49,970 bases of DNA from Sulfuricurvum sp. PD_MW2 (lineage in GTDB: Bacteria > Campylobacterota > Campylobacteria > Campylobacterales > Sulfurimonadaceae). Each line of letters starts with the position of its first letter. The stretch's first letter is position 1. Shown here piece by piece: positions 1-49,970 of this stretch. The position numbers and the translations under genes are program-made. The stretch lies in NCBI RefSeq assembly GCF_002633015.1, contig NZ_NSIU01000015.1:1-49970 (forward strand), read 5' to 3'. The notes beneath the pieces are model-generated. The model worked only from the letters and a program-made list of their open reading frames with translations. It made no database searches and had not been told where the DNA came from.

Positions 1-706
1 GTCGCCGCCTGGCTCTCAGAATTTCTTCTTCTACTAAAATAATCAAAAAAAACTTCTCACTCAAAATCAAAAGCAAATCTACTAAACTGTTGTCTTTAAA
101 ATCTCCAATTAAAGCTATGTATTAAACGATCCTATTACGCTCTCTGACTCCTGTTAGCTCGCTAATTCATATTTGGTCATTCAATTTGTGCTACTTCCCT
201 ATCAGATACCCTATTAGCTCTCTCCTCCTAATGTTAAGCGTGCTCGCATTCTATGTTCTTACTGAAACGTCTCTATAAATCATAAGACGTACGTATACGC
301 CGTAAAAAATTATAAAACCATGAGAGAGTATATCTATCAATAATAAAATGCTTTCTGAGGCTTATTTCATGCTATATAGACTAATTTACGTTTATGTATC
401 ACAAAATAGTCACACATACTGTTACCAATATTCACATCCATGAAGAAAATTTTTATTGAAAAAAAAGAGTTTTATTTCATATCATAGCTTAATTAGGCGC
501 TTAACATGACTATATGGTCAATTTTGACGAAATATTGCTATAAGATAATCCTATTAATACGTCGTATTACATATTTAATTCGTTTTATAAGAAAAATATA
601 TAATGTGATATTTTCGTGTTAAGTTCCGATTAATTTTAACCCTCCTATAATGATGTTGTTAACGAACTGTTTACTGGTTCGAAATAAAACTGTTCGAGGA
701 GAATTA
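1..706. other. AT-rich stretch without a recognisable gene
   Basis: No reading frame longer than about 30 codons with a plausible ribosome-binding site was found on either strand, and no tRNA-like or rRNA-like sequence is visible. The stretch is clearly richer in A and T than the genes that follow. Two weakly similar pyrimidine-rich segments occur near 131-152 and 209-230. The last 60 bases hold the promoter and leader of the outer-membrane channel gene that starts at 707. The beginning may be the end of an intergenic region whose upstream gene lies outside the window. Confidence 0.6.
646..651 (+). promoter_or_regulatory. Putative -10 box for the FadL-family gene
   Basis: A perfect TATAAT lies 56 bases before the ATG at 707, in an AT-rich stretch. 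No convincing -35 box is seen at 16-18 bases upstream, which is common for sigma-70 promoters in Campylobacterota. The leader between this box and the gene contains the short inverted repeat CGAAC/GTTCG (663-681). Confidence 0.4.
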
Positions 707-1909
707 ATGAAACGTTCAATTAAAATCGCGGTTGCTGCGGCTATCGCTCTTAGTGCTACTTCAGCATTTGCTACCAATGGGGATCACTTAATCGGTATGG
801 GTGCAAAAGCACGTGGAATGGGTGGTATCGGTATTGGTATGTCTCATGGTGCTGAATCGGCTCTTGCTAATCCTGCATTAATCGGAAGTGTTAAAGGAAC
901 AGAGGTTTCATTTGGTGGAACTATTTTTATGCCAGATGTAGAAACCAATTTAATGGGTGCAGGTGGTGTAAAAAGTGATGCAGACCTTTCTGTAATTCCT
1001 GAAGTTGCAATTGCACAAAAAGTTTCTGATAACTTCAGTTGGGGTATCGGTATGTTTGGTACAGCTGGAATGGGTACAGACTATCGTGATACTGGAATGA
1101 ATATGAATATGGTTACAAATTTGCAGTTAATGCAATTCGCAGTGCCATTGGCATATAAAACTAACGGATTCAGCGTTGGTGTTGCACCAGTACTTCAATA
1201 TGGCTCATTGGATATTAAATACAAATTAATTGGATTTGGTGGTTCTGAAAGTACTACACAAGGTGTTGCACAAGATTTTGGCGCAGGTTACAATCTTGGT
1301 GCAGCCTATGAAACAAACGGTTTGACAGTTGGTGCTTCTTATAAATCTTCTATTGATATGACATATAAAGGTCAAATTAAAGCTGCTACTACACAGTTTA
1401 ATGGACTGATGAGTACGGCAATTCTATCAGATAATTTGGAGCAACCGGCTGAAATGGGAGCGGGTATTTCATACAAGATGGCAAACAATACATTTGCATT
1501 TGACTACAAAAAAATCAAATGGGGAAGTGCAAAAGGATACAAAGATTTTGGTTGGGAAGACCAAAATGTTTATATGTTCGGTTATCAATTCACACAAGAC
1601 AATTGGGCATTACGTGCAGGTTATAACTATGCAAAAAATCCAATTAAAGAACAAAACGGGGCTACAGCTCAAGGTGCTGTAAACAACTTTTTCAATTTGT
1701 TAGGATTCCCGGCTATCGTTGAAAAGCACTACACTGTAGGTGGAAGTTATGCGTTTAATAAAATGACTTCACTTGATCTAGCGTATGTATATGTTCCAGA
1801 AACAACAGAATCGTATAGTGTAGCAGCAATGAATGGGGGGACTCCAGCTGCTATTTCAACAAAACACAGCCAAGATGCTGTTAGCATGCAACTTAACTTC
1901 AACTTCTAA
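707..1909 (+). CDS. FadL/OmpP1/TodX-family outer-membrane channel
   Basis: A 400-residue outer-membrane beta-barrel of the FadL family, which moves hydrophobic molecules (long-chain fatty acids, aromatic hydrocarbons) across the outer membrane. The start at 707 is chosen over an in-frame ATG at 650 because it has a good Shine-Dalgarno sequence (GAGGAG) and begins a clear signal peptide ending in ATSAFA. The mature N terminus (TNGDHLIGMGAKARGMGG) is the typical FadL/OmpP1 hatch region with NG and GxGxKAxxMGG-like motifs, followed by alternating strands and a terminal NFNF. It stands alone, with its own promoter and a hairpin after the stop. The cargo is unknown. Because the genes downstream include a type II molybdoenzyme and a rhodanese, a hydrophobic respiratory substrate such as sulfur or a hydrocarbon is possible; this is inference. 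Family assignment is strong. Confidence 0.88.
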   Translation: MKRSIKIAVAAAIALSATSAFATNGDHLIGMGAKARGMGGIGIGMSHGAESALANPALIGSVKGTEVSFGGTIFMPDVETNLMGAGGVKSDADLSVIPEVAIAQKVSDNFSWGIGMFGTAGMGTDYRDTGMNMNMVTNLQLMQFAVPLAYKTNGFSVGVAPVLQYGSLDIKYKLIGFGGSESTTQGVAQDFGAGYNLGAAYETNGLTVGASYKSSIDMTYKGQIKAATTQFNGLMSTAILSDNLEQPAEMGAGISYKMANNTFAFDYKKIKWGSAKGYKDFGWEDQNVYMFGYQFTQDNWALRAGYNYAKNPIKEQNGATAQGAVNNFFNLLGFPAIVEKHYTVGGSYAFNKMTSLDLAYVYVPETTESYSVAAMNGGTPAAISTKHSQDAVSMQLNFNF

Positions 1910-1922
1910 GTTATTTCTCCTT

Positions 1923-1939
1923 CTCTCCCATTGGGAGAG
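1923..1939 (+). terminator. Hairpin after the FadL-family gene
   Basis: A perfect 7-bp stem (CTCTCCC/GGGAGAG) with a 3-base loop begins 14 bases after the stop codon. The following sequence is T-rich only in patches, so it may be a weak intrinsic terminator or an mRNA-stabilising hairpin. Confidence 0.55.
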
Positions 1940-2087
1940 TTCACAATTTACTCACTTTTTACAGCGATAATCAGAGTTCATAGTTTTTGAGTTGTTGTTA
2001 TCGTTTATTTGATTGTTTTGTGATAGAATATACTCTTATAAACAGAGGCATCACGGCTCGATAGCGATTATTACGAAGGAGAATAGT

Positions 2088-3098
2088 ATGTTTAGTAAAT
2101 TACTAATCGGTGCAGCAGCATTATCATTGGCAGCTTCAATGGCATTTGGTGCTCAAGGGGCAAAATTCTATGTCGGTGAAGGCGATAAAGAAAAAGTCTA
2201 TATGGATATGGTCAATAACAAAATGAATTCATTAGGTTTTGTTCTATCTGATCCGCATGAGCGTATTAATGATGCGTACAAAACGAAATGGGGTACTGAG
2301 TTTAAAACGGTAAAAGGGACTCAAGAAAAGCATCCTGATTTCGATCCGACATTTAAAGAGACGTTGGATAACTTAGGGTTTTTCTCGATCACTAATGATT
2401 CTGTTGTTGGACCATTGTTGATGAAAGAGCCATCATTGGGCGGTTTTTCTCCGTTCAATTTGCACATTTACAAAAAAATGGGTGAAAATAAAACCTATGT
2501 TGGACACGTAACACCGGAAGCTATGCTTGATATCGTCGGTGTGAAAGATGCGGATGTACGTGCTAAATTCGCAGCATCGTTTGTACCGCTTGATAAATTG
2601 GTCGAAAAAGAGATCGGCAGTAAAGTTCAAACGGTGGACTACAAAGCATTGCCGGCTAAACCGATGATGACGTTTGAGGTTCCGTTTGAGCGCGGAGCAA
2701 GTTTGGATGCATTCAAAAGTGATTTCCAAAGTAAATTTGAGTCTGCGTTCGAAGCAAATAAATACATCATCGCAGGATATAAAGATATTAAAGGTGCTAT
2801 GACCGATAACAATATCGAATTCGGCCGTTATGATGAGTATTGGGTTTACTCACTTTGTCATTTCCGCTTTTCTGAGGGGATATTCAACAAAGGGCGTCCG
2901 GATGCGGGAGCATTTGCACCGTGCTCAATGTATATGTACGTAGAAAAAGGTTCTAACAAATTGATCGTCGGTATGCCGCGTCTAGAGAACTGGATTGCTG
3001 TTATGGGGATCAATGATCCAAAAATGGTGGAATCTATCCGCAGTTTAGATAAAGAGATCACCGGAATCATGGTCGGATTGGGAGCGAAAGAAAAATGA
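2088..3098 (+). CDS. Exported DUF302-like protein, probably two-domain
   Basis: A 336-residue protein with a signal peptide (MFSKLLIGAAALSLAASMAFGAQG). The start at 2088 is preceded by GAAGGAG; an in-frame upstream ATG at 2013 lacks a ribosome-binding site and would bury the signal peptide. The mature part seems to contain two DUF302-like halves, each ending with the pattern of an amphipathic strand, a hydrophobic stretch and a GMPRLEN- or HIYKKMG-like segment. The second half (about residues 205-330) is the clearer. DUF302 is a small alpha/beta fold of unknown biochemical role, often exported. The stop overlaps the start of the next gene by 4 bases (ATGA), so the two are translationally coupled. 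No catalytic residues can be named. Two cysteines near residues 257-276 (SLCHF, APCSM) could form a disulfide. Confidence 0.7.
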   Translation: MFSKLLIGAAALSLAASMAFGAQGAKFYVGEGDKEKVYMDMVNNKMNSLGFVLSDPHERINDAYKTKWGTEFKTVKGTQEKHPDFDPTFKETLDNLGFFSITNDSVVGPLLMKEPSLGGFSPFNLHIYKKMGENKTYVGHVTPEAMLDIVGVKDADVRAKFAASFVPLDKLVEKEIGSKVQTVDYKALPAKPMMTFEVPFERGASLDAFKSDFQSKFESAFEANKYIIAGYKDIKGAMTDNNIEFGRYDEYWVYSLCHFRFSEGIFNKGRPDAGAFAPCSMYMYVEKGSNKLIVGMPRLENWIAVMGINDPKMVESIRSLDKEITGIMVGLGAKEK

Positions 3099-3928
3099 AA
3101 AAATTCTATTCACTACTAATGAGCGCACTCGTAATCGGATTTTGCGGATGTGCGGGTGTATCTCCTGAAGCAGAAGCAGGGGTTAAAGTAGAAAAAGTTA
3201 TTTCCGCTTATAAAATTGGAGCGTACAGCGATGTTGAGAGCGTGAAATCAAAACTCGCTTCTGCAGGCTTCGAAGTTGTAGGAACAAAAGCGACTGACAG
3301 TGGAACGACTGTTTTATTTACGAATGCTCAAATGAAAACAATGGCCAATAAACCGACACGTGCTCTTGCGGCTGTTGGACGTATTTTGGTAGATGATGAA
3401 CATAAACAACTTAGTATCGCGAACCCGATTTATTTTGGAAAAGCATTCATGCAAGGCGAATACAATCATGCAACTTCTGCTGCGACATTGGCCGCTTTGG
3501 AAAAAGCATTCGGTCCTTTGAAAGATTCTGCTGACAAGTGGGAATTTGCAGGGTTGGCAGGATACCACTTTATGGTTGGTATGCCATACTATGAAGAGAT
3601 GATGGTTGTAGGCGAAGGCTCGACTGCTGATTTGGTCGCCAAGGCTCAAAAAGCAAAAGGGACGACTGCGGTTGTCAAAGTAGGGGAAGATCGCTATGTC
3701 GCATTTGTCGAGATGGATCGCCGAACAAACGGATTTGTCAAAAAGACCGGAACTCAAAACGCTCAGCTTTTACCATGGGCAGTATTGATCGAAGGTGGTC
3801 AGGCAAAAGCGTTAAGTGCAAAATACTTTATCGCGATTAGCTATCCGTTATTGACAATGAATGAGTTCATGACCATTGCAACGGTACCGGGTGCGATTGA
3901 AAACGATTTAAAGAAAATCTTTAAATAA
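3095..3928 (+). CDS. DUF302-like putative lipoprotein
   Basis: A 277-residue exported protein beginning MKKFYSLLMSALVIGFCGCAG; the cysteine at about residue 19 sits in an imperfect lipobox, so lipid anchoring is likely but not certain. The mature region resembles a DUF302 domain near residues 30-115, with KLASAGFEVVG, a central TTVLFTN and a conserved Lys/Pro-rich turn (TMANKPTR). A second, weaker copy follows (residues 130-260, with VGMPYYEEMMVVGEGS). It is coupled by ATGA to the preceding DUF302-like gene, so the two products probably act together in the periplasm, possibly as a heteromer. The function is unknown. Confidence 0.65.
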   Translation: MKKFYSLLMSALVIGFCGCAGVSPEAEAGVKVEKVISAYKIGAYSDVESVKSKLASAGFEVVGTKATDSGTTVLFTNAQMKTMANKPTRALAAVGRILVDDEHKQLSIANPIYFGKAFMQGEYNHATSAATLAALEKAFGPLKDSADKWEFAGLAGYHFMVGMPYYEEMMVVGEGSTADLVAKAQKAKGTTAVVKVGEDRYVAFVEMDRRTNGFVKKTGTQNAQLLPWAVLIEGGQAKALSAKYFIAISYPLLTMNEFMTIATVPGAIENDLKKIFK

Positions 3929-3950
3929 CCATTTTGATGGTGATACACTT

Positions 3951-4001
3951 TGGGGGCAGAGCCCTGAAAGTGGCAGGGACAGTTTGTCCCATGCAACCCC
4001 C
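3951..4001. other. GC-rich structured intergenic element
   Basis: Between convergent genes lies a short GC-rich block that can fold as an outer GGGGG (3952-3956)/CCCCC (3997-4001) stem enclosing the hairpin GGGACA-GTT-TGTCCC (3976-3990), with an alternative small hairpin GGGC-AGA-GCCC (3954-3964). It contrasts with the AT-rich surroundings. It may be a transcriptional end structure, a repetitive extragenic element or a structured RNA; no second copy was seen in this window. Confidence 0.45.
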
Positions 4002-4012
4002 TACTAAAGCTA

Positions 4013-4033
4013 CCCGCATCTTTCGGATGCGGG
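4013..4033. terminator. Perfect hairpin between convergent genes
   Basis: An 8-bp perfect stem (CCCGCATC/GATGCGGG) with a 5-base loop sits six bases beyond the stop of the reverse-strand mrp gene and 85 bases beyond the forward DUF302-like gene. Neither strand has a clear T-run after it, so it may be a bidirectional stabilising structure rather than a classic intrinsic terminator. Confidence 0.5.
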
Positions 4034-4038
4034 AGAAC

Positions 4039-5079
4039 TCACACTCTGAATTTTACCGATTTTAACATATTCTCTACAATCTCTCGATAATAGCTTTTTA
4101 ATGTATCGTTGCCTAAAACAACGGGAGGCTCTCCGTTATCCGAACCTTCACGAATCTCCATATTGAGTGGAATTTGACCTAATAACGGAATGTTGTAACG
4201 TGCTGATAGACGCTCGCCGCCGCCGGTTCCAAAAATATCATAGCGTATTCCGGTATCAGGAGCGATGAAATAGCTCATATTTTCGACGAGTCCTGCCATA
4301 GGGACGTGAATATCTTGAAACATACGGATGGAGCGGCTTACATCATCGCTGGCGACCAATTGAGGCGTTGTGACGATCACTCCGGCAGTGATCGGGAGCT
4401 CTTGCGCCATAGTGAGTTGGATGTCACCGGTTCCAGGAGGCATATCGATCACTAAAAAATCGAGTTCGCCCCATGCGACATCTTCAAGAAATTGAATCAA
4501 TGCTGAAACGGCAACGGAAGAGCGCCATACAAGGGGGGTATCCGAGGTTGGTGTAGTGAGGGCGACACTCATAATCTTCAGTCCGTAGTTTTCACTCGGG
4601 ACGATTTTATTATCATCATTCCATTTGATTTTTTCCATATCGGTATTGGTTAGACGTGGAATATTGGGACCATAGAGATCAGCATCCAAAATCCCGACAC
4701 GATACCCCTTTTGTGCAAGTGCGATAGCGAGATTGACACTGACGGTACTTTTTCCGACTCCCCCTTTGCCGCTGGTGACTGCGATGACATTTGCGGCATA
4801 GGGTGCTCGATTATTCGGGGTTGCACTGTTGCCGTAATTCATATCTTTTTTTGCCGTCATTTTTTTGGTGATATTCATCGATGCGAAATCTTTTGAAAAT
4901 GATGCTTCGATAGCTGATTTGACCGTTAGATAAGAGTCATCACTCACGGTGAGAAGTTCAATCTGTGCATGGTTATCACTGACTTTGACTTCTGAAATAA
5001 GTTTGAGTTCGCCGAGGGTTCGGCTGAGACCAGGGTAGGCGAGAGCATTGAGTGCTTCTTGAAGTTCTTTAGTATTCAT
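4039..5079 (-). CDS. mrp: Mrp/ApbC/NBP35-family Fe-S carrier P-loop ATPase
   Basis: A 346-residue cytoplasmic ATPase for iron-sulfur cluster delivery. An N-terminal MIP18/DUF59-like domain (about residues 1-80) precedes the deviant Walker A motif of the Mrp/MinD group (TSGKGGVGKST, about residues 104-114), the A' motif DADLYGPNIPRL and the switch motif DMPPGTGD. Length fits the family. The CxxC that binds the bridging cluster in many Mrp proteins (ENMSYFxCPxCG) is replaced here by ENMSYFIAPDTG, so cluster binding must differ or be lost. It is last in a three-gene reverse operon, overlapping the preceding unknown gene by 11 bases. It could help supply clusters to the Fe-S-rich enzymes next door, though Mrp is a general housekeeping factor. 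Confidence 0.93.
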   Translation of the reverse strand: MNTKELQEALNALAYPGLSRTLGELKLISEVKVSDNHAQIELLTVSDDSYLTVKSAIEASFSKDFASMNITKKMTAKKDMNYGNSATPNNRAPYAANVIAVTSGKGGVGKSTVSVNLAIALAQKGYRVGILDADLYGPNIPRLTNTDMEKIKWNDDNKIVPSENYGLKIMSVALTTPTSDTPLVWRSSVAVSALIQFLEDVAWGELDFLVIDMPPGTGDIQLTMAQELPITAGVIVTTPQLVASDDVSRSIRMFQDIHVPMAGLVENMSYFIAPDTGIRYDIFGTGGGERLSARYNIPLLGQIPLNMEIREGSDNGEPPVVLGNDTLKSYYREIVENMLKSVKFRV

Positions 5080-5443
5080 ATGGATTTCCCCGCATTTCGC
5101 GTGCTAAAAGAGCTTTGCTTCCGGTTGCTTTTTGAGCTACTTTGGCTAACGCATTTCGAGCAGCCGGATAGTCGATACTTAGGCGATGACATGCGCTGAT
5201 CCGCTCATCGATTAGGGAAGTAAGAGATGTAATAACACCTTGAAGGCTCCCTTTTTTGTTAGACTCATTCAAAAGATCTTTAATAAGCATTTCACGTGAG
5301 TGCATATGCAACTCAATGCCGTTGGCATTGCCAATGGTAATAAGGTCTGCAGCACTTAAATAAAGGCCCGAAAAAAAAGTATTGAGAAAATGATTCTCTA
5401 AACTCATAAATTGACTTCGTTCTTCGAAATGGTGTTTTTTCAT
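5069..5443 (-). CDS. Unknown helical cytoplasmic protein
   Basis: A 124-residue protein with no signal peptide and no family I recognise. The start at 5443 is chosen because it overlaps the stop of the upstream repeat-protein gene as ATGA; the longer in-frame start would lie deep inside that gene. The sequence is predicted to be mostly alpha-helical and ends ATGSKALLAREMRGNPYEY. It also overlaps the mrp start by 11 bases, so all three genes are translationally coupled. Its position suggests a role linked to Mrp or to the repeat protein. Confidence 0.6.
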   Translation of the reverse strand: MKKHHFEERSQFMSLENHFLNTFFSGLYLSAADLITIGNANGIELHMHSREMLIKDLLNESNKKGSLQGVITSLTSLIDERISACHRLSIDYPAARNALAKVAQKATGSKALLAREMRGNPYEY

Positions 5444-6045
5444 GCACGCTCTTCTAGATTGGAATTTGCTGCTTTGCATACATCCGGATCGGTGTCATTT
5501 AATAATAATGTGACAATATCTTTCGGTGCAGAGCGATTTTCAGCTAAACGCATTCGAACCATTTTATCATTATCAGCTGTGAGAATTTTGAGAAGCTTGG
5601 CCGGTGTATTCGGATTGCCTGAAAGTCCGTCACGAACTATTTTTTCATCGTTGAAGAATTTTTCTAAAATATCACTGGGTGTTGAGGGATTCGAAGCAAC
5701 CAATGCACGTACTAAATTGATAGAATCATTAGAGAGATGACGAAGTACTTCTACCGGTGTGTGCGGGTTCTTGGCTACAGCCCAGCGTGCCCCCATATCA
5801 ACAGGATTGCTTGCAATGTCGATGAGTAGATCGACCATGATCTGGCTGTACTCTTTATCACGATCGTATACGGAAGTACGCAAGGATAAGTTCATCGCAA
5901 CTTGTCCGACAATTTGTTTATCGGTTTTGAAAGCAGTATAAATTTTTTGAACGTCTTCGATGGGAAGTGTTTTGTCTTCAAGTAATTCAATGAGCGTTGA
6001 AGTATCGGATGTATTGATGGCATTTTGAACGTTGATATTCTCCAT
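5440..6045 (-). CDS. Leucine-rich-repeat-variant (LRV/HEAT-like) protein
   Basis: A 201-residue cytoplasmic repeat protein. The start at 6045 has an AAGGAG site in front; an upstream ATG at 6087 has none. From about residue 75 it carries roughly 23-25-residue helical repeats of the form (V/L)AxNPxTPxxxLxxLxxDxxxxVR, seen as AKNPHTPVEVL, ASNPSTPSDIL, SGNPNTPAKLL and AENRSAPKDIV. This matches the leucine-rich repeat variant family, first described in an Fe-S protein near nif genes in Azotobacter. No Fe-S cysteine cluster is present here. It probably acts as a protein-binding scaffold. It heads the operon with the unknown 124-residue protein and mrp. Confidence 0.75.
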   Translation of the reverse strand: MENINVQNAINTSDTSTLIELLEDKTLPIEDVQKIYTAFKTDKQIVGQVAMNLSLRTSVYDRDKEYSQIMVDLLIDIASNPVDMGARWAVAKNPHTPVEVLRHLSNDSINLVRALVASNPSTPSDILEKFFNDEKIVRDGLSGNPNTPAKLLKILTADNDKMVRMRLAENRSAPKDIVTLLLNDTDPDVCKAANSNLEERA

Positions 6046-6346
6046 ATCGCATCTCCTTAAGCATGTAAATGTAAAAATAATTGTCATACTATCAAAAAGT
6101 GATTAAAATGTAATTATTAATTGTTCAATATAAGAGAAATGACAGTATCCGATTTATAAGAAAACATAAAAAAACATACAGTAATCATAGGATAGGTGAA
6201 ATGTGATAAGTATGTAACAATTTGTAATCCGAATAACGAGAATAAGGGGATTTTTACCATCTATTAAGAGTGGCGTATCTATAATGGAAATGGTAATTCC
6301 GTAAATTTACGCACTAGAGTGTGCACATTTAAAAAAAGGAGCACGG
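6046..6346. promoter_or_regulatory. Divergent intergenic region ahead of the molybdoenzyme cluster
   Basis: This roughly 300-bp gene-free stretch separates the reverse repeat-protein/mrp operon from the forward rhodanese-molybdoenzyme cluster and should hold promoters for both. A TATAAT occurs at 6280-6285 without a good -35 box. A perfect 10-base palindrome GTAAATTTAC lies at 6301-6310, just downstream of where transcription would begin, followed by the inverted repeat GCAC/GTGC (6311-6324). These may be an operator. No known regulator site is recognised with confidence. Confidence 0.45.
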
Positions 6347-7468
6347 ATGAACAGATTGCTAAAAACACTATGTGTTGCGGCATCACTGTCGGCGTCAACG
6401 GTTTTGATGGCGGCCGATGGGTATAAGGACAATTCAATCCTTATTTCTGCCGAAGAAGCGGTCAAGCTGATTGGTAATCCAAAAGTGATGTTCGTATCGG
6501 GTGATAACGAAGATATTTATAAACTCGGCCATATCAAAGGATCGGTAGAGATGTATGCTCACCACCTTCACCATTCAGATATTGATGGTGAAATGCATTG
6601 TGCGCCGTTGTACCGTTGTGTTGATGATGCAGAGCAAACGATCGGTAAAAAAGGGATCAGCAATGATATGACAGTTATCGCGTACGATGACTTTAAAGGG
6701 CCGAATGCGACAGGTGTTTACTCATTTTTCGACAGCTACGGTCACAAAAATGTCAAAGTACTCAACGGTGGGCGTGCTGCAATTATGGCAATTGACCCTG
6801 CTCAAAAAGAGTATGATGCATTGAATAAAGATCTTAAAGCGGCAACAAAAGCGCTAAAAGATGCTAAAGAAGCATTGAAAAAAGAGGGTGCGGATAAAGC
6901 AGCTTTGGATGCGACTATTGCAAAAGTACAAGCGGACAGCAAAGCATTGAAAGACAAAATGGTTGAGGTTGAAAAACGTCTTCTTGTTGTCAAAGGGGAT
7001 GAGGAAGTTAAACCAAAAACCTACAAAATCGATCCTAAAAAAATCAAGTACAATGTAATCGCCGGTAAAGATGAAGTCAAGCATGCGATGGAAGACATCC
7101 TCAAAAACGGGAAAAATTCAAAATATGTGATTATCGATTCTCGCGGAATCGGAGAAATTATCGGTGAGCGTAAAATGGATAATGTTGCTCGTGGCGGACA
7201 TGTTCCTGGTGCTACTTTTATCGAGTGGTCACAAATTTCTGATGCAGATAAAAAACTTTCGTTCAAATCTGCAGAGCAAATTCAAGAAGTGTACAACCGT
7301 TATGGGATAACTCCGGATAAAACAATCTATGCATATTGTCACGTAGGTGCCGGACGAAGTTCAGAGCATATTACTGCGCTTCAATTGTTGGGTTACAAAA
7401 ACGTCAAAGTTTTCACAGGAAGCTGGGATGTTTGGGGTAACGATATGAACCTTCCGATTAAACGATAA
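6347..7468 (+). CDS. Periplasmic two-domain rhodanese (sulfurtransferase) with coiled-coil insert
   Basis: A 373-residue exported sulfurtransferase of the tandem-rhodanese type (thiosulfate/3-mercaptopyruvate sulfurtransferase family). It has a signal peptide (1 to about 22, ending VLMAA) and an AAGGAG site before the start. The first rhodanese domain (about 30-145) is inactive, with Asp114-Asp115 where the active loop would be. The second (about 235-370) keeps catalytic Cys331 in the loop CHVGAGRSS, followed by VFTGSWDVWG. Between them lies a highly charged, Lys/Ala-rich segment (about 150-218) that looks like a helical hairpin or coiled coil and is not usual in this family. The molybdoenzyme gene starts 10 bases after the stop, so the product probably handles sulfane sulfur for, or from, that enzyme. 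The substrate is inferred, not shown. Confidence 0.9.
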   Translation: MNRLLKTLCVAASLSASTVLMAADGYKDNSILISAEEAVKLIGNPKVMFVSGDNEDIYKLGHIKGSVEMYAHHLHHSDIDGEMHCAPLYRCVDDAEQTIGKKGISNDMTVIAYDDFKGPNATGVYSFFDSYGHKNVKVLNGGRAAIMAIDPAQKEYDALNKDLKAATKALKDAKEALKKEGADKAALDATIAKVQADSKALKDKMVEVEKRLLVVKGDEEVKPKTYKIDPKKIKYNVIAGKDEVKHAMEDILKNGKNSKYVIIDSRGIGEIIGERKMDNVARGGHVPGATFIEWSQISDADKKLSFKSAEQIQEVYNRYGITPDKTIYAYCHVGAGRSSEHITALQLLGYKNVKVFTGSWDVWGNDMNLPIKR

Positions 7469-7478
7469 GGCTATAATA

Positions 7479-10391
7479 ATGACAAAAGTAATGAACAATC
7501 AACGCCGTAATTTTTTGAAAGTTTCAGGAATGACGGCTGCATTAGTGGCTTCACAAGGTTCACTTTTTGCAAAAACCAATGTAATTTCAGTGGAAAACGG
7601 GAAAAACAACTACCCGAATACCAATTATACTGAAGAGATGTACCGAAACGAGTTCTCATTTGTTTACGGCAAAAAAGAGGAACACGGATTTGCATACCAC
7701 TGTGTAAACTGTCAAGGTAACTGTGCGTGGGAAGTTTGGTCAAACAATGGTGTTGTTACCCGTGAAAACCAATCGGCTCGCTATCCGGTAATCAATGCAA
7801 AAATTCCTGACTTCAACCCGCGCGGATGTAATAAAGGGGTACAACACTCACAAGTGATGTACCAAAAAGATCGTATCCTTTATCCAATGGTACGTGTCGG
7901 TGAACGCGGAGAAGGTAAATGGAAACGTGTCAGCTGGGATGAAGCGGCTGAACGTGTATGTCAAGAGATTTTCAATTGTATGACAGACCCTGAACGCGGG
8001 CCGGATAAATTGATGGTTCATGCGGGAACCGGTCTTTTGACCGAAGGTCGCCGTGGTGCACCGCTTCGTTTCTCGACACAACTCGGTGCGATTCGTATCT
8101 ATCCATCATCATACCTTGGGGATATGTTCTCGGGTGCTGCGATTGCGTACGGTGAGGGTAACGTCGGTTGTACATGGGATTTCATGTATAACGTTGATAC
8201 AGCGGTTATGTGGGGTGGAAATCCATCTGTCTCCCGTATTCCGGATGCTCACTTCGTATGGGAAGGAAAATATAACGGGGCAAAAATCATCGTTATTACT
8301 CCTGAGTTCAATGCAACGGCTAAATCAGCTGACCTTTGGATTCCAATCAAAGCGGGTTCAGACAACATTCTTGCGATGGGTGTTATCAATGTTATTTTGA
8401 ATGAAAAACTTTATAAACCAGAGTTTATGAAAACATTCACCGACCTTCCATTCTTGGTCGATGTAAAAACTCAAAAAATGATTCGCCGCTCCGATATGGA
8501 ACATGCAGCGAATGATGAAGATCATCACAAATACATGGAAGAGTTCTATTGTATGAACAAAGCAACCGGTAAAGTTGCATTGATGCCGGGTTCTGAAGGG
8601 TCTAAAATCAAATCATTGCGTCTTGATGAGCAAGGGATTGAACCACAACTTGAAGGAACATGGACGATTACGGACATGCACGGTAACAAACGTGAAGTGA
8701 CAACCGTATTTGAAATGCTCAAAAAATCGGCAGCAAAATTCAGCCCGGAATCGATTCAGGAAGTGACAGGCGTTCACCCGTCTACTACACGTCAATTGGC
8801 ACGCGATATCGCATTGCCGAAAGTTGTTGAAATCACTACCGGATTCTCATTGAACAAATACTTCAACGGTGTTATGTCTATTTGGAATATTTCATCTATC
8901 TGTGGATTGACAGGGCGTATGGGACCGTATGGCGGATTGAATACTGAAAATGAGTTTACTCTCTCAGGATTGGGTGTTCTTGCAGGATTCAGCGGTAAAT
9001 ATAACGCACGTTTCGGATCTGGATTCGTAGGCGAATTCGTATTCGGTGACGGGATGAAAACATTTGATCAGTATTTTGGGGACGAAGATGTTAAACGTGC
9101 TCAAAACGGTATGAGCAAAAAAGAGTATATGGCAGTACTTTCTGAGATGCTCAAATCGGGTGAAAATGACAAAATCAATCAAGAATCACATCACGGAAAC
9201 GTGAACAAACCATGGTGGCAACCGGATTGTGCTCTGATCGTAGCAGACTCTAAATTCCGTCGTAACAAAGGGAATGAGTACCGTAAAGCATTCTTGTCTA
9301 AAACAAAATTCTTCGGATATGTTGATTACCGTATGTCAGAAGCTGCTCAATACGCAGATGTATTGCTTCCGGCAAAATCGCACTATGAAGTCTATGACTT
9401 ACGTACGTCTCCGGGTTACCACCGTTTTACGAACTTGGCTCAGCCGGTTGCAAACATTAAAAATGTCGGTGAAGCGATGGATGAGTGGTCAATGTTTACA
9501 TTCCTTGCTAAAAAAATGGAAGAGTTGGCAAACCGTCCGGAAAATATTGCAAAAGCAAAAGTACCGGATCATAAAAAATTCGCAAAACCTGGTTTCCATG
9601 ATTTGACGATTTTCCACAAAGAGTTCACCAATACAGATGCTGAATCTGAGGGCGCAGGTGAGAATTATCTTGGAACTGACAAAATGGCAGTACAAGCGGC
9701 ATTGGAAAAATGTGAGCAGTATGAGCCGTGGACGATGGAAAAAATGTACAAAGTGGGAGGATTCTTGCTCATCAATGAAAAAGCGGCGAAGTCTTCACCG
9801 TTGTACTCTGACCGTCCGTACAGCTCGATGGAATTCCATTTGTATAAATTTGAACGTCTTGAGACACTTTCAGGTCGTCAAACATTCTATGTTGACCACG
9901 ATATGTACATCAAAATGGGTGCAGCAACCAATACAGGTATGGAAGGGATCCGTCCTCAGTCTAAAGACTATCCGTACGTATTTATGACACCGCATGCTCG
10001 ATGGTCAATTCACTCGAACTATAAAACATCACGCACATTGCTTCGTTTGCAACGCGGTGTTCCTGCAATTCAAGTAAACCGTGTAGTTGCTGAGTCTAAA
10101 GGAATTAAAGACGGCGATACGATCCGTATTTACAATGCTCTTGGTGAGTTCTATGCAATGGCAAAACTCTCATCTTCAGCACCGGCGGATGGATTGGTGT
10201 TAGAGCATGGATGGGAACCGTACATGTATTTGAAAAACAAAGGGCACAATGAAGTTGTACCGACATCATTGAATCTTCTTGAAATGGCAGACGGATGGGG
10301 TCACCTCAAATTTGGTGGTCTGTGGGATGGTAACCAATACGCATATGACGGCGCGGTTAACTACGAAAAAGCTAAAGACGTACAGTATTAA
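7479..10391 (+). CDS. Type II DMSO-reductase-family molybdopterin oxidoreductase, catalytic subunit
   Basis: A 970-residue periplasmic molybdoenzyme. The N terminus carries a Tat signal (RRNFLKVSG, from residue 9) ending near FA-K32. The [4Fe-4S] site follows the type II pattern His74-x3-Cys78-x3-Cys82-x34-Cys117, the same spacing as in nitrate reductase NarG, and an extra Cys75 sits next to the histidine. Asp215 in LGDMFSG is the likely molybdenum ligand. Length matches ethylbenzene dehydrogenase alpha (about 976) and is near dimethylsulfide dehydrogenase, selenate, chlorate and perchlorate reductases (about 910-930), well below NarG. The C-terminal cofactor-binding domain includes TPHARWSIHSNY. 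It is followed by its Fe-S and haem subunits, and moaC and mobA lie nearby. The substrate is unknown: the flanking rhodanese favours a sulfur compound, the upstream FadL a hydrophobic one. Confidence 0.92.
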   Translation: MTKVMNNQRRNFLKVSGMTAALVASQGSLFAKTNVISVENGKNNYPNTNYTEEMYRNEFSFVYGKKEEHGFAYHCVNCQGNCAWEVWSNNGVVTRENQSARYPVINAKIPDFNPRGCNKGVQHSQVMYQKDRILYPMVRVGERGEGKWKRVSWDEAAERVCQEIFNCMTDPERGPDKLMVHAGTGLLTEGRRGAPLRFSTQLGAIRIYPSSYLGDMFSGAAIAYGEGNVGCTWDFMYNVDTAVMWGGNPSVSRIPDAHFVWEGKYNGAKIIVITPEFNATAKSADLWIPIKAGSDNILAMGVINVILNEKLYKPEFMKTFTDLPFLVDVKTQKMIRRSDMEHAANDEDHHKYMEEFYCMNKATGKVALMPGSEGSKIKSLRLDEQGIEPQLEGTWTITDMHGNKREVTTVFEMLKKSAAKFSPESIQEVTGVHPSTTRQLARDIALPKVVEITTGFSLNKYFNGVMSIWNISSICGLTGRMGPYGGLNTENEFTLSGLGVLAGFSGKYNARFGSGFVGEFVFGDGMKTFDQYFGDEDVKRAQNGMSKKEYMAVLSEMLKSGENDKINQESHHGNVNKPWWQPDCALIVADSKFRRNKGNEYRKAFLSKTKFFGYVDYRMSEAAQYADVLLPAKSHYEVYDLRTSPGYHRFTNLAQPVANIKNVGEAMDEWSMFTFLAKKMEELANRPENIAKAKVPDHKKFAKPGFHDLTIFHKEFTNTDAESEGAGENYLGTDKMAVQAALEKCEQYEPWTMEKMYKVGGFLLINEKAAKSSPLYSDRPYSSMEFHLYKFERLETLSGRQTFYVDHDMYIKMGAATNTGMEGIRPQSKDYPYVFMTPHARWSIHSNYKTSRTLLRLQRGVPAIQVNRVVAESKGIKDGDTIRIYNALGEFYAMAKLSSSAPADGLVLEHGWEPYMYLKNKGHNEVVPTSLNLLEMADGWGHLKFGGLWDGNQYAYDGAVNYEKAKDVQY

Positions 10392-10400
10392 GGGGTTTAG

Positions 10401-11498
10401 ATGTCTAAAAGACAATTAGCAATGGTAATGGACCTGAATAAATGTATCGGGTGCCAAACATGTACCGTAGCATGTAAAACGCAATGGACGAACCGTAACG
10501 GTCGTGAATATATGTATTGGAATAACGTCGAGACCTATCCTGGTACCGGTTATCCAAAAAACTGGATGGAACTCGGCGGCGGATTTGACGCTGCGGGTGA
10601 TCTTCAGCCGGGTGTTATCCCAAATCTAGAAGCCGATTACGGGGTACCTTGGGATTATAACTATGAGTCATTGATGGGTGGACAAAGCGATAGCAATCAC
10701 TTTCAACCGCACGTTTCTCCGACATGGGGACCAAACTGGGATGAAGACCAAGGTGCCGGTGCATTCCCGCAAGACAACTATTTCTTCTATTTGCCGCGTA
10801 TTTGTAACCACTGTACAAATCCGGGTTGTTTGAGTGCGTGTCCGCGTGATGCGATTTTCAAACGCGAAGAAGACGGTGTTGTATTGGTTGACTTGGATCG
10901 CTGTCAAGGATACCGCTATTGTATCGCGGGATGTCCTTACAAAAAAATCTATTTCAACCCGAAAATCTCTAAATCTGAGAAATGTATTCTTTGTTTCCCA
11001 CGTATCGAGCAAGGGCTTCCACCGGCGTGTGCGCAGCAATGTGTCGGTCGTATCCGTTTTGTAGGGTTCTTGGATGATGAAGAGTCACAAGTATACAAAT
11101 TGGTACACAAATATAAAGTTGCGCTAGGTCTTCGTTCAGATTATGGAACACAGCCGAACGTATACTACATTCCTCCGACCGAATCTCCGGCGAAGTTTGA
11201 CGCTGAGGGTAAAATCATCGAGGGATCAACACGTTTACCGGTTGAAGAGTTGGAAAAACTTTTCGGACCTGCGGTACACGATGCGATCAAAACGCTTAAA
11301 GCGGAGATGAAAAAACGTAAAGAGACCGGTGTTAGTGAGTTGATGGATCTATTGATCGCGTATCAACACAAAGATATGTTCCGCCTTGATAACAACTACT
11401 ATCAAGAAGTTGCTAAAGCAGCAAAACGTAACCCATTGGCTCCGGTCGATACACGTTACATTGCCGGTAAGTTTACAAAAGCAGGAGGACATCACTAA
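10401..11498 (+). CDS. Fe-S electron-transfer subunit of the type II molybdoenzyme (NarH/EbdB-like)
   Basis: A 365-residue subunit that wires the molybdenum subunit to the haem subunit. It has no signal of its own and is presumably exported as a complex with the Tat-tagged catalytic subunit. Four cysteine clusters are seen: CIGCQTCTVAC (15-25), CNHCTNPGCLSAC (135-147), CQGYRYCIAGC (168-178) and CILCF...C...C (about 198-221). In the third cluster Tyr171 replaces the usual second cysteine, as in NarH (Trp) and EbdB, predicting one [3Fe-4S] and three [4Fe-4S] clusters. The segment GCPYKKIYFN is nearly diagnostic of this group. The start has AAGGGG nine bases after the preceding gene; the stop overlaps the next ATG by one base (TAATG). 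Confidence 0.93.
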   Translation: MSKRQLAMVMDLNKCIGCQTCTVACKTQWTNRNGREYMYWNNVETYPGTGYPKNWMELGGGFDAAGDLQPGVIPNLEADYGVPWDYNYESLMGGQSDSNHFQPHVSPTWGPNWDEDQGAGAFPQDNYFFYLPRICNHCTNPGCLSACPRDAIFKREEDGVVLVDLDRCQGYRYCIAGCPYKKIYFNPKISKSEKCILCFPRIEQGLPPACAQQCVGRIRFVGFLDDEESQVYKLVHKYKVALGLRSDYGTQPNVYYIPPTESPAKFDAEGKIIEGSTRLPVEELEKLFGPAVHDAIKTLKAEMKKRKETGVSELMDLLIAYQHKDMFRLDNNYYQEVAKAAKRNPLAPVDTRYIAGKFTKAGGHH

Positions 11499-12700
11499 TG
11501 AAAAAGCTTCTAACAACTATTCTTTCATTGGGTGTTGCCGCCTCTGCGGCATTGGCAGGGGATTTGAGTCTCACTGCGGTCAAAGTTAGCGATAAACTTG
11601 ATGCGCTTAATGCTGATTCTGCACTATGGAGCAAGGCGAAATTTGCAACTGTTGCATTGTATCCGCAGAGTGCTATCGAGTTTAACGACAAAGAGGCTAT
11701 TGAAGCTAACAAAGCCAATAAAGGTAAAAAAGCACAAGTTGCGGCTCTTCACAACGGAAGTGAAATTGCTATCCTTGTCAAATGGGCTGATGGGAGCAAA
11801 AATGTACAGGGGATCAAATGTACTGATACCTACAGTGACGGATTTGCACTTCAGTTTGCCGGTACGACTAAAAAAGCTCAACCACTCCCTTATATCGGTA
11901 TGGGTTCTGATGGACGTCCTGTTGTTGTCCACCTTCAAAAAGCGACCGATAAAGTATATGAGCCAAACGGAAACAAAGATGTTTCTACACAAATCAACCG
12001 ACAACAAACAGGTGTTTTCGGTAAGGAATTGGCTGAATATGATGCAAAAGTCGTCTCTTTGGCAAATACCGATTTTGAGCGTGTATTTGTAGGAGAAGGG
12101 TTCCGTTCATTGACAGAAATCAAAGATAAATCGGTCAAGTCTAATGCAGCGATGAAATATGAGAACAAAGGGTGGACAGGTACACTTGTTCGTTCGTTAA
12201 AAGATGACTACGTATCTGCATCAGGTACTGTGCCGGTTGCAATCGCAGTTTGGGACGGTGAAAAACACGGACGTAACGGGTTGAAACTTCTCTCTTCATG
12301 GGTTGCAATCAACCTCGAAGGTGAAAAAGCAAACGCTGCGGTTGTAGCAGAAGCAACAGAAACACCAAAAGGGGATGCTGCAAAAGGTAAATTGGCAGCT
12401 GAGACCAATGGTTGTGCAGGATGTCACCAACTGGACAAATCAGTTCCGGCTGGAACGATGGCTCCGTCTCTTGTAAATGTCGGTGGATACTCAACTGCTG
12501 CATATTTGCGTGAATCAATCTTAAAACCATCTGCAGTTGTCGTACCAGGTTACAATCGTAATGCACACAAAAATACACCTTGGTATACTATTGAAAAAGG
12601 GAAACGCGTTTCTACGATGACCGATTACAGTTTCTTGGATAAAGCGACGGTTGAGGATATCGTAGCGTACCTCAAAACTCTCAAAGTGGAGGTAGAATAA
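11498..12700 (+). CDS. Haem subunit: ethylbenzene-dehydrogenase-type haem b domain fused to cytochrome c
   Basis: A 400-residue exported protein with a Sec signal peptide (MKKLLTTILSLGVAASAALA). Residues about 22-275 fit the gamma subunit of type II enzymes (EB_dh fold, single haem b); the segment SGTVPVAIAVWDGEKHGRNGLKLLSSWVAI is similar to that family. Residues about 285-400 form a class I cytochrome c with CAGCH at 306-310 and the probable distal Met in STMTDYSFL, ending in a typical helix (DIVAYLKTL). The usual EbdC, DdhC and SerC proteins have only the haem b domain, so the covalent cytochrome c is a useful difference. It should let the complex pass electrons directly to, or take them from, a terminal oxidase or cytochrome pool. 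Its gene is coupled to both neighbours by TAATG overlaps. Confidence 0.88.
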   Translation: MKKLLTTILSLGVAASAALAGDLSLTAVKVSDKLDALNADSALWSKAKFATVALYPQSAIEFNDKEAIEANKANKGKKAQVAALHNGSEIAILVKWADGSKNVQGIKCTDTYSDGFALQFAGTTKKAQPLPYIGMGSDGRPVVVHLQKATDKVYEPNGNKDVSTQINRQQTGVFGKELAEYDAKVVSLANTDFERVFVGEGFRSLTEIKDKSVKSNAAMKYENKGWTGTLVRSLKDDYVSASGTVPVAIAVWDGEKHGRNGLKLLSSWVAINLEGEKANAAVVAEATETPKGDAAKGKLAAETNGCAGCHQLDKSVPAGTMAPSLVNVGGYSTAAYLRESILKPSAVVVPGYNRNAHKNTPWYTIEKGKRVSTMTDYSFLDKATVEDIVAYLKTLKVEVE

Positions 12701-13098
12701 TGAAAAAAGTAGCATTGATTTGTGCTGCACTCGTTTTTAACGTGTTTGCAGCTGAAGGTCAAGAGTTTGAAGGGTTGCTAACGACTCCTGCATGTGCTGC
12801 TCAAGGTGCATTTGCGGATTGTTACTTGGAAAATTATACATGTGGATCAGATGGCTGTTTTAAAAATATTCAACCGGGTGAAACAACACATCCAAAATTG
12901 GCACTTTTCCAACATGGAACCGGAAAAGTGTATAACATTGATACTACAAAACTTAAAGTCTCTGAGCTTGGCGAAGGGATGAATAAGAATGGCGTTATCA
13001 TCGTTGGTACACTTGATGAAAAAACCAATACGATTGAAGCGACGGAATTCAAAGCTCCGCCACCGCCTAAAAAATCGTTCTTCAAAGGGTGCTTATAA
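12700..13098 (+). CDS. Small Cys-containing exported protein of the molybdoenzyme operon
   Basis: A 132-residue protein with a signal peptide (to about residue 17, VFNVFA). Four cysteines cluster at positions 32, 41, 48 and 53 (PAC, DCY, YTC, DGC), another is second to last (KGCL), and a Pro-rich stretch APPPPKK precedes it. The middle region (residues 60-115) looks like a small beta barrel. No known family is recognised. The start shares one base with the stop of the haem subunit, so it is made together with the enzyme and is a candidate accessory or fourth subunit. The cysteines could form disulfides, or bind a metal or a sulfane intermediate. Confidence 0.75.
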   Translation: MKKVALICAALVFNVFAAEGQEFEGLLTTPACAAQGAFADCYLENYTCGSDGCFKNIQPGETTHPKLALFQHGTGKVYNIDTTKLKVSELGEGMNKNGVIIVGTLDEKTNTIEATEFKAPPPPKKSFFKGCL

Positions 13099-13105
13099 CC
13101 ACCCC

Positions 13106-13126
13106 ACCAGCTCTTTTTGGGCTGGT
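13106..13126 (+). terminator. Hairpin between enzyme genes and maturation genes
   Basis: ACCAGC/GCTGGT forms a 6-bp stem with a 9-base T-rich loop just after the stop at 13098. There is no strong T-run after it. It lies between the structural subunit genes and the TorD/ferredoxin genes, so it may reduce read-through and lower expression of the maturation genes. Confidence 0.45.
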
Positions 13127-13195
13127 AATTATCTAAACTTTGCTGTCTTAAAGCCCTCGTATGACACAATCTATTACTTTTTTTAGGAATTTTCA

Positions 13196-13765
13196 ATGAA
13201 CAATGAATACCGTTTGTATATTTATGCTTTTCTATCTCGTGTGATGAGTAATATTCCTGACCGTCGTTTTATCCATGATCTCAAAAACAATGAGCAGCTT
13301 TTGGAGATTATCGGTGAAGAGACACAAGAGTGGTTTAAAAATACCGATGAAGATGCATTGTATGACGCCATGAATATTGATTATTCTTCGATGTTTATTC
13401 TCAATACGCAACCGGTTGAATCGTTTGTGCTCGATGCTAAAAATGAGACGCTTGTAGGATTGCAAAATCCGGTTATGGCGTTTTATTTTACTCATGGATT
13501 TGAAGTCAATATGGATCAGACCGATATCATGGCACCGGATCATTTAGGGATTGAGTTTGCTTTTATGCAAATGTTGATTTATCGCAATGAAGTAGAACCT
13601 CAATCCGAATTTTTGGATAAGCATCTTTTCCCATGGGTTGTACCGTATATGATGGGGATGAAAAGTATGGCAGAAACCCCGTTTTTCAGAGATATTTGCG
13701 ATTTTATTGTTGAATTTTTGAGTAGCGACTATGAGTTTTTGAATGGAGAAAATATCCATGGGTAA
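13196..13765 (+). CDS. TorD/DmsD/NarJ-type chaperone for the molybdoenzyme
   Basis: A 189-residue all-helical cytoplasmic protein of the TorD-like family, which binds Tat signal peptides and holds the catalytic subunit until the molybdenum cofactor is inserted. Length fits the family (about 180-210). The core motif APDHLGIEFAFM (about residues 114-125) corresponds to the conserved D-H-(L/I)-x-x-E-L-x-F-M signature. It lies 97 bases after the small exported protein gene and overlaps the following ferredoxin gene. It is presumably dedicated to the Tat-tagged enzyme encoded at 7479-10391. Confidence 0.85.
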   Translation: MNNEYRLYIYAFLSRVMSNIPDRRFIHDLKNNEQLLEIIGEETQEWFKNTDEDALYDAMNIDYSSMFILNTQPVESFVLDAKNETLVGLQNPVMAFYFTHGFEVNMDQTDIMAPDHLGIEFAFMQMLIYRNEVEPQSEFLDKHLFPWVVPYMMGMKSMAETPFFRDICDFIVEFLSSDYEFLNGENIHG

Positions 13766-14846
13766 TATGAACTTTATCCAAAAAAACAATCTATTCAGTT
13801 TTACCGGGACGCGATGTCTTCGCAATGAGTATTTTCATAATGATTGCCGAATCTGCATCGATGTATGTCCTAAAAATGCGCTCAATATCGTACGGAATAA
13901 ATTGACGCTGTTTGAAAATGAGTGTGTTGAGTGTGCGGGATGTATCGGAAGTTGTCCTACGGAAGCGTTAGAGATAGAGAGTTTTGATCCGAATGGATTT
14001 GCAGCATCGTATCAGCACCAAAACGACAGAACTATTTCGTGTAAAACATCAACGCCGTGTTTGGGTGTCTTTGATGTTGAACATTATACTGTTATGGCAC
14101 TGCGCACTGAAGAGAGTGTTTTGTGCGACATGAGCCATTGTTCAACATGTGTGCTCAATGAAAACACCCATCTGGAATCGGTAATACGCAGTAAAATCGA
14201 AGCGGCAAATCAATTCCTTGAGATGCTTCAAACGTCATCTCGAATAGAAACGATTGAGGAAAAAGAGGAACAGGCATCTCGTCGCGCACTCTTTCGTAAA
14301 GGGTTTGAGAAAGTTAAAGAGTCATTGTCGGATGAATCGGTAGCACATATCTCTATGACGCAGGCGCATCATAAGCTTCCAGATCAAAGAATGCCGCTCA
14401 AGAGAATTTTGCTGAAAAATTCACTCAAAGAAGTTGTCGGAAATTTAGAGACGACATCGTTTGCGCAAGCAAGTTCGCTCTTCTTTAATAAACAGATTGA
14501 TTTTCAAGCGTGTACCAATTGCAGCGATTGTACGCAGTTTTGTCCGACCGATGCGCTTTTCCCTAGTTCTGACAAACAGGGCATCTATTTTTCGCAAGGC
14601 AAATGTATCGGATGCGGAATATGTGAAGATATTTGTAAAACAAATGCGATCAGCGCTAAAGAGGGATACGATCTTATAAGTATTGCGTTTGATCGTGCGG
14701 AACAGCTGGTTCATTATGAGATGGTGATGTGTCATGAATGCCGCTGTCCCTTCCCCTACAAGGGTGGTGAGCCTATTTGTGATCGATGTGAGAGCTATAC
14801 GAAACAATTTAGCACTATGTTTACGCTAGCCAAGGATATGAAGTAA
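13758..14846 (+). CDS. Cytoplasmic poly-ferredoxin (multiple 4Fe-4S) protein
   Basis: A 362-residue soluble Fe-S protein. The start at 13758 is chosen because GGAG lies nine bases upstream; an alternative ATG at 13743 has no site. It overlaps the chaperone gene by 8 bases. Two ferredoxin modules are seen: an N-terminal pair of 4Fe-4S motifs (CRICIDVCPKNAL and CVECAGCIGSCPTEAL) and a C-terminal pair (CTNCSDCTQFCPTDAL and CIGCGICEDICKTNAI). A further four-cysteine knuckle near the end (CHECRC...CDRC) looks like a zinc or rubredoxin-like site. A central segment with several cysteines (CKTSTPC, CDMSHCSTC) could hold another centre. Location with a TorD chaperone suggests a role in maturation or in cytoplasmic electron supply, as proposed for NapF-type proteins; this is inference. 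Confidence 0.82.
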   Translation: MGNMNFIQKNNLFSFTGTRCLRNEYFHNDCRICIDVCPKNALNIVRNKLTLFENECVECAGCIGSCPTEALEIESFDPNGFAASYQHQNDRTISCKTSTPCLGVFDVEHYTVMALRTEESVLCDMSHCSTCVLNENTHLESVIRSKIEAANQFLEMLQTSSRIETIEEKEEQASRRALFRKGFEKVKESLSDESVAHISMTQAHHKLPDQRMPLKRILLKNSLKEVVGNLETTSFAQASSLFFNKQIDFQACTNCSDCTQFCPTDALFPSSDKQGIYFSQGKCIGCGICEDICKTNAISAKEGYDLISIAFDRAEQLVHYEMVMCHECRCPFPYKGGEPICDRCESYTKQFSTMFTLAKDMK

Positions 14847-15890
14847 TTACTTCTTATCCATTGCCTCTTTTGCCCCTTTTATAGCACCCTGCATCGTCGA
14901 TTTGGCGACGCTCCATGCGCGTACCCCAATCGCTTTTGCCTCTTGTGCCGATTTTGAATGCAATAGTTTTGTACCCCGCATCGTTACGCCCCGTTTAATT
15001 TTGGAAAGACGGTTCCGCAATAACTCTACGGTCTCTTTGGAGAGGTTGGAGAGCTCATCGGAAGAGGTCTCATGAGAGATTCGTTCAAGATGCTGGAGAA
15101 TGGATGCACTATTATGGCTTTTGAGCGAATGAAAAATCTGGCTAAAGAGGGTATCGATACGATCAAGTTCGGTTTCGATTGTTTTGTATTCATCGCGATA
15201 GAGGGCTTTGACTTCGTCAGGAACATAGAGAAGATACTGATGGAATTTTTCGATCGATTTGATCAATGCACTGCGAATACCGTGCAATGTCCCACGGAAA
15301 ATGGTATCTGCCTGATTGGGAGTTGCTTCGGCAATGTTGATCGCACTTTGTAATATGCTAGCCAAAATACGGCGTATTCTCACCGCATTGAGAACATTGG
15401 CATTGAGTGTTTCAAAGGTGATCTCTTTGATGATCTCATGGAGTGTCTCTTCGATATCGGACCCTTTTTCGAGAGTTGTGATGATGGCACTTTCGGTAAT
15501 TTCTTCGAGAATATCGAGCAGATCAACGGATTGAAGTTTGACTTGATGGAGTTTTTCAAGCATCTCGTCGGAATTTCCGAGGTGTTTTTCGAGTGCATCG
15601 AAAAGGGAGTATTTAAGATGTTGAAGCTCTTCGCTTTTGCGTAAAATTTGACGCTCGATCCGCTCTTTTTGGGCAATAAGCTCTTCGAGTTCATCGTGTA
15701 AAGAGTGCCCCTCTTCTTCGAGAATAGCACTGGCGAAAGTTTTGAGTTCTTGCAGTGAGAGTCCGTGAGTGTTCATCGCCCATTCGGTATTGAGTGCATC
15801 GATGACCGAAGAGACTTTTGCATCAATGTCTCCGGTTGAGAGATGGCGATAACGGCTTTTGATGTCTCGTTTTAACGTTTCCAAATTCAT
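14847..15890 (-). CDS. Coiled-coil protein of unknown function
   Basis: A 347-residue soluble protein, almost entirely helical. The start at 15890 has GGAG eight bases ahead; a further upstream ATG at 15968 lies in the preceding gene. Long heptad-like segments occur at about residues 55-95 (ELEELIAQKERIERQIL) and 230-300. The C terminus is basic and Ala/Lys-rich with small-residue helices (WSVAKSTMQGAIKGAKEAMDKK). No family is recognised. It is last in a reverse operon after moaC and the DUF493 gene. Its stop abuts, without a gap, the stop of the convergent ferredoxin gene, and a perfect 14-base palindrome (14840-14853) spans both stop codons. Confidence 0.65.
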   Translation of the reverse strand: MNLETLKRDIKSRYRHLSTGDIDAKVSSVIDALNTEWAMNTHGLSLQELKTFASAILEEEGHSLHDELEELIAQKERIERQILRKSEELQHLKYSLFDALEKHLGNSDEMLEKLHQVKLQSVDLLDILEEITESAIITTLEKGSDIEETLHEIIKEITFETLNANVLNAVRIRRILASILQSAINIAEATPNQADTIFRGTLHGIRSALIKSIEKFHQYLLYVPDEVKALYRDEYKTIETELDRIDTLFSQIFHSLKSHNSASILQHLERISHETSSDELSNLSKETVELLRNRLSKIKRGVTMRGTKLLHSKSAQEAKAIGVRAWSVAKSTMQGAIKGAKEAMDKK

Positions 15891-15900
15891 AGGGTACTCC

Positions 15901-16170
15901 TTATAACACCATTTTAATGTGGGGATGGGCTTTGAGTGTTTCGTAAAAGTAGGTGCGTTCATCTTCATTATGCACCAGAAGCTCCAAGTTCATGCTGATG
16001 TACTTCCCCCCTTTGCTCACATTGGAAGGGTTCAGCGAATAGGAGCGCTCCCCAATAATTTCCATGGCGGCTATTTCGATACCGGCACGTTCGTAGGCAA
16101 CGACTTTATAACACCATTTGCATGGGTATTCGAGCTCAAGCTTTTGGGTTGTTTCGTTGATAATCACCAC
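15901..16170 (-). CDS. DUF493/YbeD-family small protein
   Basis: An 89-residue protein of the DUF493 (YbeD/HP0495) family, a ferredoxin-like alpha/beta fold similar to ACT regulatory domains. Family features seen are the opening strand [14 protein letters not shown], the central [21 protein letters not shown] and the terminal HPHIKMVL, which matches the usual ending of the family. It starts 35 bases inside the end of moaC; this long overlap seems real because the family's first strand begins right after the start codon. Function is not established; a regulatory or lipoylation-linked role has been suggested for relatives. Confidence 0.8.
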
Positions 16171-16621
16171 TTTTGCCTCCTGATTTGGTTTCGAGCTGGA
16201 TCGGACCGATCACCATCGATTTGTCAATCGCTTTGAGCATATCATAAATCGTGAGTAATCCGATGCTTGTTCCTGTCAGTGCTTCCATCTCCACTCCGGT
16301 TTGTCCACTGAGTTTTGCCGTAACGGTGAGACGAAACCCTGGGAGATCCGGAAGTTCTTCAATGTCACAATGGACACCGCTGAGGTTCAGCGGATGGCAC
16401 ATCGGTATCAGATCGGAGGTTTTTTTTGTCCCCATAATAGCCGCAATGACAGCAGTTTGAAGTACGGGCCCTTTTTTGGCTGTTTGGTTGATGACGGCAT
16501 TGAATGCACCGGCACTCATGGTGATCAATCCACTCGCAACTGCAGTACGTGAAGTTGTGGTTTTGTCTGAGACATCGACCATTTTTGGGCGGTCACGCTC
16601 ATCAAGATGGGTTAAATTCAT
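16136..16621 (-). CDS. moaC: Cyclic pyranopterin monophosphate synthase MoaC
   Basis: A 161-residue cytoplasmic enzyme that, after MoaA, converts 3',8-cyclo-GTP to cyclic pyranopterin monophosphate in molybdenum-cofactor synthesis. Length and motifs fit: the opening [17 protein letters not shown], the active-site segments PMCHPL and GVEMEALTG, and YDMLKAIDK with the catalytic Asp and Lys. The gene heads a reverse operon and is followed by the DUF493 gene. Its nearness to a molybdoenzyme cluster and to mobA suggests the cofactor genes are grouped with their main client. Confidence 0.96.
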
Positions 16622-16741
16622 AGTATACTCTTCATTATTCTTTTTATTATTATAGCTTAGAGTTGTTAATCGAGCAGTGATTAAAAATTGATCATAAGAA
16701 AGCTTGATTTTGGGTTATAGTTTTAGCATGAGTTTTCGGTA

Positions 16742-16757
16742 ATGCTATCGATAGCAT
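16742..16757. promoter_or_regulatory. 16-base perfect palindrome between divergent genes
   Basis: ATGCTATCGATAGCAT is a perfect inverted repeat in the 242-bp gap between moaC and the divergent PDC-sensor gene. It lies 121 bases before each gene start, and the surrounding DNA is AT-rich. It has the size and symmetry of a dimeric repressor site, but no matching regulator is known to me. Confidence 0.45.
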
Positions 16758-16863
16758 GTAATTCCAAAATCCTCATACCTCCTTCAAAGCATAGGATTGC
16801 TCGATTATGGATATAGATGGTAGCAATCCTAAATAGTTAGAAATCCAAACCAAAGGGGAAAAA

Positions 16864-17745
16864 ATGCAAAATTTAGTACGAAGTTATGCTGCAAATGCCC
16901 CGTTAATTGAAAAATTTATTATCACTTCCCTTGGAAGGGTCAGTTTAAAAACATTTAACGTGCAACTTGCAGAGAGATTGTATAAAACATTTCCGAGTCT
17001 CGAGCTCATTTATCAATGTGATGAGGGATTTGTTCAAAATTCACCCAATATCTATATTGATCGCGAGGAGGCTCATCATGCCGGAGCGGATCGTGCCTAT
17101 TTGGTCGATGAGAGCGCTCTTGAAAAAGGATACCAAGTAAGCGAACCCTATATCTCTACGGCAACAGGCCATTTGTGTATTACGGTGATTTATGCAGTAC
17201 CGGAGGGGTATCTGTTTTTAGATTTTCGTGTGCGCAGTTTGTTGGAACGATTTGATCTGATTGAGAAAAACGATGTCTTTAAACGGATCAATCGATCATC
17301 GTACGCTGTCATAGGCGGAGGGCTGCTCTTTTTCGGTGTATTCGTGGTTTTGTACGGTTTTTATACATTCGTCGGTTATTTGGTGGGAGCGGAGCCTCTG
17401 AGCATGGATACGGTATTTAAACCGATTATCGCATTGACACTGGGGCTAGCGGTTTATGATTTGGGTAAAACGATTTTTGAGCAGGAAGTATTGCCGAAAA
17501 CACAACATGTGAGCGATGCGTTTAACGCCAAGACATTACTCAATTTTTCGGTATCGATTATTATCGCATTGTTGATTGAGGCGTTATTGGTTGTCTTTAA
17601 AATCGCATTGCACGATTATAAAGATTTGCCGTATGCATCGACGCTTATTGCTGCCCTTTCATTTTTGTTATTGGTTTTTGCGGTCTTTATTTATTTGGTT
17701 CGCAAAAGCGAGAAAGAGCCTCTTGATACTCGTGAGGATGGTTGA
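16864..17745 (+). CDS. PDC-sensor membrane protein without an output domain
   Basis: A 293-residue protein. The N-terminal 145 residues are soluble and resemble a PDC/Cache-type small-molecule sensor: LIYQCDEGFVQNSPNIY, ADRAYLVDES, GYQVSEPYISTATGHLCITVIYAV and FLDFRV follow the pattern of such domains. The C-terminal half contains about four membrane segments (near 150-175, 183-201, 220-242 and 255-278) and a short charged tail. There is no kinase, GGDEF, EAL or methyl-accepting domain, so it may signal through a partner or modulate a membrane complex. The start has a GGGG-rich site (CAAAGGGGAAAAA). Its 3' end overlaps the convergent mobA gene by 59 bases. Confidence 0.65.
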   Translation: MQNLVRSYAANAPLIEKFIITSLGRVSLKTFNVQLAERLYKTFPSLELIYQCDEGFVQNSPNIYIDREEAHHAGADRAYLVDESALEKGYQVSEPYISTATGHLCITVIYAVPEGYLFLDFRVRSLLERFDLIEKNDVFKRINRSSYAVIGGGLLFFGVFVVLYGFYTFVGYLVGAEPLSMDTVFKPIIALTLGLAVYDLGKTIFEQEVLPKTQHVSDAFNAKTLLNFSVSIIIALLIEALLVVFKIALHDYKDLPYASTLIAALSFLLLVFAVFIYLVRKSEKEPLDTREDG

Positions 17746-18271
17746 GGTTGGCAAACGGGGTTTCATCGTCGAACTCGACGTATCGAGTCGATGATGAGGC
17801 GAGAAGCTTTCCTAAACGGTGATCTCCCTCACGGAGCATCCGCTCAAATTCTCCTACGAGCGAGCGGTGATAGATACCGCAAAGCGGATGGGATCCTGTC
17901 AGAGTACGGGCAATCACCGCATCTAGATCTTCGCTGTCTGCATCCAAAAGCGTTTGAAAAACTTCATAATTGACAAACGGTGTATCGACGCTGAGTACCA
18001 TTATACGTTCATCCTCCAATGCTCTAAATGCACTTACAAATCCTGCCGTAGGTGCATAGTCAACCTCTATTGGATCGAGTATAAAAGGGGCTGAGAAATC
18101 AAATTTTTCACGTGTTTTGGTTGAGATAGCGACAACGGAGAAGAGTTTGCTGAGGCGATCGTATTGGAATTCGGCAAGGGTTGGGAAATTGCCGAAAGGG
18201 AGGAGAGATTTATCCTGACCCATCCGAGAACTTTTACCCCCGGCAAAGAGGATGCAGGGGATTGAAAACAT
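17687..18271 (-). CDS. mobA: Molybdenum cofactor guanylyltransferase MobA
   Basis: A 194-residue cytoplasmic enzyme that adds GMP to molybdopterin to form the guanine dinucleotide cofactor used by DMSO-reductase-family enzymes. The nucleotide-binding signature FAGGKSSRMGQDKSLLPF is near the N terminus, and the metal-binding aspartate region VLSVDTPFV and the later GSHPLCGIYHRS also fit. This cofactor form is exactly what the molybdoenzyme encoded upstream requires. It starts two bases after the stop of the DUF2780 gene and overlaps the convergent sensor gene at its 3' end by 59 bases. Confidence 0.94.
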   Translation of the reverse strand: MFSIPCILFAGGKSSRMGQDKSLLPFGNFPTLAEFQYDRLSKLFSVVAISTKTREKFDFSAPFILDPIEVDYAPTAGFVSAFRALEDERIMVLSVDTPFVNYEVFQTLLDADSEDLDAVIARTLTGSHPLCGIYHRSLVGEFERMLREGDHRLGKLLASSSTRYVEFDDETPFANLNHPHEYQEALSRFCEPNK

Positions 18272-18273
18272 TA

Positions 18274-18732
18274 TTATTTTGCCATTGCGGCAGCGAGAAT
18301 TTTATCCATTGCAGGCGTTGCACCGCTTTGGAGATATTGGAGTACCAACGGGGTAAATTTGCTAATCATAGAAGCATCCATCCCCAGAAAGCTAAATTGT
18401 GAACCTAACGTCCCCATTCCGAGCAGTCCGGCAGGTGCTGCACCTAACAGGGTACCTGCTTGTGGAACTTGTTTCGTTAATGCTGTAAAATCAGCAGGTT
18501 TCATATTGTTTTTGGCATTGTTGATGATAGCCGCTGTTCCTCCAACCGCTTGGGTCGGTGTAATCCCCAAGGTGGAAGTGAGGTTTTTGATGAGTGGATT
18601 TGAGGTTAATGAAGCATCCAATGCAGGTGCGGCGCTCTGTGCGGCAGGCGTCAGTGTTTGTACAACAGATCCGAAATCCAAAGCATTGGCATTAGAAATT
18701 ATCAACAAAGCGGCAAGAAAAAGTGAACGCAT
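18274..18732 (-). CDS. Exported DUF2780-like protein
   Basis: A 152-residue protein with a signal peptide (MRSLFLAALLIISNANA). The start at 18732 has CCGGAG ahead; an upstream in-frame ATG lacks one. The mature part is Ala/Gly/Leu-rich and helical, with features of the DUF2780 (VcgC/VcgE) family: LTSTLGITPTQAVGGTAAII near the start, QVPQAGTLLGAAP in the middle and a C-terminal segment resembling MISKFTPLVLQYLQS. Function is unknown. It lies between leuC and mobA on the same strand. Confidence 0.65.
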   Translation of the reverse strand: MRSLFLAALLIISNANALDFGSVVQTLTPAAQSAAPALDASLTSNPLIKNLTSTLGITPTQAVGGTAAIINNAKNNMKPADFTALTKQVPQAGTLLGAAPAGLLGMGTLGSQFSFLGMDASMISKFTPLVLQYLQSGATPAMDKILAAAMAK

Positions 18733-18779
18733 AAATATCTCCGGTGAATAAATGTGACTATTATAGCTTAGGAGGATGT

Positions 18780-18800
18780 ATTTCTCCAATAAGGAGAAAT
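18780..18800 (-). terminator. Hairpin immediately after leuC
   Basis: ATTTCTCC/GGAGAAAT forms a perfect 8-bp stem with a 5-base loop directly after the leuC stop codon. No T-run follows on the reverse strand, so termination would be partial at best. Confidence 0.5.
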
Positions 18801-18801
18801 A

Positions 18802-20070
18802 TTAGTTGATGGTAGATGGATCGGTAATGTATCCGGCGATCGCAGATGCTGCCGCAACGGCAGAATTGGCGAGATAAACTTTTGAACTGCGCGCTCCCAT
18901 CCGTCCGACAAAGTTACGGTTGGTAGTAGCAACGGCGACTTCATTGTCTCCTAAAATTCCCATATAACCACCAAGACATGCTCCGCACGTAGGATTGGAA
19001 ACAACCCCGCCCGCATCGATGATGATATCAATATAGCCCGCTTTGGTCGCTTCGCGCAAAATACGTTGAGTCCCTGGAGTGACAATGAGGCGAACATCCG
19101 GATGCACCCGTTTGCCTTTGAGGATTTCAGCAGCAATTTTTAGGTCGCTCAAACGGCCGTTTGTGCAACTTCCGATGAATGCCTGATCAACTTTGATGTT
19201 ATCGCTAACCGCTTGGCTAAGACTATGTCCGTTACTTGGAAGGAATGGATAGGCGATAACCGGCTCGAGATTACCTACATCGATTTCGAGCACTTGAACG
19301 TAAATTGCGTCTTCATCGGAGTAGTGGATTTTTGGTTCACGAGCAAGAGGCTTATCGGAGAGGAATTCAGCCGTAATCGTATCATACGCCACGATACCGC
19401 TTTTCGCTCCCGCTTCGATTGCCATATTACACATTGAAAAGCGATCATCCATGCTGAAATACTGGATAGAATCACCCACGAATTCGAGTGTTTGGTACAG
19501 GGCACCGTCAACGCCGATCATACGGATGACCTCGAGGATGACGTCTTTTCCGGTCGTATATTTACCCGGTTTGCCGCTTAGGACGACTTTGATAGACTCA
19601 GGAACTTTGAACCAGTTGCCTCCGGTAACCATAGCGAACGCAAGGTCGGTCGAACCCATACCGGTAGAGAACGCACCGAGAGCTCCGTGGGTACAAGTAT
19701 GCGAGTCTGCACCGATGATCACATCACCCGGTACGACGAGACCTTTTTCAGGGAGCAATGCGTGCTCGATCCCCATATCTTTTTCATCAAAGAAGTTTTT
19801 CATTGCGTATTTTTTTGCAAAATCACGGCTGATGCGCGCTTGGTTCGCAGACGCGATATCTTTTGCAGGGATGAAGTGATCCAAAACGATTGAGAATCCG
19901 TCTGGATTAGCAAGTTTTGTCGCTCCCGAATCTTCGAATGCTTTGATCGAAATAGGGGTAGTAATGTCGTTTCCGATAACCATGTCGATCGGTGAACGGA
20001 CGATCTCTCCCGCATAAACAGGATGTCCGACATGCTCGGAGAATATTTTTTCTGTAATCGTTTGACCCAT
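18802..20070 (-). CDS. leuC: 3-isopropylmalate dehydratase large subunit LeuC
   Basis: A 422-residue aconitase-family enzyme of leucine synthesis, isomerising 2- to 3-isopropylmalate together with LeuD. Fe-S ligands are seen in FIGSCTNGR (about residue 300) and NPTCGACLGG (about 360-366), and the substrate loops in GADSHTCTHGALGAF and ATTNRNFVGRMG. Length of about 420 marks the shorter HacA/LeuC type typical of Campylobacterota and archaea rather than the 466-residue enterobacterial type. leuD is not adjacent in this window. The DUF2780 and mobA genes follow on the same strand after a hairpin. Confidence 0.96.
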   Translation of the reverse strand: MGQTITEKIFSEHVGHPVYAGEIVRSPIDMVIGNDITTPISIKAFEDSGATKLANPDGFSIVLDHFIPAKDIASANQARISRDFAKKYAMKNFFDEKDMGIEHALLPEKGLVVPGDVIIGADSHTCTHGALGAFSTGMGSTDLAFAMVTGGNWFKVPESIKVVLSGKPGKYTTGKDVILEVIRMIGVDGALYQTLEFVGDSIQYFSMDDRFSMCNMAIEAGAKSGIVAYDTITAEFLSDKPLAREPKIHYSDEDAIYVQVLEIDVGNLEPVIAYPFLPSNGHSLSQAVSDNIKVDQAFIGSCTNGRLSDLKIAAEILKGKRVHPDVRLIVTPGTQRILREATKAGYIDIIIDAGGVVSNPTCGACLGGYMGILGDNEVAVATTNRNFVGRMGARSSKVYLANSAVAAASAIAGYITDPSTIN

Positions 20071-20139
20071 AATAATACCTTCACAAAGGGGCTAAATAAT
20101 GGGGTGATTATACCATAGCGTCCCTTAGCCTTTGAGGAA

Positions 20140-21654
20140 TTAGGATTCGTGAATATCTTTAAAAGTTTCTCGGATAGTAATAAATTCGTCTAAGTGATCA
20201 AAAAAGATATCGATGAGGTGAGGATCAAAATGACGCCCTTTTTCTTCTTTGAAGAGGGTAAAGATTCGTTCATCATCCCACGCTTTTTTATAAACACGGT
20301 CGCTTCCGAGCGCATCAAAGACATCAGCTAACGCTGTGATACGTCCATAAATATGAATATTTTCACCTGCTAATCCTCGTGGATAGCCGCTGCCATCCCA
20401 TTTTTCATGGTGTTCATATGCAACGATGGCCGCAGCTTGGAGCAGTTTTCTACCGGAGTGTTTTAGCATGTCGTATCCGAGTGCTGCGTGGGTCTCCATA
20501 ACGCGACGCTCCTCTTCATCAAAACGTCCCGGTTTGTTAAGAACAGCATCGGGAATAGCGACTTTGCCGATATCATGCATAGGAGAAGCTTGTTTAAGCA
20601 TCTCGGCTTCCTCTTCATCCAGTCCGTAATACAAAGCTAAGAGTTTGGAATATTCCGCAACCCGTTTGACATGGTTTCCCGTCTCTTTGGAACGGCTTTC
20701 TCCGATTGAACCCATCGTAAAAACAACTTCGCGCTGGGTATCTTCAATTTCATGGTTTAGTGTTGTGATTTCGCCGAGTGCATGATCCATCCCTTCGATC
20801 ATCGTATTAAAAGCATTGGAGAGTTGTCCAATTTCATCATCACGATTCACGCTGACTTGCTGTGTATAATCTTGGGTGCGGGTAATCATTTTGGCCGTAT
20901 CAGAGAGGATAATAACCGGACGAATCAGAGCTGTTGCGACGTAATAGGCGGCGATACCGATAAAACAAGCTCCTAGAAGAAGCAAGGCGATAAACCACTG
21001 TTCATATTTGTACAATAACCGATACGCAAAATCTTTTTCTTCTTCCAGAACAATTTTTAAATCGGGATAATTGGTCAGTTTATGAGAAACTTTGAGCGAT
21101 TCTTCAAAAATAGCCGGTTTGAGAGAGATGGTGCCATCACGATGTTCGAGATAATAGTGGCGCTTGGGTGTATTTGAAAAAAAAGGTCGAAAGTTCTCAA
21201 AAGGATAGGTGACCATCAATCTGGCAATCTCTTTTTGAGTGAAATTTGAATGGATAGGGATACTAAAGAGAGGAGTAGTTTTTTTTGTTTGAGCGATGGA
21301 AGAGAAATCGCTAGAGGCGATGATTTTTCCATTTGGATCAACAACGTAAAAGTCCCCTTGCATTTTCATATCATTTTTCTTCAAGCTCAGTACCATGCTG
21401 ATGCGATGATCTAAATCTTGCGTATAAATATCATTCATCACTTCCGATTTTGCAATAAAGAGCATATCGTTATGGAGAGTTTGTAGATACTGATCGATCC
21501 GTTCTGAGGTTAATCGTACCTGTGTTTTCATCTCTTGCGTGATCGCTTTGTACTGCTCTTGATAAAAAGAATTACCCAAGAGAATCATGCTTAACGCATA
21601 GGGAATAAGGCTGATTCCTAAAAAGAGAAGTATCGTTTTGAGTTTAAAACTCAT
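20140..21654 (-). CDS. Membrane sensor HD-GYP c-di-GMP phosphodiesterase
   Basis: A 504-residue inner-membrane protein predicted to degrade c-di-GMP. Order: membrane segment (about 8-28), periplasmic sensor region (30-215, Cache-like, with YVVDPNGKIIASSDF), second membrane segment (220-242), HAMP (245-297) and HD-GYP (about 310-495). The catalytic motifs are intact: HDIGK, the repeated histidines in AYEHHEKWDGSGYPRGL, and ADVFDALGSDR. Its first bases overlap the end of a phosphate-binding-like protein gene, itself preceded by a porin gene, so an external ligand may be captured, passed to this sensor and turned into lowered c-di-GMP. Confidence 0.9.
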   Translation of the reverse strand: MSFKLKTILLFLGISLIPYALSMILLGNSFYQEQYKAITQEMKTQVRLTSERIDQYLQTLHNDMLFIAKSEVMNDIYTQDLDHRISMVLSLKKNDMKMQGDFYVVDPNGKIIASSDFSSIAQTKKTTPLFSIPIHSNFTQKEIARLMVTYPFENFRPFFSNTPKRHYYLEHRDGTISLKPAIFEESLKVSHKLTNYPDLKIVLEEEKDFAYRLLYKYEQWFIALLLLGACFIGIAAYYVATALIRPVIILSDTAKMITRTQDYTQQVSVNRDDEIGQLSNAFNTMIEGMDHALGEITTLNHEIEDTQREVVFTMGSIGESRSKETGNHVKRVAEYSKLLALYYGLDEEEAEMLKQASPMHDIGKVAIPDAVLNKPGRFDEEERRVMETHAALGYDMLKHSGRKLLQAAAIVAYEHHEKWDGSGYPRGLAGENIHIYGRITALADVFDALGSDRVYKKAWDDERIFTLFKEEKGRHFDPHLIDIFFDHLDEFITIRETFKDIHES

Positions 21655-22045
21655 AGATTACCCTTACCGAGTTATCGACCATCGAAGAGGGGATGTAGCC
21701 GATAGATCCCTCGACATTCTGGACAAATGCTTTGATGGATTCATGAGAAGGCTGCGTTGTCGGTGGGCAATTTCCCTGAAAATGCTGTTTCATCCAATAG
21801 GTATTGAGCCGATCCCTTCCCATTCCGATCACAGTTGCTTCAAAAGCTATACGGGAAGGCTCTTGTCCTACCAAATTCAGAGGGATGATTTTCTGATCGC
21901 CGACACTATGACGTTTTTGGAGATAAATATCGCGTATTTGTTCAACTGTAATCGCGGTGATTGGAACTTTTTTGGAGATGATAAGACTGTATTGGGTTCC
22001 AAAGAGGGTTGAGACGAATAGAGACATCAAAAGTAGCGGCTTCAT
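21644..22045 (-). CDS. Small periplasmic PstS-like binding protein
   Basis: A 133-residue exported protein with a signal peptide (MKPLLLMSLFVSTLFG). It resembles half of a PstS-type phosphate-binding fold: ITVEQIRDIYLQKRHSVGDQKIIPLNLV is a strong match to the conserved start of PBP-like-domain proteins, and VEGSIGYIPSS resembles the phosphate loop region. It lacks the second lobe, so it is a mini binding protein. It sits between a porin gene (sharing one base with its stop) and an HD-GYP sensor gene (11-base overlap), making a tight three-gene unit. Confidence 0.72.
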   Translation of the reverse strand: MKPLLLMSLFVSTLFGTQYSLIISKKVPITAITVEQIRDIYLQKRHSVGDQKIIPLNLVGQEPSRIAFEATVIGMGRDRLNTYWMKQHFQGNCPPTTQPSHESIKAFVQNVEGSIGYIPSSMVDNSVRVIYEF

Positions 22046-23034
22046 CAGAAGAGTACCGATAATGAAAATAATGCCCGATTCTCATCGTGCAAGGAGTGCC
22101 ATTGATATTCACCTTTGAGTGATACGGGGTAGAGCGGACGATAGCTGTATCCGAGAATGGCAATATTGTCTTTGTAATTTGTGTGATGATCGTTGAAGTA
22201 TTCATATCGACCGATGAGGGCATGTTCTTGAGTCACGTGATACATCGTTTGTGCATACCCTGAGAAAGCGTAATCTTCTTGGGTATTAGAATACTGATTT
22301 TTAGCTAGAAGCGCCTCTAGGATGAATTGCCATTGACTATCGTCGTATTTGGTTCCGGCTTGCATAAAACGGGTTCGCTGATTGGTTTTGGTGATATATT
22401 CTCCGATGCTTACTCCGGCATTGAGTTCCATGGAAAACTCTTGTTCCAAGGCTAGCCCATAAAAGTGAGTATTGGGAAGATTGATATACTCTTCGTCCAA
22501 ATCTCGATTGTTTTGCCCAAAGAGGTGATAGCGCATACCTTTAGTTTGCGGTACATATCCGTTGATGTCGATCCCGCTCAGCAATCTTGGAAAAAGGAGT
22601 GTGCTGTAGAGAGGATTGGAGGTGGTATCACGCAGTACGTTGATCGGTTCTTTGTTCCAGTAGCCTATCGGTGTGATCTGTTTACCGAAACGGATATTGA
22701 AAGCATCGGACAGCCAAATATCACCATACAGCCGTTCGGCATGGAATTTCGGGTTTCCCTCTTCTGCCCCGTCGGTGAAGTTTTTATGATAAAAGCGGAT
22801 GGCTTCGAATTCTGCCAAATAGGATATCGTAGGGTTAATGTCCCCATAAGCCATGAGGGCAACATCATCGAGTGTAAAGGTATCGGTATTTTTATTGGAT
22901 TCAAATTCTGTAGAAAAATAGCCGCCAACATTCAACGAATCACTATAGTGAATACCACGCCCGAGTTCGTATGGTTCTGCGTGTGCCAAAGTGAGGAAAA
23001 GAAGAGAAAAAAGAGATAAAAATTTTAAATACAC
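22045..23034 (-). CDS. Outer-membrane porin-like beta-barrel
   Basis: A 329-residue protein. GTG at 23034 is the likeliest start because AGAGGG lies ahead of it and it begins a compact signal peptide (VYLKFLSLFSLLFLTLAHA). A TTG at 23058 is also in frame but poorly placed. The mature part shows alternating strands with aromatic girdles (GGYFSTEFESNKN, FNIRFGKQITPIGYWNKEP, LIGRYEYFND, LKGEYQW) and ends in SLSVLF with a terminal Phe, as in outer-membrane barrels. It is similar in style to phosphate-selective or OprP-like porins. It is first in the porin/binding protein/HD-GYP operon. Confidence 0.75.
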   Translation of the reverse strand: MYLKFLSLFSLLFLTLAHAEPYELGRGIHYSDSLNVGGYFSTEFESNKNTDTFTLDDVALMAYGDINPTISYLAEFEAIRFYHKNFTDGAEEGNPKFHAERLYGDIWLSDAFNIRFGKQITPIGYWNKEPINVLRDTTSNPLYSTLLFPRLLSGIDINGYVPQTKGMRYHLFGQNNRDLDEEYINLPNTHFYGLALEQEFSMELNAGVSIGEYITKTNQRTRFMQAGTKYDDSQWQFILEALLAKNQYSNTQEDYAFSGYAQTMYHVTQEHALIGRYEYFNDHHTNYKDNIAILGYSYRPLYPVSLKGEYQWHSLHDENRALFSLSVLF

Positions 23035-23128
23035 GTATACCCTCTCTCGACTGCTCAATTATTGAAGTATTCAATCGTAGCATAAAATCAGATAAGGTTT
23101 GCTTGCAGATAGAGACGCAAAAAATGAT

Positions 23129-23134
23129 TATAAT
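23129..23134 (+). promoter_or_regulatory. Putative -10 box for the ArsC-family gene
   Basis: TATAAT lies 22 bases before the ATG at 23157, giving a very short leader. A TTGCAG at 23103-23108 is spaced 20 bases upstream, longer than ideal. The same 122-bp gap must also carry the promoter for the divergent porin operon. Confidence 0.4.
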
Positions 23135-23156
23135 TCGATAAAAATAAAGAGACTGT

Positions 23157-23501
23157 ATGATCACCATCTGGCATAATCCAAAATGTTCCAAATCACGCGA
23201 AGCACTTCAGATTCTTGAGCAAAAAGGGGTGAATTCTGAAGTTTTTAAATACCTCGATACCCCGCCATCACGCGATGAGATCGTTGCCGTGTTACAAAAA
23301 TTGGGAGTTTCAGCGCGAGAGTTGATGCGAACCAAAGAGGATCTTTATAAAGAACTGGGATTATCTCAGGTCAATGAGGAATCAAAATTGATCGATGCCC
23401 TCGCAGAATATCCCAAACTGATCGAACGACCGATTGTGATTGAGGGAAATCGAGCCGTTATCGGGCGCCCGGTTGAAAAAGTGATTGAATTTTTAGGTTA
23501 A
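23157..23501 (+). CDS. arsC: Glutaredoxin-type arsenate reductase family (ArsC/YfgD)
   Basis: A 114-residue thioredoxin-fold protein of the ArsC family. The catalytic cysteine is in [11 protein letters not shown] near the N terminus. The three arginines that hold arsenate in characterised members are matched by LMRTKE, LIERPIV and [10 protein letters not shown]. Length fits the YfgD/ArsC branch. No ars operon regulator or arsenite pump is adjacent, so a general redox role is possible. It ends with a 4-base convergent overlap with the chemoreceptor gene. Confidence 0.82.
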
Positions 23502-25142
23502 GTCCGAAATTTTTGAAGCTGCTGATTGAGTTCAGCGGTATTTTGATCGATACCGTTAGCAACGTGGGTGATGGAACTGATGCTTTGTGTATTTGAACAT
23601 GCGATCGAGTTGATCGAGTCGATTTTGGATGAGATGACTTGCATCCCGTTCATGATATTGAGAAGACCTTCGTTCGAATAGCGGACGCTTTGTGTTGCAA
23701 TACTCATCAAAGACGATGAAGTTTGAAGCATAACTTGAACCGCATTGGAGTCTTTTGAGACGACGATAATTGAACTAGCCGATTTATCCATTTTTTGGCT
23801 GGTGTGGGTAATCGCATCGACGATGGTACGGATCGTAATATTGATTTGAGCAAGGCTCTCTTGCGTCCGTTCCGCGAGTTTACGCACTTCATCCGCAACG
23901 ACGGCAAATCCTCTGCCGTGCTCTCCCGCACGTGCAGCTTCAATGGCTGCATTCAGCGCTAAAAGATTCGTTTGATCGGCAATCTCCCCGATAATATCGA
24001 GAACCCCTCGCACTTCTTGGGCACGGGCGGAGAGCTCTTTGAGATCGTTTGATAGGAGCTGTTGTGTTTGTGCCACGTTTTGAATATCGGTGTTCATCTG
24101 CAAAATCTGTTCACTGGCGTGTGAAAGCTGAGTGGATGCTTCGGTGATTTTTAGAGTGGTATCTTCTGCCGATACGGATGTGTTTTGAACAATATTCTGA
24201 AGAGTTCCGATTTGCGTATGGGTTTGCGATATATCCGAAGCGCTCATTTCTAATCTCCCTTTGATGAGCGTACAGACACTATTGAGTTCCTGTGCGGAAG
24301 AGATACTGCTATTGGATGCCATCTTCATACCGTTGAGTATTTTTTGCAGCGTGTCCATCGAATTGTTCATATCTTGAGCGGCAACGGCCAGTTCATCGCT
24401 CCCATCGGTTTCGATCCTCTCCAATAGATCGCCTGCTCGGAGATGCTGTGCCATTTTGGTCAGATTGGCAATATTTTTGAGGAGATATTTCGTAATAAAA
24501 TGCAAAACGATATGGACGAGGATCATCCCCAGAGGAAAGATGATCGCGATCAGCAGAATCGTTTTTTTAAACTCCTCTTGAGCAATGCTATAGAGATGAT
24601 TTGCATTGGCAATCTGTATTTCGATGAGTTCGTCTATTTTTGAACTTGCCGGGGAAATACTGTAGGGAAAATCACTTTGAAGCAGATCTAAAATCCCCAT
24701 TAGCTCCTTTTTTTCCATCGCTTGTTCCAATAAAATGATCGATCGGTCGGCCCGATCAATTATTTTATTGGTTTCGGCGAGCTGTTTTGTCTCATCCGGC
24801 GTCAATGTTCCGTTTGTATACTCTTTCCAATTATCGTTAAAAAGGGCATGTGATTTTTTTACTGCAAGGAGAGTCGACTCAAAATCGCCTACCCCTTAGA
24901 GAAAGATCGGTCGCTTTTAGGAGGATCTCTTTATCCAGGGCATTTTTACAGCTTCGGAGATTTTGAAGCGGTTGTAGACTTTGGGTATGGATGGTATTGA
25001 GGGAGGTATTGGATAAAAAAATTCCGATGACTCCGATGAGAATCGCCACCAGAGCAAACAATTGCGCCATCACAACAATCAGGGTAATCTTTTGCCGTAT
25101 AGAGAGTTTGGTAAATACCGATAATGATTTACGAGCCGTCAT
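23498..25142 (-). pseudogene. Methyl-accepting chemotaxis protein, split by a frameshift
   Basis: Two reverse-strand frames together make one ordinary chemoreceptor. The first (25142 to about 24879) gives the cytoplasmic N terminus, a membrane segment (about residues 19-45) and the start of a periplasmic four-helix-bundle domain. The second, open from just upstream of 24805 to 23498, gives the rest of that domain, a membrane segment, HAMP and the full signalling domain with the hairpin signature [20 protein letters not shown]. The break falls at a run of four C (24892-24895; G on the coding strand). Removing one base restores an uninterrupted frame through [13 protein letters not shown] into the second part. 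It is either a recent inactivating mutation, a phase-variable site or a sequencing error. As read, the receptor would lose its signalling half. Confidence 0.85.
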
Positions 25143-25221
25143 GCAAAACCTTCACTAAAAAAGTGCACAAGTTTAGATACGGATGGTTACGATACGATCA
25201 CATTACGGTTACCGGAATGTT

Positions 25222-25680
25222 TTAATACACTTGCTTATCCTCTTTGTTTTGCCATCGGGAAAACAACTCTTTGCCTTTCGCAGAATCGGTTGCTAAGAGT
25301 GTAATCGATGTTTCAGGATTGCGAATCATCGTATAAAAGATCCGATCATCAAATCCACCCTCTGCGGCATCATCCATCGACGAAGCATAATAGACGGTGG
25401 GAATCCGAGCCCAAAATATTGCCCCCATGCACATGGGACACGGGTAGCAGGAGGTGTATAAGATACAATCCGAAAGATCATGGGTTTGCAGCGTTTCTGA
25501 GGCTTTCCGGATCGCATTGATCTCGGCATGGGCAGTAGGGTCGTTGGTTGTGAGGACTTGATTGTGTGCCGATGCGATGATTTCATTGTTGCGAACGATC
25601 ACGGCACCAAAAGGACCGCCGTCTCCGTGTTCCATACCTTCTAAGGCTTCAAGGAGGGCTTGAGTCATCGGATTATTCAT
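25222..25680 (-). CDS. guaD: Guanine deaminase-like cytidine-deaminase-fold enzyme
   Basis: A 152-residue zinc deaminase. The start at 25680 overlaps the upstream membrane protein stop by 8 bases and gives a length close to GuaD of Bacillus (156); a longer start at 25731 is possible. Zinc motifs are intact: THAEINAIRKA (His plus catalytic Glu) and SCYPCPMCMGAIFWAR (two Cys). GGPFGAVIV at the start and DDAAEGGFDDRIFY downstream are especially similar to guanine deaminase rather than to the tRNA deaminase TadA. It probably converts guanine to xanthine in the cytoplasm; other purine or nucleoside substrates cannot be excluded. Confidence 0.82.
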   Translation of the reverse strand: MNNPMTQALLEALEGMEHGDGGPFGAVIVRNNEIIASAHNQVLTTNDPTAHAEINAIRKASETLQTHDLSDCILYTSCYPCPMCMGAIFWARIPTVYYASSMDDAAEGGFDDRIFYTMIRNPETSITLLATDSAKGKELFSRWQNKEDKQVY

Positions 25681-26254
25681 GAGATGGGGCCGTATCTTCT
25701 GCAACAAAACGGTGTTCGAAATTAAAGACATTCATTTCGATGACAAAGAAAGAGAGTATCCATAAAAAAGCATCATAAAAATCAAGTGCTTCCCCTTGTA
25801 TTCCCCAAATAACCGCAAACATAAACAATGCTCCATAGAGGGTGAATTTGAGGATATTTCGCACCGTCCATTCGCTTTTAGCGTAGTGTCCGGGAAAGTA
25901 GATGTCGTATTGCAGTACCAAGATGACAAAAATCCATGTCAGAGAGTTGATGAAATCAAGCCATTCCGCTTCGATAAAATAGCTGTAGCACGAGAATAAA
26001 ACAACACTGTAGCCAAAAAAGCTCAATATACTAATGATCCCTTTTTCGATAAAGCTCCAGTGTTCTTCATTGAGATGATAGGTTTCCCACTCAAAGAGGG
26101 CGAGAATCACAACCCATGCCGCCGTTTCTATCGTTTCTGTGAACGTTCCATTGATGGCGAAGAGATAAATATTGAACGTTAGCAGGGCATAGATCATGTA
26201 TTTAAACAGGATAAATTGTCCTGTTTTGGTTGTGAAGAGACGATGTGCCGTCAT
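25673..26254 (-). CDS. Small multipass membrane protein of unknown function
   Basis: A 193-residue protein with about five or six membrane segments rich in aromatic residues (for example FILFKYMIYALLTFNIYLFAI and TWIFVILVLQYDIYF). The start at 26254 shares a base with the peptidase stop (TAATG); an ATG five codons earlier is an alternative. Acidic and histidine residues between segments (WETYHLNEEHW, FPGHYAKSEW) are notable. No family is recognised. It sits between an M15 peptidase gene and a guanine deaminase-like gene in a three-gene overlap-coupled operon. Confidence 0.65.
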   Translation of the reverse strand: MTAHRLFTTKTGQFILFKYMIYALLTFNIYLFAINGTFTETIETAAWVVILALFEWETYHLNEEHWSFIEKGIISILSFFGYSVVLFSCYSYFIEAEWLDFINSLTWIFVILVLQYDIYFPGHYAKSEWTVRNILKFTLYGALFMFAVIWGIQGEALDFYDAFLWILSFFVIEMNVFNFEHRFVAEDTAPSHE

Positions 26255-27015
26255 TATTTTTCTTTGCATGAAGATACTAAAAGTTCAGGACGGTATTCAA
26301 AATGCATCGTATCGTAGTGATACCATCGCCCCCCCCAAATCCAGCCGTGTTTTTCAAAGATCCGTACGATAGAGAGAGGCATTGTATTACGATAGCCGAT
26401 ATGTGCCGTCTCTGAAGGTGCTTCATCTTTCCAATATTGGGTTTTTGTCGGAGCCAGATCGATCGCGATTCCAAAACTGTGCATGGAGAGACGATCGGTG
26501 TCTTTGATAACGCGGTAACAATACGTCGTAGCCCCCTCTGCCCAGATGCGATCACGTTTTGGCAACGCAGCAATCTCCTGTCCGATCGCATAGAGCGTTG
26601 TATCGGCATCGCCTACTTTATTGACCGGAAGCTTGATAGAACCTTTGAGGGTCGGCCAGCTGATCGACACCAGATTTTTCTCAATGGCTTGTTTGTCTTT
26701 GCCGTAGAGGGCTTGGAAAAAAGGTTGATAGCGCAATCGTCCCGGATCAAAAAGATACGGCGGCGGGGTATCGATACCTCCCGCATCATAGCGCTGGGAG
26801 AGTTGAGTCTCTAAATCGGCATTGTTGATTTTCTCGTCCCAGGATGATTTTGCAGTAGGGGTTCGGTAGGGTAGTTTGAGTCCATTTTTGAGGACAATAC
26901 TCTCTTTGTCGGCAGAAGTGATCAACGCCGGATAGGCATCCACGTAGCATTGGGGATTTGCCCAAAGATGGGTAAGTAGTAACGCAGAAGCGGTGAAAAG
27001 GGTAAATGGACGCAT
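26254..27015 (-). CDS. Exported M15-family peptidase (D-Ala-D-Ala carboxypeptidase-like)
   Basis: A 253-residue protein with a signal peptide (to about residue 19, HLWA) and a strong ribosome-binding site (GGAGG). The C-terminal 100 residues match the VanY/CwlK-type M15 zinc peptidases: MHSFGIAIDLAPT supplies the His and Asp zinc ligands, and WYHYDTMHFEYRPELL the third histidine in the typical HFE-type ending. The N-terminal part contains DAYPALITSADKESIVLKNG and a YDAGG-type segment found in relatives. It likely trims peptidoglycan stem peptides in the periplasm. Confidence 0.82.
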   Translation of the reverse strand: MRPFTLFTASALLLTHLWANPQCYVDAYPALITSADKESIVLKNGLKLPYRTPTAKSSWDEKINNADLETQLSQRYDAGGIDTPPPYLFDPGRLRYQPFFQALYGKDKQAIEKNLVSISWPTLKGSIKLPVNKVGDADTTLYAIGQEIAALPKRDRIWAEGATTYCYRVIKDTDRLSMHSFGIAIDLAPTKTQYWKDEAPSETAHIGYRNTMPLSIVRIFEKHGWIWGGRWYHYDTMHFEYRPELLVSSCKEK

Positions 27016-27117
27016 GATTTCCTCCGATAATGGGTGTTATTTTAGCGCATCTTTTACTTCACAATCACTTCACAGCGCTTTGTCATGATGATACGATCTA
27101 AACAATAGGAGTTTCCT

Positions 27118-27435
27118 ATGAAAAAAATACAACCGTGGGTAGTGATAATGAGCACTACCGTTTTATTCGTATCAAGTGCTCAGGCCGGTCATTATGATCG
27201 GGGCGATAGATATGAACGCCATGAGAGAATGTCTCATCATCGTGGAGGCAATTGGGTTGTTCCTCTTGTCATCGGCGGAGTCCTTGGGTATGCACTCTCT
27301 GAACCGCGCCGCGATACAATCAGCTATGTTCAGAGTAACCCTGTCGTTTATGCACCGCAACCGATGTATCAGGAACAATGGGTTTATTTTAGCGATTGTG
27401 ATTGTCAGCGTAAAGTTTTGGTTCGGGTTCGCTAA
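27118..27435 (+). CDS. Small exported His/Arg-rich protein
   Basis: A 105-residue protein with a signal peptide (to about residue 22, SSAQA), a His/Arg-rich segment (HYDRGDRYERHERMSHHRG), one Gly-rich hydrophobic segment (VVPLVIGGVLGYALS) and a C-terminal part with an adjacent Cys pair (DCDCQRK). It resembles small periplasmic or envelope proteins with glycine-zipper segments, but no precise family is recognised. The start has TAGGAG. The 3' end overlaps the convergent PAS-GGDEF gene by 47 bases. Confidence 0.6.
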   Translation: MKKIQPWVVIMSTTVLFVSSAQAGHYDRGDRYERHERMSHHRGGNWVVPLVIGGVLGYALSEPRRDTISYVQSNPVVYAPQPMYQEQWVYFSDCDCQRKVLVRVR

Positions 27436-28783
27436 TACTCTTTTGTCTTTTGACTATATACATGGCGGTATCGGCGGCTTTGATAAGTGTATCGGACTCT
27501 TCCCCATCATCAGGGTAAAGGGCTACTCCGATACTGGCACGGGGATGAAGAACCAAGCCGGAGTTGATAATGACAGGTTCATAAATCGCTGTTTTGATCG
27601 CTTCATAAACGCTGTGGAGATGATCTTCCCCTTTGACCTCTTCGATCATAATGATAAATTCATCTCCCCCATAGCGGCAAACGGTATCGCTGTTGCGAAG
27701 ACATGAACGGATATTGTGTGTTATGCTCTGTAAGAGTTGATCTCCCACTTCATGCCCGTATGTATCATTCACCAGTTTGAAGTCGTTCAAATCGATAAAA
27801 TAGATGGCCAGTTGCTCTTGTTTTCGTTTGGCGCGGTTCATTGCGTGTTCGAGCCGATCGTACAGCGTGGCACGATTAATAGCTCCGGTCAGAGGGTCAT
27901 GTTGAACACGATAGGTGAGATCATCCACATGCGATGTGATGTAACTGATATCATGAAGATTGGCGATATAGCTGATAAGACGATTTCGGTGGTAGAGTGC
28001 GGTGATAGTAATGCTGAAAACTTTTTCTCCGGACCGTGATTTTTTTTCAATTTTGCCTCGCCATGTATGGTTGGCATCAAATTGCGAGAGGATAGCGTTA
28101 AAAGCCAAGGCTTCTTTAAAAAGATATTTGCCAATATGCATACCGTAAAGTTCTCCTTGGTCTTCAAGCGCAAGTGCAAAAAATCGTGAATTGGCAAACT
28201 CGATAAGCCCTTTATGATTGGTATAGAAGATGGCATCCCCGGCACTCTCCAAAGCACTGGAGCGTTTATGAAGTTCATCGAGCATTTTTTGGGAGTGGGT
28301 AATATCCTGTGCCATACAGAGAATATCTCCGTTTTCCAAAAGACGATTGCGCCATTCGCAAAAAATTTCACGATGGTCATGCGTTAAATTATAATTTTTT
28401 GAGTAGCTTATCCCATCTTTGGATGCTTTTTTTAAAACAGTATATACATGCGTTTTATCGAAGTTCGGAACGATCAACTCAATAATATTTTTCTCATTTG
28501 CATCATCTTCGCTCCATCCAAAAATTGTTTCAGCAGCCTGATTCCATTCGATGATAGAGTGTTTCGAATTTACAACAATGAGGGCAACGGGAGAATCGCT
28601 AAAAAATTGTCTGTAACGATTTTGATTTTTAATAAGACGGCGATTTAAAACGAGTGAATGGGTAATCCATAAAGCCAAAACGGCAATCAGTGCAGGAATG
28701 GCGAAAATTTCTATCACAACGGAAAAAGGGAGAGAAACCGTACATGATGTAGGGTATGAAAACAATGTATCCGGTAGGAGCAT
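27389..28783 (-). CDS. PAS-PAS-GGDEF diguanylate cyclase
   Basis: A 464-residue protein with one membrane segment near residues 22-45, a PAS domain (about 55-170, PVALIVVNSKHSIIEWNQAAETIFGWSED), a second PAS (about 180-290) and a GGDEF domain (about 300-455). The active site is RYGGDEF with the metal-binding DLNDFKLVNDTYGH, so synthesis of c-di-GMP is expected. RNSD five residues before GGDEF is an intact inhibitory I-site. It is transcribed away from the CBS-GGDEF gene at 28952, and its end overlaps a small convergent gene. Confidence 0.9.
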   Translation of the reverse strand: MLLPDTLFSYPTSCTVSLPFSVVIEIFAIPALIAVLALWITHSLVLNRRLIKNQNRYRQFFSDSPVALIVVNSKHSIIEWNQAAETIFGWSEDDANEKNIIELIVPNFDKTHVYTVLKKASKDGISYSKNYNLTHDHREIFCEWRNRLLENGDILCMAQDITHSQKMLDELHKRSSALESAGDAIFYTNHKGLIEFANSRFFALALEDQGELYGMHIGKYLFKEALAFNAILSQFDANHTWRGKIEKKSRSGEKVFSITITALYHRNRLISYIANLHDISYITSHVDDLTYRVQHDPLTGAINRATLYDRLEHAMNRAKRKQEQLAIYFIDLNDFKLVNDTYGHEVGDQLLQSITHNIRSCLRNSDTVCRYGGDEFIIMIEEVKGEDHLHSVYEAIKTAIYEPVIINSGLVLHPRASIGVALYPDDGEESDTLIKAADTAMYIVKRQKSISEPEPKLYADNHNR

Positions 28784-28951
28784 ACAAAGAACATAGTAGA
28801 AATCATAAGAATTTGGGAAATCCTTTTGGCGGTTTTATGAATTATATTATGTTAAATATTATGATTATATTAAAAGTAGATTATAAAATTTACGTCGATT
28901 TGGGGTGGAAAGCGATACAATAAATAGACTAGTAAAGAGGAGATGTGTAAT

Positions 28952-30289
28952 ATGTTTTTTCCAACTCTTGGTTTAATCGCCACAACGGATGTCATTTCGG
29001 TTGATATCCATCAGAGTATCCAAGACGCGCTGAGCAAAATGCATCAGCATAACCATCGCAGTATTATTGTTGTTAATAAAACACTTCATTATATTATTAC
29101 GACAAAAGATATTATACGTCTCAAACTTTCCGGAGTTCCGTTTACTACATCTTTGTCAAAAGTCACTTTACGTCCATTGCCGCTCATCGATAAAGAGAGC
29201 AATATTATCAATGCGTTGAATCTCACCAATGATAGCGATGAACATATTTGTGTATGCAACAAAGACGGGAGTTTGTACGGTCTTGTGACAAACAGCGATA
29301 TTGTGGCGAGTGTCGATCCTCAAGTTGTTTTGGAATCATTGCAGATCGCTACTATTTTTGAAAAAAAGTACGGATATAAAAGCTTTTTGCCTGAGACTCC
29401 GATGGCTGAAATCTTGGATTACATGAAAGATTCACTGAGTGACTGTGTCATTATCCAAAAAGAAAATACTCCAGCAGGAATTCTCACTTCAAAAGATGTT
29501 TTGAAATTCATCGGAGAGGGTAATTCTCCTGAGGTGCCGGTATCGCAAGTGATGTCCTCTCCGGTAGAGATGCTGAGTGAGAAAGCGACGATTCAAGAAG
29601 GGTTGGAATATCTTAAAAATCGTCATTTCAAGCGAATCGTCGTAACCAATGATGAGGGGGATGTGGTAGGAATCGTTACACAGCAGGATTTGATTTCACG
29701 AACCTATTTGAAATGGTCACAGCTCATGCAGGATCATTTCAAACAGTTTGAAGAAATTACCCAAATTTTGCAGCAAAAAAACCGTCATTTAACACAATTG
29801 GCAACCAAAGATGCTTTGACCGAAATCCATAATCGGCATATGTTCGCGGAACTTTTCGCGCAAGAACGCTCGATTGCAAAGCGACAGGGGACAAAGCTGG
29901 CTTTGATGATGATCGATCTGGATCATTTCAAACAGGTGAATGATACGTACGGTCATAATATCGGAGATTATGTGTTAAAACATTTTGTCTCTCTTGTGGT
30001 CTCTACCATCCGTGAAGCTGACTTATTCGCCCGATGGGGGGGAGAGGAATTTGTATTGCTGTTGAGAAATGTAGGGTGTGAAGAGGGGTATTTGGTCGGA
30101 GAAAAAATCCGTAATTTAATTGAGTCGCACCCCTTTGATGAGGTAGGAAGGGTAACCTGCAGCATTGGAGTTACCGAAGTCTCTCCTGAGGATTCGTTGA
30201 TCGATGCGATTGAACGAGCCGATAATGCATTGTATGCGGCCAAAGACGGCGGACGCAACCGTACGATTGCGTGTGAGATGCGAAAATGA
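28952..30289 (+). CDS. CBS-domain diguanylate cyclase
   Basis: A 445-residue cytoplasmic protein. The start at 28952 is preferred to an ATG at 28943 because the AGAGGAG site would overlap the earlier one. Two pairs of CBS domains (about 1-120 and 121-255; for example TTDVISVDIHQSIQDALSKMHQHNHRSIIVV and VSQVMSSPVEMLSEKATIQEGLEYL) suggest control by adenine nucleotides. A coiled linker leads into GGDEF (about 285-440) with DLDHFKQVNDTYGH, active site RWGGEEF and I-site READ. Its stop overlaps the next start (ATGA), coupling it to a CBS-PAS-GGDEF-EAL protein. Confidence 0.9.
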   Translation: MFFPTLGLIATTDVISVDIHQSIQDALSKMHQHNHRSIIVVNKTLHYIITTKDIIRLKLSGVPFTTSLSKVTLRPLPLIDKESNIINALNLTNDSDEHICVCNKDGSLYGLVTNSDIVASVDPQVVLESLQIATIFEKKYGYKSFLPETPMAEILDYMKDSLSDCVIIQKENTPAGILTSKDVLKFIGEGNSPEVPVSQVMSSPVEMLSEKATIQEGLEYLKNRHFKRIVVTNDEGDVVGIVTQQDLISRTYLKWSQLMQDHFKQFEEITQILQQKNRHLTQLATKDALTEIHNRHMFAELFAQERSIAKRQGTKLALMMIDLDHFKQVNDTYGHNIGDYVLKHFVSLVVSTIREADLFARWGGEEFVLLLRNVGCEEGYLVGEKIRNLIESHPFDEVGRVTCSIGVTEVSPEDSLIDAIERADNALYAAKDGGRNRTIACEMRK

Positions 30290-32808
30290 AAAAAAAACTT
30301 CTTCAATCGATACTTTCCAATAAAATAATGACGCTCAGAGTGAGCGATACGGTTGCGAAAGCTCTTGAATTAATGAGCGATTATGCTATTAGTTCGGTTG
30401 TCATCGCCGATAGCGAGAATCGTCCGATAGGGATTTTTACAGAACATGACGCGTTAAAAGTTGTAGCGGAGTCGATTAAAACCTCTACCCCGTTGGGGGA
30501 AGTGATGACACAAAATCCATTTTGTGTCGATCATATGATGGAAATACATGATGCATACGCTCTGATGGAAGAGAAACATTTCCGCCATTTGATTGTTGTG
30601 GATAGCGAAGAGCGGTTTGTTGGAGTGATCACGGAGGGGGATTTTCTTCGACATATCGGATTGGAACATTTAACAAAGTTTAAAATCGTTGCCGAGGCTA
30701 TGAGCGAGTCTCCTCTGATAGTAGAGCTAAAAACGAGTTTGAGCGAAGCGGCATTGTTGATGCAGGAGCGAAAGTGCGACTATGCGATCGTGTTAAACGG
30801 TTCCATCCCTATCGGCATTATCACGGAGCGTGATATCGCCCATCGATGTGTTTTGGATACTCATGTACAGGATGAAAAGGTTGAAAATCTCTTTCATCGT
30901 GAGATTTTAATCGTAAAAAAAGAGGTTCCCCTTCATCAGGCTGCATCCATGATGGAGGAACACGGCGTTCATCAATTGATTGTTGTGGATACGCAAGGAA
31001 AACTCACCGGTATCCTCACCCGTCACGATGTTCTTCATGCGGTACACGGTGCGTATTTTGAATATCTGATCCGTGTAATCGATGAGAAAAGTGCCGCAAT
31101 AGCGCGAATCAGTGAACGTAAACGGGTTATTCGCACGGAAAAAGAGGAAGTTGAAAAAAATGCAACCAAACTGCGTAAATTGTTTGAAGCGTTGCCGGAC
31201 GGTATTGTTTTAATCGATAATGCTACTCTCAAAGCAGTTGAATTTAATGAATCTGTACATGAGCATTTGGGATACAGTGCTGAAGAGTTTGCTCAATTAA
31301 ATGTATCCGATTATGAAGTTATTGAATCTCCAGATGTTACTCGACGAAGAGTTGACACGATTATGCGTGATGGAAGGGATAGTTTTGAGACGATCCATCG
31401 TACCAAAGATGGAAGATTATTGAATGTATGGGTTAATGCCGTTGCTGTTAAATTAGGGGAAAACTCCCATATTATTGCTGTTTATCATGATATTACAGAA
31501 CGTAAACAATACGAAGAGCGGCTTGAAACGCTTGCGAATTTCGATCCTCTCACCGGATTGGCAAATCGAGCTCTTTTTCAGGCACATCTTCAAAACTCTA
31601 TTGATAAAGCAAAGCGCAACGATACTCAGATCGCCTTGCTGATGTTTGATTTGGACCGTTTTAAAGACATTAATGACAGCTATGGCCACGGTGCGGGAGA
31701 TGAGCTGCTTCAAATGGCGGCACAACGGTTTTCGACCCGTTTGCGAGACGGTGATTTGATTGCTCGGCTCGGGGGAGATGAGTTTGCCGTCGTGATTGAA
31801 AATATAGGTCGTCTTGAGGATGCCGGCAAGCTTGCCGAAGAGATGATTATCGCTTTATCCGAAGAGTACCGTCTTTCCGAAGGGGAAGTGATTCATGTAG
31901 GATCGAGTGTAGGTATCGCGATTTATCCTGATAACGGAGAAGATGCGGCTATTTTATTGCAGCATGCGGATGCCGCACTCTATAAAGCCAAATCTGAAGG
32001 ACGCAGCGGATACAGATATTATACGGATGAACTGACAGATTCTGCACGGCGTAGGATTGAATGTGAAACACGGTTGCGTAGTGCCGTCAGGAATCAAGAA
32101 TTTCAAGTGTATTATCAACCTCAAGTTCACATACAAACCGGAAGAATTGTAGGTGCGGAAGCATTGATCCGATGGAATGACCCAGAACGAGGGGTGATCT
32201 CTCCCGCCGTTTTTATCCCGATAGCCGAAGAGACCGGATTAATCGGCGAGATCGGTGAGTGGGTATTAAATGAGACGTGTCGACAAGGAAAAATTTGGGT
32301 AGATCAGGGGCATAGATTGACCTTAGCAGTTAATCTTTCAGCGCATCAGGTACGCCATCAAAATATTCCCAATATGGTTGAAAATGCTTTGAAAAAAACC
32401 GGTTATCCTGCCGATCGATTAGAATTGGAACTGACTGAAAGTGCTCTGATGCAGCGGGAAGAGGAGACGGTTTCGATGCTCCATAGTCTTCGAGCGCACG
32501 GGATAAGGCTCGCCATCGATGATTTTGGTACAGGGTATTCGTCCCTCTCGTATTTAAAGCGGTTTCCGATAGATGTACTCAAAATTGATAAAAGCTTTGT
32601 GGATGATATCCCCTATGAGAATGATGACATGGCGATTGTCAGTGCGATTATTGCGATGGGGCATGCATTGGGCTTTCAGATTTTGGCCGAGGGGACGGAG
32701 CGGATTGAGCAGATCGAGTTTTTGAAACAACTCAACTGCACAATGTATCAGGGATACTTTAAAAGTCCACCGGTTCCGGCCGAGGAGTTTGAAAAACTCC
32801 TCGCGTAA
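30286..32808 (+). CDS. CBS-PAS-GGDEF-EAL bifunctional c-di-GMP enzyme
   Basis: An 840-residue cytoplasmic protein. Order: four CBS repeats (1-255), helical linker, PAS (about 295-410), GGDEF (about 425-575, DLDRFKDINDSYGH, RLGGDEF, I-site RDGD) and EAL (about 590-840). The phosphodiesterase site looks intact: EALIRWND, NLSAHQVR, ELTESAL, DDFGTGYSSLSYL and KIDKSFVDD. It may therefore both make and break c-di-GMP, with adenine nucleotides and a PAS ligand setting the balance. It is translationally coupled to the CBS diguanylate cyclase upstream, and the shared CBS architecture suggests heterodimers. Its last codons form a 10-bp perfect hairpin. Confidence 0.92.
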   Translation: MKKKLLQSILSNKIMTLRVSDTVAKALELMSDYAISSVVIADSENRPIGIFTEHDALKVVAESIKTSTPLGEVMTQNPFCVDHMMEIHDAYALMEEKHFRHLIVVDSEERFVGVITEGDFLRHIGLEHLTKFKIVAEAMSESPLIVELKTSLSEAALLMQERKCDYAIVLNGSIPIGIITERDIAHRCVLDTHVQDEKVENLFHREILIVKKEVPLHQAASMMEEHGVHQLIVVDTQGKLTGILTRHDVLHAVHGAYFEYLIRVIDEKSAAIARISERKRVIRTEKEEVEKNATKLRKLFEALPDGIVLIDNATLKAVEFNESVHEHLGYSAEEFAQLNVSDYEVIESPDVTRRRVDTIMRDGRDSFETIHRTKDGRLLNVWVNAVAVKLGENSHIIAVYHDITERKQYEERLETLANFDPLTGLANRALFQAHLQNSIDKAKRNDTQIALLMFDLDRFKDINDSYGHGAGDELLQMAAQRFSTRLRDGDLIARLGGDEFAVVIENIGRLEDAGKLAEEMIIALSEEYRLSEGEVIHVGSSVGIAIYPDNGEDAAILLQHADAALYKAKSEGRSGYRYYTDELTDSARRRIECETRLRSAVRNQEFQVYYQPQVHIQTGRIVGAEALIRWNDPERGVISPAVFIPIAEETGLIGEIGEWVLNETCRQGKIWVDQGHRLTLAVNLSAHQVRHQNIPNMVENALKKTGYPADRLELELTESALMQREEETVSMLHSLRAHGIRLAIDDFGTGYSSLSYLKRFPIDVLKIDKSFVDDIPYENDDMAIVSAIIAMGHALGFQILAEGTERIEQIEFLKQLNCTMYQGYFKSPPVPAEEFEKLLA
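32781..32803 (+). terminator. Perfect hairpin inside the 3' end of the EAL gene
   Basis: CGAGGAGTTT (32781-32790) pairs perfectly with AAACTCCTCG (32794-32803) around a 3-base loop, ending just before the stop codon. A short T-rich stretch follows after the stop (GTTATTTTAG). It probably protects or terminates the transcript between convergent genes. Confidence 0.5.
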
Positions 32809-32811
32809 AGG

Positions 32812-33102
32812 TTATTTTAGAGAATCAACATACGTTGCAATGGTGCTTAGCTCACTGTCGCTAAGTGCTGTAACAGTCCCTTGCATCAATGCTTTTTGAT
32901 CTCCGCCGAAAGTCCCTTTTTTGTAGCCTGTTAGTTTGGCTAGCGCTCCGCTTCCTCCTGCAATCGCTTTTCCGGAAATAGACGCTTCTTTTCCATCTAT
33001 TCCATGACATTCAGCGCACTTGGCACCATAGAGTTTTGCACCATCTGCCGCACACAATACCGATGCGAGTCCTAGAACCGATAAAACCAATAATTTTTTC
33101 AC
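32812..33102 (-). CDS. Small periplasmic monohaem cytochrome c
   Basis: A 96-residue class I cytochrome c. GTG at 33102 is the likely start, with an AAGGAGG site ahead and a short signal peptide directly after it (KKLLVLSVLGLASVLCA); the longer frame up to 33195 starts without these. The haem motif is CAECH, and the axial methionine is probably in ALMQGTVTALS. The C-terminal helix LSTIATYVDSLK is typical. It is a soluble electron shuttle similar to cytochrome c553 and could serve the molybdoenzyme's cytochrome domain or a cbb3 oxidase. Confidence 0.9.
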   Translation of the reverse strand: MKKLLVLSVLGLASVLCAADGAKLYGAKCAECHGIDGKEASISGKAIAGGSGALAKLTGYKKGTFGGDQKALMQGTVTALSDSELSTIATYVDSLK

Positions 33103-33178
33103 CCTTTTTTCCTCCTTTTGTCTGATTGAATCATTGTAGCACAAAATGCATATCTCTATTTCAATCCTATCGATGCTA

Positions 33179-33946
33179 TCAGTGAATAAACTCAAAAACT
33201 CCCATCACAATTTCTACAGCGATCAAAATGATGATGATCCACTCCAAAAATTCGCTTTTTTTATGATTGATAATGTCCATGACAAGCATCACATCCTCTT
33301 TGATCTGTGAGAGTTTCGAGAGTGCTGTTTCATGCCGATCGTAAAGTTCTAGAATAAAAGCAAGACGGATATAGAGGGCCTCTGCTTCCTCGTTATCCCA
33401 TAAAATATTCGGTTTGTCCAAAAGTAGCAGATTACTGAGCATATCGTGACGGGTGAGTGCGAGACGTTTGGCAAATTGCATAAGATGGGAACGACGGCTG
33501 ATTGAAAAAGTATGTATCGATTCGACGATTCGGCGGCTTTGGGAGAAAAGGGTGTCGAGACGTTTTTCATAACGTTCCAAGCCTACGCTTTGAGAGATGG
33601 CTAAGGCGATAATATTGAGATTAAGTGTTGAAGCTTCCCGCAAGAAGATCGATTCATTCGTTACATTAAAAGGTGAAGCAAGATGAGGATCGACATGTAT
33701 TGGATAGTCTTGAGTAATGAGATGTTCGGTATCCAGAGAGATCCGCAACAATGAGAGTGCCTCAAGAATTTGCTTTTTATCCTCTGCGATGAGAGTGAGA
33801 ACGCCAAACGGAGCTAAAACAACATGGAATGATGCATTGGCGCCGTAGTAACCGTTCTCTAAGCCTTTGCTGAGGGTGATATCAAGAGCGTATTCAACGG
33901 TAGAGGTGGTTAACGGATGAGAAAGATTGAGTGAGAGGAGGTTCAT
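33179..33946 (-). CDS. RMD1/YagE (DUF155) family membrane-anchored protein
   Basis: A 255-residue protein with the family's diagnostic end: LDKPNILWDNEEAEALYIRLAFILELYDR, then INHKKSEFLEWIIIILIAVEIVMGVFEF, a single C-terminal membrane helix. The N-terminal half is a soluble alpha/beta domain. Relatives are yeast Rmd1/Rmd8 and human RMND1; in bacteria the role is unknown, though mitochondrial members influence translation. It is transcribed in the same direction as the cytochrome c but is separated from it by a 76-base gap. Confidence 0.85.
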   Translation of the reverse strand: MNLLSLNLSHPLTTSTVEYALDITLSKGLENGYYGANASFHVVLAPFGVLTLIAEDKKQILEALSLLRISLDTEHLITQDYPIHVDPHLASPFNVTNESIFLREASTLNLNIIALAISQSVGLERYEKRLDTLFSQSRRIVESIHTFSISRRSHLMQFAKRLALTRHDMLSNLLLLDKPNILWDNEEAEALYIRLAFILELYDRHETALSKLSQIKEDVMLVMDIINHKKSEFLEWIIIILIAVEIVMGVFEFIH

Positions 33947-34013
33947 TGATATCCCTTTAACCGAAAATTGGTTTGATTTATTGTATCATCCCTTGATTAC
34001 AATTGGGGTGATA

Positions 34014-35222
34014 ATGCAAAGTAAAATAGTCGTTGGATTGGTAGGATTATGGGTGGGTTGGAGTTCGCTTCAAGCTGATGTTTCGGAGATGATATTTTAT
34101 CCTCAAGCCGATTTCTCGGAGGGGATTTTCCATTTCAACTATCAGGGCGAAAAAAATAAAAATTACGGGTTCATGTTTGAAAAAGGATTTGACCCGACTC
34201 GAATCGTTTATGTCCGTCCTGCTAATCATAGAATGGAAAAAACCAAAGAAGGATTGACAAAACTCTCATTTGAAAATACCGATCGCTACTCGTATCTTGA
34301 ACGTGCCAATAAAGATGATTTTATTGTTTCAGAAGAGAATGGAATCGTTAAAATTCTTCTCAGCGGAGGGGATTGCAAGGGGAGCAGTGATTGCGTAACG
34401 GCAGAGAATATCCTTACGGTCAATATTCCAAAAGGGTATGGTGTACGCAAGTATCAAGGTTTGGATCAAGATCTTAAACCGCTTAAAAATCCGCAGTGGC
34501 AGCGTAACGGAAACACCTATACTTTGACGGTCCGTGATGTTAAAGGGGCCTGTGTGATGATGGAGTTGGAAAAACTCCGACCGGGGCAAAGTGCTGCAAG
34601 TATTGCTATGGCAGAACCAATGAAAGTGAGTGTACCTAGCCGCGTCATCGAAACTCCTAAAGCGGTTATCATCGAAGAGAAAAAGATGGCTCCGGTAGCT
34701 CCGATCATGGTTGAAGAGACTCCGGTTTCCACACCATCGCCGGTTGTGATTGCCTCTTCTGATGCGAAAGTTCAAAAAGAGACGATCGCCGTTGAACCCA
34801 AAAAAGAGTCTGTTGCACTCTTCAAAGCTCCTGAAAAGCCGGCTGTTACGGCGACAGCTCCCGCTCCTTACTTTAGAAACTTTCAAATTTTTGAGAGTCG
34901 AGTCGTAGCCCTAAGTGAAACGGGTAAAGAACGTTTGCGTGAATGGGCACAACTCTTTAAATCAGGGGGCTATACTTCGGTAACTATCAATGGTTACACC
35001 GATAATATTCCACCGCAACGTTTGAAAGCTCTGTATGCGGATAACCGTATTCTCTCGGAAGCGCGTGCCAAAATGGTTGCGGATTATTTGATGACACAAG
35101 GAATCAGCGCAAATACTATTAAAGTAAACGGGATGGGTGATGCTGATCCTGTTGCCTCGAACGATAACGAAGAGGGACGATCTAAAAATCGACGGATCGA
35201 GTTTATTCTAAACACACACTGA
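34014..35222 (+). CDS. OmpA-family peptidoglycan-binding protein with Pro-rich linker
   Basis: A 402-residue protein. The start at 34014 is chosen because it begins a signal peptide (MQSKIVVGLVGLWVGWSSLQA); upstream in-frame codons overlap the divergent gene. The N-terminal domain (about 25-190) is of unknown type, with two cysteines in GGDCKGSSDCVTAEN. Then comes an Ala/Pro/Val/Glu-rich linker (about 205-300) able to cross the periplasm. The C-terminal OmpA domain (about 305-402) has NGYTDNIPP, LSEARAKMVADYLM and a final GRSKNRRIEF, the usual peptidoglycan-binding pattern. It ends with a 20-base convergent overlap with the binding-protein-GGDEF gene. Confidence 0.85.
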   Translation: MQSKIVVGLVGLWVGWSSLQADVSEMIFYPQADFSEGIFHFNYQGEKNKNYGFMFEKGFDPTRIVYVRPANHRMEKTKEGLTKLSFENTDRYSYLERANKDDFIVSEENGIVKILLSGGDCKGSSDCVTAENILTVNIPKGYGVRKYQGLDQDLKPLKNPQWQRNGNTYTLTVRDVKGACVMMELEKLRPGQSAASIAMAEPMKVSVPSRVIETPKAVIIEEKKMAPVAPIMVEETPVSTPSPVVIASSDAKVQKETIAVEPKKESVALFKAPEKPAVTATAPAPYFRNFQIFESRVVALSETGKERLREWAQLFKSGGYTSVTINGYTDNIPPQRLKALYADNRILSEARAKMVADYLMTQGISANTIKVNGMGDADPVASNDNEEGRSKNRRIEFILNTH

Positions 35223-37497
35223 CGCGATTGCGTCCTTGACTTTTTGAGGTGTAAAGTGCTTCATCGGCATGGATGATGAGGCGCTCTGGCGTATCATCTT
35301 TGGTGTAGCCGCATACACCGAAACTAGCTGTTTGAGTGTAATCGTCAAATATCACTTTAGACTCAAGAGTGCTGCGAAGCTTTTCAGCCAGAAGAACCGC
35401 TTCATCAGCTTCGGTTTCAGGACAAATAATCAAAAATTCTTCACCTCCCCATCGCCCTATAATATCGCTTTCACGGCAATTACTTCTGAAAACAGCGGCA
35501 ACGCTTTTGAGTACGGCATCTCCCGTTTGGTGTCCATACGTATCGTTCACTACTTTGAAAAAATCTAAATCGACGATTATGATCGAAAGTGGACGGTTGT
35601 AGCGAGCAGCGCCGCGTATTGCTTGTTTCAATGCTTCATCAAGTCGGTATCTATTTGCAAGGGTGGTCAGCGGATCGGTGGAGGAAAGAATCTGGAGTTC
35701 ATGTTGCGTTGCATGCAATGAATCAACGGCATTACGCAACGCGGTATTCATAAGGCTGAGTTTACGGGTATAGTACAGTAACAGTGCGACAATCACTCCG
35801 AGCGGAGCTAATATTTTTAACATTCTTTCCCATGACATCTGTTGTGTATACTCGATACGGATATGGCGGTTGTAAATATTCTCTCGCTCTTCAGGAGTGA
35901 TTGACAAAATCGCTTTTTCCATGATTTTGGCAAAAATCGGCCAATCGTTACGGATACCTATTGCTAATTCCGAATTATGGGGTATTTCACCGGAGATTTT
36001 GAGATTTGCATAACCCTCTTTTTTGATTGCGTAGGTGATGGCAGCCGTATTATCGATAAAGGCGAATGCTTTGCCGGTCGCGACCGCTTCAAGCCCTTCT
36101 GCGATGGTATTGACCGCATACCGGTTGATATACGGATAGTGTTTTTTTAGGATCTCTTCACTCACATAACCCCGTGCAACGGCTACGGTTTTATTTTTGA
36201 GCTCGCTAATATCGTTCAAGTAGCCGACATTTTCATCGGTGACGATAACCATTCGAAAATTGAGATAAGGGGGAGTAAATGTTGCGTACATCTCTCGCTC
36301 AGGAGTTTTCACTGCGCAGGGAAACATATCGAGCTGATGGCGTTCCATGAGTGAAACCGCATCTTTCCACACCCCTTTGGTGTAGGGTTCAAACCGGATG
36401 CCGAGTCTTTGGGAAATGAGGCTGAGATAATCGGCCGCTAGACCCTTATACTCTCCTTTGGCATCAAGATATTCAAAGGGCGCCCAGGATGTATCGATAG
36501 CAGTATGGATAACGGGGTGCTGTTTTAGCCATGTTATTTCTTGAGGTGTTAGATTGAGCTGATTGTTAAGGGCATCTTTGTAGATATATTTGTCTAAGGG
36601 GATATTGGAATTGATCAGACCATGACGTTTTAAAAGATTTTGAGTGTACTCTAATCTCCCATAATCAAGTGTCCCGATCGGTATCGTCGTAGCGGAAATA
36701 ACAGACTCTATCCCTTTTGCTTCATAACGAAGTTGATCGAGGCTTTTTTGCGGTGCATATTTGGTTTGGATCAGACGAATTATCTCTTCTTGGTGAGAGA
36801 GTGCGTATTCCCATCCCCGTATGGTCGCCCGTTTCATAGCCGCAACCCGCTTAGGGTGGTTGAGCAACTCATTTTGGGATGTAAAAAGTGTATCACCGTA
36901 TAAATCAACACCGAAATGCTGTGGGTTGATAATATTGGTTTCTATCCCTTTTTGAAGAAGAGCATAGGGCTCATTGGTAATATAGCCATGATGTGCGTCG
37001 ACCTCTTTGTTGATAAACGCTTTGAAATCAAAATCGGCATTGACTCGGTTGAATCCTTTTTTTAAAACGCCTGTTTCATGCATCATAGCAAGGATAGGAA
37101 GGCCATCGGCATCATTGGGATAAAAGGCGACCCGTCTGCCGATTAGTTTATACGGGCTGTCGATACTGCTTGATTTGAGTGTGAGCAATATATTGGGAGA
37201 GTGCTGAAAAATAGGAGCAATAATAACAATAGGGCTTTTCTGCGCCTGATAAAGAAATAACACCGAATCGGCAATGCCGTATTGCGATTCGCCTTGAAGT
37301 ACTTGTTCGACATTGTTTTTTACGATGTCTCGATCTTTGAGTTCTACATCAAGACCTTCATCGCGAAAAAATCCTTTTTCAAGCGCTGCGTAATAGCCCG
37401 CGAATTGGAACTGATGGTGCCATTTAAGCTGCAAAGAGATTTTTTCTGCAGCGAATAGAGAGGAAGAGATGAACAAAATAATGAGGAATAATTGCAT
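35203..37497 (-). CDS. Double periplasmic-binding-domain GGDEF sensor
   Basis: A 764-residue membrane protein, starting at 37497 with a signal or membrane segment (MQLFLIILFISSSLFA). The first periplasmic domain (about 20-320) is NMT1/ThiY-like: ISLQLKWHHQFQFAGYYAALEKGFFRDEGLDVEL is typical of thiamine-precursor-binding proteins. The second (about 330-560) is an amino-acid-type solute-binding domain (SBP_bac_3: HTAIDTSWAPFEYLDAKGEYKGLAADYL). One membrane segment follows (near 575-595), then GGDEF (about 620-764) with DLDFFKVVNDTYGH, active site RWGGEEF and I-site RESD. It should convert binding of one or two small nutrients outside the membrane into c-di-GMP made inside. It lies 7 bases after an upstream winged-helix-like gene. 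Confidence 0.9.
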   Translation of the reverse strand: MQLFLIILFISSSLFAAEKISLQLKWHHQFQFAGYYAALEKGFFRDEGLDVELKDRDIVKNNVEQVLQGESQYGIADSVLFLYQAQKSPIVIIAPIFQHSPNILLTLKSSSIDSPYKLIGRRVAFYPNDADGLPILAMMHETGVLKKGFNRVNADFDFKAFINKEVDAHHGYITNEPYALLQKGIETNIINPQHFGVDLYGDTLFTSQNELLNHPKRVAAMKRATIRGWEYALSHQEEIIRLIQTKYAPQKSLDQLRYEAKGIESVISATTIPIGTLDYGRLEYTQNLLKRHGLINSNIPLDKYIYKDALNNQLNLTPQEITWLKQHPVIHTAIDTSWAPFEYLDAKGEYKGLAADYLSLISQRLGIRFEPYTKGVWKDAVSLMERHQLDMFPCAVKTPEREMYATFTPPYLNFRMVIVTDENVGYLNDISELKNKTVAVARGYVSEEILKKHYPYINRYAVNTIAEGLEAVATGKAFAFIDNTAAITYAIKKEGYANLKISGEIPHNSELAIGIRNDWPIFAKIMEKAILSITPEERENIYNRHIRIEYTQQMSWERMLKILAPLGVIVALLLYYTRKLSLMNTALRNAVDSLHATQHELQILSSTDPLTTLANRYRLDEALKQAIRGAARYNRPLSIIIVDLDFFKVVNDTYGHQTGDAVLKSVAAVFRSNCRESDIIGRWGGEEFLIICPETEADEAVLLAEKLRSTLESKVIFDDYTQTASFGVCGYTKDDTPERLIIHADEALYTSKSQGRNRVSVCLE

Positions 37498-37504
37498 GTA
37501 TTGA

Positions 37505-38386
37505 CTACATTTGCTCATATAAATCAAAGAGATCGATGTCATCCGGGAGGCGTGGTTTGCCATCACGGAAACTGCGGGTATGAGCGATGAGCCGCTTGAA
37601 GTGTTTACGCAAATGGTAGGCATCGGGAACATTCGGACGGAACCAATCTCCTTTGGCACTGAAAAGCCAGTCAATAGCCGCTTTGACATCGAGAAGCGAG
37701 TATCCGCCCGTATCGATCAATAGTCGAATCTGCGCAGCCCAGCTCATAACATTAAACGGCTCTTCAAACTGCGGATCGATAGAGGCGAGATGGCGGATGA
37801 AATACTGTGCCATCTCGAACTCTTCAGTGGTCGGTTTGGTTTCGGCAAGGGCATGTTGTGATGCGATGACCGGAGCATTTGATGCGATCTCTTTGCGTAC
37901 CCAGCGCTCGAATTCGGCGCACCAGTCAAATGAGCGGTTATTCCGTGAACGCTGATAGAGGGCAAAATCCTCAAACAGTTCACGTCGAAGTCCTTCCCGA
38001 TCGCAGAGTTCAAAGGCAAATGCATGGAGCTCTTCATACGCTTCATTGGAGAGGTTTAGAAAATAGCTGCTGTCACTGTATTGAGTCGGTGAAAGACTCA
38101 TCTCGACAGTCGGTAGGGCGGAAATCGGCTCGAAAGTATAGTAGATCATTACCCCTTGAGGTGTTTTTTTGCGAAGGGTTTTGAGAATTCCTTTTTTAAC
38201 CATTGCATCCAACGCCTCGATTACTTCGCGCGGGGTATGGCGAAGCGCTTGGGCGAGTGTAGAAGCGTCGACATCGCTTGGCTTGTCGCCCCATTGCTGG
38301 GTATGGCGGGCAATGAGGGGAATGAGAGAACGCTCCATGAGGCTAAGATCATCGCGATCAATCAGAGATGTCGGGATCGTAATCAT
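37505..38386 (-). CDS. Winged-helix-like DNA-binding protein, function unknown
   Basis: A 293-residue soluble protein. The N-terminal 80 residues resemble a winged helix: LIARHTQQWGDKPSDVDASTLAQALRHTPREVIEALDAMVKKGILKTL reads as helix-turn-helix plus wing. The rest is helical, with a C-terminal segment including WAAQIRLLIDTGGYSLLDVKAAIDWLFSAKGDWFRPNV that recalls the DnaD/DnaB-type or replication-initiator C-terminal domains, but this is only suggestive. The start overlaps the upstream gene stop (ATGA). It is followed 7 bases later by the GGDEF sensor. Confidence 0.6.
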   Translation of the reverse strand: MITIPTSLIDRDDLSLMERSLIPLIARHTQQWGDKPSDVDASTLAQALRHTPREVIEALDAMVKKGILKTLRKKTPQGVMIYYTFEPISALPTVEMSLSPTQYSDSSYFLNLSNEAYEELHAFAFELCDREGLRRELFEDFALYQRSRNNRSFDWCAEFERWVRKEIASNAPVIASQHALAETKPTTEEFEMAQYFIRHLASIDPQFEEPFNVMSWAAQIRLLIDTGGYSLLDVKAAIDWLFSAKGDWFRPNVPDAYHLRKHFKRLIAHTRSFRDGKPRLPDDIDLFDLYEQM

Positions 38387-38988
38387 GAACGTTTGATCGA
38401 ATCGATGAGTTTTGTTTTGATCGGTGATAAGAGAGGAGATTGAGAATCGCGTTCCCGACGGAGAATTTCATTGCGGTATTCATGAACCACACGCGCTTCA
38501 AAAAGACTTTTGTCGAGTGAAACATAATCATAGATCCACTTTTTGGTGAGAGTTTTGACGACATTGATATCGGTTTCATCGAGTAAAGCTCTCTCATCTC
38601 CGGCATGGCGGATCGAGGTAAATCGGATCGCTTCAAACCGTTCCAGTGCACTTTTCTCGCTGTCTCGCACCAGACTGACATCACGACGGATATCGTACAT
38701 CAGGGTATAGAGTATTTCAGCACGTTTTTGTGCTTCTTGGTCGATGGGGGTTAGGGCTTGAGATTCAAACTCTTCCGCAATGAGTGCAATTTTTTCAAAT
38801 CCGTTTTTGTAGGGCATCTCTCGAAGTGATAAACGGCGAAAAAACTCTCGATACTGTGAAGGGTGGATGTGACGTACCAAATCGGCGATGTGTGCACGGA
38901 GGTTGATATCCTCTTCGATTTTGAAATATTCCATCAATGAAGTGACGAATTTGGCGCGGATTTGGTCTTCGGTCGGTCGATTTTGCAT
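38383..38988 (-). CDS. Unknown helical protein
   Basis: A 201-residue, highly charged, mainly helical soluble protein with no family I recognise. Segments such as HIADLVRHIHPSQYREFFRRLSLREMPYKNGF and AEILYTLMYDIRRDVSL suggest a helical bundle. It is translationally coupled (ATGA) to the winged-helix-like gene downstream, implying the two act together, perhaps on DNA. No signal peptide is present. It is first in a three-gene reverse operon that ends with the binding-protein-GGDEF sensor. Confidence 0.55.
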   Translation of the reverse strand: MQNRPTEDQIRAKFVTSLMEYFKIEEDINLRAHIADLVRHIHPSQYREFFRRLSLREMPYKNGFEKIALIAEEFESQALTPIDQEAQKRAEILYTLMYDIRRDVSLVRDSEKSALERFEAIRFTSIRHAGDERALLDETDINVVKTLTKKWIYDYVSLDKSLFEARVVHEYRNEILRRERDSQSPLLSPIKTKLIDSIKRS

Positions 38989-39155
38989 GTATATAGTATA
39001 TCACGATGATCTTTAGAGTAGTGTTAGTTAAAAAATAAGGTAAAATAACGGCGGGTATTTTTTATCGGTACCCTAATCCGCCAAAAGAGGCTACCATCCT
39101 AACCATCGACCATACCGTTATCCCTGAGGGCGACGCAGAACTCGGCGATAATCTT

Positions 39156-40208
39156 TTGTATTACGATTACAATATCGATCATCTTTTGTCGCTTGAGGCA
39201 AAAGGGTTGAGCATTGAGGATGAGGGATACATCAGTGCATTTCGCTCGTTTGAGGGGGAAGTGTATGAAAACTATATCTACGAAAAACTGCTCCGTTATG
39301 CGGCAAATGAACCGCAAATTAAGAGTTTTATCATCAAAGGACCGCACAAACATCGTACCCGTGCACAAAGCGATGCGTTGTCGGTGAGCTGGAAAGGGCA
39401 GATTATCTATCGTGCCCGCCATAAAGAGATTGGAGAGTTTGACGGACTTTTATTTACGGACAAAGAGCTCTATTTCGTCGAGATGACGTTGGTCAAATCG
39501 GTGAGTAATCTCAAAAAACGTCTCCGTAAAAAACGGGCATTGCTCGAAGTTTTATTTCCCCGCTATCAGGTCAAAGCATTGTTGGTGCTCAACGAAGGGG
39601 CAACGGGAACTTCGGATCTCCCTTCATTTGCTTCTGTTTGGATGACAAAACCTTACAGTGCCCGTCACATTTTGGAACGGCTGAGTTCGAAATCGCCACG
39701 CCAACCGATGATCCGTATCGAGAGTTCAAAAATCGCGCATGCCGAAGATCTCAAAATTGCCGCTTTTAAGTATTATGCGACACTCTCATGGATGCTCCGT
39801 TCACTTCGCGGGAAAGATCCGATGGACGTTGATTTTTTCCGCCGACCGGCAACGCAGCGGTATCATGATATTTATACCAAAGTCTATATAGGTTATTTGA
39901 GCGTGGATGATTTTAAAACACTTGCTCCTGATCTCTCATGGGACAATTCGAATGCTTCTCGTGTTGTAGTAGCAATTGAAAAAGATCATTCCGGCGGATA
40001 TTTTCTCACCTATTTTGTCCGTCATGCCTCGAAAAAGCTTGACAACGTTGTGATCGCTTCGACAGGAAGCAAGGTAACAAAAAAAGATCCGTTTGGAATT
40101 ACCCTTACTGAGATGAATCATCTGGACAAAGTAATGGATCAGAGTTTTTATCTCACATTACAACAGCATGAAAAACTTGGACAATTATTAAGCAAGCTCT
40201 CTCATTAA
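39156..40208 (+). CDS. Unknown protein, possibly nuclease-fold, with unclear start
   Basis: At least 350 residues. The N-terminal 150 residues include EFDGLLFTDKELYFVEMTL followed by a basic KKRLRKKRALLEVLFPRYQVKALLVLNEG, an arrangement resembling PD-(D/E)xK nuclease-like folds (Asp, then a strand with Glu, then a basic helix), but the Lys of ExK is a Thr. No known family is claimed. The start is uncertain: TTG at 39156 has no ribosome-binding site, while the frame is open and coding-like back to about 39033. A good AGAGG (39086-39090) sits five bases before an in-frame ATC at 39096, so translation may begin there. It is a stand-alone gene, divergent from the 38383-38988 gene. Confidence 0.65.
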   Translation: MYYDYNIDHLLSLEAKGLSIEDEGYISAFRSFEGEVYENYIYEKLLRYAANEPQIKSFIIKGPHKHRTRAQSDALSVSWKGQIIYRARHKEIGEFDGLLFTDKELYFVEMTLVKSVSNLKKRLRKKRALLEVLFPRYQVKALLVLNEGATGTSDLPSFASVWMTKPYSARHILERLSSKSPRQPMIRIESSKIAHAEDLKIAAFKYYATLSWMLRSLRGKDPMDVDFFRRPATQRYHDIYTKVYIGYLSVDDFKTLAPDLSWDNSNASRVVVAIEKDHSGGYFLTYFVRHASKKLDNVVIASTGSKVTKKDPFGITLTEMNHLDKVMDQSFYLTLQQHEKLGQLLSKLSH

Positions 40209-40276
40209 ATAGCATTAACCATCAATTAGCCCTTTTTCTTTTATACTTTCGATAGAATAGAATATAAGGGATTTTT

Positions 40277-40735
40277 ATGAAAAAAGTGACTGCTGTATTG
40301 TTAATGACGTTAAGTTTATGGGGGGCACCCTATAAAGTAGGACACTCCGTTATGCCGTTGGATCTTAATGATCAGTTTGGCAAACGCTATACGTTAAAAG
40401 TGATGCCGAAAACACTTGTTATGGCCTTTGAAAAAGGGACTGGTGCAACGGTCAATGAGTATTTGAGTACTCAGGAAAAAGGGTATTTGGCGAAGAATAA
40501 AGCTGCGTTTGTTGCCGATATCAGCCAAATGCCGAAATTCATCACCGAAACGTTCGCACTCCCGAAAATGCGCAAATACAATCATACGGTTTTGTTGATC
40601 CAAGATGAAGAGCAGGGGATCAATTTTCCCTATCAGGAAGATAAAATTACCGTGATGAAATTTCGGGGAAATTTTCTGACAAAAGTTGATTTCATCTCAA
40701 CCGCCGATGAGCTGAAAAAAGCGATAGAACAGTGA
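40277..40735 (+). CDS. Exported redoxin-like (thioredoxin-fold) protein
   Basis: A 152-residue protein with a short signal peptide (to about residue 16, LSLWGA). The mature part follows the plan of peroxiredoxin/YtfJ-like domains: VGHSVMPLDLNDQFGKRYTLKVMPKTLVMAFEKG, then ADISQMPKFITETFALPKMRKYNHTVLLI and the terminal DFISTADELKKAI. No CxxC or peroxidatic cysteine is present, so it is probably a binding or structural member rather than an oxidoreductase. It is first in an operon of six overlapping genes. A TAGAAT box at 40253-40258 may be its -10. Confidence 0.7.
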   Translation: MKKVTAVLLMTLSLWGAPYKVGHSVMPLDLNDQFGKRYTLKVMPKTLVMAFEKGTGATVNEYLSTQEKGYLAKNKAAFVADISQMPKFITETFALPKMRKYNHTVLLIQDEEQGINFPYQEDKITVMKFRGNFLTKVDFISTADELKKAIEQ

Positions 40736-41811
40736 TAACACCGATCAAAGCACTTCGAAAAAACAGGTTTAAAACGGCCCTTATTTTTATCAGTATGGCC
40801 GTATCCATTGCCGCGATCTTTCTCATCAGTGCCATATCGGGTGGAGTTGTGAGTATGTACAGCTCCATGCTCAAAACCGACGGAGATATTATCGTCACTC
40901 AAAAAGGGATCGCCGATACGTTTTTCAGTGATATTAACCGTACTGTTACGACTGAGATAGCTCGCATGAACGGTGTTAAAGAGATCAGTGCTTTGATTTT
41001 GGGTGCGGCTCCGGTAGAACCGTTACCTATTGTCGGTATTTACGGTGCCAGCGAGAATCGGTTTAAAAGCTATGCTTTAAAAAAAGGTTCATACCCGAAA
41101 TCGGGCGAAGTGATGCTTGGCTCGAAAATTTATGAGACCCTGAAACACCCTGAAACGATTTCTCTTTCAAAAAGAGAATTCCGTGTCAGTGGAGTCTTTA
41201 AAAGCCATATCGGGTTTGAGGACGGCGGAGTAGTGATGGGATTGGAGGATGCGGGTGAGGTATTTCATAAGAGTGCTTCGATTTTTCTCATTGCATTGAA
41301 GGATCTTGGTAAAAGCGATTCGGTCGTTGCTCAGATCAACAAAGCATACTCCCAGATGGAAGCGAAAACAACCGATGGGTTTATCGATTCGTACAACCAG
41401 TTCAAAATCATTAAAACCAGTTCCGACGTTATCGGAGCGATGGCATTTTTGATGGGAATCTTGGGGATTGTCAGTATGATGAGCATGGTGGTCAACGACC
41501 GCAAAGCCGAATTTGGAATTATGCGTTCTATCGGACTCTCGTCTCGGGTGATTATTTTTAAGTTATTGGGGGAAACGCTCATTATTGCGGTTTTGGCATT
41601 TATATTTGCCTTAGGAGCCTCCGAAGCCGTATTGGAGATGATCAAACATGCCGATAAATTTCAAGGCTACATTAACGGAGAGATTACGGCATTACTGGCA
41701 ATCAAAGTATTCATCATCTCGGTCAGCATGGCGCTTTTCGGTACACTGCTTCCGGCAATCTATGCTGCCCGTATTGATCCTATGAACTTGATCCAACGAG
41801 GTGGTGCATGA
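40732..41811 (+). CDS. FtsX/MacB-type ABC transporter permease
   Basis: A 359-residue inner-membrane protein with GTG start overlapping the redoxin-like stop (GTGA). A membrane segment at about 15-38 is followed by a periplasmic MacB_PCD-type domain (about 45-220) and three C-terminal membrane segments (about 235-260, 278-305 and 325-345), the type VII ABC layout (four helices). The segments GILGIVSMMSMVVNDRKAEFGIMRSIGLSSRVI and LLPAIYAARIDPMNLIQRG are typical. Such systems drive work in the periplasm, such as lipoprotein release or export, rather than simple transport. Its partner ATPase follows. Confidence 0.9.
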   Translation: MITPIKALRKNRFKTALIFISMAVSIAAIFLISAISGGVVSMYSSMLKTDGDIIVTQKGIADTFFSDINRTVTTEIARMNGVKEISALILGAAPVEPLPIVGIYGASENRFKSYALKKGSYPKSGEVMLGSKIYETLKHPETISLSKREFRVSGVFKSHIGFEDGGVVMGLEDAGEVFHKSASIFLIALKDLGKSDSVVAQINKAYSQMEAKTTDGFIDSYNQFKIIKTSSDVIGAMAFLMGILGIVSMMSMVVNDRKAEFGIMRSIGLSSRVIIFKLLGETLIIAVLAFIFALGASEAVLEMIKHADKFQGYINGEITALLAIKVFIISVSMALFGTLLPAIYAARIDPMNLIQRGGA

Positions 41812-42440
41812 GAATCGAAGCACATGGATTGGAACATTTTTACGGCCACGAAAAAGTATTGAATGGGGTCGATATTACGATAAATTCGGGAAGCTTTACC
41901 GCTATTATCGGAGAGAGCGGAAGCGGAAAAACAACATTGCTCTCGATCCTCTCAACGTTGCTGCAACCCACGAAAGGGATGACTCTGTACGATGGAAAAA
42001 CTTTGGGTGAATGGGGAAATATTGATCATTTTCGCCGTGCCAACATAGGATTTGTGTTTCAATTTCATTATCTGATTTCCTATTTGACGCTACGTGAAAA
42101 TATCGCGCTCGGTGCAATCGATGAGGGGCGTATCGAGTTGTTATTGCAATCACTTGGAATCGCTAAACTTTCTCACCGCTACAGTGATGAGGTCTCCGGC
42201 GGAGAGCGTCAGCGCGCAGCGATCGCCAGAGCATTGGTGAACGCTCCTGCTGTGGTATTTGCCGATGAGCCGACGGGGAACCTCGATAGCAAAAACGCGC
42301 TTGGGGTATATGAACTCTTCCGGGAGTTTTCAGGCACAGGGACGGGTTTTGTCGTTGCGTCACACGATAAAAAAATAGTCGATTATGCGGATACAATTAT
42401 TGAAATGGAGGACGGAATTGTTAAACAAATTCATCGATGA
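41808..42440 (+). CDS. LolD/MacB-type ABC transporter ATPase
   Basis: A 210-residue cytoplasmic ATPase. It shows Walker A GESGSGKTT (about residues 36-44), Q-loop FVFQFHYLISYLT, signature VSGGERQR, Walker B VVFADEPTGNLD and the switch histidine in VASHDKK. It overlaps the permease gene by ATGA and the following haem-copper-oxidase-like gene by 23 bases, so all are co-translated. It powers the FtsX-like permease; the substrate is unknown. Confidence 0.93.
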   Translation: MRIEAHGLEHFYGHEKVLNGVDITINSGSFTAIIGESGSGKTTLLSILSTLLQPTKGMTLYDGKTLGEWGNIDHFRRANIGFVFQFHYLISYLTLRENIALGAIDEGRIELLLQSLGIAKLSHRYSDEVSGGERQRAAIARALVNAPAVVFADEPTGNLDSKNALGVYELFREFSGTGTGFVVASHDKKIVDYADTIIEMEDGIVKQIHR

Positions 42441-43965
42441 TGAACTTCCTCTTGCATTGTTTTGGCTGATTCTTGGGCTATTTGCAGGGTTGGTTTATGC
42501 CATGGAGATATTAGGATTGGATGGTTCAATGAGCCTGCTTTCTCCTGAACGTGCACGTTCGCTTCATATTTCGCAGATGTTGTACGGATTTTTCCCACTG
42601 ATGCTCTCTTTGCTACCGTTTGCGCTGTTCCAGAAAGAGGGAGTGCTTTCACAGAATGCGATTGTCCATTTGCGACGTTATTTTGTCGTATGGAATCTTT
42701 TTTTACTTTTTATGAGTATGGCATTGCTGTTCGGCAATATTCGGGGCTTACCGTTTTACGATTTTCCCTATCAGTTGAATTTTCTCCTTGCCTTTAGCGG
42801 AGTCTTTTATCTCTTCGCTCTGCTCGATGCACTGCGCCGTTATGCCAAACGTCCTTTATGGGTAAACGTATCACTTGCGGCGGTGATTGTTGCTCCCCTT
42901 GCGTTGATTGTTTTGATGAATCCTCAGTACGGCCAGGTGGAAAAAACGTTGATCGGACCGCACGGAGACAATACGCTCGGGATGAGTTTTGCCCTTATCC
43001 CGATCTATTATCTGCTGATCAAACTTGTTGCCATAGATGAGTTTAAACCCCGTTGGCATGGGCTATGGATTGTTCCGTTGGTCGGATATATCGTATCCCT
43101 CGTTATCCGTAATTTTTTCCACACTCTAAGTTACACCGAGGAGTGGTTTTTTCAGTATCTCACCCTTTTGTATGTGCCCTTGTTATGGATATGGCTTCGT
43201 GATGCAGGTGTGAGTTTCAAAACCAATCCTTATTTGATTCTTTCCATTATTGCATTTATTTTTGTGGATATAGAGGGAAACTTTCTCTTTATTCCGGATA
43301 TCCGTGCATTAATCCATCGTAACGATCTCGTAGTAGGGCATGCTCATATTGCAATGGGGCTTGGAGTGGCGTTTATGGCTCTTGCCATTGTGCATCATCT
43401 CTTGCCTAACCTTTTTCGACGCATTTATGCCATAGCATGGAGTGTTTTGATGGGAATCATGGCCGTGGCGTTGAGTATAGCGGGTATTTTGGAAGCAAGA
43501 GGATTAAACGAATCCATTGAACCGTTCTTATGGGTTCGTGCATTGGTTGGTGCGATGATCGTTGGTGTCGTGTTGCGGATCACCTTTGATCGGCTAAAGG
43601 TACGAATTGATTCGGCGGTGAAAGTTTATCATTTGAGCGGATTTTTGAGTGATGCGGGAGGCGGAGCTGTACTGATTCTTGGCGGCAGTGCTCTTTTTTC
43701 ATTGCTAGGATTTCATTTTAGCGGTACGTATGAGTACATCGTCTTTGCGTTTATGATCGGAACGGGATTGACGCATTGGTATGGTTTGTATAGTGTGACT
43801 CCATATCGGTTTGCCGAACTCTCTGCATCGATTCGGGCGGTATGTGCCTCAGTTTTTGCTGCCCTTTATATGGCCGGTACATTAGATGGTATCGCATTGT
43901 TGGTTGCCTTGTATGATATTTCATTTGCTCTTTTGTATTGGTTATTTTTGCGGGGTAAAGATTGA
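42418..43965 (+). CDS. Divergent haem-copper oxidase (NorB-like) subunit I
   Basis: About 515 residues with roughly 12-14 membrane segments. TTG at 42418 is the likely start because GGAGG lies six bases ahead; an ATG at 42385 lies further inside the ATPase gene. The best match is to nitric-oxide-reductase-type haem-copper oxidases: RxxH in helix 2 (RSLHISQML, His50, low-spin haem) and H-x7-HxH (HRNDLVVGHAHIAMG, His300/308/310). The active-metal His pair appears as Phe234-His235 followed by EEW, and a candidate first metal His is His182, without the nearby Glu of NorB. So one non-haem metal ligand looks lost. It may be a non-canonical oxidase, NO or haem sensor, or a haem/quinone handling protein. 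No subunit II or cytochrome c subunit is adjacent. Confidence 0.7.
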   Translation: MLNKFIDDELPLALFWLILGLFAGLVYAMEILGLDGSMSLLSPERARSLHISQMLYGFFPLMLSLLPFALFQKEGVLSQNAIVHLRRYFVVWNLFLLFMSMALLFGNIRGLPFYDFPYQLNFLLAFSGVFYLFALLDALRRYAKRPLWVNVSLAAVIVAPLALIVLMNPQYGQVEKTLIGPHGDNTLGMSFALIPIYYLLIKLVAIDEFKPRWHGLWIVPLVGYIVSLVIRNFFHTLSYTEEWFFQYLTLLYVPLLWIWLRDAGVSFKTNPYLILSIIAFIFVDIEGNFLFIPDIRALIHRNDLVVGHAHIAMGLGVAFMALAIVHHLLPNLFRRIYAIAWSVLMGIMAVALSIAGILEARGLNESIEPFLWVRALVGAMIVGVVLRITFDRLKVRIDSAVKVYHLSGFLSDAGGGAVLILGGSALFSLLGFHFSGTYEYIVFAFMIGTGLTHWYGLYSVTPYRFAELSASIRAVCASVFAALYMAGTLDGIALLVALYDISFALLYWLFLRGKD

Positions 43966-44915
43966 ATTTTTTTGTCATTGTTCTTAGCTCACAGCTTTTG
44001 TACTATCTTCTGATCACTCAGACGGGCGTGGTAGGAGCGTTTCATTCCCATATCCATGATCTGTATACCCTTCCTATAGGCGGAATAATCGGAGCATTGC
44101 TCAGTGCATTATTGAGCCATCGCTTTCTTAAATATGAGTTATGTGTTTTGTTTGTGGTTCAAATGATTATTTCATGGATATATCCCGATTATTCGCTTTG
44201 GATGCTGCTTATACTCGGGTTTGTTGTGGGGTACACGACCCCTTTGCTGCTCTATTTGTTTCGGGAGCAGAGTAAGCTTTATCTATCCATCGGATTGGCT
44301 GTTTCATACGTTTTGGGGACTGCGCTGTATACCTATCCTTTTGATGAGAGGGGAAATATTGCGATAGTTCTTCCCTTGATTTCGATGATAGCATTGTGTT
44401 TTGTACGATTTGAATCGACACAAGAGGTCAAAAAAGTTCCGTTTGAATGGACGACATTAGGTGTTATGATGTTGTGGATTTTTGCCGATTCGGCACTGTT
44501 TGAGACGTTAAGCCGATCGGGAAATATGGATATTTGGAGTACATATCCACTGGTGATTATCCTATCTCATTTAGCCGGAGTTTATTTAGCGTATCGTTAC
44601 GGTACGGAGTTGATGAAACAAACACGCATCATTTTGATCCTATTTATTTTCAGTTATATGATGTACGGATTACAAATCCCGTGGATATTAACGGTTATCT
44701 ATCCGGTTGTTATTTCGTACTATAATGTTCTCTTGTTTCAAACATTGATCCGATTGGCGGATATACGTCTTATCGGATTGTCGATGATAGGGGTCGGTTG
44801 GATTGCTACATCTGTCGCCAATGCGGTTGCGTTAGCGCATCAAATTTGGATTGCGGTACTTGTACTGGGGATATTTACCTTGGTCTATCTATTTTATCTT
44901 AGGAGAGTTTCATGA
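43962..44915 (+). CDS. Multipass membrane protein (MFS-like), function unknown
   Basis: A 317-residue protein with about 10 membrane segments, starting with TTG overlapping the previous stop (TTGA). Spacing and length resemble a shortened MFS transporter, but no MFS signature loop is clear. His28 and His30 (FHSHIHD) near the start of the second segment could bind metal or haem. It is translationally coupled to the haem-copper-oxidase-like gene before it and to the YceI gene after it, so it probably belongs to the same function. Confidence 0.6.
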   Translation: MNFFVIVLSSQLLYYLLITQTGVVGAFHSHIHDLYTLPIGGIIGALLSALLSHRFLKYELCVLFVVQMIISWIYPDYSLWMLLILGFVVGYTTPLLLYLFREQSKLYLSIGLAVSYVLGTALYTYPFDERGNIAIVLPLISMIALCFVRFESTQEVKKVPFEWTTLGVMMLWIFADSALFETLSRSGNMDIWSTYPLVIILSHLAGVYLAYRYGTELMKQTRIILILFIFSYMMYGLQIPWILTVIYPVVISYYNVLLFQTLIRLADIRLIGLSMIGVGWIATSVANAVALAHQIWIAVLVLGIFTLVYLFYLRRVS

Positions 44916-45439
44916 TTAGAGTCGGTATAGCGGCATTGTTATTGGTTTCTTCGGTATATGCGGGAAATTTGAGTTTTGAAGCGGGAACAATCAAAGCGCA
45001 TACGGAGGTATTCGGGGATTCGACGATTGATCCTATGACTAAAAAAGCGGCTTCACACCTGAGTATGGACGGCTCTCCTGCATCACTCAAAGGTGCTATT
45101 GAAGTATCGATGAATGATTTATTCAGTGATAACAAAAAACGGGACGAACATATGCAAGAGGCATTGGAATCAGCATCCTTTCCAAAAGCAGTTTTCGATA
45201 TCAAAGAGGTTAGCGCAAAAGGCGGTGATGCGTATACTCTAAAAGGGACGATGAATCTTCACGGTGTGAACAGAACAATCAGTTTTGATGGGACGATTAA
45301 CGAAGAGGGCAATAAAGTCCATATTAAAGCGTCCAGCAGTTTAAAAATGAGCGATTATGGGATCAAGCCGATCAAGATGATGTTTCTTACCGTCCGTGAT
45401 CAGGTTGATTTGAGCGTCGACGTTGTATTGAAACGATAA
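44912..45439 (+). CDS. YceI-family periplasmic isoprenoid-binding protein
   Basis: A 175-residue protein with a signal peptide (to about residue 18, SVYAG). It matches the YceI lipocalin-like beta barrel: GNLSFEAGTIKAHTEVFG at the start, SASFPKAVFDIKEV and YTLKGTMNLHGVNRTISF in the middle, and LKMSDYGIKPIKMMFLTVRDQVDLSVDV at the end. Characterised relatives bind polyisoprenoids or quinone-like chains. It is the last gene of the operon (ATGA overlap with the membrane protein), and its end overlaps the convergent MBL gene by 40 bases. Confidence 0.9.
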   Translation: MIRVGIAALLLVSSVYAGNLSFEAGTIKAHTEVFGDSTIDPMTKKAASHLSMDGSPASLKGAIEVSMNDLFSDNKKRDEHMQEALESASFPKAVFDIKEVSAKGGDAYTLKGTMNLHGVNRTISFDGTINEEGNKVHIKASSSLKMSDYGIKPIKMMFLTVRDQVDLSVDVVLKR

Positions 45440-46314
45440 ATTTCTCCGACGCGGACGATCTGTATCTCAAAGGGATACACTTCTGTATTTTTCAGATGCT
45501 CCAACCATTCGATGGGTTCATCCACAGGCTCATCGGAGAGTTTAAAGGTTCCATAATGAATCGGAATAAATCTTTTTGCTCCCAGATCTGCCGCTGCTTG
45601 TAATGCTTCAGGAGGATTGGTGTGGTTGTGTTTCATTATCGTTTCGGGACGATAGGCGCCGATCGGTAAAAATGCCTCATCGATATCAAAGCGTTCATGT
45701 ATCTCTTTGAAATGTTCCCCATACGCGCTGTCTCCCGAATGATAAAGGGTGTGCTCGCTGTTTTGGATGACATATCCCCCCCACAGCGCTTTGTTCATGT
45801 CAAAATGGATTCGGTTGCTCCAGTGCAGGCTCGGTGTGAAGGTAATAAATAAATCCCCAACCATGACCGATTCCCACCACTCCATCTCAAAACATCGCTC
45901 ACGTGGAATTTTTCCTTTGAGGTAGCGCCAAAAGCCATTCGGTGCGACGATAATCGTTTTTGGATTTTGTTCCAATAAAAATAAGACCGAGGATTTGTCA
46001 TAGTGGTCATAATGGGCATGCGTGATGAGGATAACATCGGCAACGAGATGCTCTTTTGGTACCGGTAGAGGTGAATATCGGCTATGCAGAGGAATATTGC
46101 CCAATACGGGATCAATCGCAACCGTCGTTTCGCCTAAACGAAGCCATAGAGAAGCATGGCCAAGCCAGAGAGCATACGCTCCCTCCGGTAAATGGTCTTG
46201 GTAGAGAATCGGCAAACTAGAGGGTATCGTTTTTTGTGTATGCAATAATTTTGAGACTTGCCATTTTAGAATCGAGGTGAATCGGATTTTCGGGGAAGTA
46301 TAGCGATTTATCAT
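45400..46314 (-). CDS. UlaG/NAPE-PLD-like metallo-beta-lactamase-fold hydrolase
   Basis: A 304-residue cytoplasmic MBL-fold enzyme. The metal motif is THAHYDHYD, with further ligands in HSGDSAYG and FIPIHYGTFKLSDEP. The N-terminal WLGHASLWLRLGETTVAIDPVLG and GAYRPETIMKHNHTNPPEALQAA are typical of the NAPE-PLD/UlaG branch. The substrate is unknown; relatives cleave lactones, phospholipids or nucleotides. It runs convergent with the YceI gene. Confidence 0.85.
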   Translation of the reverse strand: MINRYTSPKIRFTSILKWQVSKLLHTQKTIPSSLPILYQDHLPEGAYALWLGHASLWLRLGETTVAIDPVLGNIPLHSRYSPLPVPKEHLVADVILITHAHYDHYDKSSVLFLLEQNPKTIIVAPNGFWRYLKGKIPRERCFEMEWWESVMVGDLFITFTPSLHWSNRIHFDMNKALWGGYVIQNSEHTLYHSGDSAYGEHFKEIHERFDIDEAFLPIGAYRPETIMKHNHTNPPEALQAAADLGAKRFIPIHYGTFKLSDEPVDEPIEWLEHLKNTEVYPFEIQIVRVGEIYRFNTTSTLKST

Positions 46315-46404
46315 GACATGCTCGAATTTTTCGTTTATTGTACCTTTTAGAGGATTAAAAGGGGGAGACGATTACTATTGCACACAATAAAATCGGAGGG
46401 AATA

Positions 46405-47292
46405 ATGGAGCAGTTTGCATTTATTGTCGCATTATTGGCAATCGGGATTCTTTTGCAAAAAGCCAATGCTCCGATTGATTTTGCCAAAAGCCTGAATTTT
46501 TTTGTGATCTATGTCTCTTTGCCTGCTACCGTTTTGCTTCAGGTCCCGAAAATCCATTTTGATCTCTCCGCTATCGGTGTTATCATAACCCCATGGCTCC
46601 TTGTGCCGATCGTGATGGGGATCGTAATGATGATGACGCGCCATCACCCGCCGCATGTGCGTGCGGCACTGTTGTTGGTCATGCCATTGGGAAATACCTC
46701 ATTTGTGGGCATTCCGATTGTCCATACCCTTTTGGGTGAAGAAGCCATTCCGTATGTTTTGATGTACGATCAGTTCGGAACATTTTTGATCCTTTCGCTT
46801 TACGGTGCTGCTATTATTGCACGGTATGAGACAGGGGTATTTCATAAACGGCTTATCATCAAAAAAATGCTTGTATTTCCCCCTTTTATCTTTTTATTAT
46901 TTGCTTTAGTGTTTGGACAAATGCCGCTTGGGATGCAATCCTATCTTCAAATACTCTCATCAACCCTTGTCCCTTTGGCATTGGTATCGGTCGGGTATTC
47001 GATGAAATTCGGCGGTGAGGTCGATTATGCTTTATTTAGCCAATCGCTTGTTTTAAAACTGATTATCATGCCGCTTTTGGCGTTTGGGATACTTATTGCG
47101 ATGGGGACGGAACCGCTTGCGTTGAAAACAGTGGTGTTGGAATCGGGAATGCCTTCGATGATTACGGCGGGAGCTTTGGCAATTGCGGCCGGTTTTGCTC
47201 CTGCCCTGAGTGCCGCTTTAGTGGGGTATGGAATCATAGTATCGTTGGTGACCCTGCCAATCATCACCTATCTTTTGGAGAAGGTGTATTAA
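46405..47292 (+). CDS. AEC-family (auxin efflux carrier-like) transporter
   Basis: A 295-residue inner-membrane protein with about 10 segments. The start at 46405 has GGAGGG ahead, better than the in-frame TTG at 46378. Family features include NFFVIYVSLPATVLLQVP in segment 2, PLGNTSFVGIPIVHTLLG, and the C-terminal repeat with ESGMPSMITAGALAIAAGFAPALSAALVGYG. AEC carriers in bacteria move organic acids such as malate; the exact substrate is unknown. It ends with a 4-base convergent overlap with the CDGSH gene. Confidence 0.88.
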   Translation: MEQFAFIVALLAIGILLQKANAPIDFAKSLNFFVIYVSLPATVLLQVPKIHFDLSAIGVIITPWLLVPIVMGIVMMMTRHHPPHVRAALLLVMPLGNTSFVGIPIVHTLLGEEAIPYVLMYDQFGTFLILSLYGAAIIARYETGVFHKRLIIKKMLVFPPFIFLLFALVFGQMPLGMQSYLQILSSTLVPLALVSVGYSMKFGGEVDYALFSQSLVLKLIIMPLLAFGILIAMGTEPLALKTVVLESGMPSMITAGALAIAAGFAPALSAALVGYGIIVSLVTLPIITYLLEKVY

Positions 47293-47528
47293 CCTCCCTG
47301 CTGATGTGAACCGTCACAATAGGGTTTTCGCCCTGACCGTCCGCATCGGCAAAGCCATTTGTCGGTTTCAACCTCGACACTGAATTTTATCGGTGTTTTA
47401 TCGGTTCCGCGATGACTTCCATCACACATGGGAAATGTTGCAGAAAGACCGCAAGTGCAATACGCGTATTTGGTCCCGGGTTCCAATGATGCTTTGAAGG
47501 GAGAATTTTGAAAGAATGTTTTCATCAT
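47289..47528 (-). CDS. Tandem CDGSH iron-sulfur protein
   Basis: A 79-residue soluble protein with two complete CDGSH-type motifs: YCTCGLSATFPMCDGSH and LCRCGRSGRKPYCDGSH. Each binds a redox-active [2Fe-2S] cluster through three cysteines and one histidine, as in mitoNEET relatives. Two motifs in one short chain is the bacterial tandem arrangement and would allow two clusters per monomer. It is likely a redox or Fe-S-handling protein in the cytoplasm; the partner is unknown. Confidence 0.92.
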   Translation of the reverse strand: MMKTFFQNSPFKASLEPGTKYAYCTCGLSATFPMCDGSHRGTDKTPIKFSVEVETDKWLCRCGRSGRKPYCDGSHQQGG

Positions 47529-47607
47529 CTATTCCTTGATATAGATGAACAATCATACAATGCTTTGAATAGTTTCGGATAAAGTTTGGGAATTAATTAT
47601 AAGAAAA

Positions 47608-47632
47608 TCGAGAGGTTTGAATTCTCTCGATC
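47608..47632 (-). terminator. Intrinsic terminator of the downstream chemoreceptor gene
   Basis: ATCGAGAG/CTCTCGAT forms an 8-bp stem with a 9-base loop. On the reverse strand it is followed by TTTTCTTATAATT, a good T-rich tail. It lies 12 bases past the stop of the receptor gene that ends at 47644. Confidence 0.75.
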
Positions 47633-47643
47633 GATTAGGCAGG

Positions 47644-49209
47644 TCAGGATTTAAATTGCTGTAATTTGAGATTTAGCCCATCGGTTAGCTTATAGAGATG
47701 TTCCGCAGCGCTTGCAATCTCTTCGACACTGCGTGCATTATCGGAGGTTATACCGTTGATACGAGAAACGGATGTGACGATTTTAGAGGCGTCAGTCGCG
47801 ATTTTGGAAGAGTTTTCCGCATTGAGCGTTACATTCTCTTTTGAAACCTGCATTGTGGATACGGATTCTTCTACGACACTTTCAACTTTTTCGGAAACAT
47901 CAACAAGCCGCTCGATATTTTTTGCATTGACGTTCATTTGTTCTGAGGAATCGATAATCGATTGAACGATAACATTAATGGTTGCATTGATCTCTGTAAG
48001 ACTTTTTTGGGTTCGTTCTGCAAGCTTTCGGACTTCATCGGCAACGACGGCAAATCCGCGTCCATGTTCTCCGGCTCGCGCGGCTTCGATTGCAGCATTG
48101 AGAGCCAAAAGATTAGTTTGATCGGCGATATCGCTGATGACAACGAGAATTTGTTTGACTTGAGCCGCTTCAGCGCTCATATGCTCGAGTTTGCTTGCCA
48201 AATTCGATTCCAATTCGCTCGCATCACTGACATCGTTTTTCAATTGTTTCATGTCAACAAGAACATTATGGAGCTTTTCACCGGAGATTTCAATGCTTTG
48301 CTTGGTTTTTTCCGATAAAGATACACTTGATTCAATAAAGGTTTTAATCTCTTGAATTTCATTGATTGTCTTTTGGACGATATCCATACTGATTTCGGCA
48401 TTTTGTCCGATTTGCATACTGGTACTGTGCAATTCGCTCGAAACGGATGCATTTTCGTTTGCCGCTATTTTTGCTTCTTGAATCGTATGTTCCAAGGTCT
48501 CAAGCAAAATATTGAAACTGTCAATGATCGCTTTGATTTCATCATTTCGATCATAAGAGAGACGAGTTCTGAGATCTTTGGTCTCAACAAAATGTTTGAT
48601 TTTCGTTTGAAGCAGATGAATGGAGTGTGTGATCTCTTTGGTCACGAGTAGGTTGATGATAAATACGACCGATACGGCAAAAATAAAACAAAAAATAAGC
48701 AGTTCATTAACAGCATTTAAAGAAGATTCGCTAAGTTCTACCGCGCTTGAGGCAATATTGGTAAGGTTTTCTTGAATCTCACCGCTGATACTGATCAGGT
48801 TGCTCAGATCGATATCATTGCGGTTGGTGATATCGCTTGCTATGATTTGTTTTGCTTTGATATCGAATTCGTTTTTATACGCGTTAATGCGTTCTGCGGT
48901 AACGGCACATTTTTCTTTGTTTGCCGGTAATGAGAGTTTATCTTGAAGTGTTAAAACAGTTTTGAGATTGGCGTCGAGATTCGTATGTACTTTCGACAAA
49001 CTCTCTTCGGAAGGTTTTTTCAAAAATTGATATACGGAGATTCGAGTATTTAAAAATTCGTTAACGGCATCTTTGGATTCGATTGAACGTTCCATTGCCG
49101 CTTCGGCCGTAGCATGTTTGCTTGCATAGATTGCATATGTGGCAATAAATACCAACAAAAGAACGAGGGGAACAATATAGAGTTTTGCTTTGATCGTCAT
49201 GTTTTTCAT
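47644..49209 (-). CDS. Methyl-accepting chemotaxis protein (intact)
   Basis: A 521-residue receptor. The start at 49209 gives a typical short cytoplasmic N terminus ([22 protein letters not shown]); an ATG four codons earlier at 49221 (MESIMKNM) is an alternative. A periplasmic four-helix-bundle domain (about 30-170) is bounded by two membrane segments, followed by HAMP and a long coiled signalling domain whose tip [22 protein letters not shown] is intact. It is the same domain plan as the frameshifted receptor at 23498-25142. The ligand is unknown. It carries its own terminator. Confidence 0.93.
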
Positions 49210-49337
49210 TATACTTTCCATTCTTATAGGAATTATAGTTATGATAGTAACTATAAGCAAAAGTATAATATTATTTTTCTTAATTTATTTATTGATAGAT
49301 TTGTGAGAGTTAAAAACGGATGGGGATGAATCGATTA

Positions 49338-49356
49338 TTCACCTAAAATAGGTGAA
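49338..49356 (-). terminator. Hairpin downstream of the MarR-type gene
   Basis: TTCACCT/AGGTGAA forms a perfect 7-bp stem with a 5-base A/T loop, 23 bases beyond the stop of the MarR-type gene on the reverse strand. No long T-run follows, so termination strength is uncertain; it could also be an operator-like repeat upstream of the receptor gene. Confidence 0.45.
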
Positions 49357-49378
49357 GCATGGTGTAGGGAAAAAATTA

Positions 49379-49810
49379 TTATTTAGTATTCAAATTGTCA
49401 TAAATCAATTCTAGAAAGCTAGAAAATTCTCCTTTTTTCTCCGGAGAGATTCCATGTAGAGCTTTCTCCATAATTTGTTCTCCCATTTCGACAAGTGATG
49501 GGATCAGGGCTTCTCCCTCAGGAGTGATTTTGATCAGATAGGCTCTGCGGTCATTTTCTTTCGGTATACGTTTGACAAGCCCTTTCAACTCGAGTTTATC
49601 AAGCATCAGCGTGAGATTGGATTGTTCAAAATAGGTATCTTGAGCCAACTCTTTTTGTGTTAAACCGTCTTTTTCGGACAATCGGATGAGAATAACCCGG
49701 TGTGCATAGGAGAGATTACAGCCTCTGAGCTCTTTCTCAAACTCTTTTTTGAGAATATTGCGCGCTTTTGCAATTTGAAATAGTATCGATTTATCTGATT
49801 TGAATCCCAT
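49379..49810 (-). CDS. MarR-family transcriptional regulator
   Basis: A 143-residue winged-helix regulator. The recognition region LTQKELAQDTYFEQSNLTLMLDKLELKGLVKRIPKENDRRAYLIKITPEG contains the helix-turn-helix and the wing with the conserved D-R-R signature. Helices at both ends (FQIAKARNILKKEFEKEL and IMEKALHGISPEKKGEF) form the dimer interface. It lies in the same direction as the chemoreceptor gene, 170 bases ahead of it. The effector and targets are unknown; no drug-efflux or aromatic-degradation genes are next to it in this window. Confidence 0.92.
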   Translation of the reverse strand: MGFKSDKSILFQIAKARNILKKEFEKELRGCNLSYAHRVILIRLSEKDGLTQKELAQDTYFEQSNLTLMLDKLELKGLVKRIPKENDRRAYLIKITPEGEALIPSLVEMGEQIMEKALHGISPEKKGEFSSFLELIYDNLNTK

Positions 49811-49970
49811 AAAGTTCCTTAGTGCATTTTAGAAAAAATTATAATAAAATAAAAAGTATATTATTGTTTGATTACCTAATTTATATTCAGAACATAATTC
49901 TGAATTTTAGCTATTTTACTTTAAAAATCAGTTGCTTTTATTGTTATGTACTAGAAATTATATCAGATAA

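Follow-up and report, generated by a model that had tools for sequence, protein, structure and literature searches.

A binuclear haem-metal site is normally the defining feature of the haem-copper-oxidase (HCO) fold. In Sulfuricurvum sp. PD_MW2, a member of the Campylobacterota, a gene for a protein of this kind is embedded among genes for an ABC transporter and a YceI-family lipocalin, within a window of 49,970 nucleotides (the whole stretch of DNA analyzed, contig NZ_NSIU01000015.1). This raises the question of what kind of HCO relative the protein is, and what purpose it may serve in such company. An earlier note on this DNA regarded it as an oxidase relative repurposed for gas sensing, haem handling or quinone chemistry.

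The reading frame and its fold

The gene and its C-terminal extension are located as follows:
42418..43965, + strand: HCO-like protein of 515 amino acids (Pfam COX1, AF2, Foldseek/VIA)
43615..43950, + strand: four extra C-terminal transmembrane helices, with invariant Y404, D412, H453, R473 and D500

The reading frame proved to be real: it starts with a TTG codon at 42418, preceded six bases 5' by GGAGG as a ribosome-binding site, it matches COX1, and its conservation is far above chance. Its 5' end shares 23 nt with the ABC ATPase gene and its 3' end 4 nt with the gene of the multipass protein MP317, in agreement with the description of a gene locked into its operon by overlaps. The match to COX1 (PF00115) scores 35.1 bits, just over the cut-off of 34.8, and the same Pfam family is matched by 17 of 18 diverse homologues. 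In the AF2 model (pLDDT 83, pTM 0.83), residues 1-398 form a 12-TM core with the COX1 fold, while the four extra helices (residues 400-511) lie beyond the range matched by HCO structures. The top Foldseek/VIA matches of the model are all subunit I of HCOs (cbb3, cNOR, qNOR and others; Z 23-25), and HCOs of several classes (cNOR, cbb3, qNOR and A-type) cover residues 1-398 at VIA Z 18-25. By its sequence family and predicted fold, the protein is a member of the HCO superfamily.

Two long open frames in which the ABC and HCO-like genes appear fused (L034 and L051) were dismissed as artefacts of overlapping frames and an N-gap. In another locus, L136 (G468), the HCO-like gene near 6162-7682 (-) is open only with frame changes, and may be a pseudogene or reflect a sequencing error.

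Haem ligands and the metal site

The residues that bear on the haem and metal sites are the following:
42565..42567, + strand: H50, low-spin haem ligand, in RxxH (R47..H50)
43315..43326, + strand: H300 and D303, the CcoN HxxD element ahead of the haem His
43339..43347, + strand: H308 (high-spin haem) and H310 (low-spin haem), in an HAH motif
42961..42972, + strand: H182-G-D184-N185, with Asp184 at the helix-VI CuB/FeB His position
43108..43122, + strand: R231-N-F-F234-H235, the region expected to hold the CuB/FeB HH pair

Conservation was counted among 71 distinct homologues of the HCO-like protein, gathered by genome searches. The haem-ligand patterns that had been read from the letters, RxxH (R47..H50) and H-x7-HxH (H300..H308-H310), are present in the frame, and their haem histidines H50, H308 and H310 are each invariant (71/71), as are H300 and D303. 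H50 aligns with the haem-b His of CcoN, cNOR and gNOR, and the HAH motif with HVH of CcoN and HGH of cNOR. Both b-type haem sites thus appear to be retained, the low-spin one with H50/H310 and the high-spin one with H308, and the occupancy of these sites by haem is predicted from the ligands and the fold. Further invariants of the family are H182, D184, N185, R231, Y239, E242, W243 and H453; for G183, between H182 and D184, invariance was established over a set of 41 sequences.

The second metal site follows another course. Where CcoN and cNOR have their helix-VI CuB/FeB His, the family has Asp184, both by hhalign (probability 97) and in a MAFFT alignment that sets it against CcoN, cNOR, gNOR and A-type proteins of the phylum. 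The counterpart of the HH pair differs by alignment, being F234-H235 according to hhalign versus I230-R231 according to MAFFT, yet HH is absent either way. The Phe-His which the earlier note reported at this pair is correct for F234-H235 in this frame but is not the state of the family: positions 234/235 read FH in 23 of the 71 homologues, IG in 15, RG in 8, VG in 6, LH in 5 and others in the rest, never HH, and H235 is found in only 33. The absence of the NorB Glu stands, as H-x3-E does not occur and G188 lies four residues past D184. Judged from the aligned sequences, the three-His CuB/FeB site is lost throughout the family (71/71, with D184 in 71/71 and HH in 0/71), and because of this loss no usual binuclear reduction of O2 or NO is expected. 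Asp184 and Arg231 may form a pair that stands in for the metal, in a part of the model where confidence is low (segments 172-186 and 301-307 have pLDDT < 50). The family may in this respect serve bioenergetics as a natural "CuB-deleted" HCO.

The loss of the catalytic metal site, together with the many invariant residues outside the haem sites, could also be read as the mark of a structural relic, whereby a haem-less HCO scaffold would serve only to anchor a complex of the ABC, MFS and YceI proteins in the membrane or to assist its assembly. It would then be hard to explain why H50, H308, H310 and the H300/D303 element are invariant in all 71 homologues, across families that are 44-50% identical, and the relic is considered quite improbable.

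The pattern of substitution points the same way as the ligand counts with regard to constraint. Compared with a relative of 83% identity, the HCO-like gene has a dN/dS of about 0.06; it shares the range of 0.05-0.07 with the genes of the small protein, the permease and the ATPase in its operon, and the MP317 and YceI genes reach about 0.17, dS being saturated in all of these comparisons. By this measure the HCO-like gene is under strong purifying selection.

Place among the oxidases and NO reductases

The closest curated model to the HCO-like protein is ccoN (TIGR00780), at 28 bits versus a cut-off of 583, and the sole significant match of the family profile in the PDB is the cbb3 CcoN 6xkw (1.3e-4). 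A tree of 31 sequences gives the family a branch to itself (support 100/100, stem 3.65), distinct from those of CcoN, cNOR and gNOR; the deep joins of long branches in this tree are not to be trusted. The NorB-like character proposed earlier was not borne out, since CcoN is nearer in sequence by TIGR00780, 6xkw and the clade tree. The protein shares with CcoN the fold, the RxxH motif and the HxxD....GHxH element, and CcoN is its best sequence match among the families; it differs in that GHN of helix VI has become GDN, the HH pair is lost, CcoO and CcoP are missing and four C-terminal helices are added. Membership in CcoN was rejected on the bit score, the lack of CcoO/CcoP and of a nearby CxxCH frame, and the separate clade. 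The statement that no partner cytochrome is present also agrees with the window, in which no CxxCH occurs in ORFs of at least 90 aa from 34000 to the right end.

The genome of PD_MW2 contains two COX1 genes in total, a normal CcoN gene and the HCO-like gene. Since a normal CcoN is already present, the HCO-like protein is not the terminal oxidase of the organism. Pipelines that equate COX1 genes with terminal oxidases or NO reductases would miscount them in Campylobacterota.

The likeness to cNOR NorB lies in the haem ligands and the fold (VIA Z 25 to both 3o0r and 4xyd), whereas the three FeB histidines, the NorB Glu and the NorC partner are lacking and the protein falls outside the NorB clade, on which grounds membership was rejected. 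The cNORs of Campylobacterota themselves keep H, HH and E.

A serious candidate was gNOR, an NO reductase of the HCO superfamily in Campylobacterota and Aquificota, in which, as in the family, an Asp stands at the position of the metal-binding His of helix VI. Three gNOR-like genes of the same phylum (L125:3260-4948; L127:2957-4594, minus strand; L132:2814-4496) carry GLDLVADG, with helix VI reading WWGLDLVADG and SHH kept, and each is directly preceded by an ORF of about 200 aa for a partner. The names of the gNOR and cNOR loci were assigned by sequence features and a published table, which lists gNOR with the active-site residue D (PMC8756737), and not by a curated model. In the alignment, D184 and the Asp of gNOR share a helix-VI segment and stand where cNOR and CcoN have their His, with gaps that shift the columns. 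This correspondence raises the alternative of a non-canonical NO or O2 reductase of the gNOR type, in which D184 and the conserved H182, Y239 and E242 would hold a metal. Yet gNORs keep both HH and the upstream partner, while the HCO-like family has HH in none of its 71 members and no such partner; the invariant R231 of this region would disfavour a cation, the family forms a separate clade, and its HMM similarity to gNOR is slight (best E 0.012). Membership in gNOR was set aside on the HH pair, the partner ORF and the clade, and a reductase of this type is improbable.

The HH pair, absent here, is held to be kept in qNOR, eNOR and sNOR as well. None of 18 family members matched NnrS in Pfam at E 1, and no phage relatives of the HCO-like protein were found. 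Plasmid matches at 21-22% identity (Azoarcus, Paracoccus) turned out to be C-type-like HCOs of the canonical kind, in which GHN or AHN and the HH pair are present. Alignment with cNOR and gNOR did not place the protein in a described NOR clade with full ligands; on sequence grounds, the HCO-like family is a distinct and fully supported clade, and is neither cNOR, gNOR nor CcoN. A description of this clade was not found in the literature searched, although the main HCO/NOR classification papers were beyond the reach of that search and an earlier description is possible.

A 423-aa multipass protein (L130:2100-3371, minus strand) is possibly another degenerate HCO relative, as it matches COX1 weakly (20 bits) close to the helix of the haem ligands, and two genomes of the Sulfurimonas group have weak matches to another part of COX1.

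The conserved module and its possible function

The genes around the HCO-like gene in the window are the following:
40277..40735, + strand: small protein TRX152 of 152 aa with an N-terminal signal-like segment, a linked gene of varying position
40732..41811, + strand: FtsX-type permease with a MacB-like periplasmic domain, a Type VII ABC permease (Pfam FtsX and MacB_PCD; PDB LolF and MacB)
41808..42440, + strand: ABC ATPase of the LolD/MacB class
43962..44915, + strand: MP317, a multipass protein of the major-facilitator fold (AF2, VIA)
44912..45439, + strand: YceI-family periplasmic lipocalin (Pfam YceI, 4.2e-21; PDB YceI and polyisoprenoid-binding proteins)
45400..46314, - strand: MBL-fold hydrolase (Lactamase_B_2), a convergent neighbour of the module

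MP317 has no Pfam match, and its AF2 model (pLDDT 90.7) is matched by 12-TM MFS chains at VIA Z 23-25 over about 300 residues. The small protein matched neither a Pfam family nor a PDB chain, which leaves its thioredoxin-like label unconfirmed. Nearly all of about 38 loci in six or more families of Campylobacterota carry a module of FtsX permease, ABC ATPase, HCO-like gene, MP317 and YceI. This order, flanked on one side or the other by the gene of the small secreted protein, is repeated at 44-50% identity in Sulfuricurvum, in Sulfurospirillum and in several more families, so that the operon is indeed conserved. In some f6 loci MP317 and YceI stand ahead of FtsX, and in a few loci MP317 is some genes distant. 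The genomes with an HCO-like gene are precisely those with an MP317 gene, 60 of 397 in Campylobacterota (18 of 68 genera), a count that covers this phylum and does not prove confinement to it. Because the two genes are adjacent and the genomes share ancestry, their co-occurrence is to be read as joint gain and loss and not as independent events.

Some features of individual loci are also worth recording. A 350-aa gene of unassigned function (39156-40208, + strand) lies directly upstream of the module and is kept in several Sulfuricurvum loci; the module of other families showed no such neighbour. In a genome of the Sulfurospirillum group, transposase-like ORFs split the MP317 gene (L031:4757-5616), and the module there may be inactive.

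The idea of a repurposed oxidase relative is well supported by the invariant haem ligands, the lost CuB/FeB site, the purifying selection, the separate clade and the ABC/YceI module. A widespread and selected clade which keeps the haem sites and loses the metal site indicates that the HCO scaffold is usable for another purpose. Among the three roles suggested earlier, the gene neighbourhood suggests that quinone or lipid chemistry fits best.

The ABC pair is of Type VII by its sequence features, namely the FtsX C-terminal domain, the MacB-like periplasmic domain and the LolD-class ATPase. Members of this type (LolD/MacB) work at the periplasmic face, including in the extraction of lipids or lipoproteins. 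Like LolCDE-LolA, MacAB-TolC and YbbAP-TesA, the module joins an FtsX/MacB-type permease and a LolD-class ATPase to membrane or periplasmic partners, but here there is a single permease gene and the partners are the HCO-like, MFS and YceI proteins. The presence of haem-ligand sites within an ABC transporter operon could be taken to mean that the HCO-like protein and the ABC pair receive or export haem across the inner membrane. This is very unlikely, given that the ligands of both HCO haems are conserved and not those of a single transient site, that the ABC partner belongs to the LolD/MacB mechanotransmission class, and that the conserved carrier is a lipid-binding YceI and not a haem chaperone.

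With no CuB beside it, the high-spin haem site is reminiscent of a haem that binds ligands, and a five-coordinate H308 haem that binds O2, NO or CO might gate the FtsX-ABC pair, whose ATPase gene adjoins the HCO-like gene in the loci examined, or signal to a two-component system. Genes for an OmpR-type regulator and a histidine kinase adjoin the module in all eight f9 loci and in part of the f20 loci, yet no such linked genes were noted in most Sulfuricurvum loci. The low-spin haem ligands, which a simple sensor does not need, are invariant too, and the protein has neither a fused sensor domain nor an output. A gas or redox sensor is thus regarded as rather unlikely.

The reading preferred here, tentatively and at somewhat less than an even chance, is that of a CuB-less dihaem membrane electron-transfer protein which would serve the Type VII ABC/YceI system in its action on membrane lipid or menaquinone. 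The ABC pair would extract the lipid or menaquinone from the membrane, the YceI protein would carry it through the periplasm, and the HCO-like protein, as a quinol-reactive transmembrane carrier with two haems, would pass electrons from the quinol pool to keep the extracted molecule, or a lipocalin-bound quinone, reduced. Extraction by a related system has a precedent in YbbAP-TesA, which was proposed to extract hydrophobic compounds for hydrolysis (PMC12646458). In Burkholderia, lipid peroxyl radicals are countered by the YceI lipocalin BcnA together with LcoA, a cytochrome b561 which, as the authors suggest, re-reduces a lipocalin-bound quinone; the cargo of YceI proteins is ubiquinone-8 or octaprenyl lipids (PMC9113575). 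By analogy with LcoA-BcnA, the CuB-less HCO may fill the role of the cytochrome. In both cases a YceI lipocalin is genetically tied to a b-haem membrane protein (the haem being predicted here), but in the module the partner has the HCO fold instead of that of cytochrome b561, and a Type VII ABC pair and an MFS protein are added. Campylobacterota use menaquinones, while the YceI precedents mostly concern ubiquinone or octaprenyl lipids, which counts against this reading, and no quinone site was identified in the HCO-like protein. The combination of HCO-like, MFS, YceI and Type VII ABC proteins appeared in no paper of the literature searched; it would connect redox chemistry in the membrane with extraction by Type VII ABC systems and with YceI lipocalins, whose physiological cargo is uncertain.

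A bolder version would make the HCO scaffold itself a quinol-dependent reductase of lipid peroxides or quinones, with a peroxidase-like D184/R231 pocket over the five-coordinate haem, fed by the ABC pair and cleared by YceI. This is a doubtful proposal with little probability, and if true would be a new enzymatic use of the HCO fold.

In the preferred electron-transfer reading, the linked metal-dependent hydrolase may process the lipid. Against such a role, the hydrolase is not always within the operon and is convergent in the PD_MW2 window. Of 38 loci, 33 have a metal-dependent hydrolase close to the module, of the MBL fold in 13 and calcineurin-like (Metallophos) in 20, never both; the former is linked to the module in several families, and elsewhere the calcineurin-like phosphoesterase is found instead. 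The alternation of two unrelated metallohydrolase folds beside the module may be a case of non-orthologous replacement. On an Azoarcus plasmid (L100:4803-5561), a C-type-like HCO with SCO and cytochrome genes also adjoins a metallophosphoesterase gene, which may be coincidence.
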